A stretch of DNA of 64,000 nucleotides from Streptomyces sp. NBC_00461 (GTDB lineage Bacteria; Actinomycetota; Actinomycetes; Streptomycetales; Streptomycetaceae): positions 3,257,001 to 3,321,000 of the forward strand of contig NZ_CP107902.1 of the NCBI RefSeq assembly GCF_036013935.1, given 5' to 3'. Position 1 is the stretch's first letter; each line of letters opens with the position of its first letter. Below are positions 1-64,000 of this stretch, one piece after another. The position numbers and the translations under genes were made by a program. The notes under the pieces were generated by a model. That model was not told the DNA's origin, ran no database searches, and saw only the letters and a program-made list of their open reading frames with translations.

Positions 1-980
1 CCCTCGGCTTCACCGTCGGCATGGTGGCCGGCGGCGTCCTCACCGACGCCTTCGGCTGGCGCTCCACGATGGGCCTGCTCACGGTGTTCGCCCTGATCGT
101 GCTGCCGCTGGCCCCCGGCCTGCTGCCCGAGTCCCGCACCCCTGAGCGCCCGCGCCTGGACGTGCCCGGCGCGATCACGGTCACCGCCGGCCTGCTGTCC
201 CTCATCTACTCCCTGTCGACGGCCGCCGACCACGGCTTCGCCCGCGCCGACGTCATCACGACCCTGCCCGCCGGACTGCTGCTGCTCGCCGCGTTCGTCT
301 TCGTCGAGTCGCGCACGGCGGCCCCCCTGGTGTCCCTGCCGATGCTGCGCCGCCGCACGGTGGCCTGGGGCAACCTGGGCGGACTGGTCACCTTCTCGAT
401 GATGTCGACGGTCATCTTCGTCCTGACGCTGTACCTGCAGGAGGTGCTGCGCCTGTCGGCCTTCGAGACGGGTCTGGTCTTCGGCTTCCAGGGCGTCCTG
501 TCGGCGGTCGCGGGCACGTACACCCCGAAGGTCATCGGCCGCCTCGGCGCCGGCCGCACGCTGGTCGCCTCGCTCGCCGGGCAGGGCGCCCTCATCGCGG
601 CGCTGCTCGGGCTGAACGCCCACACCTGGTCGGTCTGGCTCGCCACGGCCGCCGTCTCGCTGGCCAGCATGTGCCACCTGGGCGCGATCATCTCGTACGG
701 CCTGACCGTCACGTCCGGCGTCCCGGACGAGGAGCAGGGCCTGGCCACCGGACTGGTCACCTCGACCCAGCAGGTCGGCATCACCGTAGGCATCCCGCTC
801 CTCGGCGTCCTGGCCACGACGTCGGACGACCTGCTGTCGGGGGTCCACACGGTGCTGGCGATCGACGCGGCGGTCGTGCTCGCGGCCGCCGCGCTGGTCG
901 GGCTCGGCCTGCGGGAACGCAAGGCCTCGGGAACGAACGCCTCAGGGGCGGTCGAGGCGGAGCCGGTCGGCGCGCGGTAG
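1..980 (+). CDS. MFS transporter, DHA2-like drug exporter, C-terminal part
   Basis: The reading frame is open from base 3, so the start lies left of the window and only about 325 C-terminal residues are visible. The protein alternates hydrophobic helices of about 20 residues with short loops. After a helix ending in a Leu-Pro-Glu-Ser loop it shows a DVPGA motif followed by two extra helices, the layout of 14-helix H+-antiporters of the EmrB/QacA (DHA2) type. The family pumps hydrophobic drugs or metabolites out across the plasma membrane; the substrate cannot be told. The last 39 bases overlap the convergent MmcQ/YjbR gene. Confidence 0.85.
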   Translation, partial: LGFTVGMVAGGVLTDAFGWRSTMGLLTVFALIVLPLAPGLLPESRTPERPRLDVPGAITVTAGLLSLIYSLSTAADHGFARADVITTLPAGLLLLAAFVFVESRTAAPLVSLPMLRRRTVAWGNLGGLVTFSMMSTVIFVLTLYLQEVLRLSAFETGLVFGFQGVLSAVAGTYTPKVIGRLGAGRTLVASLAGQGALIAALLGLNAHTWSVWLATAAVSLASMCHLGAIISYGLTVTSGVPDEEQGLATGLVTSTQQVGITVGIPLLGVLATTSDDLLSGVHTVLAIDAAVVLAAAALVGLGLRERKASGTNASGAVEAEPVGAR

Positions 981-1301
981 ACCGGCCACCACCAGGTCGT
1001 ACGAGTCCTCGACGAGCTCCTGGACCAGCCGGTCCGGGAGTTCGCCGTCGACGGTGACGGTGTTCCAGTGGCGCTTGTTCATGTGGTACCCGGGGATGAT
1101 CAGGCCGGGGTGGTCGGCGCGCAGCCGGCCCGCGTCCTCGGGGTCGCACTTGAGGTTGACGGTGAGCGGGCGGGCGTCCAGCCGGCTCAGGGCGAACATC
1201 TTGCCCAGCACCTTGAAGACCGAGGTCTCCGGGGTGAACGGGAAGTCCTCCACCGCGGCGTTGAAGGACAGGCACAAGCCGCGCAGTTCCTCCGGGCTCA
1301 C
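942..1301 (-). CDS. MmcQ/YjbR family DNA-binding-fold protein
   Basis: A 119-residue protein matching the MmcQ/YjbR family in length and pattern: an acidic/aromatic N-terminal helix (PEELR..C.SFNAAVEDFPF), a central LTVNLKCDPEDA strand region, and the typical GY.MNKRHWNTV motif near residues 72-82. The family has a CyaY-like fold and is only loosely linked to DNA binding; no enzyme activity is established. Its start overlaps the stop of the upstream CNNM/CBS gene by 4 bases, so it is probably the last gene of the phoH-ybeY-corC operon. Its 3' end overlaps the convergent MFS gene by 39 bases. Confidence 0.85.
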   Translation of the reverse strand: MSPEELRGLCLSFNAAVEDFPFTPETSVFKVLGKMFALSRLDARPLTVNLKCDPEDAGRLRADHPGLIIPGYHMNKRHWNTVTVDGELPDRLVQELVEDSYDLVVAGLPRADRLRLDRP

Positions 1302-2605
1302 TCCTCCTTCGCCTCCTCCCCCGACGCGCCGGCCGGGCCCATGGGCTCCACCAGCACGGTCACGATCTTGTTGCGTCGGCCGGCCGCGGACTCCGCCGTC
1401 AGCCGCAGCTCACGTCCGTCGGGCAGCTCCACGACCGACGAGGCCTGCGCGATGGGCACCCGGCCCAGGGCCTTCGCGAGCAGACCGCCGACGGTCTCCA
1501 CATCCTCGTCGTCGTACTCGTCGAGGCCGTACAGCTCGCCCAGGTCGGTGATGTCGAGGCGGGCGGTGACGCGGTAGCGGTCGTCGCCGAGGTCCTCGAC
1601 CGGCGGGAGTTCACGGTCGTACTCGTCGGTGATCTCGCCGACGATCTCCTCAAGGATGTCCTCGATGGTGACGATGCCGGCCGTGCCGCCGTACTCGTCG
1701 ATGACGACGGCGACGTGGTTGCGGTCCTGCTGCATCTCGCGCAGCAGGTCGCCGGCGTTCTTGGTGTCGGGCACGAAGGCGGCGGGCCGCATGGCCGTCG
1801 AGACCAGCTCGCTCTCGGCGTCCCGGCTGATGTGCGTCTTGCGGGCCAGGTCCTTCAGATACACGATCCCGACGACATCGTCCTCGCTCTCCCCGGTGAC
1901 GGGGATCCGGGAGAAGCCCGAACGCAGCGCGAGGGTGAGGGCCTGACGGATCGTCTTGTACCGCTCGATGGCGATCAGGTCGGTCCGCGGCACCATGACC
2001 TCCCGTACGAGGGTGTCGCCGAGTTCGAAGACCGAGTGCACCATGCGGCGCTCCTCGTCCTCGATCAGCGACTCCTTCTCCGCGAGGTCGACCAGTGCGC
2101 GCAGCTCCGCCTCGGAGGCGAAGGGGCCGCGGCGGAAGCCCTTGCCGGGGGTGAGCGCGTTACCGATCAGGATGAGGAGGTTCGGGATCGGGCCCATGAC
2201 CCTGGCCAGGGGCACGAGTACGTACGCCGCGGCGGTCGCCGTGTTCAGCGGGTGCTGGCGGCCGATGGTGCGCGGGGAGACGCCGACGGCGACGTACGAC
2301 ACCAGGACCATGACGCCGATTGCGGCCAGCAGGGCACGCGTGGTGCCGTTGAACTCCTGCAGGCAGGCGTAGGTCACCAGGGCCGCGGCCGCCATCTCGC
2401 AGGCGACGCGGACCAGCAGCGCGACGTTCAGATAGCGGGTCGGGTCGGCGGCGATCCGGGCGAGCTTCGCGCTGCCGCGGCGGCCGGAGCGCACGGCCTC
2501 CTCGGCGCGGAAGCTGGAGACGCGTGCGAGGCCCGCCTCCGCGCAGGCGGCGAGCCAGGCGACGACGACCAGGGCGATCGCACCCGCGACGATCTGGGGA
2601 CTCAT
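1298..2605 (-). CDS. corC: Hemolysin-related CNNM/CBS-domain membrane protein (CorC/YbeX type)
   Basis: A 435-residue integral membrane protein. Residues about 1-170 form a CNNM (DUF21) domain with three to four membrane helices. A CBS pair (about 195-320) with the hallmark MVPRTDL and [23 protein letters not shown] sequences follows, and a CorC_HlyC transporter-associated domain (about 335-420) ends the protein. The family is tied to Mg2+/Co2+ efflux and adenine-nucleotide sensing; the historical name hemolysin is misleading. It overlaps ybeY and the MmcQ gene by 4 bases each, so the three are translationally coupled. The arrangement equals E. coli ybeZ-ybeY-ybeX. Confidence 0.9.
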
Positions 2606-3099
2606 GAGACGGTCGGGGCCGGGGACGGGCCGGTGTGGCCCTTCTCCGCGCGCCAGCCGTCCACGATGGCCGCCTGCAGGCCGAACATCTCGGCCTTCTC
2701 GTCGGGCTCCTCGTGGTCGTACCCGAGGAGGTGCAGCACGCCGTGGACGGTGAGGAGCTGGAGCTCCTCGTCCATGGAGTGCCGCGTGGGCGCTTCCTCA
2801 CCCTGCTTCTTGGCGACCTCGGGGCACAGCACGATGTCGCCGAGGAGGCCCTGCGGGGGCTCGTCGTCGTCCTTCGTCGGCGGACGCAGTTCGTCCATCG
2901 GGAAGGACATGACGTCCGTGGGCCCCGGCAGGTCCATCCACTGGATGTGCAGCTGCTCCATGCCGTCGGCGTCCACGACGATCACCGAGAGCTCGGAGAG
3001 CGGGTGGATGCGCATCCGGGCGAGTGCGTAGCGGGCGATGTCGAGGATCGCCTGCTCGTCGACCTCGGTTCCGGACTCGTTGTTGACGTCGATCGACAT
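2602..3099 (-). CDS. ybeY: Endoribonuclease YbeY, rRNA maturation factor
   Basis: A 165-residue zinc-dependent single-strand RNase that processes the 3' end of 16S rRNA and takes part in 70S quality control. The metal signature H-G-x-L-H-L-x-G-Y-D-H is complete ([11 protein letters not shown], about residues 118-128), as is the upstream PTDVMSFPM motif. The charged C-terminal 20 residues are a dispensable-looking extension. It sits 13 bases downstream of phoH and overlaps corC by 4 bases. This is the widely conserved phoH-ybeY-corC operon. Confidence 0.95.
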
Positions 3100-3112
3100 G
3101 GTGCTGGCTTGT

Positions 3113-4171
3113 CTACTTCCGCTTGTTCCGGCCGCCCCGGTGGGCGCCGTTCTCCGTACCGTTCTGGCTGTCGTACTTCTCGTACGCGTCGACGATACGG
3201 CCGACCAGCTTGTGCCGTACGACGTCCTGCGACGACAGGCGGGAGAAGTGGACGTCGTCGACGCCCTCCAGGATCTCCTGGACCTGCCGCAGACCCGACT
3301 TGGTGCCGTTGGGCAGGTCGACCTGCGTCACGTCACCCGTGATCACGATCTTCGATTCGAAGCCGAGGCGGGTGAGGAACATCTTCATCTGCTCGGGGGA
3401 GGTGTTCTGGGCCTCGTCGAGGATGATGAAGGCGTCGTTGAGCGTACGGCCCCTCATGTACGCCAGCGGCGCCACCTCGATGATCCCCGAGGCCATCAGC
3501 TTCGGGATCGAGTCCGGGTCCAGCATGTCGTGCAGGGCGTCGTACAGCGGGCGGAGGTAGGGGTCGATCTTCTCGTAGAGGGTGCCGGGGAGGAAGCCGA
3601 GGCGCTCGCCGGCCTCCACCGCGGGGCGGGTCAGGATGATGCGGGTGACCTGCTTGGACTGCAGGGCCTGCACCGCCTTCGCCATGGCGAGGTACGTCTT
3701 GCCGGTGCCGGCGGGGCCGATGCCGAAGACGATCGTGTGCTTGTCGATCGCGTCGACGTACCGCTTCTGGTTGAGGGTCTTGGGCCGGATGGTGCGGCCC
3801 CGGGAGGAGAGGATGTTCTGGGTGAGGACCTCGGCCGGGGTTTCCTGGCCGTCGCTCTCCCCGTTCTCACTCGCCCTGAGCATGGCGATCGAGCGTTCCA
3901 CTGCATCCTCCGTCATCGGCTGTCCGGTGCGGAGCACCAGCATCATCTCGTCGAACAGGCGCTGGATGAGGGCGACTTCCGCGGCGTCGCCGACCGCGCT
4001 GATCTCGTTTCCCCGGACGTGGATGTCGGCCGCCGGGAAGGCCTTCTCGATCACGCGCAGAAGGGAGTCGCCGGACCCCAGGACGGTCACCATGGGGTGC
4101 TGGGCGGGGACGGTGAACTGCGCTCTCGCGTGCCCCTGCGCGGGGGTGTGAGCTGTGGGTGTCTGAGTCAT
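3113..4171 (-). CDS. phoH: PhoH family ATPase (YbeZ type)
   Basis: A 352-residue P-loop ATPase. An N-terminal KH-like region (about residues 20-100) precedes the PhoH domain with Walker A GPAGTGKT and the Walker B region [10 protein letters not shown], followed by ITGDVTQVD. The family is the ATPase partner of YbeY in rRNA processing. I chose the ATG at 4171 (MTQTPTAHT) because the conserved protein begins there; the frame stays open to 4492 but that part looks non-coding. A GAGGAGG stretch lies about 25 bases upstream, rather far, so a slightly earlier non-ATG start is possible. It is first in the operon, and the 176-base gap to the PfkB gene should hold its promoter. Confidence 0.92.
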
Positions 4172-4347
4172 GGGCCGGCTCTGTAGGCCTTGCTCGTCCT
4201 CCTCGAAACGACACGCAAGCCGCTTGGGCTGCCTGGCGGTTTCCAGGGTACGCCGGGGAACTGACAACGCCGTAGGCCTTTTCTGCGGCCTCAGTTTCAC
4301 CCACCGTGATGTGCCGACCTGCACCGATATGCGCCGGGCAGGCTCGC

Positions 4348-5493
4348 TCAGACCGACCTGAACCCGATCGTCGGCACCGCCCGCCGCAGCGGCCACGGTC
4401 TCGCCGAATCCTCCGGTACGAGTGCCTCCAGGAAGGAGTAGCGGCTGAGTGCCGTCGGGTCCTGGCCCTCGACCGACTGCACCTTCCGCCACCAGGCCCC
4501 GATCTCCGACCAGCCCGGCGCCGACAGCGATCCCCCGAACTCCTGCACGGACAGGGCGGCCGTCAGGCCCGCGAAGGCCAGTCGGTCGGCCAGCGGCCAG
4601 CCGGCCAGGGTGCCGGTGACGAAGCCCGCGACGAACACGTCTCCTGCGCCGGTGGGGTCGAGGGCCTCCACGGCGATGGCGGGGACCTCCGCGGTCTCGC
4701 CGGTGCGCCGGTCCACCGCGTACGCGCCCTCCGCGCCGAGGGTGACCACCGCGAGCGGTACGTGTTCGGTGAGGGCGTGGGCGGCGGCCTTGGGGCTGGC
4801 GGCGCCGGTGTACCGCATCGCCTCCTCCGCGTTCGGCAGGAACGCCTCGCAGTGTTCGAGGTCGGCCAGGCCCGCCAGGTCCCAGGCGCCGCTGTCGTCC
4901 CAGCCGACGTCGGCGAAGATCCGGGCGCCCGTGCCTGCGGCCTCGGCGATCCAGGGGGCGCGCTTGCCGGGCGTGAGGGAGGCGATGGCGGCACGCGCGC
5001 GGGGAGGGAAGTCGGGTGCCCCCGCCTGGAGGGAGAGGGCGTCCGGGGGCGGCTCGTGGCCGTGGGAGACCATCGTGCGCTCCCCCTCGTACGCCATGGA
5101 GACGGTGACCGAGGAGTGCCAGCCGGGCACGGTGCGGGAGGTGGAGAGGTCGATGTGCTCGCCCTGCTCCAGCGCGTCCCAGCAGTACTCGCCGTAGTGG
5201 TCGTCACCGAAGGCCGCGGCCAGGGACGTCTTCAGGCCGAGGCGGGCCAGTGCGGTGGCCATGTTGGCGACGCCGCCGGGGCTCGACCCCATCCCGCGCG
5301 CCCAGGACTCCGTCCCGCGCACCGGGGCGGAGTCGAGCCCGGTGAAGATGATGTCGAGGAACACGGTGCCCGTGAGGTACACGTCCCAGGGGGGATCCTC
5401 CGGTGCGCGCAGGACGGCGAGCGGGTCGAACTCGGCCTGGCACTTCGGTCCCGTGGTGACGGGTGACGGTCCCTTTCCGGTGGGCGCGATCAC
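4348..5493 (-). CDS. PfkB-family carbohydrate kinase
   Basis: A 381-residue ribokinase-fold sugar or nucleoside kinase. The N-terminal PfkB signature region (GSSPGGVANMATALARLG) and the C-terminal anion-hole/catalytic-base motif DPTGAGDVF are both intact, so it should be active. The substrate is not readable from sequence. The GTG start at 5493 is preceded by a GGGAG Shine-Dalgarno 6 bases upstream. Residues after the kinase domain (about 325-381) are less conserved. The gene stands alone: 176 bases separate it from phoH, and the repeat-rich region 5494-5798 lies on its 5' side. Confidence 0.88.
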   Translation of the reverse strand: MIAPTGKGPSPVTTGPKCQAEFDPLAVLRAPEDPPWDVYLTGTVFLDIIFTGLDSAPVRGTESWARGMGSSPGGVANMATALARLGLKTSLAAAFGDDHYGEYCWDALEQGEHIDLSTSRTVPGWHSSVTVSMAYEGERTMVSHGHEPPPDALSLQAGAPDFPPRARAAIASLTPGKRAPWIAEAAGTGARIFADVGWDDSGAWDLAGLADLEHCEAFLPNAEEAMRYTGAASPKAAAHALTEHVPLAVVTLGAEGAYAVDRRTGETAEVPAIAVEALDPTGAGDVFVAGFVTGTLAGWPLADRLAFAGLTAALSVQEFGGSLSAPGWSEIGAWWRKVQSVEGQDPTALSRYSFLEALVPEDSARPWPLRRAVPTIGFRSV

Positions 5494-5615
5494 GGTGCAC
5501 TCCCTGGCATGGTGCGGATCAGGCCAGTGTGCACCACCCCACCGACAACGCGCGGCAGCTCACACCTCGGGCACCTGTCCGGGGGGCGCGGAATCAGGCC
5601 GACCTCGACGCAACG

Positions 5616-5744
5616 AGCCCGTCCGGCGTTTGACGACGAGGCCGTCCAAGCCCAAACCAGCCCGTCCGGCGTTTGACGACGAGGCCGTCCAAGCCCAAAC
5701 CAGCCCGTCCGGCGTTTGACGACGAGGCCGTTCAGGCCGATCGG
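5616..5744. repeat. Three tandem 43-bp copies of a Streptomyces intergenic repeat
   Basis: Copies start at 5616, 5659 and 5702 with an exact 43-base period. The core GCCCGTCCGGCGTTTGA is identical in all three and followed by CGACGAGGCCGT; the third copy diverges after that and runs into the hairpin at 5749-5769. Single copies of the same module occur at about 19108 and 36592. Together with the hairpin this accounts for most of the gene-free stretch 5494-5798; the rest holds only the pfkB Shine-Dalgarno region. Confidence 0.9.
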
Positions 5745-5748
5745 GGGT

Positions 5749-5769
5749 CCAGGGGGCGGAGCCCCCTGG
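5749..5769 (-). terminator. gudD terminator hairpin in repeat module
   Basis: CCAGGGGGC-GGA-GCCCCCTGG forms a perfect 9-bp stem with a 3-base loop. It lies 29 bases after the gudD stop codon on the minus strand. There is no U-tract, which is usual for Streptomyces. Confidence 0.7.
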
Positions 5770-5798
5770 GCAGGGCGAGGGGCAACGGGACGACGCCG

Positions 5799-7088
5799 CT
5801 ACCAGCGAGGCACCGTGGGCGTCTCCCACGCCGGCTCGGCGACCCGCATCGCCGCCGCGTCGTCGCGCTCCCGCAGCGACCCGTCGTCGTCGAGCCACCG
5901 CCGGTGCAGGAACCGCAGCCTGTCGCGGTCGAGTTCCACGCCGAGGCCGGGTGCGTCGGAGACGGTGACCTTGCCGGCCTCGAAGGTCAGGCGCTCGGTG
6001 AGCACGTCCTCCGACTGCCAGGGGTAGTGGGAGTCGCAGGCGTGGTGGAGGTTCGGGACGGTGGCCGCGACATGGGTCATCGCGGCCAGGCTGATCCCCA
6101 GGTGGGTGTTGGAGTGCATGGAGACGCCGACGCCGAACGTGCGGCAGATGGCGGCGAGTTGCTGGGTGTTGCGCAGTCCGCCCCAGTAGTGGTGGTCGGA
6201 CAGCACCACCTGGACGGCGTCGCGCGTGAACGCCTCCCTGATCTCGGCGAAGGTCGTCACGCACATGTTGGTGGCGAGCGGCACGCCGGTCCGCGCGGCG
6301 ACCTCGGCCATGGCGGGGGTGCCGAGCGCCGGGTCCTCCAGGTACTCCAGGACGTCCCCGAGTTCCTTCGCCACCTTCAGCGAGGTCTCCACGGACCAGG
6401 CGCCGTTGGGGTCGAGGCGGAGCGGGTGACCGGGGAAGGCCTCGGCGAGGGCCCGGATCGCGGCGATCTCCTCGTCCGGCGGGAAGACGCCGCCCTTGAG
6501 TTTGAACGAGGTGAACCCGTACCGCTCCGTGAACAGCCGGGCCTGCCGCACGACCCCGGCCGGGTCGACGGCGGCGCCCCAGTCGTCCGTCTCCGAGGCC
6601 ACGCCCTCGGGGTGGCCGGCCCACTTGTAGAACAGGTAGGCGCTGTACTCGACGGCGTCCCGCAGCTTGCCGCCGAGCAGCGCGTGCACGGGCAGGCCGA
6701 GCGCCTTGCCGAGGGCGTCGAGGCAGGCGACCTCGAAGCCGGAGACGACGGACAGGCGCAGCTTGTCGGCGGTCTGGACGCCGCGCAGTCCGCCGACGTC
6801 GACCCGTCCGGAGACCCGGGTGTCGTCGACGGAGACCTCGTCGACGACGGTGAACAGGCCGTTCAGGTCGCTGACTTGACGTCCCTTCAGCTTCTCGGCG
6901 AAGGGTCGGGCGAGTTCCAGGTACTTGGTGTCGCCGTAGGTCTCGCCGACACCGGTGATCCCGTCGGCCGTCACCACCTCCACGATCAGCCGCGGGGTGT
7001 ACGGCTGGTGCACGCCCTGGGTGTTGAGGAGGGGCGGGTCGGCGACCAGGATCGGCGTCAGCCGTACGTCGGTGATGGTGAGGTTCAC
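5799..7088 (-). CDS. gudD: Glucarate dehydratase (enolase superfamily)
   Basis: A 429-residue enzyme expected to dehydrate D-glucarate to 5-dehydro-4-deoxy-D-glucarate. The enolase-superfamily N-terminal cap is followed by a (beta/alpha)8 barrel with the KxK catalytic motif (FKLKGG), metal-ligand regions (RLDPNGAW, EDPALGT) and the His-containing segment SMHSNTHLGIS typical of GlucD. Length and these motifs favour glucarate rather than galactarate or mandelate-type substrates. Its GTG/ATG region overlaps the kdgD stop by 4 bases, so the two are translationally coupled. Likely controlled by the divergent IclR gene. Confidence 0.9.
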   Translation of the reverse strand: MNLTITDVRLTPILVADPPLLNTQGVHQPYTPRLIVEVVTADGITGVGETYGDTKYLELARPFAEKLKGRQVSDLNGLFTVVDEVSVDDTRVSGRVDVGGLRGVQTADKLRLSVVSGFEVACLDALGKALGLPVHALLGGKLRDAVEYSAYLFYKWAGHPEGVASETDDWGAAVDPAGVVRQARLFTERYGFTSFKLKGGVFPPDEEIAAIRALAEAFPGHPLRLDPNGAWSVETSLKVAKELGDVLEYLEDPALGTPAMAEVAARTGVPLATNMCVTTFAEIREAFTRDAVQVVLSDHHYWGGLRNTQQLAAICRTFGVGVSMHSNTHLGISLAAMTHVAATVPNLHHACDSHYPWQSEDVLTERLTFEAGKVTVSDAPGLGVELDRDRLRFLHRRWLDDDGSLRERDDAAAMRVAEPAWETPTVPRW

Positions 7089-8038
7089 AGGGTGGCTCCC
7101 ACGAGGTCGAGTCCGGTGGCCAGGAGGGTCTTGAGGTCGGCCAGGTCGGCGGCCGAGGGGTCGGTGAGCGGGGCGCGCACGGGGCCGACGGGGCGGCCGC
7201 GCAGCCGGGCGGCCGCCTTCACCAGGGACACGGCGTATCCCGGTACGCGGTCGCGGAGTTCGACGAGGGGGACGTAGAAGTACCGCAGCAGGCGCTCCAC
7301 GGTCTTGTCGTCGCCGCCCTGCAGCGCGCCGAAGAAGGCGTTCGCGATCTCGGGGGCGAAGGCGTGCACGGCTGAGCTGTAGGCGGGGACGCCGACGGTG
7401 GCGTAGGCGCGGGCCTGGATCTCGGCGGTGGAGGCGCCGTTGAAGAAGAGGAAGCCCTCGGGGGCGGCGAGGGTGAGGCGCTGGAGGCGGTCGAGGTCGC
7501 TGTGGCCGTCCTTGAGGCCGATGACGTTCGGGATGCGGGCGATGCGCCGGAGCGAGTCGGCGGTGAAGGCGACCTGGCCGCGCTGGTAGGCGATGAGTGG
7601 CAGCCGGGTGCGGGCGGCGATCTGCTCCAGTTGTGCGACGAGGCCCTGCTGCGGGGCGGCGACCAGGTAGTGCGGCAGGACGAGGAGCGCGTCGGCCCCG
7701 GCTTCCTCGGCGATGCGGGCGAACCGTACGGCCTGAGCCCAGCCGTATCCGATGCCGGCCACGACGGGCACGCGGCCGGCTGCCTCCGCCACCGTGGTGG
7801 TCACCACCTGCCGGTACTCGTCCTCGTCCAGCGAGAAGAACTCGCCGGTGCCGCAGGCGGGGAAGACGGCGCCGGGTTCGGTCGCGATCTGTGCCGCGAC
7901 ATGGGCGCGGAAGCCGTCGAGGTCGAGGGAGCCGTCGTCGTGGAAGCTGGTGAGCGGGAACGACAGCACACCACCCGCCATGCCGGACCGCAGCCGGCGC
8001 ACCACCGTCTCCGTGTCCGTGCCGCTACCGCCACTCAC
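7085..8038 (-). CDS. kdgD: 5-dehydro-4-deoxyglucarate dehydratase (KdgD)
   Basis: A 317-residue class I aldolase-fold protein of the DHDPS/NAL family. The Schiff-base lysine is in IGLKDGHSD and the conserved tyrosine in IAYQRG; the GTGEFFSL loop is characteristic of KdgD. The reaction is dehydration and decarboxylation of 5-dehydro-4-deoxyglucarate to 2,5-dioxopentanoate. The GTG start at 8038 has GGGGAGA about 9 bases upstream. First gene of the kdgD-gudD operon. The next enzyme, 2,5-dioxovalerate dehydrogenase, is not in the window. Confidence 0.9.
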   Translation of the reverse strand: MSGGSGTDTETVVRRLRSGMAGGVLSFPLTSFHDDGSLDLDGFRAHVAAQIATEPGAVFPACGTGEFFSLDEDEYRQVVTTTVAEAAGRVPVVAGIGYGWAQAVRFARIAEEAGADALLVLPHYLVAAPQQGLVAQLEQIAARTRLPLIAYQRGQVAFTADSLRRIARIPNVIGLKDGHSDLDRLQRLTLAAPEGFLFFNGASTAEIQARAYATVGVPAYSSAVHAFAPEIANAFFGALQGGDDKTVERLLRYFYVPLVELRDRVPGYAVSLVKAAARLRGRPVGPVRAPLTDPSAADLADLKTLLATGLDLVGATL

Positions 8039-8062
8039 TTCGACTGTCTCCCCATGTAGATG

Positions 8063-8076
8063 TCATCCACGTATGA
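8063..8076. promoter_or_regulatory. Possible IclR operator between kdgD and iclR
   Basis: TCAT-N6-ATGA is an imperfect palindrome in the 103-base divergent intergenic region, just upstream of kdgD. This AT-richer patch (8055-8100) is unusual for the surroundings. IclR proteins commonly bind such short inverted repeats between their gene and the target operon. The exact site is a guess. Confidence 0.35.
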
Positions 8077-8141
8077 AGATGGAGATTAGATACACGAACC
8101 GCGACCGTCAATGGGCCACGCGCCCCGATTACGATCGGCGC

Positions 8142-8933
8142 ATGTCGGAGACAGGGGGCGCAGGGGGCGTCCGCGAGGTGAAGTCCGCGGCGCGGACGGT
8201 GGAGCTGTTGGAGCTGCTCGCCGCGCGCGGTGACCGTCCGGCGCGGCTGCAGGAACTGGCGGACGAGCTGGGCGTGCCGCGCAGCTCGATGTACGCGCTG
8301 CTGCAGACCCTGATCAGCCGGGGCTGGGTCCGCACGGACATCACCGGATCGCTGTACGGCATCGGCATCCACGCCCTGCTCACCGGCACCAGCTACCTCG
8401 ACTCCGACCCACGCGTACGCGTCGTACGGCCGTATCTCGACGAGGCGTCGGAGGCACTCGGCGAGACGATCCACATGGGGCGGCTGGACGGCCGAGACGT
8501 CGCGTACCTCGCGACCCGGGAGTCGCACGAGTACCTGCGGACGATCAGCCGGGTGGGGCGCCGGCTGCCCGCCCACGTCGGCGCGCTGGGCAAGGCACTG
8601 CTGGCCGAACGGGGCGCCGGGGAACTGCCCGAGGAGCCGTACGAGGCTCTGACGCCGAACACGCACACCAGCCGGGAGTCACTGGCGGCGGACCTCGCCG
8701 AGGTGCGGGCGCGGGGGTACTCGGTCGACCGCGAGGAAGCCGTGACCGGAATCGTCGGCTTCGGCTTCGCGCTGCGCTACGACGCCCCCGCCCAGGACGC
8801 CCTCAGCTGCTCGGTGCCGGTGGCCCGGCTGACACCGGCGCACGAGGAACGGATCGTCGCTGTGATGCGGGAGATCAGGGCGAAGGTCGAGGCGACGGCG
8901 CCTGCGGCGGGCGGGGCGGCGCACTGGCGTTAG
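8142..8933 (+). CDS. IclR family transcriptional regulator of glucarate genes
   Basis: A 263-residue regulator: an N-terminal winged helix-turn-helix (about residues 12-75, LQELADELGVPRSSMYALLQTL) and a C-terminal IclR effector domain with the family motif GLRYDAP-like FGFALRYDAPAQD near residue 225. The ATG at 8142 is chosen because the HTH begins directly after it; upstream sequence in frame is intergenic. It is divergent from kdgD-gudD, so it most likely senses a glucarate-pathway intermediate and controls that operon as well as itself. This role is inferred from position. Confidence 0.88.
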   Translation: MSETGGAGGVREVKSAARTVELLELLAARGDRPARLQELADELGVPRSSMYALLQTLISRGWVRTDITGSLYGIGIHALLTGTSYLDSDPRVRVVRPYLDEASEALGETIHMGRLDGRDVAYLATRESHEYLRTISRVGRRLPAHVGALGKALLAERGAGELPEEPYEALTPNTHTSRESLAADLAEVRARGYSVDREEAVTGIVGFGFALRYDAPAQDALSCSVPVARLTPAHEERIVAVMREIRAKVEATAPAAGGAAHWR

Positions 8934-8934
8934 C

Positions 8935-8968
8935 GGGTAGCCCACGGCTGTGGGCCGCTCGTTTACCC
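8935..8968 (+). terminator. Hairpin after the IclR gene
   Basis: An inner stem GCCCAC-GGCT-GTGGGC (8940-8955) is enclosed by GGGTA (8935) pairing TACCC (8964). It follows the stop codon by one base. No U-tract. Confidence 0.5.
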
Positions 8969-9131
8969 GGCCTTCCCCACCCGAAACACGAAGTGCTCCA
9001 CATCACACCTCCTGCACTTCTTTCCGGAACCACGTGCTTGATACAACTTGCTCGCGCGTTCCTGTCCGTCGACGGTCGTCGCCCAATCCCCCTTTTCTGA
9101 GCCGTCTCTTTCGCATGCCCTGGGAACGCCC

Positions 9132-10322
9132 GTGTTCAGCCCCCGCACCACCCCCTGGCCCCTCGTCGCCCTTTTCACGTCCGGGTACCTCGCTCCGTAT
9201 CTGCTGCCGACCACCGTCGGACGGCTGGATTCGGGGCTTCCGCTCTCCGCCACCCAGGCGGGCGCCGTCGGCAGTGCGCTGCTGCTGAGTTCGGCCGCGG
9301 CCGGCTTTCTGCTCGCGTCACGCGTCGACCGCGTCGGCCCCCGCACCCTGGCCCGCATCGGCCTGGTGCTCGCGGTCCTCGGCTACGGCGGCGCCGCGCT
9401 CAGCAGCTCCGTCCCGGCCGTCGTGGTGGGCGCCCTGGCGGGCGGTTTCGGATCCGGTACGGCGACGACGGTGGCCGCCACCGGGATCGCCGCCCAGCGG
9501 GACCCGCACCGGACGACCACGCTCGGCCTGCTCGGGGTCTCCGCGCTCGCGGGCGCCGTGTATCTGACAGTCCCCCACCTGGGCGCGGGCCATGGACAGC
9601 CCCTCGCCGCGATCGCCCTCACCGCGCTCGCCGTATGGCCCCTGACGGGCCGTCTGCCCCTGCGCACGGCAGCCCCGCGGTCCCGGCGCGAGGCACCGCC
9701 GCTCCCCCACCGCCGGGCCGGCCTGACCCTGGCCGCCGCCCTCCTGTGCTGGTCCCTCGTCCAGAACTCCCTCTGGGGCGTGAGCGGCCGGATCGGCCTC
9801 GCGCAGGCGCATCTGTCCGAGGCCACGGTCGGTGCGGTCTTCGCCGTCGCACTCGGCACCGGGCTGCTCGGGGTCGTCGCAGCGGGGGCGCTCGGGCCGC
9901 GGCTCGGGCTGGCGCTGCCGGTCGGGGCGGGCACGGTCCTCATCGCCGGCTGCACCGTACTCAGTGCCTGCGCGCACGACCTGACGACGTTCGCGAGCGG
10001 CGAGATCGCCTGGAACACGCTCTACCCGATCGTGCTGTCGTACGTGATCGGTCTCGCCGCCTCGCTCGACCCGCGCGGGCGCTGGGCGGTGCTGGTCGGC
10101 TCGGCCTCCTCGCTGGGCACGGCGGCGGGGCCGCTGGCCGGCAGCGTGCTGTCCGCCGAGGCCGGATTCCCGGCCATGGGGGCGATTTTGGCCGCGGGCC
10201 TGCTCGTGATCGCGATCCCGATGACGGCGGTCGCCATGGGCGTCGGGAGGCGTCGTCTTCCGGTCGTCGAGATTCCGGTGGAGACACCTGTGCGGCACGC
10301 GTACGACACCACCGCGGCGTAG
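9132..10322 (+). CDS. MFS transporter, 12-helix
   Basis: About 396 residues arranged as 12 hydrophobic helices with a central charged loop (RTAAPRSRREAPPL). It shows MFS features such as SRVDRVGPRTLARIG between helices 2 and 3. The substrate is unknown. The start is uncertain: the frame is open from a TTG at 9048, but the GTG at 9132 places the first helix close to the N-terminus and has a weak GGGA upstream. It is near, but not co-oriented with, the glucarate operon, so a role in aldarate uptake is only a possibility. The 198 bases before it (8934-9131) hold the iclR hairpin and an inverted repeat GAAGTGC/GCACTTC at 8990-9020. Confidence 0.8.
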   Translation: MFSPRTTPWPLVALFTSGYLAPYLLPTTVGRLDSGLPLSATQAGAVGSALLLSSAAAGFLLASRVDRVGPRTLARIGLVLAVLGYGGAALSSSVPAVVVGALAGGFGSGTATTVAATGIAAQRDPHRTTTLGLLGVSALAGAVYLTVPHLGAGHGQPLAAIALTALAVWPLTGRLPLRTAAPRSRREAPPLPHRRAGLTLAAALLCWSLVQNSLWGVSGRIGLAQAHLSEATVGAVFAVALGTGLLGVVAAGALGPRLGLALPVGAGTVLIAGCTVLSACAHDLTTFASGEIAWNTLYPIVLSYVIGLAASLDPRGRWAVLVGSASSLGTAAGPLAGSVLSAEAGFPAMGAILAAGLLVIAIPMTAVAMGVGRRRLPVVEIPVETPVRHAYDTTAA

Positions 10323-10343
10323 GCGCTCCGCTGGGGGTGCGGT

Positions 10344-10468
10344 GATGAACGTGCGGCTCGGTGGGGGCTGTTCGCGCAGTTCCCCGCGTCCCCTGACGGG
10401 GCACGACCCCGATGAACCTGCGGGCCGGTGGGGGCTGAGCGCGCAGTTCCCCGCGTCCCTGACGGGGC
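10344..10468. repeat. Tandem pair of Streptomyces GCGCAGTTCCCCGCG repeats
   Basis: Two copies (10344-10402 and 10411-10468) share GATGAAC-TGCGG, GGTGGGGGCTG, GCGCAGTTCCCCGCGTC and CCTGACGGGGC, with one- to few-base differences. Each contains a potential CCCCG/CGGGG stem. They fill the space between the convergent MFS and deaminase stop codons and may terminate both. I recognise the motif as a high-copy Streptomyces intergenic sequence. Confidence 0.8.
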
Positions 10469-10488
10469 GCCGTCGGCCGGTCCGTGGT

Positions 10489-11478
10489 CTAGAACTCGTA
10501 TGCCTCCACCTCGGAGAGGTAGCGGGCGCGGCGCTGTTCGTCGTCTTCCAGGAAGGAGGCGAGGAAGGAGTTGCGGGCCAGGTCGCGTAGGCGGTCCTGG
10601 GAGAGTTTCAGGGTCGTGTGGACGGCGTCGAAGTTGTCGCCCGCGTAGCCGCCGAAGTAGGCGGGGTCGTCTGAGTTGACCGTGCAGAGCAGGCCGGCGT
10701 CGAGCATCGCGGGGAGCGGGTGGTCGGCGAGTGTGTCGACCGTGCGCAGGCGGACGTTGGAGAGCGGGCACAGGGTCAGCGGGATGCGGTCGCGGACCAG
10801 GCGGGCGACCAGCGCCGGGTCCTCCATGCACCGCAGTCCGTGGTCGACGCGCTCGATGCCCAGGACGTCCAGGGCCTCGGTGATGTACTCCGGCGGGCCC
10901 TCCTCCCCGGCGTGGGCGACGCGGCGCAGACCGAGCGCGGCGGCCGCCTCGTACACCTCGCGGAACTTCACCGGCGGGTGCCCGACCTCGGCCGAGTCGA
11001 GGCCGATACCGGTGATCCGGTCCAGGTACGGCTTCGCGGCCTCCAGGGTGCTGAGGGCCGACTCGGCGGACTCGTCGCGCAGGAAGCAGAGGATGAGCCT
11101 GGTGGAGACGGAGTGGTTCGCCTCGCTGTGCCCCAGCGCCCGCCACAGCCCTTCCACCACCGTGCCCATGCCGACTCCGCGCGCGAGGTGCGCCTGCGGG
11201 TCGAAGAAGATCTCCGCGTGCCGTACGCCCTGCGCGGCGGCGCGGGCGAGGTAGGCGTTCGCGAGGTCCTCGAAGTCCTGCTCGGTGCGCAGGACGGCCA
11301 TGAGCTCGTAGTACAGGTTCAGGAAGGACTGGAGGTCCTCGAAGTCGTACGCCTTGCGGAGTTCGCCCTCGTCGGCGTACGGCAGCTCGACGCCGTTGCG
11401 GGCGGCCAGCTCGAAAGCCAGCTCCGGCTCCAGGGTGCCTTCGATGTGCAGGTGCAGTTCAGCTTTGGGGAGGGGCAT
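10489..11478 (-). CDS. Adenosine/adenine deaminase family protein, most like adenine deaminase
   Basis: A 329-residue zinc amidohydrolase of the ADA family. Ligand motifs are present: ELHLHIEG at the N-terminus, HAGEEGPPEY (His and catalytic Glu) and NSDDPAYFGGY. The wording LPKAELHLHxEGTLEPEL, FFDPQAH, GPPEYI and DPAYFGGY matches, as I recall them, fungal Aah1 and Pseudomonas PA0148, which are adenine rather than adenosine deaminases. I therefore favour adenine to hypoxanthine in purine salvage. The ATG at 11478 has GGGGAGG nearby. It is the last gene of the HIT-rnz-deaminase operon, 20 bases after rnz. Confidence 0.85.
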   Translation of the reverse strand: MPLPKAELHLHIEGTLEPELAFELAARNGVELPYADEGELRKAYDFEDLQSFLNLYYELMAVLRTEQDFEDLANAYLARAAAQGVRHAEIFFDPQAHLARGVGMGTVVEGLWRALGHSEANHSVSTRLILCFLRDESAESALSTLEAAKPYLDRITGIGLDSAEVGHPPVKFREVYEAAAALGLRRVAHAGEEGPPEYITEALDVLGIERVDHGLRCMEDPALVARLVRDRIPLTLCPLSNVRLRTVDTLADHPLPAMLDAGLLCTVNSDDPAYFGGYAGDNFDAVHTTLKLSQDRLRDLARNSFLASFLEDDEQRRARYLSEVEAYEF

Positions 11479-11498
11479 CGCAGCATCGTACGGGGGTT

Positions 11499-12404
11499 TT
11501 ATCGACGTTTCGGAACCGGCACCCGCAGGAGGTCGTGTGCGACGGTCAGTTCTCCCTCGAAGCCGGCCGCCCGCGCCTGCCGCTCGAACTCGTCGGGGTC
11601 GGAGTAGCGCTGGCTGAAGTGCGTGAGCACCAGATGCCGTACGCCCGCCGCGCGTGCGACTTCGGCTGCCTGGCCCGCGGTGAGGTGGCCGTGGTCGGTC
11701 GCGAGGTCGCTGTCCTCGTCGAGGAAGGTCGACTCGATGACGAGCATGTCGCAGCCCTCGGCGAGCGCGTGCACGTTGTCGCACAGGCGGGTGTCCATGA
11801 CGAACGCGAACCGCTGCCCGCGGCGCACCTCGCTGACGTCCTCCAGGGACACGCCGTCGATCGCGCCCTCCCGCTGGATGCGGCCGACGTCCGGGCCCCT
11901 GACGCCGTGCGCGGCGAGCCGGTCGGGCAGCATGCGGCGGCCGTCGGGTTCGATCAGCCGGTAGCCGTAGGACTCGACGGGGTGCGAGAGCCTGCGGGCT
12001 TCGAGGGTGTACGAGGGTGTGACGGCCGCGGGGCCGTCGGTGTCCACCGGGGCCTGGGTGAGCTCGACCGTCTCCCGGTATGCGGTGGCGTGGCGCAGAC
12101 GGTCGAAGAAGTGCTGCCCGGAGCGCGGGTAGTGCGCGGTGATCTCGTGCGGCACCCGGTCCAGGTTGATGCGCTGGATGACGCCGGCGAGGCCCAGCGA
12201 GTGGTCTCCGTGGAAGTGCGTGACGCAGATCCGGTTCAGGTCGTGCGCGGCGACGCCGGCGCGCAGCATCTGGCGCTGGGTGCCCTCGCCGGGGTCGAAG
12301 AGGATGCCCTCGCCGTCCCAGCGCAGCAGGTAGCCGTTGTGGTTGCGGTGCCGGGTCGGGACCTGGCTGGCGGTGCCGAGGACCACCAATTCACGGACGG
12401 ACAC
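11499..12404 (-). CDS. rnz: Ribonuclease Z (tRNA 3' endonuclease)
   Basis: A 301-residue metallo-beta-lactamase-fold endonuclease that removes 3' trailers from tRNA precursors. Motif II THFHGDH is intact, and the downstream ligands ([26 protein letters not shown]) follow the RNase Z pattern. The length fits the short bacterial form. It lies 9 bases after the HIT gene and 20 before the deaminase. The tRNA-Ala genes in this window do not encode CCA, which makes such an enzyme relevant. Confidence 0.93.
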
Positions 12405-12413
12405 GGCGGGTTG

Positions 12414-12767
12414 CTAACCGGGGGGCCACTGGAGGCCGCGCCCGCCGAGGAGGTGGGCGTGGGTGTGGAAGACGGTCTGGCCGGCGCCGGCACCCGTGTT
12501 GAAGACGGTGCGGTAGCTTTCGAGCTTTTCCTCGTCGGCGATGTGCTGCGCTTCGCACAGTATGTCGGCGGCGATGGCCGGTTCGGCGCCGGCCAGGGAC
12601 GCCGCGTTCTCGTAGTGGACCTTCGGGATGATCAGGATGTGGGTGGGGGCCTGCGGGTTGATGTCCCGGAAGGCGACGGTGGTGTCTGTCTCGCGGACGA
12701 TCGTCGCGGGGACGTGGCCCGCGACGATTTTGCAGAACAGGCAGTCGTCCTGCGGCTCCCCAGCCAT
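12414..12767 (-). CDS. HIT-family nucleotide hydrolase
   Basis: A 117-residue histidine-triad protein. The active-site motif appears as HTHAHLLGGR near residues 100-109 and the N-terminal CLFCKI zinc/fold motif is present. Such HINT-type enzymes hydrolyse adenosine phosphoramidates or related nucleotides. It is first in an operon with rnz and the adenine-type deaminase. The promoter should lie in the 78 bases toward the tricorn gene. Confidence 0.93.
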   Translation of the reverse strand: MAGEPQDDCLFCKIVAGHVPATIVRETDTTVAFRDINPQAPTHILIIPKVHYENAASLAGAEPAIAADILCEAQHIADEEKLESYRTVFNTGAGAGQTVFHTHAHLLGGRGLQWPPG

Positions 12768-12845
12768 GTGGCCTCCTGAACAGCGGAATGGTCGAAAGAT
12801 GCGGGCAACTCTATCGTCGCGGACCGATGCGGCCCCGCGCCCCTT

Positions 12846-15800
12846 TCAGTTCGGCGGGGTCAGCAGGGTGGGCAGAGTCGGCGGGGTCTTGGCGGGCCGT
12901 TGCTCCAGGGCCTCCAGCGCGAGCCTGATCGCCTCGTCCAGTTGGGTGTCGCGGCCCGCCGCGTAGTCCTGTGGGCGCTGGACGACCTCCACGTCCGGGT
13001 CCACGCCGTGGTTCTCCACGCCCCACTCGTAACCCTGCAGCCAGAACGCGTACTTGGGCTGGGTCACGACCGTGCCGTCGACCAGGCGGTAGCGGCTGTC
13101 GATACCGATGACGCCGCCCCAGGTGCGGGTGCCGACGACCGGGCCGATTCCGAGGGCCTTGATGGCCGCGTTCACGATGTCGCCGTCGGAGCCGGAGAAC
13201 TCGTTGGCGACGGCGACGACGGGGCCGCGGGGCGCGTCCTCCGGGTAGCTGTAGGGCCGTTCGCCGCGCGGCACGTCCCAGCCGACGATCTTCCGGGCCA
13301 GCTTCTCGACGACCAGCTGGGAGGTGTGGCCGCCGCGGTTCTCCCTGACGTCGACCACCAGGCCCTCGCGGGCGACCTCGACGCGCAGGTCCCGGTGGAT
13401 CTGCGCCCAGCCGGGGGCCTGCATGTCGGGGACGTGGAGGTAGCCGAGCCGGCCGCCGGACCGCTCGTGGACGTAGGCGCGGCGGTCGGCGACCCAGGCG
13501 TGGTAGCGAAGCGGCTCCTCGTCGGCGACGGGGACGACGACCGGGTGCCGCGGGTCGCCGCCGCCGGAGGGCAGGACGGTCAGTTCGACCGGCTTGCCCG
13601 CTGTACCGACCAGGAGGGGGCCGGGGCCGGTCACCGGGTCGACCGGGTGTCCGGCGACCGCGACGATCGCGTCCCCGGCGCGCACCGCGACACCGGGCGC
13701 GGCCAGCGGAGAGCGGGCGTCGGGGTCGGACGTCTCGGCGGGCAGCACCCGGTCGATGCGCCAACTGCCGTCCTCGTGACGGGAGATGTCGGCGCCGAGG
13801 AGGCCCTGCCGCTCGCCGCTGCCGTGGCCGCCGCGCGGGCGGACGTAGGCGTGCGAGGTGCCGAGTTCGCCCTGCACCTCCCACAGAAGGTCCACGAGGT
13901 CGTCGTGGGTGGCGACGCGGTCGAGGACGGGTCGGTAGCGGTCGAGGACGCCGTCCCAGTCGACGCCTCCGAGGTCCGGGCGCCAGAAGTTGTCCCGCAT
14001 GAGGCGGCCGGTCTCGTCGTACATCTGCCGCCACTCGGCGGCCGGGTCGACGCTCTGGCGGACCCGGCCGAGGTCGACGGTGATGTTGGAGTCGCTCTCG
14101 TCGTCGTTCGAGGCGCGCCGGTCGCTCGGGACGACCTTGAGCTTGCCGTCGGTCCACAGCAGGACGCGCTTGCCGTCGCCGCTGACGGCGAGGTGGTCGG
14201 CGTCGGAGGCCAGGTGCTCGATGCGCTGCTGGGCCAGGTCGTACCGCTCCAGCGCGCTCTTGGGGTCGGGGTCGTCCGGGGTGGCCCGGGAGGCGCCGAG
14301 GACTCCGCGCACCGGGTGGCGCAGCCACAGCACACCGTCCTTGGCGGCGCGCAGCGTGGAGTAGCGGGCGGCCTCGACCGGGAAGGGCACGATCCGGTCG
14401 GCGAGCCCTTCGAGATCGATACGGGTGTTGGGGGTGCCCTCGCTGTCCGGGGTCTCGTCCTTGTCGGGCGCCTCGAAGGGGCGGCCGTGGCGCTGCGGGC
14501 CGAACGGGGACGGGGTGGTCGCGGACAGGGTGATCAGGTGCGGGCGGGAGCCGCCGACGAAGGCCAGGTCGAAGACGTGCTCGTCGTAGACCGGGTCGAA
14601 GGAGCGTGCGGAGAGGAAGGCCAGGTGCTTGCCGTCGAGGGTGAAGGTCGGCGAGTAGTCGCGGAAGCGCAGCGGGGTCGCCTCGGTGACCGACAGGTCG
14701 GTGGTGTTGGCGAGGCGGAGCTGGCGCAGTGGCCGCGGACCGGGGTGGGACCAGGCGAGCCAGCCGGAGTCGGGTGAGAAGACCAGGCCCGAGACGTTCC
14801 CGTCGGCGGCGCGGTCGACCTCGCGGACCTCGCCGCTGTCCCGCTCGACGAGCAGCACCCGCCCGTCGTGCGCGGCGACGGCGACACGGCTGCCGTCGGG
14901 CGCGACGGCGAGGTCGAGGACCCGGCCGAGCTGTCCGGCGGCCAGCCGACGCGGGGTGGCGCCGGGGGCCGTCCCGGTCGCGGGGGCGAACTCCAGGGCG
15001 TCGTCGCCCTCCGCGTCGGTCACCCAGACGACGAGCTCCTCGCCGTCGGCGCGGAAGGTGCGCGGCAGCCGGGCCCGGACGCCGGGTTCGACGGCGAGGG
15101 CGCGGGCGGGGCCGGCGCGGTGGGTGACCCAGTGGACGCAGCCGCGCACGGCGACCGCGCTGCCGCGGGCGGTGTGGTCGGGGTGGGCGGAGCCGAACCA
15201 GTGGGAGGCGTTCACGGGGAACGGCTGCAGGTCGACCCGCGGTCCGCCGAGTCGGACGTCGAGCCGGCGCGGCTCGGCGCCGTCCAGGTCGTCGAGGATC
15301 CACAGCTCGCCGACGCTGGTGTACACGAGCCGGCTGCCGTCGCCGGCGAGATGACGGGCGTAGAAACCGGAGACCGGAGTGTGACGGCGCAGGTCGGACC
15401 CGTCGGAGAGGGAGGAGTAGACGGCGCCGACACCCTCGTGGTCGGAGAGGAAGGCGATACGGTCCCCGACCCAGACGGGGCTCTCCAGGTTCCCGTCCAG
15501 GTCCTCGTGCAGCCGTACGAACTCTCCGGCTCCCTCTTCACCGTCAGGAGTCCGGTCGATCCACAACTTGCCCGCCGTGCCGCCCCGGTACCGCTTCCAC
15601 CAGGCGGCCTCGCGCCCCATCGGCGCGGACAGCAGGACGGTGGACGGGCCGAACGCCACGTCGCCGACGGGGCCGTACGGCAGGGTGGTGGCGGGGCCGC
15701 CGTCCAGCGGGATCGCGCGGGCCCAGCTGCGGCGCAGGCTCGCCTGGCCGTACGTGCTGATCGCGAGGACCTGTCCGTCCGGGGTCCAGCCGCGGACCTG

Positions 15801-16097
15801 GGTGCGCACGCTCCCCCAGTACGTCAGGCGGGTGGCACGGCCGCCCTCGACCGGGGCCGCGTGCACCTCGGGGGCGCCGTCGCGGGTGGAGGTCCAGGCG
15901 ACGGTGGTGCCGTCGGGCGAGATGCGCGGGTGGCTGACCGGTACGTTGTCGGCGCCGGCCCGCCAGGCGCGGCCGCCGTCCAGCGGCGCGAGCCATACGT
16001 CGTCCTCGGCGACGAAGGTCACCAACTCGCCGTGCACATGCGGAAATCGGAGATACGCAGCGGATACCGGGGATGCCTTCGATACGGGCTGAGTCAC
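12846..16097 (-). CDS. Tricorn-type protease (S41 family), 1083 residues
   Basis: A giant cytosolic serine protease of the tricorn family, which trims peptides released by the proteasome or other proteases. The N-terminal two thirds (about residues 20-690) contain beta-propeller repeats rich in DGS/DG-W patterns. A PDZ-like region (about 760-850) and the S41 core follow, with the nucleophile context EFSGSDGD (Ser about 970, Asp about 971). The length equals archaeal tricorn. No signal peptide is visible. The GTG start at 16097 lacks a clear Shine-Dalgarno. It is monocistronic: 45 bases from the secreted protein gene and 78 from HIT. Confidence 0.92.
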   Translation of the reverse strand: MTQPVSKASPVSAAYLRFPHVHGELVTFVAEDDVWLAPLDGGRAWRAGADNVPVSHPRISPDGTTVAWTSTRDGAPEVHAAPVEGGRATRLTYWGSVRTQVRGWTPDGQVLAISTYGQASLRRSWARAIPLDGGPATTLPYGPVGDVAFGPSTVLLSAPMGREAAWWKRYRGGTAGKLWIDRTPDGEEGAGEFVRLHEDLDGNLESPVWVGDRIAFLSDHEGVGAVYSSLSDGSDLRRHTPVSGFYARHLAGDGSRLVYTSVGELWILDDLDGAEPRRLDVRLGGPRVDLQPFPVNASHWFGSAHPDHTARGSAVAVRGCVHWVTHRAGPARALAVEPGVRARLPRTFRADGEELVVWVTDAEGDDALEFAPATGTAPGATPRRLAAGQLGRVLDLAVAPDGSRVAVAAHDGRVLLVERDSGEVREVDRAADGNVSGLVFSPDSGWLAWSHPGPRPLRQLRLANTTDLSVTEATPLRFRDYSPTFTLDGKHLAFLSARSFDPVYDEHVFDLAFVGGSRPHLITLSATTPSPFGPQRHGRPFEAPDKDETPDSEGTPNTRIDLEGLADRIVPFPVEAARYSTLRAAKDGVLWLRHPVRGVLGASRATPDDPDPKSALERYDLAQQRIEHLASDADHLAVSGDGKRVLLWTDGKLKVVPSDRRASNDDESDSNITVDLGRVRQSVDPAAEWRQMYDETGRLMRDNFWRPDLGGVDWDGVLDRYRPVLDRVATHDDLVDLLWEVQGELGTSHAYVRPRGGHGSGERQGLLGADISRHEDGSWRIDRVLPAETSDPDARSPLAAPGVAVRAGDAIVAVAGHPVDPVTGPGPLLVGTAGKPVELTVLPSGGGDPRHPVVVPVADEEPLRYHAWVADRRAYVHERSGGRLGYLHVPDMQAPGWAQIHRDLRVEVAREGLVVDVRENRGGHTSQLVVEKLARKIVGWDVPRGERPYSYPEDAPRGPVVAVANEFSGSDGDIVNAAIKALGIGPVVGTRTWGGVIGIDSRYRLVDGTVVTQPKYAFWLQGYEWGVENHGVDPDVEVVQRPQDYAAGRDTQLDEAIRLALEALEQRPAKTPPTLPTLLTPPN

Positions 16098-16142
16098 CTG
16101 ATCACTTTAGGCAGGCGCGGCATCCGCCGACAGAGGTTCGGA

Positions 16143-16700
16143 TCACTTGCCCTCCACGGGCCAGCACTGCGGATCGCCCTTGCACCAGATGGTCTTGGTG
16201 ACCGTCACGGTGACGGTGGCCCCGGGCTGCTGTCCGCGCGAGGGGTTGTTGAAGATGGGCGACGGGGTCGCGTTGCAGTTGCCGAGGCCACTCACCTGGA
16301 ACCACTGCTTGCCGCCCACCTTGGCCGTGAGGTCGCCGCGCACGCAGGCGCCGTTGACGGCGCGGGTGACCTTGCCGGTGACGGTGATCTCCCGTCCGTC
16401 CTTGGTCTGCCCCTGGCAGTCGACGTCGGCGACGGTGGTCTCGCTCGCCGAGGGCGCCGCCTTGCCCGTGGAGGCCTTGTTGTTCCCGTAGTTGGCCGTG
16501 CAGCTGAGCCACTGCACATCGACCTTCTGCCGCTCCAGTTCCTTGGTCGCGGTCTGATCGGTCGTGTATGCGACGGCCGCGGAGTTCAGCCCGCCCGGGT
16601 CGCACGCCACGGCTCCGCCGACGGCCGTCATCACCAGCACTGTCGCGGCCGCCACCCGCCGTCCTCGCGGCCGCCGCCAGATCCGCCTCAATGCCCCCAT
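16143..16700 (-). CDS. Secreted or lipid-anchored hypothetical protein
   Basis: A 185-residue protein with a strongly basic N-terminus (RRIWRRPRGRR), a hydrophobic stretch (about 16-31) and a possible lipobox ending AVAC at Cys 33; the -3 residue is not the usual Leu. The mature part has six further cysteines, some in pairs suggesting disulfides (WLSCTANYG, ADVDCQG, GACVRG, WCKGDPQCW), and a Thr/Val-rich C-terminal strand. I recognise no enzyme motif; an extracytoplasmic binding or structural role is plausible. It is transcribed in the same direction as the tricorn gene downstream. Confidence 0.75.
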   Translation of the reverse strand: MGALRRIWRRPRGRRVAAATVLVMTAVGGAVACDPGGLNSAAVAYTTDQTATKELERQKVDVQWLSCTANYGNNKASTGKAAPSASETTVADVDCQGQTKDGREITVTGKVTRAVNGACVRGDLTAKVGGKQWFQVSGLGNCNATPSPIFNNPSRGQQPGATVTVTVTKTIWCKGDPQCWPVEGK

Positions 16701-16777
16701 GGACGGCAGCCTGCCACCGCGCCCGCTTCCGCGGTAGAGCGCATACGGTCACGAAAGCGCCCGCACGCGCGCTGCGG

Positions 16778-17170
16778 TCAACCCCGCAGCAGCAGCCACT
16801 CCTGCAGCTCCACCACATTGCCCTCGGGGTCCTTGAGGTGGGCCACGCGCATGCGGTCCGTCATGGGGGCGGGGCCGTGCACGAGGTCGGCGCCCCGGGT
16901 CGCGATCTGCTCGCAGTAGGAGTCGAGGTCGTCGACGCGCAGAACCACCAGGGAGCGGTGGCCCGTTGCCGTGTCGCCCAGTTCGTCCAGCACCTCGGCC
17001 ATCATCGACCGGTCCTGGAGGGCGATGCCTGCCGAGCCGGTGGCCGGGCTGAACTTCTCGTACGGCCCCTCGGCCGAGCCCGACTGCGGCTTGAGGCCGA
17101 GGACCTCGGCGTAGAAGCGGTAGCAGGCGGTGAAGTCACTGACGAGGAGCCGGACTTGGGCGAGTTCCAC
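16778..17170 (-). CDS. VOC/glyoxalase family protein
   Basis: A 130-residue single-unit pair of beta-alpha-beta3 modules typical of the vicinal oxygen chelate fold: LVSDFTACYRFYAEVLGL at the start and DPEGNVVELQE at the end, the usual position of the last metal-ligand Glu. The substrate is unknown. GTG at 17170 is preceded by GGGGGAA; the frame continues upstream to 17542 without supporting similarity. It is 19 bases after rsmE, probably the last gene of the nitronate monooxygenase-rsmE-VOC operon. Confidence 0.85.
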   Translation of the reverse strand: MELAQVRLLVSDFTACYRFYAEVLGLKPQSGSAEGPYEKFSPATGSAGIALQDRSMMAEVLDELGDTATGHRSLVVLRVDDLDSYCEQIATRGADLVHGPAPMTDRMRVAHLKDPEGNVVELQEWLLLRG

Positions 17171-17189
17171 GATGTTCCCCCGATGTCGG

Positions 17190-17942
17190 TCAGGACCAGC
17201 GGCCGGTGCGGCCGAGGAGCAGGGCCGTCGCCGCGGTGCCCGCGGTCGATGTACGCAGCACGCTACGCCCCAGCCGGAACGCCCTCGCGCCGGCCTCCTC
17301 GAAGAGCGCCAACTCCTGCTCGGAGACACCTCCTTCGGGGCCCACGACCAGCACGATCTCGCCCGCGGAGGGGAGCTCGGCGGTCGCCAGCGGCTCGCTG
17401 CGGTAGTCGCGGTCCTCGTGCAGGACCGCGGCGAAGTCGGCTTTGGCGAGAAGTGCGGCAACCTGCTTGGTCGTTGCCGCGTCCGCGACCTCCGGGAAGC
17501 GCAGCCGGCGCGACTGCTTGCCTGCCTCGCGGGCCGTGGCACGCCACTTGGCGAGTGCCTTCAAGCCCCTCTCGCCCCTCCACTGGGTGATGCAGCGGGC
17601 GGCCGACCAGGGGACGATGACGTCGACGCCGGTCTCGGTCATCGTCTCGACGGCCAGCTCACCTCGGTCGCCCTTGGGGAGGGCCTGGACGACGGTGATG
17701 CGGGGCGCGGGGTCGGGCTCGTACGGGAACTCGGTGGGCTCGACGAACAGCCGGTCCTTGCCCTCGGTCCGCACGACCGTGCCGGCGGCGCCACGGCCCA
17801 GCCCGTCCGTGAGGACCACGTCCTCTCCGGGCTGCAGCCGCCGTACGGACACCGCGTGCCGCCCCTCGGGGCCGTCCAGTTCGACGATCGCCCCGGCGCC
17901 CACGCCCTCCAGGGAGTCGACGACGAACACCGGCGCGGTCAT
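17190..17942 (-). CDS. rsmE: 16S rRNA (uracil1498-N3)-methyltransferase
   Basis: A 250-residue SPOUT-class methyltransferase modifying U1498 in the decoding region of 16S rRNA. An N-terminal PUA-like domain (about residues 1-75) leads to the SPOUT domain with VVGPEGGVSEQE and LGRSVLRTSTAGTAA, the SAM-binding knot motifs. The ATG at 17942 overlaps the nitronate monooxygenase stop by 4 bases. The dnaJ-rsmE neighbourhood is conserved beyond actinobacteria (dnaJ-prmA-rsmE in Bacillus). Confidence 0.93.
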   Translation of the reverse strand: MTAPVFVVDSLEGVGAGAIVELDGPEGRHAVSVRRLQPGEDVVLTDGLGRGAAGTVVRTEGKDRLFVEPTEFPYEPDPAPRITVVQALPKGDRGELAVETMTETGVDVIVPWSAARCITQWRGERGLKALAKWRATAREAGKQSRRLRFPEVADAATTKQVAALLAKADFAAVLHEDRDYRSEPLATAELPSAGEIVLVVGPEGGVSEQELALFEEAGARAFRLGRSVLRTSTAGTAATALLLGRTGRWS

Positions 17943-19015
17943 CGCAGGTCCCCCTTGGCCGACAACGCTGTCTTGGCTGCGTCGAGTTCGGCGGCGAGGA
18001 CCTCGACCAGCTGCCCGGCCGGGAGTTCGCGTGCCATGCGGTGGCCCTGTCCCGCCCACAGCGCCATGCCCTGCGCGTCACCGGCCGCGGCGGCCTTCTT
18101 GCGCAGCGGCGCGGTGAGGTGGTGGACCTCCGGATAGGCGGCGGGGGCGTACGGGCCGTGCTCGCGCAGGAAGCGGTTGACCAGACCGCGGGCCGGGCGG
18201 CCGGAGAACGCGCGCGTCAACTCCGTACGCACGAACAGGGGGTTGGTCAGTGCCTGCTTGTGTACGGCGCTCGCGCCGGACTCCGGCGTGGCGAGGAACG
18301 CCGTGCCGAGCTGGGCCGCGCTCGCGCCCGCCGCGAGTACCGCGGCGATCTGGCCGCCGCGCATGATGCCGCCGGCGGCGACGATCGGGATGCCCACGGT
18401 CTCGCGGATCTGCGCGACGAGGGAGAGCAGGCCGATGCCGGAGCCGTCGTTCTCCGGGATGTCGCGGTGCGTGCCCTGGTGGCCGCCGGCCTCGATGCCC
18501 TGCGCGATCACCGCGTCGGCGCCGGACCGCTCCACCGCGAGGGCCTCCTCCACGGTGGTCGCGGCGGCCAGGGTGAACGTGCCGACACGGTGCAGGGAGT
18601 CGATCACCTCGCGGCTCGGGACGCCGAAGTGGAAGGACACGATCGGCACGGGGTTGTCGAGCAGCACGGCGAGCTTGGGTTCGAAGCCGTCGTCGCGGCC
18701 GCTTTCCGGGTCCCCGAGTTCGGTCTCGTACCAGGAGGCCTCGCCGGCCAGCTGGTGGGCGTAGATCTCGACGGCTCCGGGGTCGGCGTACTCCGGCTGC
18801 GGCAGGAAGAGGTTCACGCCGAAGGGGCGGCTCGTGAGGCTCCGCAGCTGCTTGATCTCCTGGTACATGCCGTCGGTCGTCTTGTACCCGGCTGCGAGGA
18901 ACCCGAGCCCGCCGGCCTCGGCCACGGCCGCTGCGAGATGGGACACGGAGACGCCGCCCGCCATGGGGGCCTGCACGATCGGATGAGGGAAGAGATCGGT
19001 CAGCACGGAGGACAT
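17939..19015 (-). CDS. Nitronate monooxygenase (2-nitropropane dioxygenase family)
   Basis: A 358-residue FMN-dependent TIM-barrel enzyme. Recognisable pieces are PIVQAPMAGGV at the N-terminus, the QGIEAGGHQG active-site segment, IVAAGGI and the LGTAFLATPES phosphate-binding region. The family oxidises alkyl nitronates, such as propionate-3-nitronate, to carbonyls and nitrite. It is coupled to rsmE by a 4-base overlap. The actual substrate in this organism is not evident. Confidence 0.88.
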   Translation of the reverse strand: MSSVLTDLFPHPIVQAPMAGGVSVSHLAAAVAEAGGLGFLAAGYKTTDGMYQEIKQLRSLTSRPFGVNLFLPQPEYADPGAVEIYAHQLAGEASWYETELGDPESGRDDGFEPKLAVLLDNPVPIVSFHFGVPSREVIDSLHRVGTFTLAAATTVEEALAVERSGADAVIAQGIEAGGHQGTHRDIPENDGSGIGLLSLVAQIRETVGIPIVAAGGIMRGGQIAAVLAAGASAAQLGTAFLATPESGASAVHKQALTNPLFVRTELTRAFSGRPARGLVNRFLREHGPYAPAAYPEVHHLTAPLRKKAAAAGDAQGMALWAGQGHRMARELPAGQLVEVLAAELDAAKTALSAKGDLR

Positions 19016-19106
19016 GACGGCATGTTGTCACGTCCTCCGAACAAGTCCGAATCCGGCTTCCGGCAGGCATGGGCCTACGGCACGGCCCGATACCGGGCGG
19101 CCCTTT

Positions 19107-19175
19107 CAGCCCGTCCGGCGTTTGAGGACGAGGCCCGTTCAGGGCCGAACGGGGTTCTGGGGGCGGAGCCCCCAG
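19107..19175. repeat. Single copy of the GCCCGTCCGGCGTTTGA repeat module
   Basis: CAGCCCGTCCGGCGTTTGA followed by GGACGAGGCCCGTTCAGG and ending in the hairpin at 19157-19175. Same module as at 5616 and 36592. It sits between the nitronate monooxygenase start and the dnaJ2 stop. Confidence 0.85.
19157..19175 (-). terminator. dnaJ2 terminator hairpin
   Basis: CTGGGGGC-GGA-GCCCCCAG, a perfect 8-bp stem, begins 7 bases after the dnaJ2 stop codon on the minus strand. Confidence 0.7.
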
Positions 19176-19182
19176 CACCACC

Positions 19183-20316
19183 TCAACGGCCGTTGAACGC
19201 GTCCTTCAGCCGCGAGAACAACCCCTGCTGCCCCGGCTGGAACTGCCCCACGGGACGCTCCTCGCCGCGCAGCTTGGCCAGCTCGCGCAGGAGTCGCTCC
19301 TGTTCCGGGTCCAGCTTGTTGGGGGTCTGGACCTCGACGTGGACGATGAGGTCGCCGCGGCCGCCGCCGCGCAGGTGCGTGATGCCGCGGCCGTGCAGCG
19401 GGATCGACTGGCCGGACTGGGTGCCGGGCCGGATGTCGACCTCCTCCATGCCGTCCAGCGTCTCCAGCGGGACCTTGGTGCCGAGGGACGCGGCCGTCAT
19501 CGGGATGGTGACCGTGCAGTGCAGGTCGTCGCCGCGCCGCTGGAAGGTCGTGTGCGGCAGCTCGTGGATCTCGACGTAGAGGTCACCGGCGGGGCCGCCA
19601 CCGGGGCCGACCTCGCCCTCGCCCGCGAGCTGGATGCGGGTGCCGTTGTCGACACCGGCCGGGATCTTGACCGTGAGCGTGCGACGCGAGCGGACCCGGC
19701 CGTCGCCGGCGCACTCCGGGCACGGCGTCGGGACGACGGTGCCGAAGCCCTGGCACTGCGGGCACGGGCGGGACGTCATGACCTGGCCCAGGAAGGACCG
19801 GGTCACCTGCGACACCTCACCGCGACCGCGGCACATGTCACACGTCTGAGCGGTCGTGCCGGGCGCCGCACCCTCACCGTTACAGGTGGAGCAGACGATC
19901 GCCGTGTCGACCTGGATGTCCTTCGTCGTGCCGAAGGCGGCCTCGTCGAGGTCGATCTCCAGCCGGATCATCGCGTCCTGGCCCCGGCGCGTACGCGACC
20001 GCGGGCCCCGCTGCGACGCCGTACCGAAGAACGCGTCCATGATGTCCGAGAAGTTCCCGAAGCCGCCCGCGCCGAACCCGCCGGCGCCACCGCCGGCCTG
20101 CGAGAGCGGGTCGCCGCCGAGGTCGTAGACCTGCTTCTTCTGCGGGTCCGACAGCACCTCGTAGGCGGCGTTGATCTCCTTGAACCGCTCCTGGGTCTTC
20201 GGGTCCGGATTGACGTCCGGGTGCAGCTCGCGCGCGAGCCGCCGGAAGGCCTTCTTGATCTCTTCCTGCGACGCGTCGCGGCGCACGCCGAGAACGGCGT
20301 AGTAGTCCGTGGCCAC
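19183..20316 (-). CDS. dnaJ2: Chaperone protein DnaJ (DnaJ2)
   Basis: A 377-residue full-length DnaJ co-chaperone of DnaK. The J domain (1-67) has the HPD tripeptide ([10 protein letters not shown]). A Gly-rich linker follows (about 75-100). The zinc-finger region has all four CxxCxGxG repeats ([32 protein letters not shown]), and two beta-rich client-binding domains complete it. It directly abuts hrcA (stop and start one base apart), so both are transcribed from the CIRCE-controlled promoter. As the copy not in a dnaK operon it corresponds to the second Streptomyces DnaJ. Confidence 0.95.
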
Positions 20317-21333
20317 TTACGACTCCGCCAGGATCTGTCCGACGTACCGTGCCACTGCGCGTACCGCTCCCATCGTTCCCGGGTAATCCATGCGAGTCGG
20401 TCCGACCACGCCGAGCTTGGCGACCGCCTCGTTGCCCGAACCGTAGCCGACCGACACCACCGAAGTGGAGTTGAGTCCCTCATAGGCGTTCTCGTGCCCG
20501 ATGCGCACCGTCATGCCCGAATCCCCCGCCTCGCCAAGCAACTTGAGGAGTACGACCTGCTCCTCCAGCGCCTCCAGGACGGGGCGGATGGTGAGGGGGA
20601 AGTCATGTCCGAAACGGGTCAGATTGGCGGTGCCGCCGATCATCAACCGTTCCTCGTTCTCCTCGACCAGTGTCTCCAGAAGTGTGGAGAGCACTGTCGA
20701 GACCGTACCCCGGTCTTCGGCGTCGAAGCCTTCCGGCAGGTCTTCCACGAGATGGGGGACGTCCGAGAACCGGCGGCCCGCGACCCTGCTGTTGAGCCGG
20801 GCCCGCAGGTCGGCGAGGGAGGCCTCGCCGAACGGCGCCGGGCAGTCGACCATGCGCTGTTCGACCCGACCGGTGTCCGTGATCAGCACGAGCATCACGC
20901 GCGCGGGGGCGAGCGAGAGCAGCTCCACGTGCCGGACGGTCGAGCGGGTCAGCGACGGGTACTGGACGACTGCCACCTGCCGCGTGAGCTGGGCGAGCAG
21001 CCGAACCGTCCGCGCCACCACGTCGTCAAGATCCACGGCGCCGTCGAGGAAGTTCTGGATGGCCCGCCGCTCGGGCGCCGACATCGGCTTGACGCCTGCG
21101 AGCTTGTCGACGAACAGCCGGTACCCCTTGTCGGTGGGGATCCGCCCGGCGCTCGTGTGCGGCTGGGCGATGAACCCCTCGTCCTCCAGGGCCGCCATGT
21201 CGTTTCGCACCGTCGCCGGGGACACTCCGAGGTTGTGCCGCTCGGTGAGGGCCTTGGACCCGACCGGCTCCTCGGTGCCGACGTAGTCCTGGACGATGGC
21301 GCGCAGCACCTGAAGCCGTCGTTCGCTCAGCAT
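20317..21333 (-). CDS. hrcA: Heat-inducible transcription repressor HrcA
   Basis: A 338-residue repressor that binds CIRCE and keeps groE/dnaJ-type genes low at normal temperature. The N-terminal winged helix ([33 protein letters not shown]) is followed by a GAF-like dimerisation core. The ATG at 21333 has GGAGG 8 bases upstream; an in-frame extension to 21378 would run into the leader. A CIRCE element 39 bases upstream shows autoregulation. Confidence 0.95.
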
Positions 21334-21371
21334 CGCGCACACCTCCAGAAGTCGTCCCCTAGGCACTTCGC

Positions 21372-21398
21372 CTGGCACTCTGTCCGTCCGAGTGCCAG
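21372..21398 (-). promoter_or_regulatory. CIRCE operator upstream of hrcA-dnaJ2
   Basis: CTGGCACTC-N9-GAGTGCCAG is a perfect 9-bp inverted repeat with the canonical 9-base spacer (arms 21372-21380 and 21390-21398). It differs from the general consensus TTAGCACTC only in its first three bases. A possible -10 TACACT (21412-21417, minus strand) lies just upstream. Confidence 0.95.
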
Positions 21399-21484
21399 CG
21401 TTCCCCGGCCCAGTGTACGGCTGTGGGGTACACCCAAGGCAAGGTCGGCCCCCGTCGGCGGGGTCGTACGGCTAGCGTCGCCGT

Positions 21485-22213
21485 ATGACGGTGACTTGGG
21501 AAGAGCTGGGGTGGGAGCGGGTGGCGGCCGGGGTCGGCCGGTGCCGTCTTCCGGGCTGGGACTGCACGGCGGGGCTGGTAGTCGGGGCGGGCACGGCGCT
21601 GCTGATCGACGCCGGTTCGAGCCTCGCGGAGGGCGTGCGGTTGCGTACCGAGGCGCAGGAACTCACTGGTCACCGTGTGACTCATCTCGCGCTCACGCAT
21701 CCGCACTTCGACCATGTCTTCGGGGCGGCGGCGTTCGCGGGTGCGGAGGTGTACGGCCCGGTGGGCATGGACACGGTGTTCGGCGCACGGCACGCACGCG
21801 AGGAGCTGCGGGCGGACGCGGTGGACAACGGCCTGGACGCGCGGGTGGCCGAGGAGGCGGTGGACGCCCTTGTCGCGCCCCGGCACCACGTCTCCGGCGA
21901 GTGGACCCTGGACCTGGGCGGCGGGCGGCAGGTCCTGCTGGCGAACGTGGGCCCGGGCCACACGGCGCACGACCTCGTCGTCCTGGTCCCCGGCAGCCCG
22001 GAGATCGTCTTCTGCGGCGACCTGGTCGAGGAGTCCGGTGAGCCGCAGGCGGGCCCCGACGCCGTACCGTCGCACTGGCCGGCCGCCCTCGACCGGCTGC
22101 TGGACCTGGGCGGCGAGGACGCGCTGTACGTGCCCGGTCACGGAGCGGTGGTGGACGCGGCGTTCGTGCGGAGACAGCGGGACGAGCTGGCGGCGCGTTT
22201 CGGCGTGTCGTAG
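21485..22213 (+). CDS. Metallo-beta-lactamase-fold hydrolase
   Basis: A 242-residue MBL-fold protein with the dinuclear-zinc signature LTHPHFDH at about residues 74-81 and further ligands in NVGPGHTAHD, FCGDLVEES and VPGHGAVVD. The four-region pattern matches small glyoxalase II-like hydrolases; the substrate is unknown. It is divergent from hrcA across a 151-base gap containing CIRCE and 34 bases upstream of the DUF3097 gene, so the two probably form an operon. Confidence 0.88.
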   Translation: MTVTWEELGWERVAAGVGRCRLPGWDCTAGLVVGAGTALLIDAGSSLAEGVRLRTEAQELTGHRVTHLALTHPHFDHVFGAAAFAGAEVYGPVGMDTVFGARHAREELRADAVDNGLDARVAEEAVDALVAPRHHVSGEWTLDLGGGRQVLLANVGPGHTAHDLVVLVPGSPEIVFCGDLVEESGEPQAGPDAVPSHWPAALDRLLDLGGEDALYVPGHGAVVDAAFVRRQRDELAARFGVS

Positions 22214-22247
22214 CCGCTGACCGGCCGCTTCTCCTATCGTCACTCGA

Positions 22248-23060
22248 ATGCGCCAGTACTCCGCCGATCTGACCCCGCCGTGGAAGAAGCCCCAGCCCGT
22301 CCCGGAGGTCGCGGCCGAGCCCGGTCTGGTGGTCGAGGAGCCCGGCACCGGTTTCTGCGGCGCGGTGATCCGCTGCGAGGCGGGCACGGTGACCCTGGAG
22401 GACCGCTTCGGCAAGCACCGGGTCTTCCCGATGGAGCCGCGCGGGTTTCTGCTGGAGGGACGGGTGGTGACGCTCGTGAGACCTTCGGCCGGTCCGGTAC
22501 GTCCCACTCGTACGGCATCCGGGTCCGTGGCCGTCCCCGGGGCACGCGCGCGCGTGGCCCGCGCCGGGCGCATCTACGTCGAGGGGCGGCACGACGCCGA
22601 GCTGGTGGAGAAGGTCTGGGGTGACGACCTGCGCATCGAGGGCGTCGTCGTCGAGTACCTGGAGGGCGTGGACGACCTACCGTCGATCGTGGCCGAGTTC
22701 GCGCCGGGTCCGGACGCGCGGCTGGGAGTGCTGGTGGACCACCTGGTGCCCGGTACCAAGGAGTGGCGCATCGCGGAGTCGGTGACGAGCGAGCACGCTC
22801 TGGTGGTCGGCCACCCGTACATCGACATCTGGGAGGCGGTGAAGCCGTCGTCCCTGGGGATCGCGGCGTGGCCGCGGGTGCCGCACGGGCAGGACTGGAA
22901 GACGGGGGTGTGCAGGGCGCTGGGCTGGCCGTCGGAGAACACCGGGGCGGTGTGGCAGGCGATCCTGAAGCGGGTGGGGTCCTACAGGGACCTGGAGCCG
23001 GAGCTGCTGGGGCGGGTGGAGGAGTTGATCGACTTCGTCACGGGTAGCGGTGGGGCCTGA
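22248..23060 (+). CDS. DUF3097 family protein
   Basis: A 270-residue actinobacterial protein of unknown function. A beta-rich N-terminal domain (FCGAVIRCEAGTVTLEDRFGKHRVFPM) is followed by a domain beginning RIYVEGRHDAELVEKVWG. The latter resembles the start of a TOPRIM fold (VEGxxDAxxV) with acidic residues at LVDHLVPG further on. That suggests, by inference only, a metal-dependent nucleic-acid or nucleotide function. It is co-directional with the MBL gene, and the last 23 bases overlap the convergent Uma2 gene. Confidence 0.82.
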   Translation: MRQYSADLTPPWKKPQPVPEVAAEPGLVVEEPGTGFCGAVIRCEAGTVTLEDRFGKHRVFPMEPRGFLLEGRVVTLVRPSAGPVRPTRTASGSVAVPGARARVARAGRIYVEGRHDAELVEKVWGDDLRIEGVVVEYLEGVDDLPSIVAEFAPGPDARLGVLVDHLVPGTKEWRIAESVTSEHALVVGHPYIDIWEAVKPSSLGIAAWPRVPHGQDWKTGVCRALGWPSENTGAVWQAILKRVGSYRDLEPELLGRVEELIDFVTGSGGA

Positions 23061-23616
23061 CGTTGGGATAGGTGCCGAACTCGCTGGTGTCCAATTCGAG
23101 CTCCAGATCCTCCAGTGGCAACGGCGCCCCGAACTTGGTGATCTGCTGCCTCTGGTAGTCGGCGTTCTCACCGTCCCCAACGGGCCTGGTCAGCAGGACG
23201 CACTGCGCCATGATCGGATCCACGATGAGGTAGGCAGGCACCTCGCCGGCGGCGTAGATCGACCGCTTGATTTCGTAGTCCCGCTGGACGCTGGTCCTGG
23301 AGACCACCTCGACCACCATGGTGACCAACTGGGACGGCAGCAGTCGGCCTGAGTCCGGGGCAACGCCGCGTTCCAACACCACCAAGTCCGGAATGGGCTC
23401 GCTGGTCTCACCGATGATGTCCACGTCCGTCACCTGAAGCCGTTCCCAGCGCTTACGGGGGATCTGGTCCACCACATCCGCCACGATCCGGTTGTGCACC
23501 AGATCGGGAGTGGCCATCATCACGATTTCCCCCCGGAGAAGCTCGGCCTTGATGCCCTCGGGAGGCTCGAACTCCTCGAAGAACCTGGCAATCCCACGCT
23601 CGTCCACAGCGGTCAT
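23038..23616 (-). CDS. Uma2 family endonuclease-fold protein (DUF820)
   Basis: A 192-residue PD-(D/E)xK-fold protein. The family pattern E-L-(L)-R-G-E near residue 30, EPIPDLVVLE (catalytic Asp) and VVEVVSRTSVQRDYEIKRSIYAAGEVPAYLIVD in the second half (Glu, then the Lys-containing helix) are all visible. Uma2 proteins are numerous in Streptomyces and cyanobacteria; their biological role is unclear. I chose the ATG at 23616 over the longer 23649 start because of the GGAGG just upstream. Its end overlaps the DUF3097 gene by 23 bases in convergent orientation. Confidence 0.85.
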   Translation of the reverse strand: MTAVDERGIARFFEEFEPPEGIKAELLRGEIVMMATPDLVHNRIVADVVDQIPRKRWERLQVTDVDIIGETSEPIPDLVVLERGVAPDSGRLLPSQLVTMVVEVVSRTSVQRDYEIKRSIYAAGEVPAYLIVDPIMAQCVLLTRPVGDGENADYQRQQITKFGAPLPLEDLELELDTSEFGTYPNVRPHRYP

Positions 23617-23720
23617 CTCCGCAGCCCTCCGGTTTCTGCCACCGTGCACTTACGGCGGCAGCCTACGAACCAGGTTAGGGACCGAACCGGCGTTCCGGGG
23701 GGATTCACTCGCGGGAGTGA

Positions 23721-24962
23721 TCAGTCCACCAGGTCCCGCACCACCGCATCCGCCAGCAACCGCCCCCGCAACGTCAGCACGGCCCGCCCCTCCTCGTACG
23801 GACCGCCCTCCAGCAGCCCCTCCCCCAGCGCCCGGCGGGAAGCCGCCAGCCCCTCCTCCCGCAGCAGGGAGAGCGGCACCCCCTCCCGCAGCCGCAACTC
23901 CAGCAGGATCCGCTCCACGCGCCGGTCCTCGTCCGACAACAGCTCCCGGCCCGCCCCCGGCGACCGCCCCTCCGCCAGTGCCGCCGCGTACGCCCCCGGG
24001 TGCTTCACGTTCCACCAGCGCACCCCGCCCACGTGGGAGTGCGCGCCCGGGCCGGCGCCCCACCAGTCGGCGCCCCGCCAGTACAGCTCGTTGTGCAGGC
24101 AGCGGGCCGCCTCGGAGGTGGCCCAGTTCGAGACCTCGTACCAGTCGAAGCCCGCCGCCGACATCGCCTCGTCCGCGATCAGGTAGCGGTCCGCGTGGAC
24201 GTCGTCGTCCGTCATCGGGACCTCGCCGCGGCGGATCCGGCGGGCGAGCTGGGTGCCCTCCTCGACGATCAGCGCGTACGCCGACACATGGTCCGGCCCG
24301 GCTCCGATCGCCGCCTCCAGCGACGCCCGCCAGTCGTCGTCCGACTCCCCCGGTGTGCCGTAGATCAGGTCCAGGTTGACGTGGTCGAAGCCGGCCGCGC
24401 GGGCCTCCGCCACACATGCCTCCGGCCGCCCCGGTGTGTGCGTGCGGTCCAGGATCTTCAGCACGTGCTGCTTCGCGCTCTGCATGCCGAAGGAGATGCG
24501 GTTGAAGCCGCCATGGCGGAGGGTCGCCAGATATGCCGGGTCCACCGACTCCGGGTTCGCCTCAGTCGTGATCTCCGCGTCCGGCGCGAGACCGAACTCG
24601 TCGCGGATCGACGCCAGCATTCGTACGAGATCGCCGGCGGCCAGCAGGGTCGGCGTACCGCCGCCCACGAAGACCGTGCGGACCGGGCGCGGGTCGTCGC
24701 CCAGGACCTTGCGGGCCAGGCGGATCTCGTCGATGAGGGTGTCCGCGTAGTTGTCGCGGGAGGCGAGGACGCCGCCCGTGCCGCGCAGCTCGGTGGCCGT
24801 GTAGGTGTTGAAGTCGCAGTAGCCGCAGCGGGTCGCGCAGTACGGGACGTGCAGGTAGAAGCCGAGGGGGCGGTCGGCGGACCCGGCGAGGGCGGACACG
24901 GGGAGGGCGCCGTCGGCGGGGACCGGCTCGCCGTCGGGGAGTGCGGAAGGCATGCCTTCCAT
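23721..24962 (-). CDS. hemW: Radical SAM heme chaperone HemW
   Basis: A 413-residue radical SAM protein. The cluster motif appears as CATRCGYC (CxxxCxxC) near residues 47-54, with GGGTPTLL and the HemN_C-type C-terminal winged domain (about 330-400). The absence of the N-terminal extension and of the extra Cys of true HemN favours the heme chaperone HemW, which inserts heme into respiratory proteins. The hemW-hrcA-dnaJ order is conserved in many Gram-positives; here MBL, DUF3097 and Uma2 genes lie in between. 37 bases separate it from the phosphatase upstream. Confidence 0.9.
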   Translation of the reverse strand: MEGMPSALPDGEPVPADGALPVSALAGSADRPLGFYLHVPYCATRCGYCDFNTYTATELRGTGGVLASRDNYADTLIDEIRLARKVLGDDPRPVRTVFVGGGTPTLLAAGDLVRMLASIRDEFGLAPDAEITTEANPESVDPAYLATLRHGGFNRISFGMQSAKQHVLKILDRTHTPGRPEACVAEARAAGFDHVNLDLIYGTPGESDDDWRASLEAAIGAGPDHVSAYALIVEEGTQLARRIRRGEVPMTDDDVHADRYLIADEAMSAAGFDWYEVSNWATSEAARCLHNELYWRGADWWGAGPGAHSHVGGVRWWNVKHPGAYAAALAEGRSPGAGRELLSDEDRRVERILLELRLREGVPLSLLREEGLAASRRALGEGLLEGGPYEEGRAVLTLRGRLLADAVVRDLVD

Positions 24963-24999
24963 TGTCCAGTACGCCGGCGGGGGCTGGTCCCCGCGCCGC

Positions 25000-26928
25000 T
25001 CACTCCGCCTGCAGCACCAGCAGCGCCAGGTCGTCCTCCGGCGGCCGTCCGCCGAACTCGTGCACCAGCCGCCGGATGCGCTCCGCGATCATTTCGGCAC
25101 TGAGCCCGGCGCACCCGGCGAGGGCGGCCGCCAGGCCGTCGGCGTCGTCGAACATGTCGGAGCCGGAGCGGCGCTCGGTCACACCGTCCGTGACGCACAG
25201 GAGGCTGTCGCCGTGGCGCAGCTCGAAGGTCTCGCTGGTGTACGTCTCGTCGTCGACGACGCCGAGGAGGGTCTGTGGGCGGGCCGCCGTGCGGACGTCC
25301 CCGTCGAGGCCGAGGAGCAGGGGGAGCGGGTGGCCGGCGGAGGCGACGGTGCAGCGGATACCGCCGTCGAAGGGGGCCAGTTCGCCGTAGAGGAGGGAGA
25401 GGAAGCGGGTCTGCGGGCCGTCGCCGGGGGCGGCGGGCCGTGCCAGGGCCCGGGCGGCGGCGTCCGCGGCCTCCGTCGCGTCGTCCAGGAGGAGGCGGTT
25501 GAGGCGGTCGAGGACGTCGGCGACGCCGTAGCCCTCGCGCGCCAGGAGGCGCAGCCAGGGGCGGGCCAGACCGATGACCACGGCGGCCTCGGGGCCCTTG
25601 CCCTGTACGTCGCCGACGGCGAAGCACCAGCGGCCGTCGCCGGCCGGGAACAGGTCGTAGAAGTCGCCGCTGGGGCCGCCCTTGTCGCACGGCTCGTAGA
25701 CGAGGGCGCTGCGCACGCCGGGGATCTCGGCGACGGCGGCGGGCAGCAGTCCGCGCTGCAGGACCTGGCTGATGGTGGCCTGGCGGGCGTACTGGCGGGC
25801 GGCGCCGACGGCGAGCGCCACCCGGCGGCTGAGGTCCTCGACCAGGCCGGTGATCTCGTCGGGGAAGCGCAGCAGTCCGGCTCGGCCGATGACGAGTGTG
25901 CCGAGCGGGCGGCCGCCCGCGATCAGGCGGTACGCCAGCGCCGTACCGTGCTCGTCCCGCACCCCGAGTGCCTCGCCGGGCCAGGGGTGGGAGACCGGCC
26001 CCGACCTCAGGGTCTCGCCGGGGTGCGGCGGGTCCTTCTCCAGGGCCCGGCGCAGTTCCTCGATGCGGTTCTCGCTGCCGTGCCAGACGCGCGCGAGCCG
26101 GGGCCCGGCCCCCGTGGTGCCGTCGGCCCCCCAGCCGCCACCGCGGCCCATGGCCTCGTCCTCCAGCCACACCGCGCACCAGTCGGCGAGCCGCGGCACG
26201 ATCAGCTGACCGGCGAGCGCGGCGACGAGGTTCTCGTCGAGCTGCCCGGCGAGCAGGTCGGAGGCCTCGGCGAGGAACGACAGGGAGCCCCGGTTGAGCC
26301 AGTCCCGGTCGCGCTCGGCGCGCTGCGGGTCGGGGGCCAGCACCTGGGCGGCGCGCAGGCCGCGTTCCAGGGCGTATCGGCCGGCGTACGCCTCCGTCTC
26401 GCCCGCGGCCGGGCGTCCCTCGGCGGACAGCCGCGCCCACACCGTCTTGGCGCCCCTGCGGAAGGTGACGCCCCAGGACTCGGCGAGCGTGGCGACGAGG
26501 CGCAGTCCGCGGCCGTACTCCGGTGTCTCGTACGGCACTTCGGCCGCCGAGTCGCGGGGCGCGCGGGAGGGGTGGTGGTCGGAGACCTCCACGACGAGTG
26601 CTCCGGCCGTCCCCTCCAGGCGGCACTCCACCTCGACCTCGGTGCCCGCGTGCACGACCGCGTTGGTGACGAGTTCGCTGACGACGAGCACGGCGTCGTC
26701 GGCGAGAAGGTCGGTGAGGTGCTCGGTGCCGGGCAGCCGGGACTCGGTCCAGTCGGCGACGGCGGCCCGCACGAGCGCGCGGGCGGAGCCCGGCGCGAGG
26801 GGGCTGCCGGGCAGCGTCGTGTACGTCTGCGCACGTGGATCGGCACTCCCGTGTGCGCTCGGATGCCGATGTTCAGGCGCACCGCAGGCACAGGAAGCGG
26901 TCTCCCGTTGCGTCGGAATGGCCCCCAT
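25000..26928 (-). CDS. SpoIIE-type PP2C phosphatase with anti-sigma-like ATPase and GAF domains
   Basis: A 642-residue cytosolic regulator. An N-terminal RsbW-like HATPase domain (about residues 50-165) has the N-box ELVTNAVVH and a G-box-like YGRGLRLV. A GAF-type sensor (about 215-375) follows. A SpoIIE PP2C domain (about 400-640) has GGPSGDFYDLF and AVGDVQGKG, the metal-binding aspartates of active phosphatases. Such proteins dephosphorylate anti-sigma-factor antagonists and may phosphorylate them through the ATPase domain. The gene is divergent from the poly-HAMP kinase, 102 bases apart. A GGGGAG precedes the ATG. Confidence 0.9.
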   Translation of the reverse strand: MGAIPTQRETASCACGAPEHRHPSAHGSADPRAQTYTTLPGSPLAPGSARALVRAAVADWTESRLPGTEHLTDLLADDAVLVVSELVTNAVVHAGTEVEVECRLEGTAGALVVEVSDHHPSRAPRDSAAEVPYETPEYGRGLRLVATLAESWGVTFRRGAKTVWARLSAEGRPAAGETEAYAGRYALERGLRAAQVLAPDPQRAERDRDWLNRGSLSFLAEASDLLAGQLDENLVAALAGQLIVPRLADWCAVWLEDEAMGRGGGWGADGTTGAGPRLARVWHGSENRIEELRRALEKDPPHPGETLRSGPVSHPWPGEALGVRDEHGTALAYRLIAGGRPLGTLVIGRAGLLRFPDEITGLVEDLSRRVALAVGAARQYARQATISQVLQRGLLPAAVAEIPGVRSALVYEPCDKGGPSGDFYDLFPAGDGRWCFAVGDVQGKGPEAAVVIGLARPWLRLLAREGYGVADVLDRLNRLLLDDATEAADAAARALARPAAPGDGPQTRFLSLLYGELAPFDGGIRCTVASAGHPLPLLLGLDGDVRTAARPQTLLGVVDDETYTSETFELRHGDSLLCVTDGVTERRSGSDMFDDADGLAAALAGCAGLSAEMIAERIRRLVHEFGGRPPEDDLALLVLQAE

Positions 26929-27030
26929 GGACAGCTCCCCGAGCGGTTCGGACGAATACGCCTCAGTCGATGCCGACAGAGTGACAGACTGACCTCGCCC
27001 ATAAGCGCCGAGTTACCGAAGTGGGCCGCC

Positions 27031-30000
27031 ATGAGTGAGAACAGTGCTACACGTGTGCTCGAAGACGGTCAAAAACCGGAACAAGTCCGAGCATCGGAGC
27101 TGCGTCCGCTGCTTGCCGCGATGGCCGCGGCCCGGGACGGCAACTTCACGAAGGTTCCGGAGACTGGCCACGGGATGGTCGCGGAGCTGACGGCTGCCTT
27201 CAACCAGATCATGGACCGCAGCACCCACTTCAATGGTGAAGTGCAGCGCGTGAAGCGGGAGTTGGTGCGCCACGGCCGGCTCGACGAGCGGGTCTCGGCA
27301 AGCCCCGGACAGGGTGCCTGGACGTCCCGGGTCAACGACGTGAACCAGATCCTGGACGCGCTGGTGGCTCCGGCGGCCAACGCGACGCGGGTGCTGGACG
27401 CGGTGGCCGGCGGCGATCTGACCCAGCGCGTCGACCTGCACGACGGCAGCCGACAGTTGCGAGGGGATCTGCGGCGGCTGGGCCGCGCGGTGAACAAGAT
27501 GGTCGACCAGCTGTCGCTGTTCACGGGCGAGGTGACCCGGGTCGCGCGCGAGGTGGGCACGGAGGGCCGGCTCGGCGGACGGGCCAAGGTGACCGGCCTG
27601 TCGGGCAGTTGGCGGGATGTGACCGAGGCGGTCAACACGATGGCGTCCCGGCTGACCGCCCAGGTGCGGGACATCGCCCTGGTGACGACGGCGGTGGCCC
27701 GCGGTGACCTGACCCGCACGGTCACCGTCGAGGCGACCGGTGAGCTGCTCGAACTGAAACTGACCGTGAACACGATGGTCGACCAGCTGTCCGCCTTCGC
27801 CGACGAGGTCACCAGGGTCGCCCGCGAGGTCGGCACCGAGGGCCAGTTGGGCGGGCGGGCCCAGGTGCGAGGTGTCAGCGGGGTCTGGAAGGACCTCACC
27901 GACAACGTCAACTTCATGGCCTCGAACCTGACTTCGCAGGTCCGCAACATCGCCCAGGTCACCACGGCCGTCGCCAACGGCGACCTGAGCCAGAAGATCA
28001 CCGTCGACGCGCAGGGCGAGATCCTGGAACTGAAGTCCACCATCAACACGATGGTCGACCAGCTCTCCGCCTTCGCCGACGAGGTCACCCGCGTCGCCCG
28101 CGAGGTCGGCACCGAGGGAAACCTCGGCGGCCGCGCCCAGGTGCGGGGCGTCTCCGGCGTCTGGAAGGACCTCACCGACAACGTCAACTTCATGGCGGAC
28201 AACCTGACCTCGCAGGTCCGCAACATCGCCCTCGTCTCGACCGCCGTGGCGCAGGGCGACCTCGGCAAGAAGATCACCGTCGAGGCGAAGGGCGAGATCC
28301 TGGAGCTGAAGTCCACCATCAACACGATGGTCGACCAGCTCTCCGCCTTCGCCGACGAGGTCACCCGCGTGGCCCGCGAGGTCGGCACGGAGGGAAACCT
28401 CGGCGGCCAGGCGCAGGTGCGGGGCGTGTCGGGTGTCTGGAAGGACCTCACCGACAACGTCAACTTCATGGCGCTGAACCTGACTTCGCAGGTCCGCAAC
28501 ATCGCCCAGGTCACCACGGCCGTCGCCAACGGCGACCTCTCCAAGAAGATCACCGTCGACGCGCGCGGCGAGATCCTGGAGCTGAAGGACACCGTCAACA
28601 CGATGGTGGAGCAGCTGCGCGCCTTCGCCGACGAGGTCACCCGGGTCGCCCGCGAGGTCGGCACCGACGGGCGGCTGGGCGGCCGTGCCCAGGTGCTCGG
28701 GGTCTCCGGCGTGTGGCGGGACCTGACGGACAACGTCAACTACATGGCGGACAACCTGACTTCGCAGGTCCGCAACATCGCCCAGGTCACCACGGCCGTC
28801 GCCAACGGCGACCTCTCCAAGAAGATCGACGTGGACGCGCGCGGCGAGATCCTGGAGCTGAAGACCGCCATCAACACGATGGTCGACACGCTGTCGTCCT
28901 TCTCCTCGGAGGTCACCCGGGTGGCCCGCGAGGTCGGCTCCGAGGGTCAACTCGGCGGCCAGGCACGGGTCGAGGGCGTCTACGGCACCTGGAAGCGCCT
29001 GACGACGAACGTGAACGAACTCGCCCTGAACCTCACCACCCAGGTCCGCGCGATCGCCGAGGTCGCCTCCGCCGTGGCCCAGGGCGACATGTCCCGGTCG
29101 ATCACCGTGGAGACCCAGGGCGAGGTCACCGAGCTGAAGGACAACATCAACCTGATGGTGGCCAACCTCCGCGAGACCACCCGCGCGAAGGACTGGCTGG
29201 AGTCCAACCTGGCCCGCCTTGCCGCACTGATGCAGGGCCACCGCGACCTGATGGAGGTCGCCGACCTGCTGCTGCGCGAGCTGACACCGCTGGTGAACGC
29301 CCAGTACGGCGCGTTCTTCCTGGCCGACCCGGGCGAGGACAGCGCCTCGCTGCGCACCACCGTTCCCACCAAGGGGCTCGCGTTCATCGCCGGGTACGGC
29401 TCGGCCCAGGGCGCGACGGTCGAGACCGGCGGTCTGCCGGTGCACGGCCTGGTCCGGCAGGCGGCCCGGGAGAAGAAGCGGATCCTCGTCGAGGAGGCCC
29501 CGCCGGACTACATCAAGATCAACAGCGGGCTCGGCGAGGCGGCCCCCACGAGCGTCGTCATCATCCCGATCCTCTTCGAGGACAAGCTCCTCGGTGTGAT
29601 CGAGCTGGCGTCCTTCTCCCGCTTCTCCGACGTGCATCTCGCGTTCTTCGACCAGTTCGTCAACACCATCGCCGTCGCCATCAACACGATCATCGCCAAC
29701 TCCCGTACGGAGTCCCTGCTCGGCGAGTCCCAGCGGCTGGCCATGCAGCTGCAGGAGCGCTCCGACGAACTCCAGAAGCAGCAGGCGGAGTTGCAGCGCT
29801 CGAACGCCGAACTGGAGGAGAAGGCCGCCCTGTTGGCCACCAGCTCCCAGTACAAGTCGGAGTTCCTGGCGAACATGTCGCACGAGCTGCGCACCCCGCT
29901 CAACTCCCTGCTGATCCTGGCCCGCCTCCTGTCCGACAACCCCGACGGTCATCTCACGGACCAGGAGGTGCAGTTCGCGACGACCATCCACCGCTCCGGC

Positions 30001-31179
30001 TCCGACCTGCTGCAGCTGATCAACGACATCCTGGACCTGTCGAAGATCGAGGCCGGCCGGATGGACGTACGCCCGAAGAAGCTGCCGCTCATCAAGCTGC
30101 TGGACTACGTGCACGCCACCTTCCGCCCGCTCACCCTCGACCGCGGGCTCGCCTTCGAGGTCGCGGTCGGCGAGGACGTACCGCGCGAGATGTACTCGGA
30201 CGAGCAGCGGCTGCAGCAGATCCTGCGCAATCTGCTGTCCAACGCGATCAAGTTCACCGCGACGGGCCGGGTGGAGCTGCGGGTGAACAGGATCAAGGAC
30301 CCCGAGCACCTCCACGTCCGCGAGGGGGACGACGTGATCGCCTTCGCCGTCTCCGACACCGGCATCGGCATCGCGGCCGAGAAACTCCCGGTGATCTTCG
30401 AGGCGTTCCAGCAGGCCGACGGCACCACCAACCGCAAGTACGGGGGCACGGGCCTCGGTCTGTCCATCAGCCGGGAGATCTCGGGCCTGCTCGGCGGCCG
30501 TATCGTCGCCGAGAGCGAGCCCGGTACGGGGTCCACGTTCACGCTGTACGTCCCCGTCGTCAGCCCCGGCCACCCGGCGAACGGACCGGTTCCCGAGGAC
30601 CGTTCGGTGCCGGCGCCCGAACAGCTGTCGGCGGAGCCGTACACCGCGACACACGACGTGGACGACTCCTGGCCGGCGCCCACCAAACTGGAGGCGTGGA
30701 AGGCCGGCCGCGCGGGTCAGGTCCTGCCCGGACGGCGGGTGTTGATCGTGGACGACGACATCCGCAATGTCTTCGCCCTCACCCATGTCCTCGGCCGCGT
30801 CGGCATGCCGGTCCTGTACGCGGAGAACGGCCGCGAGGGCATCGAGACACTGGAGCGCAACCCGGACGTCGAACTCGTCCTGATGGACATCATGATGCCG
30901 GAGATGGACGGCTACGAGACCATTGCCGCCATCCGACGCGCCCCCCGCTGGACGGGCCTGCCGATCGTCGCCCTCACCGCGAAGGCGATGCCCGGAGACC
31001 GCGAGAAGTCCATCGCGCGGGGCGCCAACGACTACGTACCGAAGCCGGTGGACGTCGACCAGCTGCTGACGGTCGTCTGCGCCCTGCTCGATCCCGAGGC
31101 GACGCGCGCCACTGAAACCGGTGCATCGGAACCGACCACGACTGGGGAAGCCACGGTTCCGCCGACGACCGAATCATGA
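27031..31179 (+). CDS. Poly-HAMP soluble hybrid histidine kinase (HAMP repeats-GAF-HisKA-HATPase-REC)
   Basis: A 1382-residue hybrid sensor kinase without membrane helices. Residues about 125-720 are tandem 92-residue HAMP-type repeats, seven with a GDL/GDM marker, plus a divergent N-terminal unit. A GAF domain (about 730-895) and a coiled coil (about 900-940) follow. HisKA has SHELRTPLN (His about 951), HATPase has DTGIGI and GTGLGLSIS, and a C-terminal receiver carries the phospho-acceptor Asp about 1286 in [13 protein letters not shown]. The layout resembles fungal group III (Nik1) osmosensing kinases. The ATG at 27031 begins the conserved protein. A stand-alone receiver gene follows 12 bases later. 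Confidence 0.93.
27412..29170 (+). repeat. 276-bp (92-codon) internal repeats encoding HAMP units
   Basis: Repeats are in register at 276 bases, for example the ATCGCCCAGGTCACCACGGC segments starting at 28501 and 28777. The middle copies are nearly identical in nucleotide sequence over long stretches, while the first and last are more diverged. Confidence 0.9.
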
Positions 31180-31191
31180 GGCACTGTCACC

Positions 31192-31764
31192 ATGAGCGCT
31201 GAGGCAACGACCCGTGAGCGCGCCAGCATCCTCCTCGTGGACGACATGGAGGACAACCTGATCGCGTTGGAGGCCGTCCTGGGGTCCCTCAACGAGCCGC
31301 TGGTACGCGCACGTTCGGGCGAAGAGGCGATGAAGGCACTTCTGCGTCAGCACTTCGCCCTCGTCCTGCTCGACGTCCGCATGCCCGGCATGGACGGATT
31401 CGAGACGGCCGCGAACATCAAGCGGCTCGACCAGACCAAGGACGTCCCGATCATCTTCCTGACGGGCGCGGACGACGACTCCGGCTATGCCTTCCGCGGC
31501 TACGCCACGGGCGCCGCCGACTACCTGACCAAGCCCTTCGACCCGTGGGTCCTGCGGGCAAAGGTCACGGTCTTCCTTGACCTGTACCGCAAGAACCAGC
31601 AACTGGAGCAGGTGCGGGCGCAGGAACTGGCGGACTACCGGGAGGTGAGCAGCAGACTGACGGAGCTGGAGGGCGGGCTGGACGGCGACGAGCCCCCGGA
31701 CCTGGACGCGCTGCGCATCCAGGTCCGGGAGCTGCGGACACTCGTCAACAGGGGCCGCCCGTAA
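31192..31764 (+). CDS. Stand-alone response regulator with coiled-coil tail
   Basis: A 190-residue protein: receiver domain (about residues 12-130) with the acidic pair DD at 17-18, phospho-acceptor Asp 61 in LLDVRMPGMDGFE, the Thr in FLTGADD and the conserved Lys in YLTKPFD. A heptad-like tail (about 140-188) follows. No DNA-binding output domain is present, so it acts through protein contacts. It starts 12 bases after the hybrid kinase stop and is surely co-transcribed; it may be a second phosphoryl acceptor or may connect to the adjacent PP2C phosphatase. Confidence 0.9.
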   Translation: MSAEATTRERASILLVDDMEDNLIALEAVLGSLNEPLVRARSGEEAMKALLRQHFALVLLDVRMPGMDGFETAANIKRLDQTKDVPIIFLTGADDDSGYAFRGYATGAADYLTKPFDPWVLRAKVTVFLDLYRKNQQLEQVRAQELADYREVSSRLTELEGGLDGDEPPDLDALRIQVRELRTLVNRGRP

Positions 31765-31773
31765 CGCCTCTGG

Positions 31774-33648
31774 CTACGCCTCCCGGGCTCCGGCGTACAT
31801 CTCGTCGATCAGGTGCTTGTACTCCCGCTCGACCACCGGCCGCTTCAGCTTCAGGCTCGGGGTGATCTCGCCGTGCTCCACGTCGAGGTCCCGCGGCAGC
31901 AGCCGGAACTTCTTGACGGTCTGCCAGCGTTGCAGGCCCTGGTTGAGTTCCTTGACGTACGCCTCGATGAGGGCGACCGTCGCGGGCTCGGCGACGACCT
32001 GCGCGTACGACTTGCCCGCCAGCCCGTTCTCCTTGGCCCAGTCGAGGATGGACGGCTCGTCCAGCGCGATCAGCGCCGTGCAGAAGTTCCGGTCGGCGCC
32101 GTGCACCAGGATGTTGGAGACGTACGGGCAGACCGCCTTGAACTGCCCCTCGACCTCGGCCGGCGCGATGTACTTGCCGCCGGACGTTTTGATGAGGTCC
32201 TTCTTGCGGTCGGTGATGCGCAGGTAACCGTCCGGGGACAGCTCGCCGATGTCACCGGTGTGGAACCAGCCGTCCGACTCCAGTACCTCGACGGTCTTCT
32301 CGGGCAGCCCGTGGTAGCCCTCCATGATTCCGGGGCCGCGGAGCAGGATCTCGCCGTCGTCCGCGATGCGCACCTCCGTGCCGGGCAGCGGCTTGCCGAC
32401 CGTGCCGGTGCGGTAGGCCTCGCCGGGGTTCACGAAGGAGGCCGCCGAGGACTCCGTGAGGCCGTAACCCTCAAGGATGTGGATGCCGGCGCCGGCGAAG
32501 AAGTAGCCGATCTCCGGCGCGAGCGCGGCCGAACCGGACACGCAGGCCCGCAGGTTGCCGCCGAACGCCTCGCGGATCTTGGCGAAGACCAGCGCGTCGG
32601 CGACCTTGTGCTTGGCGCCGAGGCCGAACGGGACCGACGCCGAACCGGTGCGCCGGAAGTTGTCCTGCGAGACCTTGGCGTACTCGCGGGCGACCTCCGC
32701 GGCCCACTGGAAGATCTTGAACTTGGCGCCGCCGCCGGCCTTCGCCTTGGCCGCGACCCCGTTGTAGACCTTCTCGAAGATGCGCGGGACGGCCGCCATG
32801 TACGTCGGCTGCACGATCGGCAGATTCTCGATGATCTTGTCGACGCGGCCGTCGACGGCGGTGACGTGACCGACCTCGATCTGGCCCGAGGTGAGCACCT
32901 TGCCGAAGACGTGCGCGAGCGGCAGCCACAGGTACTGCACGTCCTCGGCGCTGATCAGACCGGTCGCGGAGATCGCCTTCGCCATGTACGACCAGTTGTC
33001 GTGCGGCAGGCGCACGCCCTTGGGGCGGCCGGTGGTGCCGGAGGTGTAGATGAGGGTGGCGAGCTGGTCCTTGGTGATCGCCCCGACCCGCCCCTTGATC
33101 AGATCGGGGTCCTTCTCCAGGCGGGCGGCGCCCCGGGCCTCCAGCTCGGCGAGCGTGAGAACCCCGTCGCTCGTCTCGACGCCGGCCGAGTCGATCACGA
33201 CCACGTGCGTGAGGGCGGGCAGCTCAGCGCGCTTCTCCACCACCTTGGCGAGCTGGGCCGCGTCCTCCGCGACCAGCACCAGGCTCTCGGAGTCGGAGAG
33301 GATGAACGCCGACTCGTCGGCGTTGGTCTGCGGGTAGATCGTGGTGGTGGCGGCTCCGGCACACATGATGCCGAGGTCGGCGAGGAGCCACTCGACCCGG
33401 GTGGAGGAGGCGAGCGCGACGCGCTGCTCGGGCTGCACACCCAGTTCGACCAGGCCGGCGGCGATCGAGTAGACCCGCTCCGCGGCCTGCGCCCAGCTCA
33501 GGGCCTTCCACTCGTCAGGGCCCGCGCCGGAGACGGGGGCCACCGGATAGCGGTATGCCTCCGCGTCCGGTGTGGCCGCAACACGCTCCAGGAAGAGGGC
33601 CGCCACGCTCGGCGGACGGTTCTCGATCAGTGTCTGTGTGTCGCTCAC
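31774..33648 (-). CDS. Long-chain fatty-acid-CoA ligase (FadD15-like)
   Basis: A 624-residue adenylate-forming enzyme that activates fatty acids as acyl-AMP and then acyl-CoA. The P-loop YTSGTTGRPKGV, the core EGYGLTESSA, and the C-terminal hinge ITDRKKDLIKTSGGKYIAPAEVE are all intact. The length and the long insert after the P-loop fit the FadD15/ACSL type. The GTG start has a GGAGG 7 bases upstream. Convergent with the response regulator, 9 bases apart. Two ACTCGCGAG palindromes in its upstream region suggest repression by a TetR-type regulator. Confidence 0.92.
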   Translation of the reverse strand: MSDTQTLIENRPPSVAALFLERVAATPDAEAYRYPVAPVSGAGPDEWKALSWAQAAERVYSIAAGLVELGVQPEQRVALASSTRVEWLLADLGIMCAGAATTTIYPQTNADESAFILSDSESLVLVAEDAAQLAKVVEKRAELPALTHVVVIDSAGVETSDGVLTLAELEARGAARLEKDPDLIKGRVGAITKDQLATLIYTSGTTGRPKGVRLPHDNWSYMAKAISATGLISAEDVQYLWLPLAHVFGKVLTSGQIEVGHVTAVDGRVDKIIENLPIVQPTYMAAVPRIFEKVYNGVAAKAKAGGGAKFKIFQWAAEVAREYAKVSQDNFRRTGSASVPFGLGAKHKVADALVFAKIREAFGGNLRACVSGSAALAPEIGYFFAGAGIHILEGYGLTESSAASFVNPGEAYRTGTVGKPLPGTEVRIADDGEILLRGPGIMEGYHGLPEKTVEVLESDGWFHTGDIGELSPDGYLRITDRKKDLIKTSGGKYIAPAEVEGQFKAVCPYVSNILVHGADRNFCTALIALDEPSILDWAKENGLAGKSYAQVVAEPATVALIEAYVKELNQGLQRWQTVKKFRLLPRDLDVEHGEITPSLKLKRPVVEREYKHLIDEMYAGAREA

Positions 33649-33713
33649 GACATCCTCCGGGGCCCGCGGCAGCGCGGCTGGCTCAAGTGCGGCGGTATTG
33701 ACTGCGTGTATTC

Positions 33714-33742
33714 ACTCGCGAGCCGTTGTTTAACTCGCGAGT
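33714..33742. promoter_or_regulatory. Two ACTCGCGAG operator-like sites upstream of the acyl-CoA ligase
   Basis: The perfect 10-bp palindrome ACTCGCGAGT (33733-33742) and a 9/10 copy ACTCGCGAGC (33714) are spaced 19 bases centre to centre. On the minus strand TTAAAC-N17-TACACG could be a promoter overlapped by them. This is an inferred operator; the regulator is unknown. Confidence 0.5.
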
Positions 33743-33837
33743 AACTATCGAGCAGAGATCAGGGTAGAGCCCGACCGGCCGGTTCGTAAGGGGCGGCGGC
33801 CTGTCACTTCGTACAGAGAGCGACGCTACGCACGCGT

Positions 33838-33871
33838 AGGGGCCCGTCGCGCTTTCGTACGACGAGCCCCT
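33838..33871 (-). terminator. lepA terminator hairpin
   Basis: AGGGGC...GCCCCT arms, extended inside by GTCG/CGAC, form a strong stem about 40 bases after the lepA stop on the minus strand. Confidence 0.65.
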
Positions 33872-33912
33872 GTTGTGTCCGGTTTGGTGCCGCAACCCGT
33901 TGTTACCCGGGG

Positions 33913-35781
<1,869 letters not shown>

Positions 35782-35870
35782 GCAGGGTCCTGTCTCTTGA
35801 GGCGCCTTATGCCTCGGGTCGGATCTATACGTAGGCTCCATGGTCCCACGGGCGGGGACCGGGAACCGTT

Positions 35871-35900
35871 TTGGGCCATGGGCCGGGCCACTGGTAGCCT
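35871..35900 (+). promoter_or_regulatory. Candidate rpsT promoter
   Basis: TTGGGC (35871-35876), an 18-base spacer and TAGCCT (35895-35900) resemble a sigma-70/HrdB promoter about 100 bases upstream of the rpsT start. Confidence 0.45.
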
Positions 35901-36000
35901 GGGTGGCTGTGTCTCCTGCCCTCTCAGCACGAGGCACACTCCAGAAAATCACCGGGACGGGTCCTTGCGGCCCCGGACCAGAACCTGAAAAGGCTCATCA

Positions 36001-36267
36001 GTGGCGAACATCAAGTCCCAGATCAAGCGGATCAAGACCAACGAGAAGGCCCGGCTGCGCAACAAGGCCGTCAAGTCCTCCCTGAAGACCGCGATCCGCA
36101 AGGCCCGCGAGGCCGCTGCCGCGGGTGACGTCGAGAAGGCCACCGAGCACGAGCGCGCTGCCGCGCGTCTGCTCGACAAGGCCGTCTCCAAGGGCGTCAT
36201 CCACAAGAACCAGGCCGCCAACAAGAAGTCGGCGCTTGCTTCCAAGGTCGCTTCCCTCCAGGGCTGA
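36001..36267 (+). CDS. rpsT: 30S ribosomal protein S20
   Basis: An 88-residue, very basic helical protein that binds 16S rRNA early in 30S assembly. [25 protein letters not shown] N-terminus and [18 protein letters not shown] at the C-terminus are diagnostic. It starts with GTG preceded by AAAAGG. It is monocistronic and divergent from lepA; a UACG-loop hairpin follows. Confidence 0.97.
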
Positions 36268-36285
36268 ACCTCTTACTGATCTGAC

Positions 36286-36301
36286 CGGTCCTACGGGACC
36301 G
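36286..36301 (+). terminator. rpsT hairpin with TACG tetraloop
   Basis: CGGTCC-TACG-GGACCG is a perfect 6-bp stem closed by a C(UACG)G tetraloop of the very stable UNCG class. It lies 18 bases after the rpsT stop. No U-tract. Confidence 0.6.
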
Positions 36302-36412
36302 AACAGCCGGAAGGACCAGAGCGGGCCCTCTCTCATCCGCTCCCGACCGGCTCCCAGAGCCTGTACGCGGCCTGCGTTCGCCACGCGGGTACGGGCTCGA
36401 CATCGTGAACCG

Positions 36413-36457
36413 AAGGCCCCGCTTCCTGCCCTTCCCCAGGGTGGGAGGCGGGGCCTT
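36413..36457. terminator. Strong second hairpin downstream of rpsT
   Basis: AAGGCCCCGC pairs perfectly with GCGGGGCCTT over a 25-base interior that can itself pair partly. The A/T ends make it usable in both directions. Confidence 0.6.
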
Positions 36458-36460
36458 CGC

Positions 36461-36570
36461 CACTTCTTGCGTTCTTGGTGGGCCCGAACCGGGGGTCTGG
36501 GGACGCGGGCCTTCGCACTTCTCGCGTTCCTGGTGAGGGGGAGAGCGCGCACTTCTCGCGTTCCTGGTGA
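36461..36570. repeat. Short direct repeats CACTTCTCGCGTTCCTGGTGA
   Basis: Identical 21-base copies at 36516 and 36550 (34-base period) and a degenerate one at 36461 (CACTTCTTGCGTTCTTGGTG). They lie within the 447-base gene-free stretch 36268-36714, which otherwise holds two hairpins and the 36592 repeat module. Confidence 0.75.
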
Positions 36571-36591
36571 CGGGGAGAGCGGCGCCCCAAT

Positions 36592-36690
36592 CAGCCCGTC
36601 CGGCGCTTGGGCAGCCCGTCCGGCGTTTGAGGACGAGGCCGTCCAGGCCGAAGCGGGGGTCTGGGGGCGGCAGCCCCCGGGCGGAACGGC
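36592..36690. repeat. GCCCGTCCGGCGTTTGA repeat module near holA
   Basis: One truncated core (GCCCGTCCGGCGCTTGG at about 36595) followed by a full core at about 36613 with GGACGAGGCCGTCCAGGCC and the hairpin at 36661-36680. Third location of the module seen at 5616 and 19107. Confidence 0.85.
36661..36680 (-). terminator. holA terminator hairpin
   Basis: CTGGGGGC-GGCA-GCCCCCGG forms a near-perfect 8-bp stem 34 bases after the holA stop on the minus strand. Confidence 0.65.
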
Positions 36691-36714
36691 AGGGGCGGCA
36701 TGCCCCACCCACAC

Positions 36715-37701
36715 TTACCGCCCGCGCGACCGCGCCGCCCGCGCAATGGTCACGACGGCCTTCTCCAACGCGTACTCGGGGTCGTCCCCGCCCCCCTTCA
36801 CCCCCGCGTCGGCCTCAGCAACGGCCCGCAACGCCTCAGCAACCCCATCCGGCGTCCACCCTCGCATCTGCTGCCGCACCCGGTCGATCTTCCACGGCGG
36901 CATCCCCAGCTCCCGCGCCAGATCGGCCGGCCGTCCCCCTCGCGCGGACGACAGCTTCCCGATCGCCCGCACCCCCTGCGCCAGCGCACTGGTGATCAAC
37001 ACCGGCGCCACCCCGGTGGCCAGCGACCACCTCAGCGCCTCCAGCGCCTCGGCCGCCCGCCCTTCCACGGCCCGGTCGGCAACCGTGAAACTCGACGCCT
37101 CGGCCCGCCCGGTGTAGTACCGCCCGACGACGGCCTCGTCGATGGTCCCTTCCACATCAGCGACCAACTGGGAAACGGCGGACGCCAACTCCCGCAGATC
37201 ACTCCCGATCGCGTCGACGAGCGCCTGGCAGGCCTCGGGCGTGGCAGACCTCCCGACCGCCCTGAACTCCCCCCGCACGAAGGCCAGCCGATCCGCCGGC
37301 TTGGTCATCTTCGGGCAGGCCACCTCCCGCGCACCCGCCTTGCGCGCGGCGTCGAGAAGCGCCTTGCCCTTCGCCGCGCCCGCATGCACCAGCACGAGGG
37401 TGATCTCCTCGGCGGGCGCCCCGAGATACGCCTTCACGTCCTTGACGGTGTCGGCCGAAAGATCCTGCGCATTGCGTACGACCACGACCTTCCGCTCCGC
37501 GAAGAGCGACGGACTGGTCAACTCGGCGAGCGTTCCCGGCTGCAACTGCTCCGGGTTCAGGTCACGTACGTCCGTGTCGGCGTCGGCGGCCCTGGCAGCG
37601 GCCACCACCTCCCGCACGGCACGGTCGAGCAGGAGGTCCTCCTGGCCCACGGCAAGCGTCACCGGGGCGAGGAGGTCGTCATCAGCAGTCTTCCTGGCCA
37701 T
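36715..37701 (-). CDS. holA: DNA polymerase III subunit delta
   Basis: About 328 residues. The clamp-loader delta subunit opens the beta clamp. The AAA+-like fold is degenerate as usual, with LAVGQEDLLLDRAVREVV at the N-terminus, FAERKVVVVRNAQDL, and a C-terminal collar domain (about 210-325). The start is uncertain: MARKTADDD at 37701 matches the conserved beginning, but in-frame ATG 37713 or TTG 37731 (GGGAG upstream) are possible. The rpsT/holA/comEC neighbourhood is shared with Bacillus. Confidence 0.9.
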   Translation of the reverse strand: MARKTADDDLLAPVTLAVGQEDLLLDRAVREVVAAARAADADTDVRDLNPEQLQPGTLAELTSPSLFAERKVVVVRNAQDLSADTVKDVKAYLGAPAEEITLVLVHAGAAKGKALLDAARKAGAREVACPKMTKPADRLAFVRGEFRAVGRSATPEACQALVDAIGSDLRELASAVSQLVADVEGTIDEAVVGRYYTGRAEASSFTVADRAVEGRAAEALEALRWSLATGVAPVLITSALAQGVRAIGKLSSARGGRPADLARELGMPPWKIDRVRQQMRGWTPDGVAEALRAVAEADAGVKGGGDDPEYALEKAVVTIARAARSRGR

Positions 37702-37757
37702 CGCGACAAGCATCGCACGCACCACTGACAACGGGCTCCCGCCGCAGGCTCACCGGC

Positions 37758-38012
37758 TCACGGCTCCTCGCGCCACCCGTCCCACGACCCCACGAACTCG
37801 TCCAGCTCCCCCGGGTCCAGCCGCCCGTCCTCGTCCCGCAGCACGACCAGCCACTGCGCGTCCTCCGCGTCGTCCTCACCGGCCAGCGCGTCCCTTACGA
37901 GCCGCGGTTGCTCGGACAGCCCGAACCGCTCCCCGAGCGCCTCGACCACCTCCTCCGCGGCATCACGGTCCGGCAGCACCAGCACATGTCTCACATCGCT
38001 CACGGCAGCCAT
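37758..38012 (-). CDS. Small acidic hypothetical protein
   Basis: An 84-residue acidic protein. It begins RHVLVLPDRDAAEEVVEALGERFG, a beta-strand and amphipathic helix, and ends with an Asp/Glu-rich EDEDG-type stretch and GSWDGWREEP. No recognised domain. The pattern (LVLPDRDAAEEVVEAL) resembles small ribonuclease-inhibitor or DUF1269-like actinobacterial folds, but I cannot assign a function. GTG at 38003 is an alternative start. It lies between holA and the YceI gene, same direction. Confidence 0.7.
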   Translation of the reverse strand: MAAVSDVRHVLVLPDRDAAEEVVEALGERFGLSEQPRLVRDALAGEDDAEDAQWLVVLRDEDGRLDPGELDEFVGSWDGWREEP

Positions 38013-38042
38013 TGTCCGGCACCTGCGTCAGGCTCCCGCAGG

Positions 38043-38933
38043 TCACCCCTTGCGCACGATCTGCACATCGAGGTCGATCCGGATGCTCGGCCCCACGACC
38101 GCGATCCCCCGCGCCAGCATCGTCTGCCAGCTCACGGTGAAGTCGTCCCGGTGCAACTCCGTCGTGGCCCGGCAGGCCGCCCGCACTTCGCCCTCCATGC
38201 CGTTGCCGAGCCCGAGGTACTCCGTGTCGAGCGTGACCGTACGGGTCACTCCGTGCAGCGACAGCGCCCCCGTGACCGCCCACCGGTTGCCGCCCTTGTG
38301 CACGAACCGCTCGCTGTAGAACTCCAGCGTCGGAAAGCGCGCCACGTCCAGGAAGTCGCCGGAGCGCAGATGGTCGTCCCGCATCCTGACGTTCGTATCG
38401 ATGCTCGCCGCGTCGATCACCACATGCATCGCCGACTGCTCCATCGGATCCGTGATCCGTACAGCCCCCGCGAAGGAGTTGAACCGGCCGTGGATCCGCG
38501 CCAGCCCGATGTGCCGCGCGGTGAACCCGATCGAGGAGTGCGCGGGCTCGATCTCCCAGTCGCCCGCCGCGGGCAGCTCCGGCGGCCGCGCCACCTGAAG
38601 CGTCACGTCGCCCAGCGAGGCGAGCGCGTTCTCCCCGACGGTCGCGCTGGCCCGGTACGGCGTGTATCCCTCCGCCGACACCGCGAGCCGGTACTCCCCC
38701 GCGGGCACCGTCGTCACGAACGACCCGAAGGGATCCGTCTCCCCGCCCACCACCTTGCGCCCCATGGAGTCGCTGACCGCGAACTCCGCATGCGTCACCG
38801 GTGCATGGACCGGATCCAGCACCCGACAGCTCAGCACCCCGGCCGTCGGCGGGGTCTGCACCGCCGCCAGGGGACTCTTCCATTGCTCTCTGTTCGCTCG
38901 GTTTGCCAACCAGCGGCCGAACATCCACGCCAC
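38043..38933 (-). CDS. YceI-family protein with N-terminal carboxypeptidase-regulatory-like domain
   Basis: A 296-residue protein. Residues about 30-110 form a beta-sandwich of the CarboxypepD_reg type (DPFGSFVTTVPAGEYRLAVSAEGY). Residues about 125-295 are a YceI lipocalin-like barrel (WEIEPAHSSIGFTARHIGLARIHGRF; MRDDHLRSGDFLDV; LSLHGVTRTVTLD). YceI proteins bind polyisoprenoids. No signal peptide is seen, so it is probably cytoplasmic, unlike the E. coli periplasmic protein. GTG start. The fusion is the notable point. Confidence 0.88.
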   Translation of the reverse strand: MAWMFGRWLANRANREQWKSPLAAVQTPPTAGVLSCRVLDPVHAPVTHAEFAVSDSMGRKVVGGETDPFGSFVTTVPAGEYRLAVSAEGYTPYRASATVGENALASLGDVTLQVARPPELPAAGDWEIEPAHSSIGFTARHIGLARIHGRFNSFAGAVRITDPMEQSAMHVVIDAASIDTNVRMRDDHLRSGDFLDVARFPTLEFYSERFVHKGGNRWAVTGALSLHGVTRTVTLDTEYLGLGNGMEGEVRAACRATTELHRDDFTVSWQTMLARGIAVVGPSIRIDLDVQIVRKG

Positions 38934-39050
38934 CCCTGTGCGCCTCGACGTCTTACGTTACCGAAGACGCATTCGATCACCGTTGCGGCTTTCGAGGCAA
39001 CACGCAATGCCTACGCACGAGTAGCAACGACTGGTCCCTTGTGAACCAAA

Positions 39051-39872
39051 TCAGTCGCCCCTGCGGGGATTTCGTACAGTCGGCACACGGCTGAGCTCGA
39101 TCCCGAACCGGTCCCGGTACACGCCGAGCACCTCCTCGTCCGTGCCCAACTCCCGCTCCTCCCGCGCCCCGTCCGGGCCCGTCACCTTGAAGGTGCGCCC
39201 GCTGAGCGTGATCCTCCCTCCGTCCTCCGTCACCCTTGAACACACCAGCGACTGCACGAAGTGCGACACGGGCGAGGTGCTGTGCCACCACGCCCCGGCC
39301 ACGAAGTCGCCGAGCTGACGCGGCCGCGCCTCCAGCCGGTACTGCGGCCTGCCGTTCACGACGACGTCCAGGTCCGGCCCCGCCTCGACGATCCGGAAGC
39401 TGCCACCCGGATCCTTCTGCTCACCCCTCTCCCCGAACGCCAGCGGCCAGTGACTGTGCGCCCCGAAGCCGACGTCCGCCAGCCACTCACTCCCGTCCAC
39501 CGTCCGCACCCGCAGCGCGAGATGGTCGTACGGGATCCCGAGCCGTCCCTCGTCCCCGTGCACCCGGGCGGCGAGCAGGGTGACCTCGAAACCCAGCGCG
39601 GCGAGCAAGGCCCCGAACGACCCGTTGAGTTCGTAGCAGAACCCACCCCGCCGCGCCCCCACCACCTTGTCCAGCAGCCGCTTCTCCTCCAGCACGATCT
39701 CCTCACCGAGGTGGATCGACAGGTTCTCGAAGGGCACGGCCTGCAGGTGACGCAGATGCAGATCGCGCAGAACCTCGACGGTGGGGGTGACGGGGACGGT
39801 GGGCGCGGTATGCCACTGAGCGGGCTCGATTCCCAGACGGCGGAGGTAGGCGTCGACCTGTGAGTTATGCAT
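39051..39872 (-). CDS. nat: Arylamine N-acetyltransferase
   Basis: A 273-residue NAT that transfers acetyl from acetyl-CoA to arylamines or hydrazines. The catalytic triad is readable: Cys in RRGGFCYELN (about 72), His in YDHLALRV (about 111) and Asp in WLADVGFG (about 126). The N-terminal YLRRLGIEP and NLSIHLGEEI are typical. It stands 4 bases downstream of comEC on the same strand; the 117-base gap 38934-39050 separates it from YceI. Confidence 0.92.
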   Translation of the reverse strand: MHNSQVDAYLRRLGIEPAQWHTAPTVPVTPTVEVLRDLHLRHLQAVPFENLSIHLGEEIVLEEKRLLDKVVGARRGGFCYELNGSFGALLAALGFEVTLLAARVHGDEGRLGIPYDHLALRVRTVDGSEWLADVGFGAHSHWPLAFGERGEQKDPGGSFRIVEAGPDLDVVVNGRPQYRLEARPRQLGDFVAGAWWHSTSPVSHFVQSLVCSRVTEDGGRITLSGRTFKVTGPDGAREERELGTDEEVLGVYRDRFGIELSRVPTVRNPRRGD

Positions 39873-39876
39873 GCCC

Positions 39877-42480
39877 TCAGTCTCGCGCCACCTGCAGCTC
39901 CCTGCCCGTCCCCGCTCCCGTCTCCGTCTCCGTGACCGCCAGCGCCCCGTCCCGGTCCGTCCGCAGCACCACCGCGCCCTCGGCCCGCAACGCCGCGACC
40001 GTGCTGGGGGCCGGGTGCCCGTAAGGGTTGTCCTTCCCGCAGCTGATCAGCGCGATCCGCGGGGCCACCCTGCGTATCAGCTCCGGGTCCTGGTAGGCCG
40101 AACCGTGATGGGCGACCTTGAGGACATCCACGCCACCGATCAGCGCCCCTTGCGGCGACCTCAACAGGGCTTGCTGGGCCGGGGGTTCGAGATCCCCTAG
40201 CAGCAGGAGCCGCAGCCCGGCCGATCTGACGAGCAGGGCGACGCTGGCGTCGTTCGGCCCGTCCGGATCAGGTGCCGGGCTCGGCGGAGGCCACAGCACC
40301 TGCCAGGACAGCGAACCGGTGCGCCGCTGTTCGCCGGCCGAGGCCCGGGTCACCGGGATGCGCCGTGCCGCTGCCTGCTTCCGTACGAACTCCATCTGGT
40401 CCGCCGGCTCGTCGAAGCCCGTCGTCTCGATCGCCCCCACCGAACGCCCGCGCAGCACACCGGGCAGCCCGGCCACATGGTCCGCGTGGAAGTGGGTCAG
40501 CACGATCAGCGGGATCCTGGTGATGCCGAGCGTGCTCAGACAGTGGTCGACGAGCCTCGGATCGGGCCCGGCGTCGACCACCACACCGCTGCCGTCCCCC
40601 GCCGCGAGCACGGTCGCGTCGCCCTGCCCCACGTCGCACATCGCGAACCGCCATCCCGGTGGCGGCCACCCCGTGATCACCCTGGTCAACGGCGGCGGCT
40701 GCACCACGAGGAGCACGAGCAGCACCCCGCACGCGGCACACACCCAGGGATGTCTCAACAACCGCCGGCCGGTCAGCAGGACGGCCACCGTGACCAGCGC
40801 GAGCAGGCCCGCTCCGCTCCAGTCGCCCGGCCAGTCCACTCCCGCGCCAGGCAGGGCGGCCCCGGTCCGGGCGATGTCCGCGATCCAGCCCGCAGGCCAA
40901 CTCGCGCACCAGGCCAGCGCCTTGGCCACCGGCATCAGCACCGGGGCGGTCGCCAGCGCCGCGAAACCGAGCACCGTGGCCGGCGCCACCGCGATCTCCG
41001 CGAGCAGATTGCACGGCACCGCCACCAGGCTCACCCGCGCCGACAGCACGGCGACGACCGGTGCGCACAGCGCCTGCGCCGCGGCCGCGGCAGCCAGCCC
41101 CTCGGCCAGCCTCGGCGGGACCCGGCGCCGCCGCAGCGCCTCGCTCCAGCGCGGAGCCAGCGTGAGCAGGGCTCCGGTGGCCAGTACGGAGAGCAGGAAG
41201 CCGTAACTCCGGGCCAGCCAGGGGTCGTACAGCACGAGCAGCAGTACCGCCGTCGCCAGCGCCGGGACGAGCGATCTGCGGCGTCCGGTCGCCAGGGCCA
41301 GCAGCACGACGGCACCGCAGGCCGCGGCACGCAGCACACTCGGATCCGGTCGGCACACGACCACGAAGCCGAGTGTGAGGGCTCCCCCGAGCAGCGCTGT
41401 CATCCGCAGCGGGATGCCGAGCCGGGGCGCGAGCCCCCGGCGCTCCACCAGTTGCGCCATGCCCGGCGGTCCGATGAGCAGGGCGAGAATGATCGTGAGG
41501 TTGCTCCCGGACACGGCGAGCGTGTGCGCGAGGTCGGTGTCCTTGAATGCCTCGTCCAGCTCCGGAGTGATCCGCGAGGTGTCCCCGACGACCAGCCCGG
41601 GCAGCAGCGCCCGCGCGTCCGCCGGCAGTCCGTCGGTCGCCTCGCGCAGCCCGGCCCGCAACCGCCCGGCGAACCGCTGGATGCCCGACGGCCCTTCCGT
41701 CACCTCCGGCACGGTCTGCCCCCGCACCCGCAGCACCCCGGCGATGCGGTCCCCGCCGACCGCCGCGGGCGCCGACCTCGCAACGACCCGCAGCCGCGTT
41801 GAGGGCAACAACTCGAGCCAGGGGGATCGTGAAGGCCCCTCAGTGGAGACCTTCGTTCGGGCGCTGCCCGCCCCCACGTCGACGATCACCAACACCGGTG
41901 CTCGCGTCGCCACCACCGTCCCGTCCGCTTCCTCGACCCGCCGCACCTCCCCCTCCATCACCACGGAGGCGGGAGCGGCATGATCCCCTCTGATCCGGGG
42001 CCTGGTGAGCCGAGGGTCGGAGGTGATCTCGACCTCGGCGGTCACCGTGGCGTACTGCCGGGCCAGCCCGGGCACGGGCCCGCGCCGCAGGTCGGCTCCG
42101 TGCAGCCCGGCGGAGACTGCGGCAGCGGCGACGCAGAGCAGCAGGGCAGCGACCGAGGCCCGCGGCCACGGACCCGGCATAGGCGTCGGAGTCGGTGTCG
42201 GTGTCTGAGTTGGCGTCGGAGTCGGCGAACCGGCTCGTCCTCCCCTTCGCCGTACCGCCAGCAGGATCACCGCGGCAGTCAGGCAGAGGACCGCGACACC
42301 CGCGACCCACCCGGACGTCGCGTCCAGCATCAACGCCGCCGTCGCCCAAGCCGCGAGTGCGGGCGGTACGAGACGTAGGTCCGTCGGTCCTTCCTGTCTG
42401 GGGTGAGCGGTTCCGAGCCGCCCTCCTGAGGCGGCGTGGACGGTGGCGCGCCCGGGCGGGGGCGCTGGCGTGCGGCTCAT
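39877..42480 (-). CDS. comEC: ComEC/Rec2-family DNA internalisation protein
   Basis: An 867-residue polytopic membrane protein. It has N-terminal helices, a Thr-Pro repeat linker (about residues 80-100), a DUF4131-like region, the Competence membrane domain (about 290-590) and a C-terminal metallo-beta-lactamase domain with LTHFHADHVAG. In transformable bacteria ComEC forms the channel for single-stranded DNA uptake. It overlaps comEA by 4 bases. No pseudopilus genes are in view, so its use in Streptomyces is unexplained. Confidence 0.93.
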   Translation of the reverse strand: MSRTPAPPPGRATVHAASGGRLGTAHPRQEGPTDLRLVPPALAAWATAALMLDATSGWVAGVAVLCLTAAVILLAVRRRGGRAGSPTPTPTQTPTPTPTPMPGPWPRASVAALLLCVAAAAVSAGLHGADLRRGPVPGLARQYATVTAEVEITSDPRLTRPRIRGDHAAPASVVMEGEVRRVEEADGTVVATRAPVLVIVDVGAGSARTKVSTEGPSRSPWLELLPSTRLRVVARSAPAAVGGDRIAGVLRVRGQTVPEVTEGPSGIQRFAGRLRAGLREATDGLPADARALLPGLVVGDTSRITPELDEAFKDTDLAHTLAVSGSNLTIILALLIGPPGMAQLVERRGLAPRLGIPLRMTALLGGALTLGFVVVCRPDPSVLRAAACGAVVLLALATGRRRSLVPALATAVLLLVLYDPWLARSYGFLLSVLATGALLTLAPRWSEALRRRRVPPRLAEGLAAAAAAQALCAPVVAVLSARVSLVAVPCNLLAEIAVAPATVLGFAALATAPVLMPVAKALAWCASWPAGWIADIARTGAALPGAGVDWPGDWSGAGLLALVTVAVLLTGRRLLRHPWVCAACGVLLVLLVVQPPPLTRVITGWPPPGWRFAMCDVGQGDATVLAAGDGSGVVVDAGPDPRLVDHCLSTLGITRIPLIVLTHFHADHVAGLPGVLRGRSVGAIETTGFDEPADQMEFVRKQAAARRIPVTRASAGEQRRTGSLSWQVLWPPPSPAPDPDGPNDASVALLVRSAGLRLLLLGDLEPPAQQALLRSPQGALIGGVDVLKVAHHGSAYQDPELIRRVAPRIALISCGKDNPYGHPAPSTVAALRAEGAVVLRTDRDGALAVTETETGAGTGRELQVARD

Positions 42481-43520
42481 GGCCGTACGAGATTCCGGAG
42501 GTCGGCGAAGCGGCGGTCGCCGATGCCATTGACCTCGCGCAGCTCGTTCACGGAGCGGAAGCCGCCGTGCTGTGTGCGGTAGTCGATGATGTGCTGGGCG
42601 AGCACCGGGCCGACGCCCGGCAGGGTGTCGAGCTGGTCCACTGTGGCGGTGTTGAGCGCGACAGGAGCGGCGGGCGCAGCGCCCGCCGCCGGGGCGCCGG
42701 CGGCCGCACCGCCCGAACCGGGTACCGGGGCGGCGGGACCGCCGACGATCACCTGCTCGCCGTCCACAAGGAAGCGGGCGCGGTTCAGGCCGTCCGTGCT
42801 GGTGCCTGGGCGCACCCCGCCGGCCGCATGCAGCGCGTCGACGACACGCGACCCTGCGGGCAGGCGGTGGATCCCGGGGTCGCGGACCTTGCCGCTGACG
42901 TCCACGACGATCTCGGCGCCCGCCGTCCCCGCCGTCCCTGCGGCGCCCGCGGCGTTCGGCGCCCCGGCCGAAGCGTCCCGCTCCGGCTGTCCGCTCCCCT
43001 TCCGTTCACCGAACGGAGCCGCTGCCCGCACCACTTCGGGCGCCCGCACGGACTGTGTCCGCCCGATCCAGAAGTGCTGAACGGCGAAGACGGCGGCCAC
43101 GACAAGCAGCGCCCCGAGTGCGAACACGCTGCGCCGCTCCAGACCACACCTCGCCTGCAGCCACAACGGCATCCGCTCCCGCAGAGCAAGCCCGGTCCGC
43201 GCTCGCCAGGCCTCCCCCGCCGGGGAAACGTCCGGGCCCTCAACCGCTTCTCTCACCGGAGTCGCTGAAAGTGAACCGCGCTCGTCGTCCTCCTCCACAG
43301 GCAGCAACGGCGGCGGGCCCATCCCCAACTCCCGCCGATCCCCCGCACGTTCGGGGAAGAGTGCCTCCGCGCGCCGGCGAGCTTCCTCCGCCGACGCATG
43401 CCGGTGGCGGGCACGGCTCCTCAGCGGCAGTGGGCGAGGGCGCATCCGGCCGTCGGAGGCGGGCCCGCGTCCCGGGCCGCTGGAGACGGTCGCTGTACGT
43501 GAACGTGATCGAAGTGCCAT
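42477..43520 (-). CDS. comEA: ComEA-family helix-hairpin-helix DNA-binding protein
   Basis: A 347-residue membrane-anchored protein. A long basic N-terminal tail (about 1-120) precedes one membrane helix (VFALGALLVVAAVFAVQHFW). An SLBB domain (about 205-260, VVDVSGKVRDPGIHRLPAG) and a C-terminal double HhH (LNTATVDQLDTLPGVGPVLAQHII, VNELREVNGIGDRRFADL) follow. In competent bacteria ComEA captures duplex DNA outside the membrane. A perfect DnaA-box-like 9-mer lies about 70 bases upstream. Confidence 0.92.
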   Translation of the reverse strand: MALRSRSRTATVSSGPGRGPASDGRMRPRPLPLRSRARHRHASAEEARRRAEALFPERAGDRRELGMGPPPLLPVEEDDERGSLSATPVREAVEGPDVSPAGEAWRARTGLALRERMPLWLQARCGLERRSVFALGALLVVAAVFAVQHFWIGRTQSVRAPEVVRAAAPFGERKGSGQPERDASAGAPNAAGAAGTAGTAGAEIVVDVSGKVRDPGIHRLPAGSRVVDALHAAGGVRPGTSTDGLNRARFLVDGEQVIVGGPAAPVPGSGGAAAGAPAAGAAPAAPVALNTATVDQLDTLPGVGPVLAQHIIDYRTQHGGFRSVNELREVNGIGDRRFADLRNLVRP

Positions 43521-43589
43521 GCGACGAGGATCGGACAGCCCACCGATCTCGCGATGATCTTGCTCAATTCCCGGGGATTACCAGCCAGT

Positions 43590-43598
43590 TGTGGATAA
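43590..43598. promoter_or_regulatory. Perfect DnaA-box-like 9-mer upstream of comEA
   Basis: TGTGGATAA is the reverse complement of TTATCCACA. It lies in the 124-base comEA-degV gap, upstream of comEA. AT-rich 9-mers are rare by chance in this sequence. Confidence 0.4.
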
Positions 43599-43644
43599 CT
43601 CCGTCACCCACCCAGCACCCGGCACCCGGCGACTACGCCCGCCG

Positions 43645-44490
43645 TCACCGCGGCGAGACCACAGCCCCCAGCAACCCCGGCCCGGTGTGCGCCCCGATCA
43701 CGGCGCCCACCTCACTCACATGCAGGTCCACCACCCCGGTCACCCGCGCCCGCAACCGGTCCGCGAGCGCCGATGCCCGCTCGGGGGCGGCGAGATGGTG
43801 GACGGCGATGTCGACCTGTGCGCTGCCGGCGCGCTCGGCCACGATCTCCTCAAGGCGGGCGATCGCCTTCGACGCCGTACGGACCTTCTCCAGGAGTTCG
43901 ATACGGCCGCCGTCCAGCTGCAGCAGCGGTTTCACGGCGAGCGCGGAGCCCAGCAGTGCCTGCGCGGCGCCGATCCGGCCGCCGCGGCGCAGATAGTCGA
44001 GGGTGTCGACGTAGAAGTAGGCCGACGTGCCGGAGGCCCGCTTCTCCGCGGCAGTGACGGCCTCGTCCACCGTGCCGCCGGCCTCCGTCGCCTCCGCCGC
44101 GGCCAGCGCGCAGAAGCCGAGTGCCATCGCGACCATGCCGGTGTCCACCACCCGCACCGGCACCGGTGCCTCGCGCGCCGCGAGGACCGCCGCGTCGTAG
44201 GTACCCGAGAGCTCGGCGGAGAGATGCAGGGAGACGATGCCGGTCGCGCCGGACTCGGCGACCTCGCGGTAGGTCTGGGCGAACAGCTCGGGGCTGGGGC
44301 GCGAGGTGGTGACGGGGCGCCGCTTCTGGAGTGCCTGGGCCAGGGAACGGGTCGAGATCTCGGTGCCCTCGTCCAGCGCCTGGTCGCCGAGGACCACGGT
44401 CAGCGGCACCGATGTGATGCCGTGGCGCTCCATCGTCCGCGGCGGCAGGTAGGCCGTTGAATCGGTGACGATCGCGACATGGCGGGACAT
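43645..44490 (-). CDS. DegV family fatty-acid-binding protein
   Basis: A 281-residue DegV/FakB-fold protein. The N-terminal VAIVTDSTAYLPP and the TSRPSPE...FAQTYREVAESGATGIVSLHLSAELSGTYDAA segment carry the conserved Thr/Ser residues that hold the fatty-acid carboxylate. In Firmicutes such proteins present fatty acids to the kinase FakA; no FakA partner is in the window. It lies 72 bases downstream of the coiled-coil membrane protein, same strand. Confidence 0.9.
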   Translation of the reverse strand: MSRHVAIVTDSTAYLPPRTMERHGITSVPLTVVLGDQALDEGTEISTRSLAQALQKRRPVTTSRPSPELFAQTYREVAESGATGIVSLHLSAELSGTYDAAVLAAREAPVPVRVVDTGMVAMALGFCALAAAEATEAGGTVDEAVTAAEKRASGTSAYFYVDTLDYLRRGGRIGAAQALLGSALAVKPLLQLDGGRIELLEKVRTASKAIARLEEIVAERAGSAQVDIAVHHLAAPERASALADRLRARVTGVVDLHVSEVGAVIGAHTGPGLLGAVVSPR

Positions 44491-44562
44491 GAGCTGGAGG
44501 TTACCTGCCGTAGCGCCCGGGCGGCAGCCCGGCCCCTCTCACCTGGTATGCCCTTGACCGGA

Positions 44563-45297
44563 TCAAGTAGTGCTCTCGGGGCGGGGCTTCTTCTGCCAGG
44601 GGTAGGAAGGGCGCCGCACCGGAGGGGTGATGGCGGTCCGCGTCGGCTCCTCGGCCGTGCGCGACCGGGGCGCCTCCGGCCAGGTCTGCCGGGATGCCTC
44701 GCCGTCGGCGGCCGGGGCATCGGGCCACGGCGGTGGGGCCGACGCGGGCTCCGCCGTCGTCCAGTGCCGCAGGGCACCGGCCTCGACGTCTATCTGCGCG
44801 CTCAGCGAGTCCAGGTCGTCGTCGGCGAAGCGGCGGGCCCGGTCGCGGGCGGCCCAGCGCAGCGAGTCGGCCGCCTGAACGATGCGCTCGGTGCGCTCCC
44901 GCAGGTCGGGCAGCCGCTCGGCGAGAGTGGTCCGGTCCGGCTCGGCCTCCAGGCGCCTGAGCTCGCCGTCCAGTTCGTGCCCGTGCGCGCTGAGGCGCTC
45001 GAAGAGGCCCAGGGACTCCTTGAGGGACTCGTCCTCGGCCACGCCCGCATGCAGCGCGTCCTGGGTCGCGCGCATCGATGTGCGCAGCTTCAGCCGCAGT
45101 TGGGCCAGCTCACCCGCCGCTCCCGGCTGGACGAAGGACTTGGCCCGCAGGGTGTGGTCCTCGACCGTCCGGCGGGCCTGGTTGATCGTGCGGTCCACGC
45201 CTCGCTTGGCGGCGCCGACCGCCTTCACCGTGGCGTAGGCGCCGAGTACCAGGAAGAGCACGAAGAGCAGGGCGAATACTGCGATCACTGCTTCCAC
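44563..45297 (-). CDS. Single-pass membrane protein with coiled-coil domain
   Basis: A 244-residue protein of unknown function. An N-terminal membrane helix (IAVFALLFVLFLVLGAYATV, about residues 5-24) is followed by a long charged helical region (about 40-170) with heptad-like Leu/Ala spacing, then a Pro-rich tail ending in KKPRPESTT. It would sit in the membrane with its coiled coil in the cytoplasm, suiting a scaffold role; this is inference. Located between leuS and DegV, same strand. Confidence 0.78.
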   Translation of the reverse strand: MEAVIAVFALLFVLFLVLGAYATVKAVGAAKRGVDRTINQARRTVEDHTLRAKSFVQPGAAGELAQLRLKLRTSMRATQDALHAGVAEDESLKESLGLFERLSAHGHELDGELRRLEAEPDRTTLAERLPDLRERTERIVQAADSLRWAARDRARRFADDDLDSLSAQIDVEAGALRHWTTAEPASAPPPWPDAPAADGEASRQTWPEAPRSRTAEEPTRTAITPPVRRPSYPWQKKPRPESTT

Positions 45298-45353
45298 CGC
45301 TCCTCCTCCGACGGTCGCGACCCATACGGCGTCGCTCTTCCACGGTAAACGAG

Positions 45354-45396
45354 ACGGGCAGGCCCGGAGTTCCAGACGAACCCCGAACCTGCCCGT
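45354..45396 (-). terminator. leuS terminator hairpin
   Basis: ACGGGCAGG (45354-45362) pairs perfectly with CCTGCCCGT (45388-45396). It lies about 70 bases after the leuS stop on the minus strand. Confidence 0.6.
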
Positions 45397-45468
45397 AGGG
45401 GACTACCCCGAGGCGCTCACGCCCCAAGCCTCCGGCACCTGGGCCACCGACGCCCGGACCGCCGGCGC

Positions 45469-48339
<2,871 letters not shown>

Positions 48340-48392
48340 GATCCTTAAGCTCCATCGATCGTCTCTGCCTGCGGCTGTGTCGTCGAGAAACG

Positions 48393-48416
48393 AAAAATCC
48401 CCTCACACAGGAGGGG
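48393..48416 (-). terminator. leuS attenuator terminator
   Basis: On the minus strand CCCCTC (from 48416 as CCCCTC), a 6-base loop and GAGGGG are followed by ATTTTT. A real U-tract is rare in this genome, so this is a convincing intrinsic terminator, placed about 55 bases before the leuS start and after the leader peptide. Confidence 0.85.
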
Positions 48417-48430
48417 ACGCCGCGCCGATG

Positions 48431-48455
48431 CCGACCTGCCGGTTCCGGCGGTCGG
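48431..48455 (-). promoter_or_regulatory. Leader hairpin between leader peptide and terminator
   Basis: CCGACC and GCCGG arms pair with CCGGC and GGTCGG around a short loop. It stands between the leader peptide stop and the attenuator terminator and is the candidate pause or antiterminator partner. Confidence 0.55.
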
Positions 48456-48461
48456 GACTGA

Positions 48462-48500
48462 TCAGCGCGGCTCGCTAAGCAGAAGGCGTACGGCACGCAT
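48462..48500 (-). CDS. leuL: leuS leader peptide MRAVRLLLSEPR
   Basis: A 12-codon ORF (ATG at 48500, TGA at 48464-48462) with three consecutive leucine codons at positions 6-8 (CTT CTG CTT). A TACCCT -10-like hexamer ends six bases before the ATG, so the transcript could be leaderless and start at the peptide. Followed by a hairpin and a U-tract terminator before leuS. Leucine attenuation of leuS has been predicted for some Streptomyces in published comparative work. Ribosome stalling at scarce Leu-tRNA would let transcription reach leuS. Confidence 0.8.
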   Translation of the reverse strand: MRAVRLLLSEPR

Positions 48501-48599
48501 GCGGTTAGGGTACCGCAGCGCTTGAGCACGATGCGACGCGCGTCCGTATGGGTCCTTGGCATCGGTCATCACCCGACAAAAACTGAACCAAGGTCAAAG

Positions 48600-48614
48600 G
48601 TTACTTCGCGTAAC
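48600..48614. promoter_or_regulatory. GTTAC-N5-GTAAC inverted repeat upstream of the redox operon
   Basis: GTTACTTCGCGTAAC has perfect 5-base arms. It lies about 140 bases before the membrane cytochrome gene, in an AT-richer region, and could be an operator for that gene or for leuS. Confidence 0.35.
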
Positions 48615-48680
48615 AACCAACACCGGGACATCGCAACAAGCGCGCGGTCCTTTTATAACAACGCAATAACTCAAACCTCG

Positions 48681-48692
48681 TACCGATCGGTA
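48681..48692. promoter_or_regulatory. Perfect palindrome TACCGATCGGTA, TetR-type operator candidate
   Basis: A 12-bp perfect palindrome, 60 bases upstream of the redox operon start, in an AT-rich promoter-like stretch (CTTTTATAACAACGCAATAA at 48652-48671). Symmetry and composition fit TetR-family operators. The remaining bases of the 413-base gap 48340-48752 are the leuS attenuator region and promoter. Confidence 0.5.
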
Positions 48693-48752
48693 TGGAGACA
48701 CTTAGAGTTCGGCAGCGGGACCGCCTTCCCGAACTGCTTCGGAGTTGCCCCC

Positions 48753-50102
48753 ATGAACGCTCGTCGTAGTAACACCTCGCTCCCCAAACCGGGCCGGTCG
48801 GCCTACGGGGTGGCCTCGGCTGTCGTACTGCTGCTGATACCCGTCGTCGTAATACTCGGAGGCGACTGGCTGCAGCAGTTCCTGAACTTCGGTGCCGGCG
48901 TCCTGTCGCTCGTCTGTCTCACCTGCTCGGTGATCTGGGGCCTGGTGGCCCAGGACCGGCTCGTCCTCAACATCCGCCAGCGCATCGTCGCGCAGGGCAT
49001 CCACCGGGTGACCGCCGTCGCCTCGATCGCGTTCCTGTTCATACACATCGGGGTCAAGCTCGCGCTGGACCACGCCGACTGGGTCGCGGCCCTGCTCCCC
49101 TTCGGCTGGCTCTTCTCGGGCACCGGCGGCGCCAACCCGGGCAGCGCCACCCTCATCGGCATGGGTTCCCTGGCCGCGTACCTCATGATCTTCGTCGGCA
49201 TCACCGGCGCGCTCCGCAACCAGTTCGCCTCCCCGGCGCCGATCGCGGCGCGCTGGCGTGCCATGCACATGCTGGCCTACCCGGCCTGGTGCGCGGCGCT
49301 CCTCCACGGCCTGTTCGCGGGACGGCCGGCGAAGACGTTCTTCATGGTGTCGTACGAGCTGTGCGTGGTCGCGGTCGCCGCGGCCCTCGCGCTGCGTGCG
49401 GCGCCGCGCCCGTTCAAGCGCAAGGTCGCCGACCGCCTCGCCATGATTCTGGGCAACGAGCCGGGGTCCATCCGTGCCGAGGAGCTCGAAGCGAGCCGCG
49501 CGCGCGTCGCCGAGGGCTCCTCCGCACTGCCCGGCTACGAGAACAGGCGGGCACCGAGGCAGTCCGTCACCGACACCGGAAGCATCCCGACGGCAGCCCC
49601 CTCGTACGACGCCCCGGCCTCGCGCACCATGTCCCCGGAGCCCTCGAACGGCTTCGCGGCCGCCTACCGCGCCGTCACTCCCCAGCAGCGTGGACAGCAG
49701 CCCTACGCGGCCGACCAGACCGCGCGCATGGACATGCCCATGGACATGCAGTCCACGGAGGCGATCCCGCGCATGGACGGCGGCGGCAGCACCTCGGGGA
49801 GCTGGCCGGTCCCCCTGCCCCCTCCGGTCGGCGAGGCGCCCCCATCGGCGTACGACCCGATGCAGGACACCGGATACAACATCCCGGCCTACGACAATTC
49901 GGGCACCGCTGCCTATCGCAACAGTGATGTGTACGACACCGGTGAGACGAACACCGGCTACGCCACGTACAACCAGAGCGACACGTACAACCAGAACGGC
50001 ACGTACAACAGCGGTCCCGCCAACGAACCATCGCCCGGTGCCTCGTACGACGCACCGGGTTCGGGCGAACCTTGGAACACGCCCTCCGGAGGCTATAGGT
50101 GA
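48753..50102 (+). CDS. Bis-heme ferric-reductase-like membrane protein
   Basis: A 449-residue protein with five to six membrane helices in the first 210 residues. Two helix pairs of histidines, His 84/His 98 and His 162/His 175 (14 and 13 residues apart), match the bis-His b-heme ligation of the ferric reductase/NOX transmembrane family. The C-terminal half (about 215-449) is predicted disordered, rich in Pro, Ser and Tyr (DTYNQNGTYN), and has no FAD/NAD domain. The ATG at 48753 opens the protein after an upstream non-coding stretch. Its stop overlaps the GTG of the NuoF-like gene by 4 bases, which strongly suggests the flavo/iron-sulfur protein is its electron partner. Confidence 0.88.
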   Translation: MNARRSNTSLPKPGRSAYGVASAVVLLLIPVVVILGGDWLQQFLNFGAGVLSLVCLTCSVIWGLVAQDRLVLNIRQRIVAQGIHRVTAVASIAFLFIHIGVKLALDHADWVAALLPFGWLFSGTGGANPGSATLIGMGSLAAYLMIFVGITGALRNQFASPAPIAARWRAMHMLAYPAWCAALLHGLFAGRPAKTFFMVSYELCVVAVAAALALRAAPRPFKRKVADRLAMILGNEPGSIRAEELEASRARVAEGSSALPGYENRRAPRQSVTDTGSIPTAAPSYDAPASRTMSPEPSNGFAAAYRAVTPQQRGQQPYAADQTARMDMPMDMQSTEAIPRMDGGGSTSGSWPVPLPPPVGEAPPSAYDPMQDTGYNIPAYDNSGTAAYRNSDVYDTGETNTGYATYNQSDTYNQNGTYNSGPANEPSPGASYDAPGSGEPWNTPSGGYR

Positions 50103-51712
50103 ACGAGGCCCTGCCCGACGTCCCGGAAGTCCGCGTGGTCGGCCTTCCGCAGCTGACGTCTGGCTTCGACCTTGTCGAAAGACTCGATCTGTCCATGCAC
50201 CTCAAGGTGCACGGGCCACTCGAACCCCTGGGCGGCGAGCAGCTCGCCAAGCTCGCCGAGAACATCAACCTGAAGGGCCGCGGCGGCGCGGGCTTCCCCT
50301 TCCACAAGAAGCTGCGCTCGGTCGCCGAAACGGCGATCAAGCGCGGCGTACGGCCCGTCGTCGTGGTCAACGGCAGCGAGGACGAGCCGGCCTGCCGCAA
50401 GGACACGGTGCTGATCAACCGTGCCCCGCACCTCATCCTGGACGGCGCGCTGCTGGTCGCGGAGGCGCTGGGTGCCCGCACGCTCGTGGTGGGGGTCACC
50501 CGTGAGTCGACGCAGCGCTCGATGGAGGCCGCGCTGGCCGAGCGCGGCCTGAGCAACGGACGCCGCTCCGCACTGAAGGCCTGGGTCCAGCGCAACCCGG
50601 TCCGCATGGTCACCGGTGCCGCCGCGTCGCTGATCCGCTCCATCGACGGCGGCCCGGCGATCCCTCCCGGCCGCAAGGTCAGCGCCTCCCAGAACGGTGT
50701 GGGCGGCGCACCCACCCTGCTGTCGAACGCCGAGACCTTCGCGCAGTTGGCGATCGCCGCCCGCATCGGCCCGGAGCGCTACGGCAACACCGGTCTGTAC
50801 GACGAGCCGGGCACCGTCATGCTGACGGTCTCCGGCGCGGTCGCGCGCCCCATGGTGATCGAGGTCCCCACGGGTGTCCCGCTGCGCTACGTCCTCCAGC
50901 TCGCCGGCGCCCCGCCGGTCCCGCAGGGTGTGCTGACCGGCGGCTACCACGGCAAGTGGATCGACGCGGCGACGGTCAACGAGGCGATCGTCTCCCGCAA
51001 CTCCCTGGACGCGGTAGGCGGAGCGCTGGGCGCCGGCGCGATCCTGCCGATCACTCAGGAGACCTGCCCGCTGGGCGAGTCGCTGCGCGTGGCGCAGTGG
51101 CTGGCGGAGGAGAGCGCGGGCCAGTGCGGTCCCTGCTACCTCGGTCTGCCGGCCGCCGCGCGCGGCATGGCGGACATTCTGGGCGGCGGCGGCCCGGCCG
51201 CCCTGGAGGCGCTCAAGCAGGTCGCCAAGAACGTGAAGCGGCGCGGCGCCTGCTCGCACCCGGACGGCTCCGCGATGTTCCTGGAGTCGACCATCAAGGC
51301 GTTCACCGACGACCTCGCCGCGCACGTCCTCGGGAACGGCTGCGGACGGCCCGTGGAGGGGGTTCTGCCGCTCTTCGAGGGCGGCCAGATGCCCGCGGGC
51401 ATCGCGGGCGGCGGAGAGCCGGAGGAGAACGGCCCCAGCCGCCAGAAGATCTACGTGGACTGGACCCTGTGCCGCGGCCACGGCCTGTGCGCCGACATCC
51501 TCCCCGAGGTGTTCGAACTCGGCGCCGACGGCTTCCCGACCGTCGCCCAGGCCCAGGTGCCGCGGTACGCGGAGGCGAAGGCCCTGCGCGCGGTGCGCCG
51601 CTGCCCGGCACTCGCCCTGCGCATCGAGGAGGAGACGGCGCGCGACCGGGCACCGTCCCGCAACCTGCCGGTCCTCTCCCAGGGCCGCGGACGGCGCGCG
51701 CTGGGCCGCTGA
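50099..51712 (+). CDS. NuoF-like flavoprotein fused to a C-terminal 3Fe-4S-type ferredoxin
   Basis: A 537-residue cytosolic electron carrier. Residues 60-67 GRGGAGFP match the FMN loop of complex I NuoF; an SLBB domain (about 245-270) follows. The NuoF NADH motif CGEETAL is replaced by VTGAAASL (about 171-178). The N3 cluster region reads ESAGQCGPC (A340, C343, C346) with C385, so one ligand Cys is Ala. Residues about 450-510 form a ferredoxin with C458-x5-C464 and C502-P. The GTG start has GGAGG upstream and overlaps the bis-heme gene by 4 bases. Likely role: passing electrons to the membrane hemes. It probably cannot use NADH in the normal way. Confidence 0.88.
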   Translation: MNEALPDVPEVRVVGLPQLTSGFDLVERLDLSMHLKVHGPLEPLGGEQLAKLAENINLKGRGGAGFPFHKKLRSVAETAIKRGVRPVVVVNGSEDEPACRKDTVLINRAPHLILDGALLVAEALGARTLVVGVTRESTQRSMEAALAERGLSNGRRSALKAWVQRNPVRMVTGAAASLIRSIDGGPAIPPGRKVSASQNGVGGAPTLLSNAETFAQLAIAARIGPERYGNTGLYDEPGTVMLTVSGAVARPMVIEVPTGVPLRYVLQLAGAPPVPQGVLTGGYHGKWIDAATVNEAIVSRNSLDAVGGALGAGAILPITQETCPLGESLRVAQWLAEESAGQCGPCYLGLPAAARGMADILGGGGPAALEALKQVAKNVKRRGACSHPDGSAMFLESTIKAFTDDLAAHVLGNGCGRPVEGVLPLFEGGQMPAGIAGGGEPEENGPSRQKIYVDWTLCRGHGLCADILPEVFELGADGFPTVAQAQVPRYAEAKALRAVRRCPALALRIEEETARDRAPSRNLPVLSQGRGRRALGR

Positions 51713-51724
51713 GCCCGAACGGAA

Positions 51725-51758
51725 ACGGCGGGCCACCCTCTTCGGGGTGGCCCGCCGT
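51725..51758 (+). terminator. Terminator of the redox operon
   Basis: ACGGCGGGCCACCC pairs perfectly with GGGTGGCCCGCCGT (14 bp, 6-base loop), 12 bases after the NuoF-like stop. Confidence 0.8.
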
Positions 51759-51783
51759 CATGTTGCACCGCTCACACACGTGA

Positions 51784-51814
51784 AAGGCGGGCCATCCATC
51801 GGATGACCCGCCTT
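51784..51814 (-). terminator. Terminator of first tRNA-Ala
   Basis: AAGGCGGG-CATCC and GGATG-CCCGCCTT arms around ATC, with one C/A mismatch; on the minus strand it ends in CTTTC. It lies 10 bases past the tRNA 3' end. Confidence 0.75.
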
Positions 51815-51824
51815 CCAAGTCCTG

Positions 51825-51897
51825 TGGAGCTAAGGAGAATTGAACTCCTGACCTCCTGCATGCCATGCAGGCGCTCTACCAACTGAGCTATAGCCCC
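51825..51897 (-). tRNA. tRNA-Ala (anticodon GGC), copy 1
   Basis: A 73-base cloverleaf: acceptor arms GGGGCTA/TAGCTCC plus discriminator A, D-arm AGCTCAGTTGGTAGAGC, anticodon stem CCTGC/GCAGG with loop ATGGCAT (anticodon GGC), T-arm GGAGTTCAATTCTCC. The 3' CCA is not encoded. Identical to the copy at 52837. Confidence 0.97.
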
Positions 51898-52027
51898 TCG
51901 CGTCACCCGGCGAAGCCGGATATTGGCGCTGTCCGGCGGGTTTCCCCGGCGGCGACGCCAACATTACACGGTCGACCGGGTGGAACACCAAATCGTTTCC
52001 GTCGGCCCAGGACAGGGCCGACGGGTG

Positions 52028-52261
52028 TCATGCCGTGACGAACGAATAGAACCGCTTCAGTGTGCAATGCTCCTCGAGGAGGCGGCCGTAGATCGGCTCG
52101 CCCTCCAGTTCGCGGTACGTCTCGATCGGGTCGCCCTTTATGATCAGCGCCCTCGCGCATTCCTCGCACCAGTACTGGTAGTCGGGGTTGACCGGCTCCA
52201 TGTCCCGGACGATGGGCGTACCACTGCCGCACCAATCGCACTTTCGCCTGTGTGCACCCAT
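52028..52261 (-). CDS. Small Zn-ribbon-like protein, 77 residues
   Basis: A hypothetical protein. Four cysteines in two CxxC pairs (CDWCGSGTP at about residue 8 and WCEECARAL at about 32) form a plausible zinc ribbon; a charged helical tail (ELEGEPIYGRLLEEHCTLKRF) follows. The ATG has GGAG 10 bases upstream. It starts 3 bases after the stop of another small CxxC protein (52265-52438), so the two are an operon. Function unknown; nucleic-acid or protein binding is a guess. Confidence 0.8.
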   Translation of the reverse strand: MGAHRRKCDWCGSGTPIVRDMEPVNPDYQYWCEECARALIIKGDPIETYRELEGEPIYGRLLEEHCTLKRFYSFVTA

Positions 52262-52264
52262 CGA

Positions 52265-52438
52265 TCAGCTCCAGCTGTGGCCGCAGGCCGTGCACACGTA
52301 GGAGATTCCGCCGTTGTCGCCGAGCACTTGGGCGACGTGGACGGAACCACAGGAAGGGCAGCTCAGACGGGTGACCGTGTCCCGTGTCGACGCCGCTTCG
52401 AGGAGGTGGCCGACCTCCTCGAGGATGCTCGCAGGCAT
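52265..52438 (-). CDS. Small CxxC zinc-ribbon protein, 57 residues
   Basis: Found by direct translation; it is too short for many callers. It begins MPASILEEVGHLLEAAS, a helix, and then shows LSCPSCGSVHV and YVCTACGHSWS, a classic four-Cys zinc ribbon as in rubredoxin-like or RNA-polymerase-type ribbons. GGGAGGG stands 9-15 bases before the ATG at 52438. The stop lies 3 bases before the next small gene's ATG. The downstream position and shared CxxC pattern suggest a joint function with that gene. Confidence 0.75.
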   Translation of the reverse strand: MPASILEEVGHLLEAASTRDTVTRLSCPSCGSVHVAQVLGDNGGISYVCTACGHSWS

Positions 52439-52507
52439 CACTGCTCCCTCCCGTCGGGCCGCGCTCCCTTCCGGCCGTTTGATTCTGCCACGGCCGGAGC
52501 AATACGG

Positions 52508-52720
52508 TCAGCGACGCCTCAGTACCAGTCCGGACACGGCACCCTCCGCGGCCGTCCCGGCCGGCGCGAACGTGCACGCCAAGAGCGCCTCCGCAGAGAT
52601 ATACGCCGCCGGGCCCCAAGTGACTCAAGACGCTTGGGGAACAGTGTGCCGAACGCGGCGACTCCAGTCAGCCGTCCCAACTGCGCGACCGTGACGAGCA
52701 GCCAAGTCGGTCCCTGAGGC
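52508..52720 (-). pseudogene. Fragment of an MFS transporter C-terminus, frameshifted
   Basis: Minus-strand translation gives TWLLVTVAQLGRLTGVAAFGTLF and RLESLGA in one frame. After a shift near 52610 it gives RAAYISAEALLACTF and EGAVSGLVLRRR with a stop at 52510-52508. Joined, these resemble the last two helices and RRR end of Streptomyces drug exporters. No start and no other domains remain. It fills most of the gene-free stretch 52439-52836. Confidence 0.55.
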
Positions 52721-52803
52721 TTGGAGTTCGGTGCCGGTGGCGGCTCCCACGTGGCTGAGGTGCCGTACGGCCCACGCCCCGCGGTGGTCCGCGACAACGA
52801 AAG

Positions 52804-52830
52804 ATCCCGCCCCCTGAGGGGACGGGATCC
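52804..52830 (-). terminator. Terminator of second tRNA-Ala
   Basis: GATCCCG-CCCC...GGGG-CGGGATC, one mismatch, followed on the minus strand by TTTC. It starts 7 bases past the tRNA 3' end. Confidence 0.8.
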
Positions 52831-52836
52831 GATCTG

Positions 52837-52909
52837 TGGAGCTAAGGAGAATTGAACTCCTGACCTCCTGCATGCCATGCAGGCGCTCTACCAACTGAGC
52901 TATAGCCCC
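52837..52909 (-). tRNA. tRNA-Ala (anticodon GGC), copy 2
   Basis: Sequence identical to copy 1 over the whole 73 bases, including the ATGGCAT anticodon loop. No encoded CCA. Flanking sequences differ from those of copy 1 except for a few bases. Confidence 0.97.
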
Positions 52910-52944
52910 TTGTCCTTCTGTCACGCGGCGAAGCCTCGTGATGT

Positions 52945-52967
52945 TTCGCCCCGCTCGGCGGGGCGAA
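52945..52967 (-). terminator. Terminator after the phosphatase gene
   Basis: TTCGCCCCGC-TCG-GCGGGGCGAA, a perfect 10-bp stem, 77 bases after the stop of the 53045 gene and just upstream of tRNA-Ala copy 2. Confidence 0.75.
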
Positions 52968-53044
52968 CAAGAAGAACTTTAGCCTGCGACCTGCCGGAAA
53001 GTGAAATCCGGGTCAGGGGCCCGGCACGACGGCCGGTCAGGCGT

Positions 53045-53716
53045 TCAGTCGTCGTCGCCGAGCACCGGTTCCGGCAGCGTGCCGGCGTTGTGCTCCAGCA
53101 GGCGCCAGCCGCGGGCGCCCTCGCCGAGGACGGACCAGCAGCAGTTGGAGAGACCGCCGAGGCTCTCCCAGTGGCGGGCCTCCAGGCCCAGGAGGCGTCC
53201 GATGGTGGTGCGGATCGTGCCGCCGTGGCTGACCACCACGAGGGTGCCGTCGTCGGGGAGCTTCTCGGCGTGCCGCAGCACGACGGGAGCGGCCCGCTCG
53301 GCCACCTCGGTCTCCAGCTCGCCGCCACCGCGGCGGACCGGCTCACCGCGCTTCCACGCGGCGTACTCCTCGCCGTGGCGCGCGATGATCTCGTCGTGTG
53401 TCAGCCCCTGCCAGACGCCCGCGTAGGTCTCGCGCAGCCCCTCGTCGTGGGTGACCTCAAGGCCGGTGAGCGCGGCCAGCTCGGCCGCGGTGTTCGCGGC
53501 CCGCCGGAGGTCGGAGGCGACGATCGCGTCGGGCTCGAGGGAGACGAGCAGCCGGGCGGCGCGGCGGGCCTGGGCCACGCCGTCCTCGGTCAGCTCGACG
53601 TCCGTGCTGCCCTGGAAGCGACGCTCCACGTTCCAGGAGGTCTGGCCGTGCCGCCACAGGATGACGCGGCGCCCGCGGCCGGGACGGCCCGCGGACACCT
53701 CACCGGTGGCGCTCAT
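53045..53716 (-). CDS. Histidine phosphatase family protein (phosphoglycerate mutase-like)
   Basis: A 223-residue phosphatase of the His-phosphatase clan. The active-site RHG appears in LWRHGQTSWN, and the second His in VVSHGGTIR. The length fits phosphatases such as glucosyl-3-phosphoglycerate phosphatase or acid phosphatases rather than true glycolytic mutase. Its ATG overlaps the rsfS stop by one base (TGATG); an ATG at 53722 is also in frame. The rsfS-adjacent position is conserved in actinobacteria. Confidence 0.88.
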   Translation of the reverse strand: MSATGEVSAGRPGRGRRVILWRHGQTSWNVERRFQGSTDVELTEDGVAQARRAARLLVSLEPDAIVASDLRRAANTAAELAALTGLEVTHDEGLRETYAGVWQGLTHDEIIARHGEEYAAWKRGEPVRRGGGELETEVAERAAPVVLRHAEKLPDDGTLVVVSHGGTIRTTIGRLLGLEARHWESLGGLSNCCWSVLGEGARGWRLLEHNAGTLPEPVLGDDD

Positions 53717-54159
53717 CACCACTCACCGCCCAGGTCGGCCGCCTCCTCGGCGGCCCGCAGCTTGGCGTGCTCCTCGGCCTTGCCCCGGGTGGCCTTCGCG
53801 TCGGCGGGCAGCTCCAGCTCGGGGCAGTCCTTCCACAGCCGCTCCAGGGCGTAGAAGACACGCTCCTCGCTGTGCTGGACGTGGACGACGATGTCGACGT
53901 AGTCGAGCAGGACCCAGCGGGCCTCGCGGTCGCCCTCGCGGCGGACCGGCTTGGCGCCGAGCTCCTTCTGGAGCCGCTCCTCGATCTCGTCGACGATCGA
54001 CTTGACCTGGCGGTCGTTGGGCGCGGAGGCCAGCAGGAAGGCGTCCGTGATCGACAGGACGTCGCTGACGTCGTAGGCGATGATGTCGTGCGCGAGCTTG
54101 TCGGCGGCCGCCTGGGCGGCGGTGTTGATGAGCTCGGTGGAGCGGTCAGTCGCGGTCAC
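53716..54159 (-). CDS. rsfS: Ribosome silencing factor RsfS
   Basis: A 147-residue protein of the Iojap/RsfS family, which binds L14 on free 50S subunits and blocks joining under nutrient limitation. Conserved pieces: DIIAYDVSDVLSITDAFLLASA, ERLQKELGAKPVRREG and WVLLDYVDIVVHVQ. The charged C-terminal 30 residues are an actinobacterial extension. It is followed by the phosphatase with a 1-base overlap. The nadD-(LCP)-rsfS order mirrors Bacillus yqeJ-yqeK-yqeL. Confidence 0.95.
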   Translation of the reverse strand: MTATDRSTELINTAAQAAADKLAHDIIAYDVSDVLSITDAFLLASAPNDRQVKSIVDEIEERLQKELGAKPVRREGDREARWVLLDYVDIVVHVQHSEERVFYALERLWKDCPELELPADAKATRGKAEEHAKLRAAEEAADLGGEW

Positions 54160-54283
54160 TACATGGCTTTCGGTCGGCGGTCACTTGACCTCAAGGGTCT
54201 CACGGACCGCCGGGAGCACCCCACGCGTTTGAGGGATCACGTGGGGCGGCCCCGCTTCTTCCGTTCTCTCCCGGGTCCGCGGG

Positions 54284-56008
54284 CTAGGACGACGACGGCT
54301 TGTAGTCCCGGCCGAGGGTCACCGAGACGTCCGCGTTCGAGGTGGTCGCGCCCTTGGCGACGGAGCCGGCGGGCAGGCCCAGGGTCTTGGCGACCTCGGT
54401 GGCGTTCTCCTTGTCGGCGGCGTCGGTGTAGACGACCTTGGACGTGGCCGACGTGGTGGCGGTGCCGCCTCCCAGGAAGGTGAAGCCGCCGTTGAGGAGT
54501 ACGACGCGGGCCTTCTCGGTGTTGTCCTTGACCCCGCTGGCGTTCTGGACGGAGACCCGCACGGCGGAGCCCTGGTCGGGGCTCTTGGCGGTGCCGCCGA
54601 GGACGTCCTTGACCACACTGGCGCTTGCCTGCGCGCTCAGCGATCCGTCGTTCTGCACGGGCAGGAGCGCGGTCTTGTAGTCGCCGCCCTTGGCGAGGTC
54701 GGCGAGCTTGGCGAGGAAGGCGCCGAGGTCCTTGTCGGTGAGTGAGGGGTCCAGGATCTGCGCCAGCGTCTGCACGGTGGTGGTCGCCCCCGTCGGGTCG
54801 GACGACAGCTTGCGCAGCACGCCCTGCAGGACCTGGCCGAACCGCTCCAGCTGGGCGTTCTGGGCCTCGCCGGAGGCGCGGTAGGTGGCGTAGGCGACGG
54901 CCGTCTTGCCGCTGAGGGTCTGGCCCTTGCCCTTGTGGACCAGCGGCGCGCTGCCCTTCTTGGCGTCCGGGTCCGGTACGTCGGCGTTGGTGTCGACGTC
55001 GATGTTGCCGACGAGGTCGACGAGGTTCTGCAGGTAAGGGGTGTCCAGCCGCCAGGTGCCCTCGATGTCGGTGCCGAGGACCGTGTCGATGGAGTCGCGG
55101 GTGCCCGAGGAACCGTCCTCGTCGACCGACTTGGCGAGGGTGGTCGTGGTGCCGTCGTCGTCCGTCAGGGAGAGGGAGTTGGGCAGCAGCACGGTGGTGG
55201 CCTGCCTGGTGGTGGTGTTGTCGACGAGCAGCGCCGTGGAGGTGCCGCCCTTCTTGGTGTTGTGCAGGTGGACGACGATCACGTCGCGGTTCTGGGCGCC
55301 CGCGGCGGTCGCCGTACCGGTCCTGGAACCGGAGGACGACGACAGGCCGGGCAGCTTCCCGGCGTACCAGAGGTAGCCCACTCCGCCGACCGCGACCAGG
55401 GCCAGGACCACGACGAGGGCGACGAGGCGGCTGCGGGCGCGGCGCTTGGCCTCCTCGCGTCGCTCGGTGCGGTTCTCGGTGAAGTTCAGCCAGTCGATGA
55501 CGTCTTCGGAGTCACTGTCGGGATCCTCGACGAAGGCGAACTGCTCGGTGTGGTAATCCCGTTCGGGCCGGGCGGCGGCCTGGGAGCCGTCCTGTGCCGG
55601 CTCCGACGGGCCGGCCTGCTGCGGGATGTAGGCGGTCTGCTCGGCGACACGGGGCTGCTGACCGCCGGCCGTGGCCCGCCCGTAGGGGTCGTACGGCGCT
55701 GCCGGCGCACCGCCCTGGGCCGTCCCCCCGGTGCCATAGGGGTCGTCGTAGGAGGGCACGGGAGGCTGCTGGCCGGTGCCGTAGGGGTCGTACTGCTGCG
55801 GCGGGACCGGCTGCTGCCGGCCGGTCGCGTACGGGTCGTATCCGTAGCCCTGCTGCTGCGCGTACGGGTCGTACTGCTGCGGGGCAGCCTGCTGCCGCTG
55901 GGCCTGCCGGTAGATGGGACGGCCGTACTCGTCGTAGCCGACGAGCTCGTACTGCTCCTCCTGCTCCTCGTAGTCGCCGCCGTAGCCCGCGTCGTATCGG
56001 TCGTTCAC
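54284..56008 (-). CDS. LytR-CpsA-Psr (LCP) family protein, PdtA-like
   Basis: A 574-residue type II membrane protein. A long Gln/Tyr/Pro-rich cytoplasmic tail (about 1-150) has DPYGTG-type repeats, followed by one helix (about 195-215), an LCP domain (about 235-430) and a LytR_C domain (about 475-570). LCP enzymes attach teichoic acids or glycans to peptidoglycan. By position it equals S. coelicolor SCO2578, reported as the polydiglycosylphosphate transferase PdtA. The usual SIPRD motif is degenerate here (LLPNSLSL). GTG at 56008 has AGAGGGG upstream. 16 bases after nadD. Confidence 0.82.
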   Translation of the reverse strand: MNDRYDAGYGGDYEEQEEQYELVGYDEYGRPIYRQAQRQQAAPQQYDPYAQQQGYGYDPYATGRQQPVPPQQYDPYGTGQQPPVPSYDDPYGTGGTAQGGAPAAPYDPYGRATAGGQQPRVAEQTAYIPQQAGPSEPAQDGSQAAARPERDYHTEQFAFVEDPDSDSEDVIDWLNFTENRTERREEAKRRARSRLVALVVVLALVAVGGVGYLWYAGKLPGLSSSSGSRTGTATAAGAQNRDVIVVHLHNTKKGGTSTALLVDNTTTRQATTVLLPNSLSLTDDDGTTTTLAKSVDEDGSSGTRDSIDTVLGTDIEGTWRLDTPYLQNLVDLVGNIDVDTNADVPDPDAKKGSAPLVHKGKGQTLSGKTAVAYATYRASGEAQNAQLERFGQVLQGVLRKLSSDPTGATTTVQTLAQILDPSLTDKDLGAFLAKLADLAKGGDYKTALLPVQNDGSLSAQASASVVKDVLGGTAKSPDQGSAVRVSVQNASGVKDNTEKARVVLLNGGFTFLGGGTATTSATSKVVYTDAADKENATEVAKTLGLPAGSVAKGATTSNADVSVTLGRDYKPSSS

Positions 56009-56024
56009 CGGTGCCCCTCTCGGC

Positions 56025-56741
56025 TCACTCGCCGCGGTACAGCTCGCGCTTGTCGATGTAGCGCACAACTCCGTCCGGCACCATGTACCAGATGGGGTCT
56101 CCCTTGGCGACTCTCGCACGGCACTCTGTGGAGGAGATGGCCAGGGCGGGAACCTCCACCAGCGAGACGCCGCCCTCCGGGAGACCGTGGTCGGTCAGGT
56201 GGTGGCCGGGCCGGGTGCAGCCGATGAAGTGCGCCAGGGAGAAGAGTTCCGCCGTGTCCCGCCAGGTCAGCAGTTGGGCCAGGGCGTCGGCGCCGGTGAT
56301 GAAGAAGAGGTCCGTGTCGGGGTTGAGCGCGCGCAGGTCGCGCAGGGTGTCCACGGTGTAGGTCGGGCCGCCGCGGTCGATGTCGATGCGGCTCACCGAG
56401 AACTGCGGGTTCTCGGCGGTCGCGATGACCGTCATCAGATAGCGGTCCTCGGCCGGGGAGACATGGCGGTGGCTCTTCTGCCACGGCTGGCCGGTCGGGA
56501 CGAACACCACCTGGTCCAGGTGGAACTGCGCGGCGACCTCGCTGGCCGCCACGAGGTGCCCGTGGTGGATCGGGTCGAACGTTCCGCCCATGACGCCGAG
56601 GCGGCGCTTGCCGGGGTTCGACGGGCCGTTGCCGGGGCCGTTCACCAGACGCGGCTGCGCGGCGGGGCCGCTCTTCGGACGGTTTTCCGTGCCGTCCGCC
56701 GTGCCGGTCGCCGGACCGGTAGGCATGTCCTGCTCTCCCAT
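56025..56741 (-). CDS. nadD: Nicotinate-nucleotide adenylyltransferase
   Basis: About 238 residues. The nucleotidyltransferase motif [11 protein letters not shown] (about 52-62) and the downstream [10 protein letters not shown] (ISST-x-x-R) motif are intact; the reaction is NaMN + ATP to NaAD in NAD synthesis. The N-terminal 45 residues are a low-complexity extension, so a later start is possible; the ATG at 56741 and one at 56726 are both in frame. Followed by the LCP gene and rsfS. A small membrane-protein gene (56813) lies upstream. Confidence 0.93.
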
Positions 56742-56812
56742 GCGTGCAGACCCTACCGGCCCGGCCTGAGAAGCCTGCCCGGGCCGGTGCCCGAGGGCGA
56801 CCCTGGAGGGGC

Positions 56813-56980
56813 TCAGCGGTCGCGGTTGAAGCGGGTGGTGATCCACAGCAGGAGCAGCAGGAGGAACAGGGCACCGCCACCGGTGACGTACGGGCTGAGG
56901 CTCTCGTGGTTGCCGCCGTGCTCCTCGCCCTCGGCAGCGAGGGTCACCAACTGAGCAGCAGCGCTGTGGAAGCTCGTCAT
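56813..56980 (-). CDS. Small single-helix membrane protein, 55 residues
   Basis: Found by direct translation. It begins [15 protein letters not shown], has a His/Glu-rich stretch ([14 protein letters not shown]) and one membrane helix ([15 protein letters not shown]), and ends RFNRDR. The positive-inside rule places the C-terminus in the cytoplasm and the His/Glu part outside, which could bind metal. Function unknown. It is upstream of nadD, same strand, next to a second tiny membrane protein. Confidence 0.75.
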
Positions 56981-57086
56981 CGACAGAACCTATCGGTGTG
57001 GGCGGGATGAAGACGTCCGCCCATCGTAAGCGGGCGCCTTCACGGCGATCACGCCGACTCCGCCGTTGGGGAACCCGGGGCGGCCC

Positions 57087-57248
57087 TCAGTCGTCCTTCT
57101 GCTTGTAACCCCGCAACAGGAACCACCCGGTCAGCGCGCAACCCACCATCATCACGATGAGTACGACCCGGAGCAGATTCCCCGGCCCCTGGTGCTGGGC
57201 GGCGCTCGCGGCCTCGGTGAGCCAGGCGGCTGCGGGGCTGTGATCCAT
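57087..57248 (-). CDS. Small single-helix membrane protein, 53 residues
   Basis: Found by direct translation. It begins MDHSPAAAWLTEAAS, has one helix (VVLIVMMVGCALTGWFLL) and ends RGYKQKDD, again N-out/C-in by charge. Layout and size are very similar to the neighbour at 56813. No known domain. GGAG precedes the ATG by about 10 bases. It is divergent from the M48 peptidase gene 113 bases away. Confidence 0.75.
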   Translation of the reverse strand: MDHSPAAAWLTEAASAAQHQGPGNLLRVVLIVMMVGCALTGWFLLRGYKQKDD

Positions 57249-57361
57249 GGTGCTGGACTCCTTCGGTGTAGTGCCCGTCCACGGTAACTCCGCCTAGGCT
57301 GGGGCTTGCTTCGGGGGCGCAAAGGGCCGCACAAGGGTCCGCAAAGGCAACTCTCACGCAC

Positions 57362-58492
57362 ATGGGGGAAGACATGCCCGACGACGGCCACGAGCACAAC
57401 GGTCACGAGCACGTACCGAGCAGGCAGCGCCGGCGCTTCCCGGGGATCTCCTCGCGTGCGTACGAACACCCGGCGGACCGTTCCGCTCTGGTGGCGCTGC
57501 GCAAGCTGAGCGGATTCGACACAGTCTTCAAGGCGCTCAGCGGGCTGCTGCCCGAGCGCAGCCTCAGGCTGCTGTTCCTGTCCGACTCGGTGCGCGTCTC
57601 GGACCAGCAGTTCGCTCACCTCAACGACATGCTGCGGGACGCCTGTTACATCCTGGACCTGGAGAAGGTCCCGCCGATGTACGTCAACCAGGACCCGCAG
57701 CCGAACGCGATGTGCATCGGCCTGGACGAGCCGATCATCGTCGTCACCACGGGTCTCGTCGAGCTGCTCGACGAGGAGGAGATGCGGGCGGTCGTCGGCC
57801 ACGAGGTGGGCCATGCGCTGTCCGGCCACGCCGTGTACCGCACGATCCTGCTGTTCCTGACGAACCTGGCGATCCGGGTCGCCTGGATCCCGCTGGGCAC
57901 CCTCGCGATCATGGCGATCGTGACGGCGCTGCGCGAGTGGTTCCGCAAGTCGGAGCTGTCCGCCGACCGGGCCGGGCTGCTGGCCGGCCAGGATCTGCAG
58001 GCCTCGATGCGCGGCCTGATGAAAATCGCGGGCGGCAACCACCTGCACGAGATGAACGTGGACGCGTTCCTGAAGCAGGCCGACGAGTACGAGGCGGGCG
58101 GCGACCTGCGCGACTCCGTGCTGAAGATCCTGAACCTGCTGCCGCGCTCCCACCCGTTCACCACCATCCGCGCGGCCGAGCTGAAGAAGTGGGCCGAGTC
58201 CCGGGACTACCAGCGGATCATGGACGGCCACTACCCGCGGCGCACCGAGGACAAGGACACCTCGGTCTCGGACTCGTTCCGTGAGTCGGCGGCGAGCTAC
58301 GCGACCAATGTGAAGAGCTCCAAGGACCCGCTGATGAAGCTGGTCAGCGACATCGCCGGCGGGGCCGGGGACCTGGGCGGGCGGGTGCGGCGCGGCTTCG
58401 GCGGCTTCGCGAGTTCGACGCCCACGCAGGAGCGGCCGACGACCGACGAGCCGCCGACCGACGAGCCGCCCACGGACCACCAGGAGGACTGA
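57362..58492 (+). CDS. M48 family zinc metallopeptidase
   Basis: A 376-residue membrane-bound protease of the HtpX/Ste24 clan. The HEVGH zinc motif (about residues 146-150) is followed by two membrane helices (LLFLTNLAIRVAWIPLGTLAIMAIV) and the third-ligand motif ELSADRAG. The N-terminus is His-rich (DDGHEHNGHEHV). The C-terminus is a Pro/Thr/Asp repeat (PTTDEPPTDEPPT) of low complexity. The family degrades misfolded membrane proteins. Only gene on the plus strand here. Confidence 0.9.
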   Translation: MGEDMPDDGHEHNGHEHVPSRQRRRFPGISSRAYEHPADRSALVALRKLSGFDTVFKALSGLLPERSLRLLFLSDSVRVSDQQFAHLNDMLRDACYILDLEKVPPMYVNQDPQPNAMCIGLDEPIIVVTTGLVELLDEEEMRAVVGHEVGHALSGHAVYRTILLFLTNLAIRVAWIPLGTLAIMAIVTALREWFRKSELSADRAGLLAGQDLQASMRGLMKIAGGNHLHEMNVDAFLKQADEYEAGGDLRDSVLKILNLLPRSHPFTTIRAAELKKWAESRDYQRIMDGHYPRRTEDKDTSVSDSFRESAASYATNVKSSKDPLMKLVSDIAGGAGDLGGRVRRGFGGFASSTPTQERPTTDEPPTDEPPTDHQED

Positions 58493-58510
58493 CCGGCCCC
58501 GGACGACTGC

Positions 58511-58590
58511 AACGCCTCAAGGGGCACGGGGCTGCATGCATCCATGTACGGCTCCGCCGCGTGGGCGCGACCGGCCCCCACCGGGGCCGC
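58511..58590. repeat. Streptomyces intergenic repeat between convergent genes
   Basis: CCTCAAGGGGCACGGGGCTG, GGCTCCGCCGCGTGGGCGCG and GGCCCCCACCGG occur in the order seen in a common Streptomyces repeat that I recognise. It contains several GC stems and lies between the convergent M48 and SCO2583-like stops, so it probably terminates both. Confidence 0.6.
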
Positions 58591-58616
58591 GGCCGACCAC
58601 CGACCCCGCGCCCCTG

Positions 58617-59687
58617 TCACACCTTCGGCTGCGCCCCAGTGGCCAACGACCCGCACAGGGCCGTCGTGCCGCCCGTGGCGTACGGGTCGGTGCCTGCCGG
58701 GCCGCCCGCCTTGGCCGTCTGTCCGGCCAGCAGCGGGTGGAGGTGGTTCGTGGAGTCCTCGGCGCAGGACAGCGGGCCGGCCTGGACGTAGGACACGACG
58801 AGCTGGGCCTGGCGCAGGCGCAGGTCGTCGCGGTCGAAGCGGAAGTGCAGCTCGCGCCGGACGGTGAACAGGGAGGCCTGGGCCTTGGCGTCGGCGCCGG
58901 TCGGCTTCAGCGCGTAGACGAAGGTGTGGTCCGCGGTGACCTCAAGGGTGGCGGAGTCGGTCTCTACGGCCTGCAGCGTGCCCTCGACGCGGATCTTGGT
59001 GTCGGCGAGCTGGGCGCGGGTCTGGTCGAAGCGAACCATCCAGCCGGTGGGCTGGTGGCGCCCGTCGGCGGTCGGGTGCTCGAAACTCTGGTCGAACTGG
59101 TCCAGCTGGTCGCCGTCGAGCAGGACGCGCACGGAGCGGACGTCCTGGCTGCTGATCACGTCGGGTGAGAGCGAGGACCGCACGATGTAGTCCTTGGCGG
59201 CGGTCAGGGCGGCCACCACCTGGCTCTCGGAGAAGTGCGCGGTGCGCCGCGAGGCGGGCAGCGGTATGCCCTCGGCGCCGACGCGGAACTGCGCGGCGGG
59301 GCTGTGCGCGTACAGGTACTCGGGATCGACCGCGCCGGGCACCCGGCCCTGCGGGGAGAGCGGTATGACGGTCATCCGCAGGGGCTCGACGGGCTGCCGG
59401 GCCGCGGGGGTCTGGTAGGGGTGCCGTACACCCATGTAGATCGCGGTGCCGAAGGCCACCGCGATCAGGAGAACAAGGATCAGCGCCTGCCGGGACAAGC
59501 CCCGGCGCAGTGGCGTACGGCGGCGTACGGCGGGTGCGTGGTCGGCCATGCGCTCGTGCGCGGAGAACTCCTGGAGGCGGGCAGCGCGAACGAACGACTC
59601 GTCGAAGACGACGGATCGATACTCGTCCTCTCCACCTCCGGGGGCGCCCTCGGGTGTCCCCTCAGGTGGGTCTCCAGGCCCTCCCAT
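58617..59687 (-). CDS. SCO2583-family single-pass membrane protein
   Basis: A 356-residue protein. Its acidic cytoplasmic N-terminus carries EYRSVVFDESFVRAARLQEF (residues about 22-41), then one helix (about 68-86, LILVLLIAVAFGTAIYMGV). A large extracytoplasmic domain (about 90-350) with two distant Cys follows. By position and neighbours it corresponds to S. coelicolor SCO2583. It shares the SVVFDE-x-FVRAA motif with the next upstream gene. I cannot assign an enzymatic activity. Confidence 0.8.
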   Translation of the reverse strand: MGGPGDPPEGTPEGAPGGGEDEYRSVVFDESFVRAARLQEFSAHERMADHAPAVRRRTPLRRGLSRQALILVLLIAVAFGTAIYMGVRHPYQTPAARQPVEPLRMTVIPLSPQGRVPGAVDPEYLYAHSPAAQFRVGAEGIPLPASRRTAHFSESQVVAALTAAKDYIVRSSLSPDVISSQDVRSVRVLLDGDQLDQFDQSFEHPTADGRHQPTGWMVRFDQTRAQLADTKIRVEGTLQAVETDSATLEVTADHTFVYALKPTGADAKAQASLFTVRRELHFRFDRDDLRLRQAQLVVSYVQAGPLSCAEDSTNHLHPLLAGQTAKAGGPAGTDPYATGGTTALCGSLATGAQPKV

Positions 59688-59799
59688 ATCTTCAGGGTAG
59701 GTCGCCGAGAGCCCCGGTAAACGCCCTGGTACACGACAAGTTCTGACAGGTTCCCACCAGGTTCGAAAGTGAGCGCGACGGAGCTGCTCCGAGTGCCGC

Positions 59800-60444
59800 T
59801 CAGGGGGTGCGCGGTATCACCGAGAGGGCTGGCTGAGAGTTGTCGGCGGAAGCGGAGGGCGGCGCCGCGCTGCCCTGTTCCAGACCCGTCGAGGCGGGCG
59901 CCGGCACCTGGTCCCGGCTGCCCGAGGAGGCTCCCCGGTAGACCGCGGCGAAGGCCAGCGCGACCATGCCGATGCCCATCACCAGGGCGAGCATCCACGC
60001 GACGGGGCGATGCCAGCGGACCGGTTTCCCGTACGTCCCCGGGGCGCCGTAGCGGCCTTCGAGGACGTCGGTGTCGTCCAGGTCGTCGAGGTCGGGATCA
60101 TGGCCGAAACCGGTGCGTGCGTCGGGGCGGTACCCGTCCTCGTAGCGCTCGCCTCTGCCGTGGGCCCTGCGGGCTTCCGCCTCGGAGGCCTCCGCTCTCG
60201 CCTGGGCAGCGGCAAGGAGGCGTTCGACGGCGGTCGGCTCGTGTACTACGGCCGCCCGTACGAAGGCCTCGTCGAAGACCACGGAGGCGAACTCTTCGTC
60301 CGACACCCCGCGGTCGTGGTCGTCGTCGGGCTCCCAGCCGTCAGGGAACGGCGTGCCCCCCACGTCCTCCGGCACCACTCCAGAGTAGACCTGGGGGGTC
60401 AATTTGGGCAGACGGTATGGAAATTCATCCGTCTGCTGAGACAT
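59800..60444 (-). CDS. SCO2584-family spore-wall-associated membrane protein
   Basis: A 214-residue protein. The cytoplasmic part (about 1-145) contains EFASVVFDEAFVRAAVVHE (about 51-69), a charged helical stretch and an Asp-rich DLDDLDDTD segment. A membrane helix (about 150-170, WMLALVMGIGMVALAFAAVY) and a short Ser/Pro-rich outer tail follow. It sits next to proA like SCO2584 of S. coelicolor, described as a partner of the spore-wall synthesising complex. The shared motif with the SCO2583-like neighbour suggests both bind one cytoplasmic partner. Confidence 0.8.
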   Translation of the reverse strand: MSQQTDEFPYRLPKLTPQVYSGVVPEDVGGTPFPDGWEPDDDHDRGVSDEEFASVVFDEAFVRAAVVHEPTAVERLLAAAQARAEASEAEARRAHGRGERYEDGYRPDARTGFGHDPDLDDLDDTDVLEGRYGAPGTYGKPVRWHRPVAWMLALVMGIGMVALAFAAVYRGASSGSRDQVPAPASTGLEQGSAAPPSASADNSQPALSVIPRTP

Positions 60445-60463
60445 TTCCGGCCGGGGTGCCGGG

Positions 60464-61750
60464 TCAGCGCCGGATGTGCCCGTCCCCGGTGACGATGTAC
60501 TTCGTGCTCGTCAGCTCCGGCAGCCCCATCGGCCCGCGCGCGTGCAGCTTCTGCGTGGAGATGCCGATCTCCGCGCCGAAGCCGAACTGGCCGCCGTCGG
60601 TGAAGCGCGTGGAGGCGTTCACGGCGACGGTGGTGGAGTCGACGAGCTGGGTGAAGCGGCGGGCGGCCTGCTGCGAGGTCGTGACGATCGCCTCGGTGTG
60701 ACCGGAGGTCCACAGGCGGATGTGCTCGACGGCCTTGTCCAGGGAGTCGACGACGGCGGCGGCGATGTCGTAGGAGAGGTACTCGGTGTCCCAGTCCTCC
60801 GGCGTGGCCTCGACGACGGTCGCCTTGGAGTCCTTCGCGTACGCCAGCACGCGCGGGTCGGCGTGCACCGTCACTCCGGCCTCCGCGAGGGCGTTCAGGG
60901 CCCGGGGCAGGAACTCGGGGGCGATGTCCTGGTGGACGAGGAGGGTCTCGGCGGCGTTGCAGACGCTGACCCGGTGGGCCTTGGAGTTGATCAGGATGTC
61001 GACCGCCATGTCGAGGTCGGCCGACGCGTCGACGTAGACGTGACAGTTGCCGGTGCCGGTCTCGATGACGGGGACGGTGGACTCGGAGACGACCGTCTGG
61101 ATCAGGGAGGCCCCGCCGCGCGGGATCAGCACGTCGACCAGGCCCCGGGCGCGCATCAGCTCGCGCACGCTCTCGCGGCTCTCCCCGGGCACCAGCTGGA
61201 TGGCGTCGGCGGGCAGCCCGGCGCCGCCCACGGCGTCGCGCAGCACCCGCACGAGGGCGGTGTTCGACTCGTACGCCGAGGCCGAGCCGCGCAGCAGGAC
61301 CGCGTTGCCGGACTTCAGGCACAGCGCCGCCGCGTCCACGGTCACGTTCGGGCGGGCCTCGTAGATGATGCCGACGACGCCCAGCGGGACGCGGACCTGG
61401 CGCAGGTCGATGCCGTTCGGGAGGGTCGAGCCGCGGACGACCTCGCCGACCGGGTCGGGCAGCGCTACGACGTCCCGCACGTCCGAGGCGATCGCGCGCA
61501 CCCGCTCGGGCGTGAGCGTCAGACGGTCGACGATGGCCTCGCTGGTGCCGGCCTCGCGGGCCTTGGCGATGTCCTTGGCGTTGGCCTCGACGATCTCGCT
61601 CGTACGGACCTCCAGGGCGTCCGCGACGGCGAGCAGCGCGTCGTCCTTCACCGCGCGCGGCAGCGGGGCGAGGTCGGCGGCGGCGGCCTTGGCGCGGTAG
61701 GCGGCCCGGGTGACCGGGGACATGGAGTCGTACGGCGAAAGCGTGGTCAT
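60464..61750 (-). CDS. proA: Glutamate-5-semialdehyde dehydrogenase (gamma-glutamyl phosphate reductase)
   Basis: A 428-residue enzyme for the second step of proline synthesis, reducing gamma-glutamyl phosphate with NADPH. The catalytic Cys lies in [11 protein letters not shown], and the family signature region ([35 protein letters not shown]) is intact. The ATG at 61750 gives the expected length; the frame stays open to 62191 but without similarity. No obvious Shine-Dalgarno precedes it, so the transcript may be leaderless. proB lies upstream across one unknown gene. Confidence 0.95.
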
Positions 61751-61860
61751 GAGGGAAGCGTAGTGCGCTGTCCGGGCTCGTCCACCGCGCATTCCACACC
61801 CCGAGACAAGCCCCGCAGAGCCCGTATAGCCCGCATATCCCCCGAGACCTCGCAGGTCTC

Positions 61861-62322
61861 TCAAAAGGGATGCACGCCCACGGGGCTGGCCGGTGGCGGG
61901 CCGTACCCCTCGGCGAGCCGCTGGTGGTAGGTCTCGCGGTCGATGACCTCCAGGCCGACGATCTCCCAGGGCGGCAGCTTGGCGGTCTGGCGGTGCTCGC
62001 CCCACAGGCGCAGGGCGACGGCGGCCGCGTCGTGCAGATCGCGGGCCTCCTCCCAGTAGCGGATCTCCGCGTGGTCGCCCGCGTATCGGCTGGTCAGGAG
62101 AAAGGGGTGGTCGTGGGCGAGCTGTTCGAGGCCGCGCCGCACCTCCTTCAGCGGCGCCTGTTCGCCGGAGACGCTGAGGGTGACGTGCCACAGACGCGGC
62201 AGGTCGGCCGGTTCCTCGTACCGGGCGCCGGCGGCGACGCTGGTCAGGGCGCGCTCCTCGCCGCCCGCACGGGAGGCGGCGCCGTCGCGGGACGCCGCCG
62301 CCCCAGGGCGCACTCGTCTCAC
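61861..62322 (-). CDS. Hypothetical protein between proB and proA
   Basis: A 153-residue protein. A disordered, Ala/Arg/Gly-rich N-terminus (about 1-35) is followed by a compact domain: [27 protein letters not shown]...[24 protein letters not shown], an alternating beta-alpha pattern reminiscent of ferredoxin-like folds. It ends with [19 protein letters not shown] at 62322 has AAGGAGG 7 bases upstream, better than the 62397 start. It recurs between proA and proB in related actinobacteria, as I recall. Function unknown. Confidence 0.75.
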
Positions 62323-62515
62323 GACGGCCTCCTTACGCAATGGTCGAGCGATGCTCGCGCGGAATCTGTCCCTGAGACAAAGTTGAGCAGGCCGCAAGGG
62401 TTCGTGGGGCGGTTTTGCGGAACGTCCACCTCAGGGGCGGGCCGTTTTGCGGGGCGTTCCCCCCGTTTTCGGCTCCTGCGCCGCGCTCTTCCGCTTCCGC
62501 GGGCGTCCGGGGCGG

Positions 62516-63643
62516 TCAGGGATGCAGGATCACCAGGTCGTCCCGGTGGACGACCTCGCGTTCGTACGCCGGGCCCAGTTCGCGCGCCAGTTCCCGGGTC
62601 GAGCGGCCGAGCAGCTGGGGGATCTCCTTGGCGTCGAAGTTGACGAGCCCGCGGGCCACCGCGCGCCCCTCGCCGTCGCGCAGCTCGACCGGGTCCCCGG
62701 CGCTGAACTCGCCCTCCACCGCGGCGATTCCGGCCGGCAGCAGCGACTTGCGCCGCTCGACCACCGCCCGCACCGCCCCGTCGTCCAGCGTGAGGGAGCC
62801 CTGCGGGGTGGAGGCGTGCTGCAACCACAGCAGCCGGTCGGCGGAGCGCCTGTCCGCGGGGTGGAAGTAGGTGCCGGTGTCGTTGCCCTGCAGCGCGTCG
62901 CCGGCGTGGATCGCGCTGGTGAGGACGACCGGGATGCCGGCGGCGGCCGCGATCCGGGCCGCCTCGACCTTGGTGACCATGCCGCCGGTGCCGACGCCGG
63001 CCTTGCCCGCGCTGCCGATGTCGACGTGCGCGAGGTCCTCGGGCCCGTGGACCTGAGCTATCCGCGAGGTGCCGGGCTTGCTGGGGTCGCCGTCGTAGAC
63101 GCCGTCGACGTCGGACAGCAGCACCAGCAGGTCGGCGTGGACGAGGTGGGCGACCAGCGCGGCGAGGCGGTCGTTGTCGCCGAAGCGGATCTCGTCGGTG
63201 GCGACGGTGTCGTTCTCGTTGACGATCGGGAACGCGCCCATCGCGAGCAGCTTGTCGAGGGTGCGGGAGGCGTTGCGGTGGTGGGCGCGGCGGCTCATGT
63301 CGTCCGAGGTGAGCAGGACCTGGCCGACGCGGACGCCGTAGCGGGCGAAGGAGGCGGCGTAGCGGGCGACGAGCAGGCCCTGGCCGACGCTGGCGGCGGC
63401 CTGCTGGCGGGCGAGGTCCCTGGGGCGGCGGCGCAGGCCCAGCGGGGACAGGCCCGCGGCGATGGCACCGGAGGAGACCAGGACGATCTCCTTCTCTCCC
63501 CCGCTGCGGCTCTTGGCGAGGACGTCGACGAGCGCGTCGACCCGGTCGGCGTCGAGGCCGCCGGACGCGGTGGTCAGCGACGAGGAACCCACCTTGACGA
63601 CGATCCTGCGGGCCTCGATCACGGCCTGCCTTGCCCCTGCCAC
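62516..63643 (-). CDS. proB: Glutamate 5-kinase
   Basis: A 375-residue enzyme for the first step of proline synthesis. The amino-acid-kinase domain (about 1-265) has VVKVGSSSLTT, LVSSGAIAAG, NENDTVATDEIRFGDND and GTGGMVTKVEAA. The C-terminal PUA domain (about 285-370) is present, as in most bacterial ProB. GTG at 63643 with GGAAG 9 bases upstream is preferred over the 63775 ORF start. Feedback by proline is the family norm. It is first of the proB-x-proA group; its promoter region is 63644-63833, shared with a divergent gene. Confidence 0.95.
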   Translation of the reverse strand: MAGARQAVIEARRIVVKVGSSSLTTASGGLDADRVDALVDVLAKSRSGGEKEIVLVSSGAIAAGLSPLGLRRRPRDLARQQAAASVGQGLLVARYAASFARYGVRVGQVLLTSDDMSRRAHHRNASRTLDKLLAMGAFPIVNENDTVATDEIRFGDNDRLAALVAHLVHADLLVLLSDVDGVYDGDPSKPGTSRIAQVHGPEDLAHVDIGSAGKAGVGTGGMVTKVEAARIAAAAGIPVVLTSAIHAGDALQGNDTGTYFHPADRRSADRLLWLQHASTPQGSLTLDDGAVRAVVERRKSLLPAGIAAVEGEFSAGDPVELRDGEGRAVARGLVNFDAKEIPQLLGRSTRELARELGPAYEREVVHRDDLVILHP

Positions 63644-63777
63644 CTTGTTCTTCCGTCCCTCGCGCTCAAGCTTCCCCGCCCGGCAATCTACGCGAAGGGG
63701 ACCCGGTTGCGCGCGCCCGGTCCAGACCCCGGACAGGCGTGACGTAACCGTTTGCTCACGCGTCGCATACGGCAAAA

Positions 63778-63842
63778 AGGTTGCACTGGTTGCCTATAGA
63801 AATCAAAGTGCAGGTAAACCTAATTTGAACTCCGTGCAACCT
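63778..63842. promoter_or_regulatory. 9-bp inverted repeat spanning a start codon, proB/right-edge gene intergenic
   Basis: AGGTTGCAC (63778-63786) is the exact complement of GTGCAACCT (63834-63842), 47 bases apart. The second arm contains the GTG start of the right-edge gene. The interval is AT-rich, with TAATTT (63821-63826) as a possible -10 for a leaderless transcript. Confidence 0.4.
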
Positions 63843-64000
63843 ACAGAAGTTCGCCGTGCAAAGCGCATCCTCCTGCGTTCGGGGAAGAGCCCCTTCGACG
63901 TCTTTCCGGTGGAGGAGGCCCTCGACCAGGACGTCATCGCCACCAACTCAGGCAACCTGATCTTCAGTGACGCCTCCCACAAGATCCTCGAAACCCCGGG
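63834..64000 (+). CDS. Unidentified protein, N-terminal 55 residues (cut by window edge)
   Basis: An open frame from GTG (MQPTEVRRAKRILLR...) to the window end. The readable part includes SGKSPFDVFPVEEALDQ and GNLIFSDASHKILETPG. The beginning resembles glycan-modifying transferases of the polysaccharide pyruvyl transferase type, but 55 residues are too few for certainty. No Shine-Dalgarno is seen, and the AT-rich promoter region is close. Divergent from proB. Confidence 0.6.
   Translation, partial: MQPTEVRRAKRILLRSGKSPFDVFPVEEALDQDVIATNSGNLIFSDASHKILETP

Follow-up and report, generated by a model that had tools for sequence, protein, structure and literature searches.

In the 64,000-nucleotide stretch of Streptomyces sp. 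NBC_00461 DNA analysed here (the window), two overlapping genes (Table 1) probably encode an electron wire across the membrane that is of the ferric-reductase/MsrQ-like type, in which a NuoF-like module would feed a membrane cytochrome, named MEM here. The genes exist as described and are conserved together; they represent a reduced version of a family whose outline had been predicted before. With such a wire, aerobic actinomycetes could move electrons from reductant in the cytosol to the outside of the cell. A coupled two-protein path of this kind, leading from a cytosolic flavin and iron-sulphur protein to hemes in the membrane, was proposed in a preliminary description of the sequence and is supported by the domains, the coupling and the invariant histidines reported below.

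Table 1. Features of the gene pair; positions are those of the window.
Feature	Position	Strand	Remarks
Membrane cytochrome gene (MEM)	48753..50102	+	449 aa plus stop, ATG start; six predicted helices, then long tail
His84 codon	49002..49004	+	putative inner-heme ligand
His98 codon	49044..49046	+	putative outer-heme ligand
His172 codon	49266..49268	+	putative inner-heme ligand
His185 codon	49305..49307	+	putative outer-heme ligand
Low-complexity C-terminal tail of MEM	49443..50099	+	predicted cytoplasmic
GTGA stop/start overlap	50099..50102	+	translational coupling of MEM and NuoF-like genes
NuoF-like/SLBB/ferredoxin fusion gene	50099..51712	+	537 aa, GTG start
Nuo51 FMN-binding module, residues 55-217	50261..50749	+	PF01512, E 3.5e-30
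SLBB domain, residues 242-273	50822..50917	+	PF10531, E 6.8e-7
Cys323 codon	51065-51067	+	invariant, 65/65
N3-like iron-sulphur region	51086..51325	+	PF10589, E 4.2e-16; Cys343, Cys346 and Cys385 kept
Ferredoxin domain, single-cluster (Fer4_15)	51449..51625	+	PF13459, E 5.1e-15

The four-base overlap reported in the preliminary description is a GTGA at the start of the NuoF-like gene, and it is present in all 32 rows compared (the window and 31 close relatives). Both genes were found in 113 of 150 genomes of the genus, one without the other in five (two plus three) and neither in 32; their co-occurrence is far above chance. MEM lies directly upstream of the NuoF-like gene at 131 of 145 places in these 150 genomes, a count into which 145 of the 148 NuoF-like rows were entered (two extra fragments of genome G407 and one fragment of G246 were omitted, as were the second halves of five split membrane genes), and the conserved adjacency suggested as a check of the pair was thus borne out, the genes being inseparable in most genomes. 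The other 14 places showed no upstream MEM match, which contig breaks explain for some of them, and genomes G343, G353, G376 and G380 carry a NuoF-like copy without an upstream MEM match at E<=1e-8. Conservation and coupling rule out chance open reading frames, and a phage origin was rejected as neither protein has a match in PHROGs. As had been said of this locus, no other Nuo genes were recognised beside the pair; the canonical nuoF of the same genome is 2.5 Mb away, at G000:C1:5839166, which rules out a fragment of a Nuo operon.

MEM itself gave no Pfam or NCBIfam match above cut-off and showed no sign of a flavin or NAD domain. The Ferric_reduct family (PF01794) was matched at E<=0.01 by 70 of the 72 members of the MEM alignment, the window MEM itself being unmatched, and two of three further relatives scanned singly against this family were above the curated cut-off. 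The structural model (pTM 0.56) has helices at residues 16-35, 38-66, 74-106, 129-157, 162-189 and 195-216. H84, H98, H172 and H185 sit on the helices 74-106 and 162-189, and each of them is His in 72/72 aligned MEM rows, as well as in 71/71 rows of a second set, some rows of which come from overlapping loci. We infer two predicted bis-His heme sites, each spanning both helices, 84 with 172 and 98 with 185. The preliminary description had listed the pairs 84/98 and 162/175: the first two residues are correct, the last two are in fact 172 and 185, and the ligands would pair across the helices and not as given; its expectation that the histidines would be conserved proved right for the four residues named here. 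The tail of about 220 aa makes up about half of the protein and looks disordered, with pLDDT mostly <55 past residue 260; it is 46-70% identical in five near orthologues, versus 61-81% for the membrane part, and the four apbE-type MEM relatives whose whole sequence was read have just 200-236 aa. A Foldseek search with the MEM model placed NOX5, STEAP1, STEAP2 and the phagocyte NADPH oxidase within the top eight, all of them weak matches (none at E<=0.001) in a list whose second rank is an unrelated BAR-domain protein. The best solved sequence-profile match is an FAD-binding FR-type protein from a bacterium (E 0.008, 47 positions), which we take to be SpNOX, and the search of the PDB with the single MEM sequence returned spurious low-complexity matches only.

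All four Pfam domains of the second protein are above cut-off, which confirms the earlier reading of a NuoF-like module joined to an SLBB domain and a ferredoxin. Its best Foldseek match is 9mqx_B (E 5.4e-31), and with the NCBIfam nuoF model TIGR01959 it scores 161.9 bits, below the cut-off of 558.65. The four-cysteine N3 site, SCGxCxPC...C, is incomplete, the canonical first Cys being Ala340. Position 340 is Cys in the genome's own canonical NuoF, and in the tblastn-derived set (n=58) it is Ala in 52 rows, Cys in five and a gap in one; this set is unaffected by the patterns [EQ][SG]A[GR]QCGPC and RGACxHPDG with which genome contigs were scanned for the cassette loci considered below, whereas the frequency of Ala or Ser340 in the loci so found is partly built in by these patterns. 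Judging from the sequence, Cys323 is a candidate replacement ligand, yet the canonical NuoF of the same genome also has Cys there. The ferredoxin domain, modelled at low confidence, has the motif CRGHGLC...CP (Cys458, His461, Cys464 and Cys502), which fits CxxHxxC(x)nCP; among the 78 distant ferredoxins that show the pattern, the variable position holds H in 45, F in 13, R in 10, Y in 7 and another in 3. E95, E97 and D103 are given as the acids at the nicotinamide site of Aquifex aeolicus NuoF in the part of the source used here (PMC6560083), and E94, E96 and D102 of the window protein (65/65) match them by motif spacing, that protein not being in the alignment. By contrast, 33/35 window-type rows (best matches, nearly all close orthologues) have Ala at residues 174/175, around the position of NuoF E184, and this makes the use of NADH by the window protein less certain; the loss of Glu in this region is recent, because L013, about 73% identical, keeps the first Glu.

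In the mechanism that we propose, NAD(P)H, as the most likely donor in the cytosol, would reduce the FMN of the NuoF-like module, from which electrons would pass to the atypical N3-like iron-sulphur site and then to the fused CxxHxxC ferredoxin domain, the cofactor content being that expected from the motifs. This domain would dock on the cytoplasmic face of MEM, and the electrons would cross the membrane from the inner b-heme (H84/H172) to the outer b-heme (H98/H185), and from there reach an extracytoplasmic acceptor.

Within a wider apbE–cytochrome–NuoF-like–ferredoxin cassette family, the window pair probably forms a reduced branch, and the tree supports this nesting. Among the best 80 of at least 561 cassette loci, ranked by likeness to the relative L021 and not to the window protein, the cytochrome is upstream of the NuoF-like gene in 75/79, the ferredoxin is a separate open reading frame in 79/80 and apbE is present in 64/80; in the window branch the ferredoxin is fused to the NuoF-like module. 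No match to PF02424 (apbE) or PF04205 was found near the window pair, and a paralogous cassette in the same genome does carry apbE. Since 37 of the 113 pair-bearing genomes of the genus have no PF02424 match anywhere, flavinylation is ruled out as obligatory for the pair, and its acceptor need not be a flavinylated protein. A PF04205 FMN-binding partner was likewise rejected: none is near a pair in 51 genomes, the closest on the same contig being at about 78 kb (G092). Directly upstream of apbE in the wider cassette is a small one-helix protein with an exact [ST]G[AG][ST] C-terminus in 32/58 loci, a lower count, as at least L195 was missed because a loose pattern preceded the strict one, against a background of 5/2911 drawn from the same loci. 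From its sequence this protein may be a flavinylation target and a new kind of flavin carrier. At somewhat short of an even chance, the window pair would be a pared-down branch of a hitherto undescribed flavinylation system; in the complete version of this system, a cytosolic ApbE would put FMN on the extreme C-terminus, [ST]G[AG][ST], of the one-helix protein with its disordered outer tail; the flavin would sit at the tip of a flexible tether, without an FMN-binding domain, and be reduced by the outer heme, the Streptomyces branch having then lost flavinylation and switched acceptor, to a lipoprotein of the SCO0930 type in one clade.

MsrQ (YedZ) of MsrPQ, NOX and STEAP have membrane helices with two bis-His b-heme sites, as predicted in MEM. 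The known proteins of this kind receive electrons from an FAD/NAD domain that is fused to them or from a flavin reductase; the donor to MEM would instead be the NuoF-ferredoxin protein. This protein shares the fold of its FMN module, SLBB domain and N3 region with NuoF (the complex I 51 kDa subunit) and with HydB/NfnB-type modules, and its family differs from NuoF in the first N3 Cys, which is Ala or Ser, and in the added C-terminal ferredoxin. A genome survey, as far as the sections used here go, describes MsrQ-like flavinylation clusters as broadly conserved in Actinobacteria in general, with 31 flavinylation clusters that pair MsrQ-like with NuoF-like (PF10589) genes and with NAD(P)H proposed as the cytosolic donor (Meheust 2021, PMC8238504). 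Like these clusters, the window pair combines a PF10589 NuoF-like partner with a putative two-heme membrane protein resembling the PF01794 type; but the class is defined there by a nearby flavinylation gene, which the window pair lacks, and no ferredoxin is mentioned for the MsrQ-like/NuoF-like clusters in those sections, whereas that of the window is fused to the NuoF module (PMC8238504). The preliminary description knew of no characterised system with this composition; a lack of precedent is not supported, such clusters having been described from genomes in 2021, although no characterised enzyme is presented for them in these sections (PMC8238504). For the ferredoxin domain, the closest description in the part of the source used is that of histidine-type CxxHxxC ferredoxins, isolated as [3Fe-4S] proteins and acting as electron donors to P450s, which have the same CxxHxxC...CP motif; the window domain differs in its fusion to a NuoF module and in its link to a membrane cytochrome instead of a P450 (PMC6237146). 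A literature search of partial scope, made in part by S. coelicolor locus tags, found no experimental study of the pair; SCO2571 of S. coelicolor is, according to the literature, leucyl-tRNA synthetase. ApbE enzymes without known substrate are a stated open question in the same sections of the genome survey (PMC8238504), and the wider cassette family suggests where some of these enzymes find their target; a NuoF fold that functions with a changed N3 site would, in addition, shed light on how this iron-sulphur relay evolves.

The acceptor could instead be a small molecule outside the cell, ferric iron or O2, the pair then being a two-subunit ferric reductase or an NADPH-oxidase-like enzyme. The NOX/STEAP-like membrane domain and the persistence of the pair without apbE agree with this, and no acceptor gene was recognised adjoining the window pair; however, we consider it rather unlikely, as sister branches retain an adjacent extracytoplasmic protein, either the small anchored protein or, in 10/10 loci of one sister clade, an SCO0930-type lipoprotein (this neighbour list is rough, as are those of L102 and L103 below, the ORF caller having misplaced starts and genes in high-GC loci). 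The lipoprotein, for which the PDB gave no relative at E<=1, may be the electron acceptor in its branch; PF03640 lipoproteins as partner of the apbE cassette were rejected, none being found by phmmer in the best 80 of at least 561 loci. Because the pair is accompanied in relatives by apbE, a small anchored protein or a lipoprotein, an extracytoplasmic partner is likely in the system, and the term "self-contained" used in the preliminary description was too strong.

Two-heme membrane proteins can transfer electrons in either direction, and MEM might thus oxidise menaquinol or an outer donor, with the ferredoxin/NuoF module reducing NAD(P)+ or a cytosolic enzyme. We regard this inward flow as very improbable, since electron flow from NAD(P)H to b-heme is downhill, NOX and STEAP run outward, and relatives pair the same module with apbE and putative extracytoplasmic proteins; in its favour, the potentials quoted for CXX?XXC [3Fe-4S] ferredoxins in the part of the source used span -340 to +230 mV, the histidine type lying toward the positive end (PMC6237146). 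Equally doubtful is the view that the main role of the NuoF-ferredoxin protein is to supply a partner in the cytosol, for example a P450, with MEM merely tethering or draining it, as could be read from two distant NuoF-like relatives without MEM, L102 and L103, whose rough neighbour lists include, no more than about 6 kb away, a P450 gene and acyl-CoA dehydrogenase genes, respectively: the adjacency of MEM, at the large majority of places both in the genus and in the best 80 of at least 561 cassette loci, together with the four invariant histidines, speaks against it, and heme transfer appears to be under selection.

The two genes of the pair, which encode a membrane cytochrome and a fusion of a NuoF-like protein, an SLBB domain and a ferredoxin, lie in a genome consisting of a single contig of 10.37 Mb and overlap by GTGA, the same four bases being found at the NuoF start in all 32 rows formed by the window and 31 close relatives. 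Across the phylum (296 genomes), we found a relative of the NuoF-ferredoxin protein in 26 genomes (E<=1e-40) and one of the membrane protein in 42 (E<=1e-3). Within the genus (150 genomes), the corresponding numbers are 115 and 116, with both genes present in 113 genomes, one in 5 and neither in 32, and the membrane gene is directly upstream on the same strand at 131 of the 145 NuoF-like places.

Features of the pair, its flanks and its paralogue in the window's genome
Feature	Position	Strand	Remarks
Membrane protein gene	48753-50102	+	449 aa
NuoF-ferredoxin gene	50099-51712	+	537 aa
Leucyl-tRNA synthetase-like ORF	45469-48339	-	our reading; adjoins pair
Two tRNA-Ala (ggc) genes	51824-51897, 52836-52909	-	downstream neighbours of pair, about 1 kb apart
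Paralogous apbE-type cassette	G000:C1:8289298-8292151 = L067 7027-10667	-	8.289-8.293 Mb

Among the 14 exceptions, G303, G342, G373 and G402 carry the membrane gene on another contig, G246 and G407 are decayed or badly assembled, and in G381, G410 and G413 apbE lies 0.7-0.9 kb upstream, a gap wide enough for a membrane gene scoring below the threshold; G393 is a further exception. G343, G353, G376 and G380 have a NuoF-like copy without a membrane-gene match. The copy at L254 (G343:C1:137813-139390) is a second NuoF-ferredoxin gene, 93% identical and near a contig end, with no upstream membrane-gene match. At the leuS locus L258 (G246:C1:181000-194000), the NuoF-like gene is split into two parts that lie in different frames and lacks a membrane-gene match; either the pair has decayed there or the assembly is faulty. 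Two further loci have a NuoF-like gene without the membrane gene: L103, with a small ferredoxin directly after it and acyl-CoA dehydrogenase genes further on, and L102, with a ferredoxin and a P450 about 5-6 kb away; these proteins are perhaps an unusual reductase for P450s or acyl-CoA dehydrogenases.

The AlphaFold model of the membrane protein (72 sequences; mean pLDDT 65.6, pTM 0.56) has six membrane helices (16-35, 38-66, 74-106, 129-157, 162-189 and 195-216) and a low-confidence tail. Lys and Arg number 4 ahead of helix 1 and 5 behind helix 6, 0 and 2 in the loops following helices 3 and 5, and 0, 1 and 0 in the short loops following helices 1, 2 and 4, so that the terminal charges carry the argument; they favour a predicted topology with both termini inside. 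H84, H98, H172 and H185 are invariant (72/72 rows), as are P116 and W168; with both ends inside, an inner heme would lie between H84 and H172 and an outer heme between H98 and H185. The window protein alone matched no domain family over cut-off, and a PDB search with its single sequence returned only spurious matches. We nevertheless place it, at the limit of what the searches detect, among proteins of the ferric reductase domain type, because 70 of the 72 alignment members match PF01794 (Ferric_reduct) at E<=0.01, the best solved match of the profile is a bacterial FAD-binding FR-type protein (8qta/8qt6, which we take to be SpNOX; E 0.008, 47 positions), and Foldseek places NOX5, STEAP1 and STEAP2 near the top (probability 0.96-1.00, E-values 0.05 to 0.34), with unrelated folds interspersed.

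The NuoF part of the partner models well, the 10-residue blocks from 31 to 420 being nearly all above 90 pLDDT, and matches NuoF, NfnB and HydB chains, at best at about 2-3 A across roughly 385-420 columns. The nicotinamide-site acids of Aquifex aeolicus NuoF are E95, E97, D103 and E184 according to PMC6560083; pairing by motif spacing, E94, E96 and D102 are the counterparts of the first three and are kept in 65/65 rows. In the E184 region, residues 174 and 175 are each Ala in 33 of 35 window-type rows, and residue 174 is Glu in 15/15 sister-type and 57/64 apbE-type rows as well as in L013, at 73% identity. The first canonical Cys position of the iron-sulfur site N3 holds Ala in all 35 window-type rows, Ala (14) or Ser (1) in the 15 sister-type rows and Ala (57) or Ser (7) in the 64 apbE-type rows; in a set collected without that motif it is Ala in 52 of 58, Cys in 5 and a gap in 1. 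Cys323, 343, 346 and 385 are invariant (65/65). The C-terminal domain carries a CxxHxxC...CP motif, and ferredoxins of this histidine type have been isolated as [3Fe-4S] proteins, as PMC6237146 reports.

Electrons would most likely pass from NAD(P)H through FMN, the N3-like site, the ferredoxin domain, the inner heme and the outer heme to an extracytoplasmic acceptor. The preliminary description, of a path from a cytosolic donor to membrane hemes, was right in substance; it was not right in treating the composition as unprecedented, because an eLife 2021 paper (PMC8238504) had reported MsrQ-like clusters that include a NuoF-like protein. A 2024 mSystems paper deals with two-heme cytochromes of this kind. 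In a partial literature search we met no description of the link to a ferredoxin, the branch with a fused ferredoxin and no apbE, the change at the N3 site, the small protein with its candidate tail tip or the link to a lipoprotein, and we do not claim their absence from print.

A scan of named genomes gave at least 561 relatives, the best 80 of which belong to Actinomycetota and to MAGs labelled Dormibacterota, Chloroflexi and, once, Acidobacteriota. Among these best 80, the membrane gene is upstream in 75 of the 79 loci having at least 900 bases there, a ferredoxin is downstream in 79/80, in an ORF separate from NuoF (79/79), and apbE is upstream in 64/80 (58/73 where at least 1.9 kb is available). 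The window's genome also holds such a cassette, complete with a small protein ending TTGAS, apbE, cytochrome, NuoF-like gene and a ferredoxin in its own frame; among the matches listed, its DNA is closest to loci of Streptomyces hygroscopicus, S. canus and S. triticisoli (77-82% identity).

A tree built on 109 NuoF modules unites all 27 window-type and sister-type rows in a single group (SH-aLRT 99), which one apbE-type row adjoins (97) and which, on rooting with nine outside rows (split 98), falls among apbE-type rows. Nesting within the apbE-type rows is likely rather than proven, since three backbone forks above the group have 89-90. In our interpretation the window pair represents a reduced branch that fused its ferredoxin, lost apbE and the small protein and gained a long tail. 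Helix 1 may also be an addition, because the four apbE-type membrane proteins examined full-length begin where helix 2 of the window protein does, and helix 1 is covered in only 7 of 71 rows, which were trimmed to the matched part. Flavinylation is not needed by the window branch, as 37 of the 113 genus genomes holding both genes have no apbE match.

Immediately before apbE lies the gene of a small protein of about 100-190 aa, with one hydrophobic helix and a Pro/Ser/Thr-rich tail; in 44 ORFs, 247 Arg/Lys stand ahead of the helix against 42 behind it. Its exact C-terminus is [ST]G[AG][ST] in 32 of the 58 apbE loci that could be tested (for example L163 1784-2221, L164 1895-2266 and L182 1997-2338, without an FMN-binding domain), an ending that occurs 37 times among the full 2957 ORFs present in those loci. 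Ten loci show a Cys...SG...Cys ending instead (L191 at 2044-2343, L194, L196, L201, L203, L207, L212, L215, L217 and L218), five of which come from MAGs with Acidimicrobiales or Acidimicrobiaceae in the title, and 12 gave nothing with our pattern. Neither Pfam (ten proteins, one of the Cys form) nor NCBIfam (nine) gave a match over cut-off. Since the ApbE target motif, according to PMC8238504, is [S/T]GA[S/T]-like, the tail tip is a candidate flavinylation site. Against this, the strict ending carries Gly-Gly rather than Gly-Ala in 22 of 32 cases, such an ORF also occurs in 3 of 12 loci where apbE had no match, and the 53 ApbE proteins all lack a hydrophobic stretch at the N-terminus; ApbE therefore looks cytosolic, the tail is predicted to be outside, and its modification would have to precede export.

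In the ten-row sister clade, a relative of the SCO0930-type (PF03640) lipoprotein directly follows the NuoF-ferredoxin gene at 10/10 loci (L245-L250, L252, L253, L259 and L260), with PF03640 in three of three copies scanned and NCBIfam SCO0930_lipo (NF040526) over cut-off in the single copy scanned. By rough clustering, with families assigned on L246 only, the neighbours include a PucR-type regulator (9/10), a DUF1996 gene (8/10), a DUF4142 gene (5/10) and a sigma factor (4/10). Such variety in the extracytoplasmic neighbours of a single wire would be consistent with a modular acceptor. In G204 (L069 10099-11579), a thioredoxin-like protein and a weakly DsbD-like membrane protein (under cut-off) directly follow the pair.
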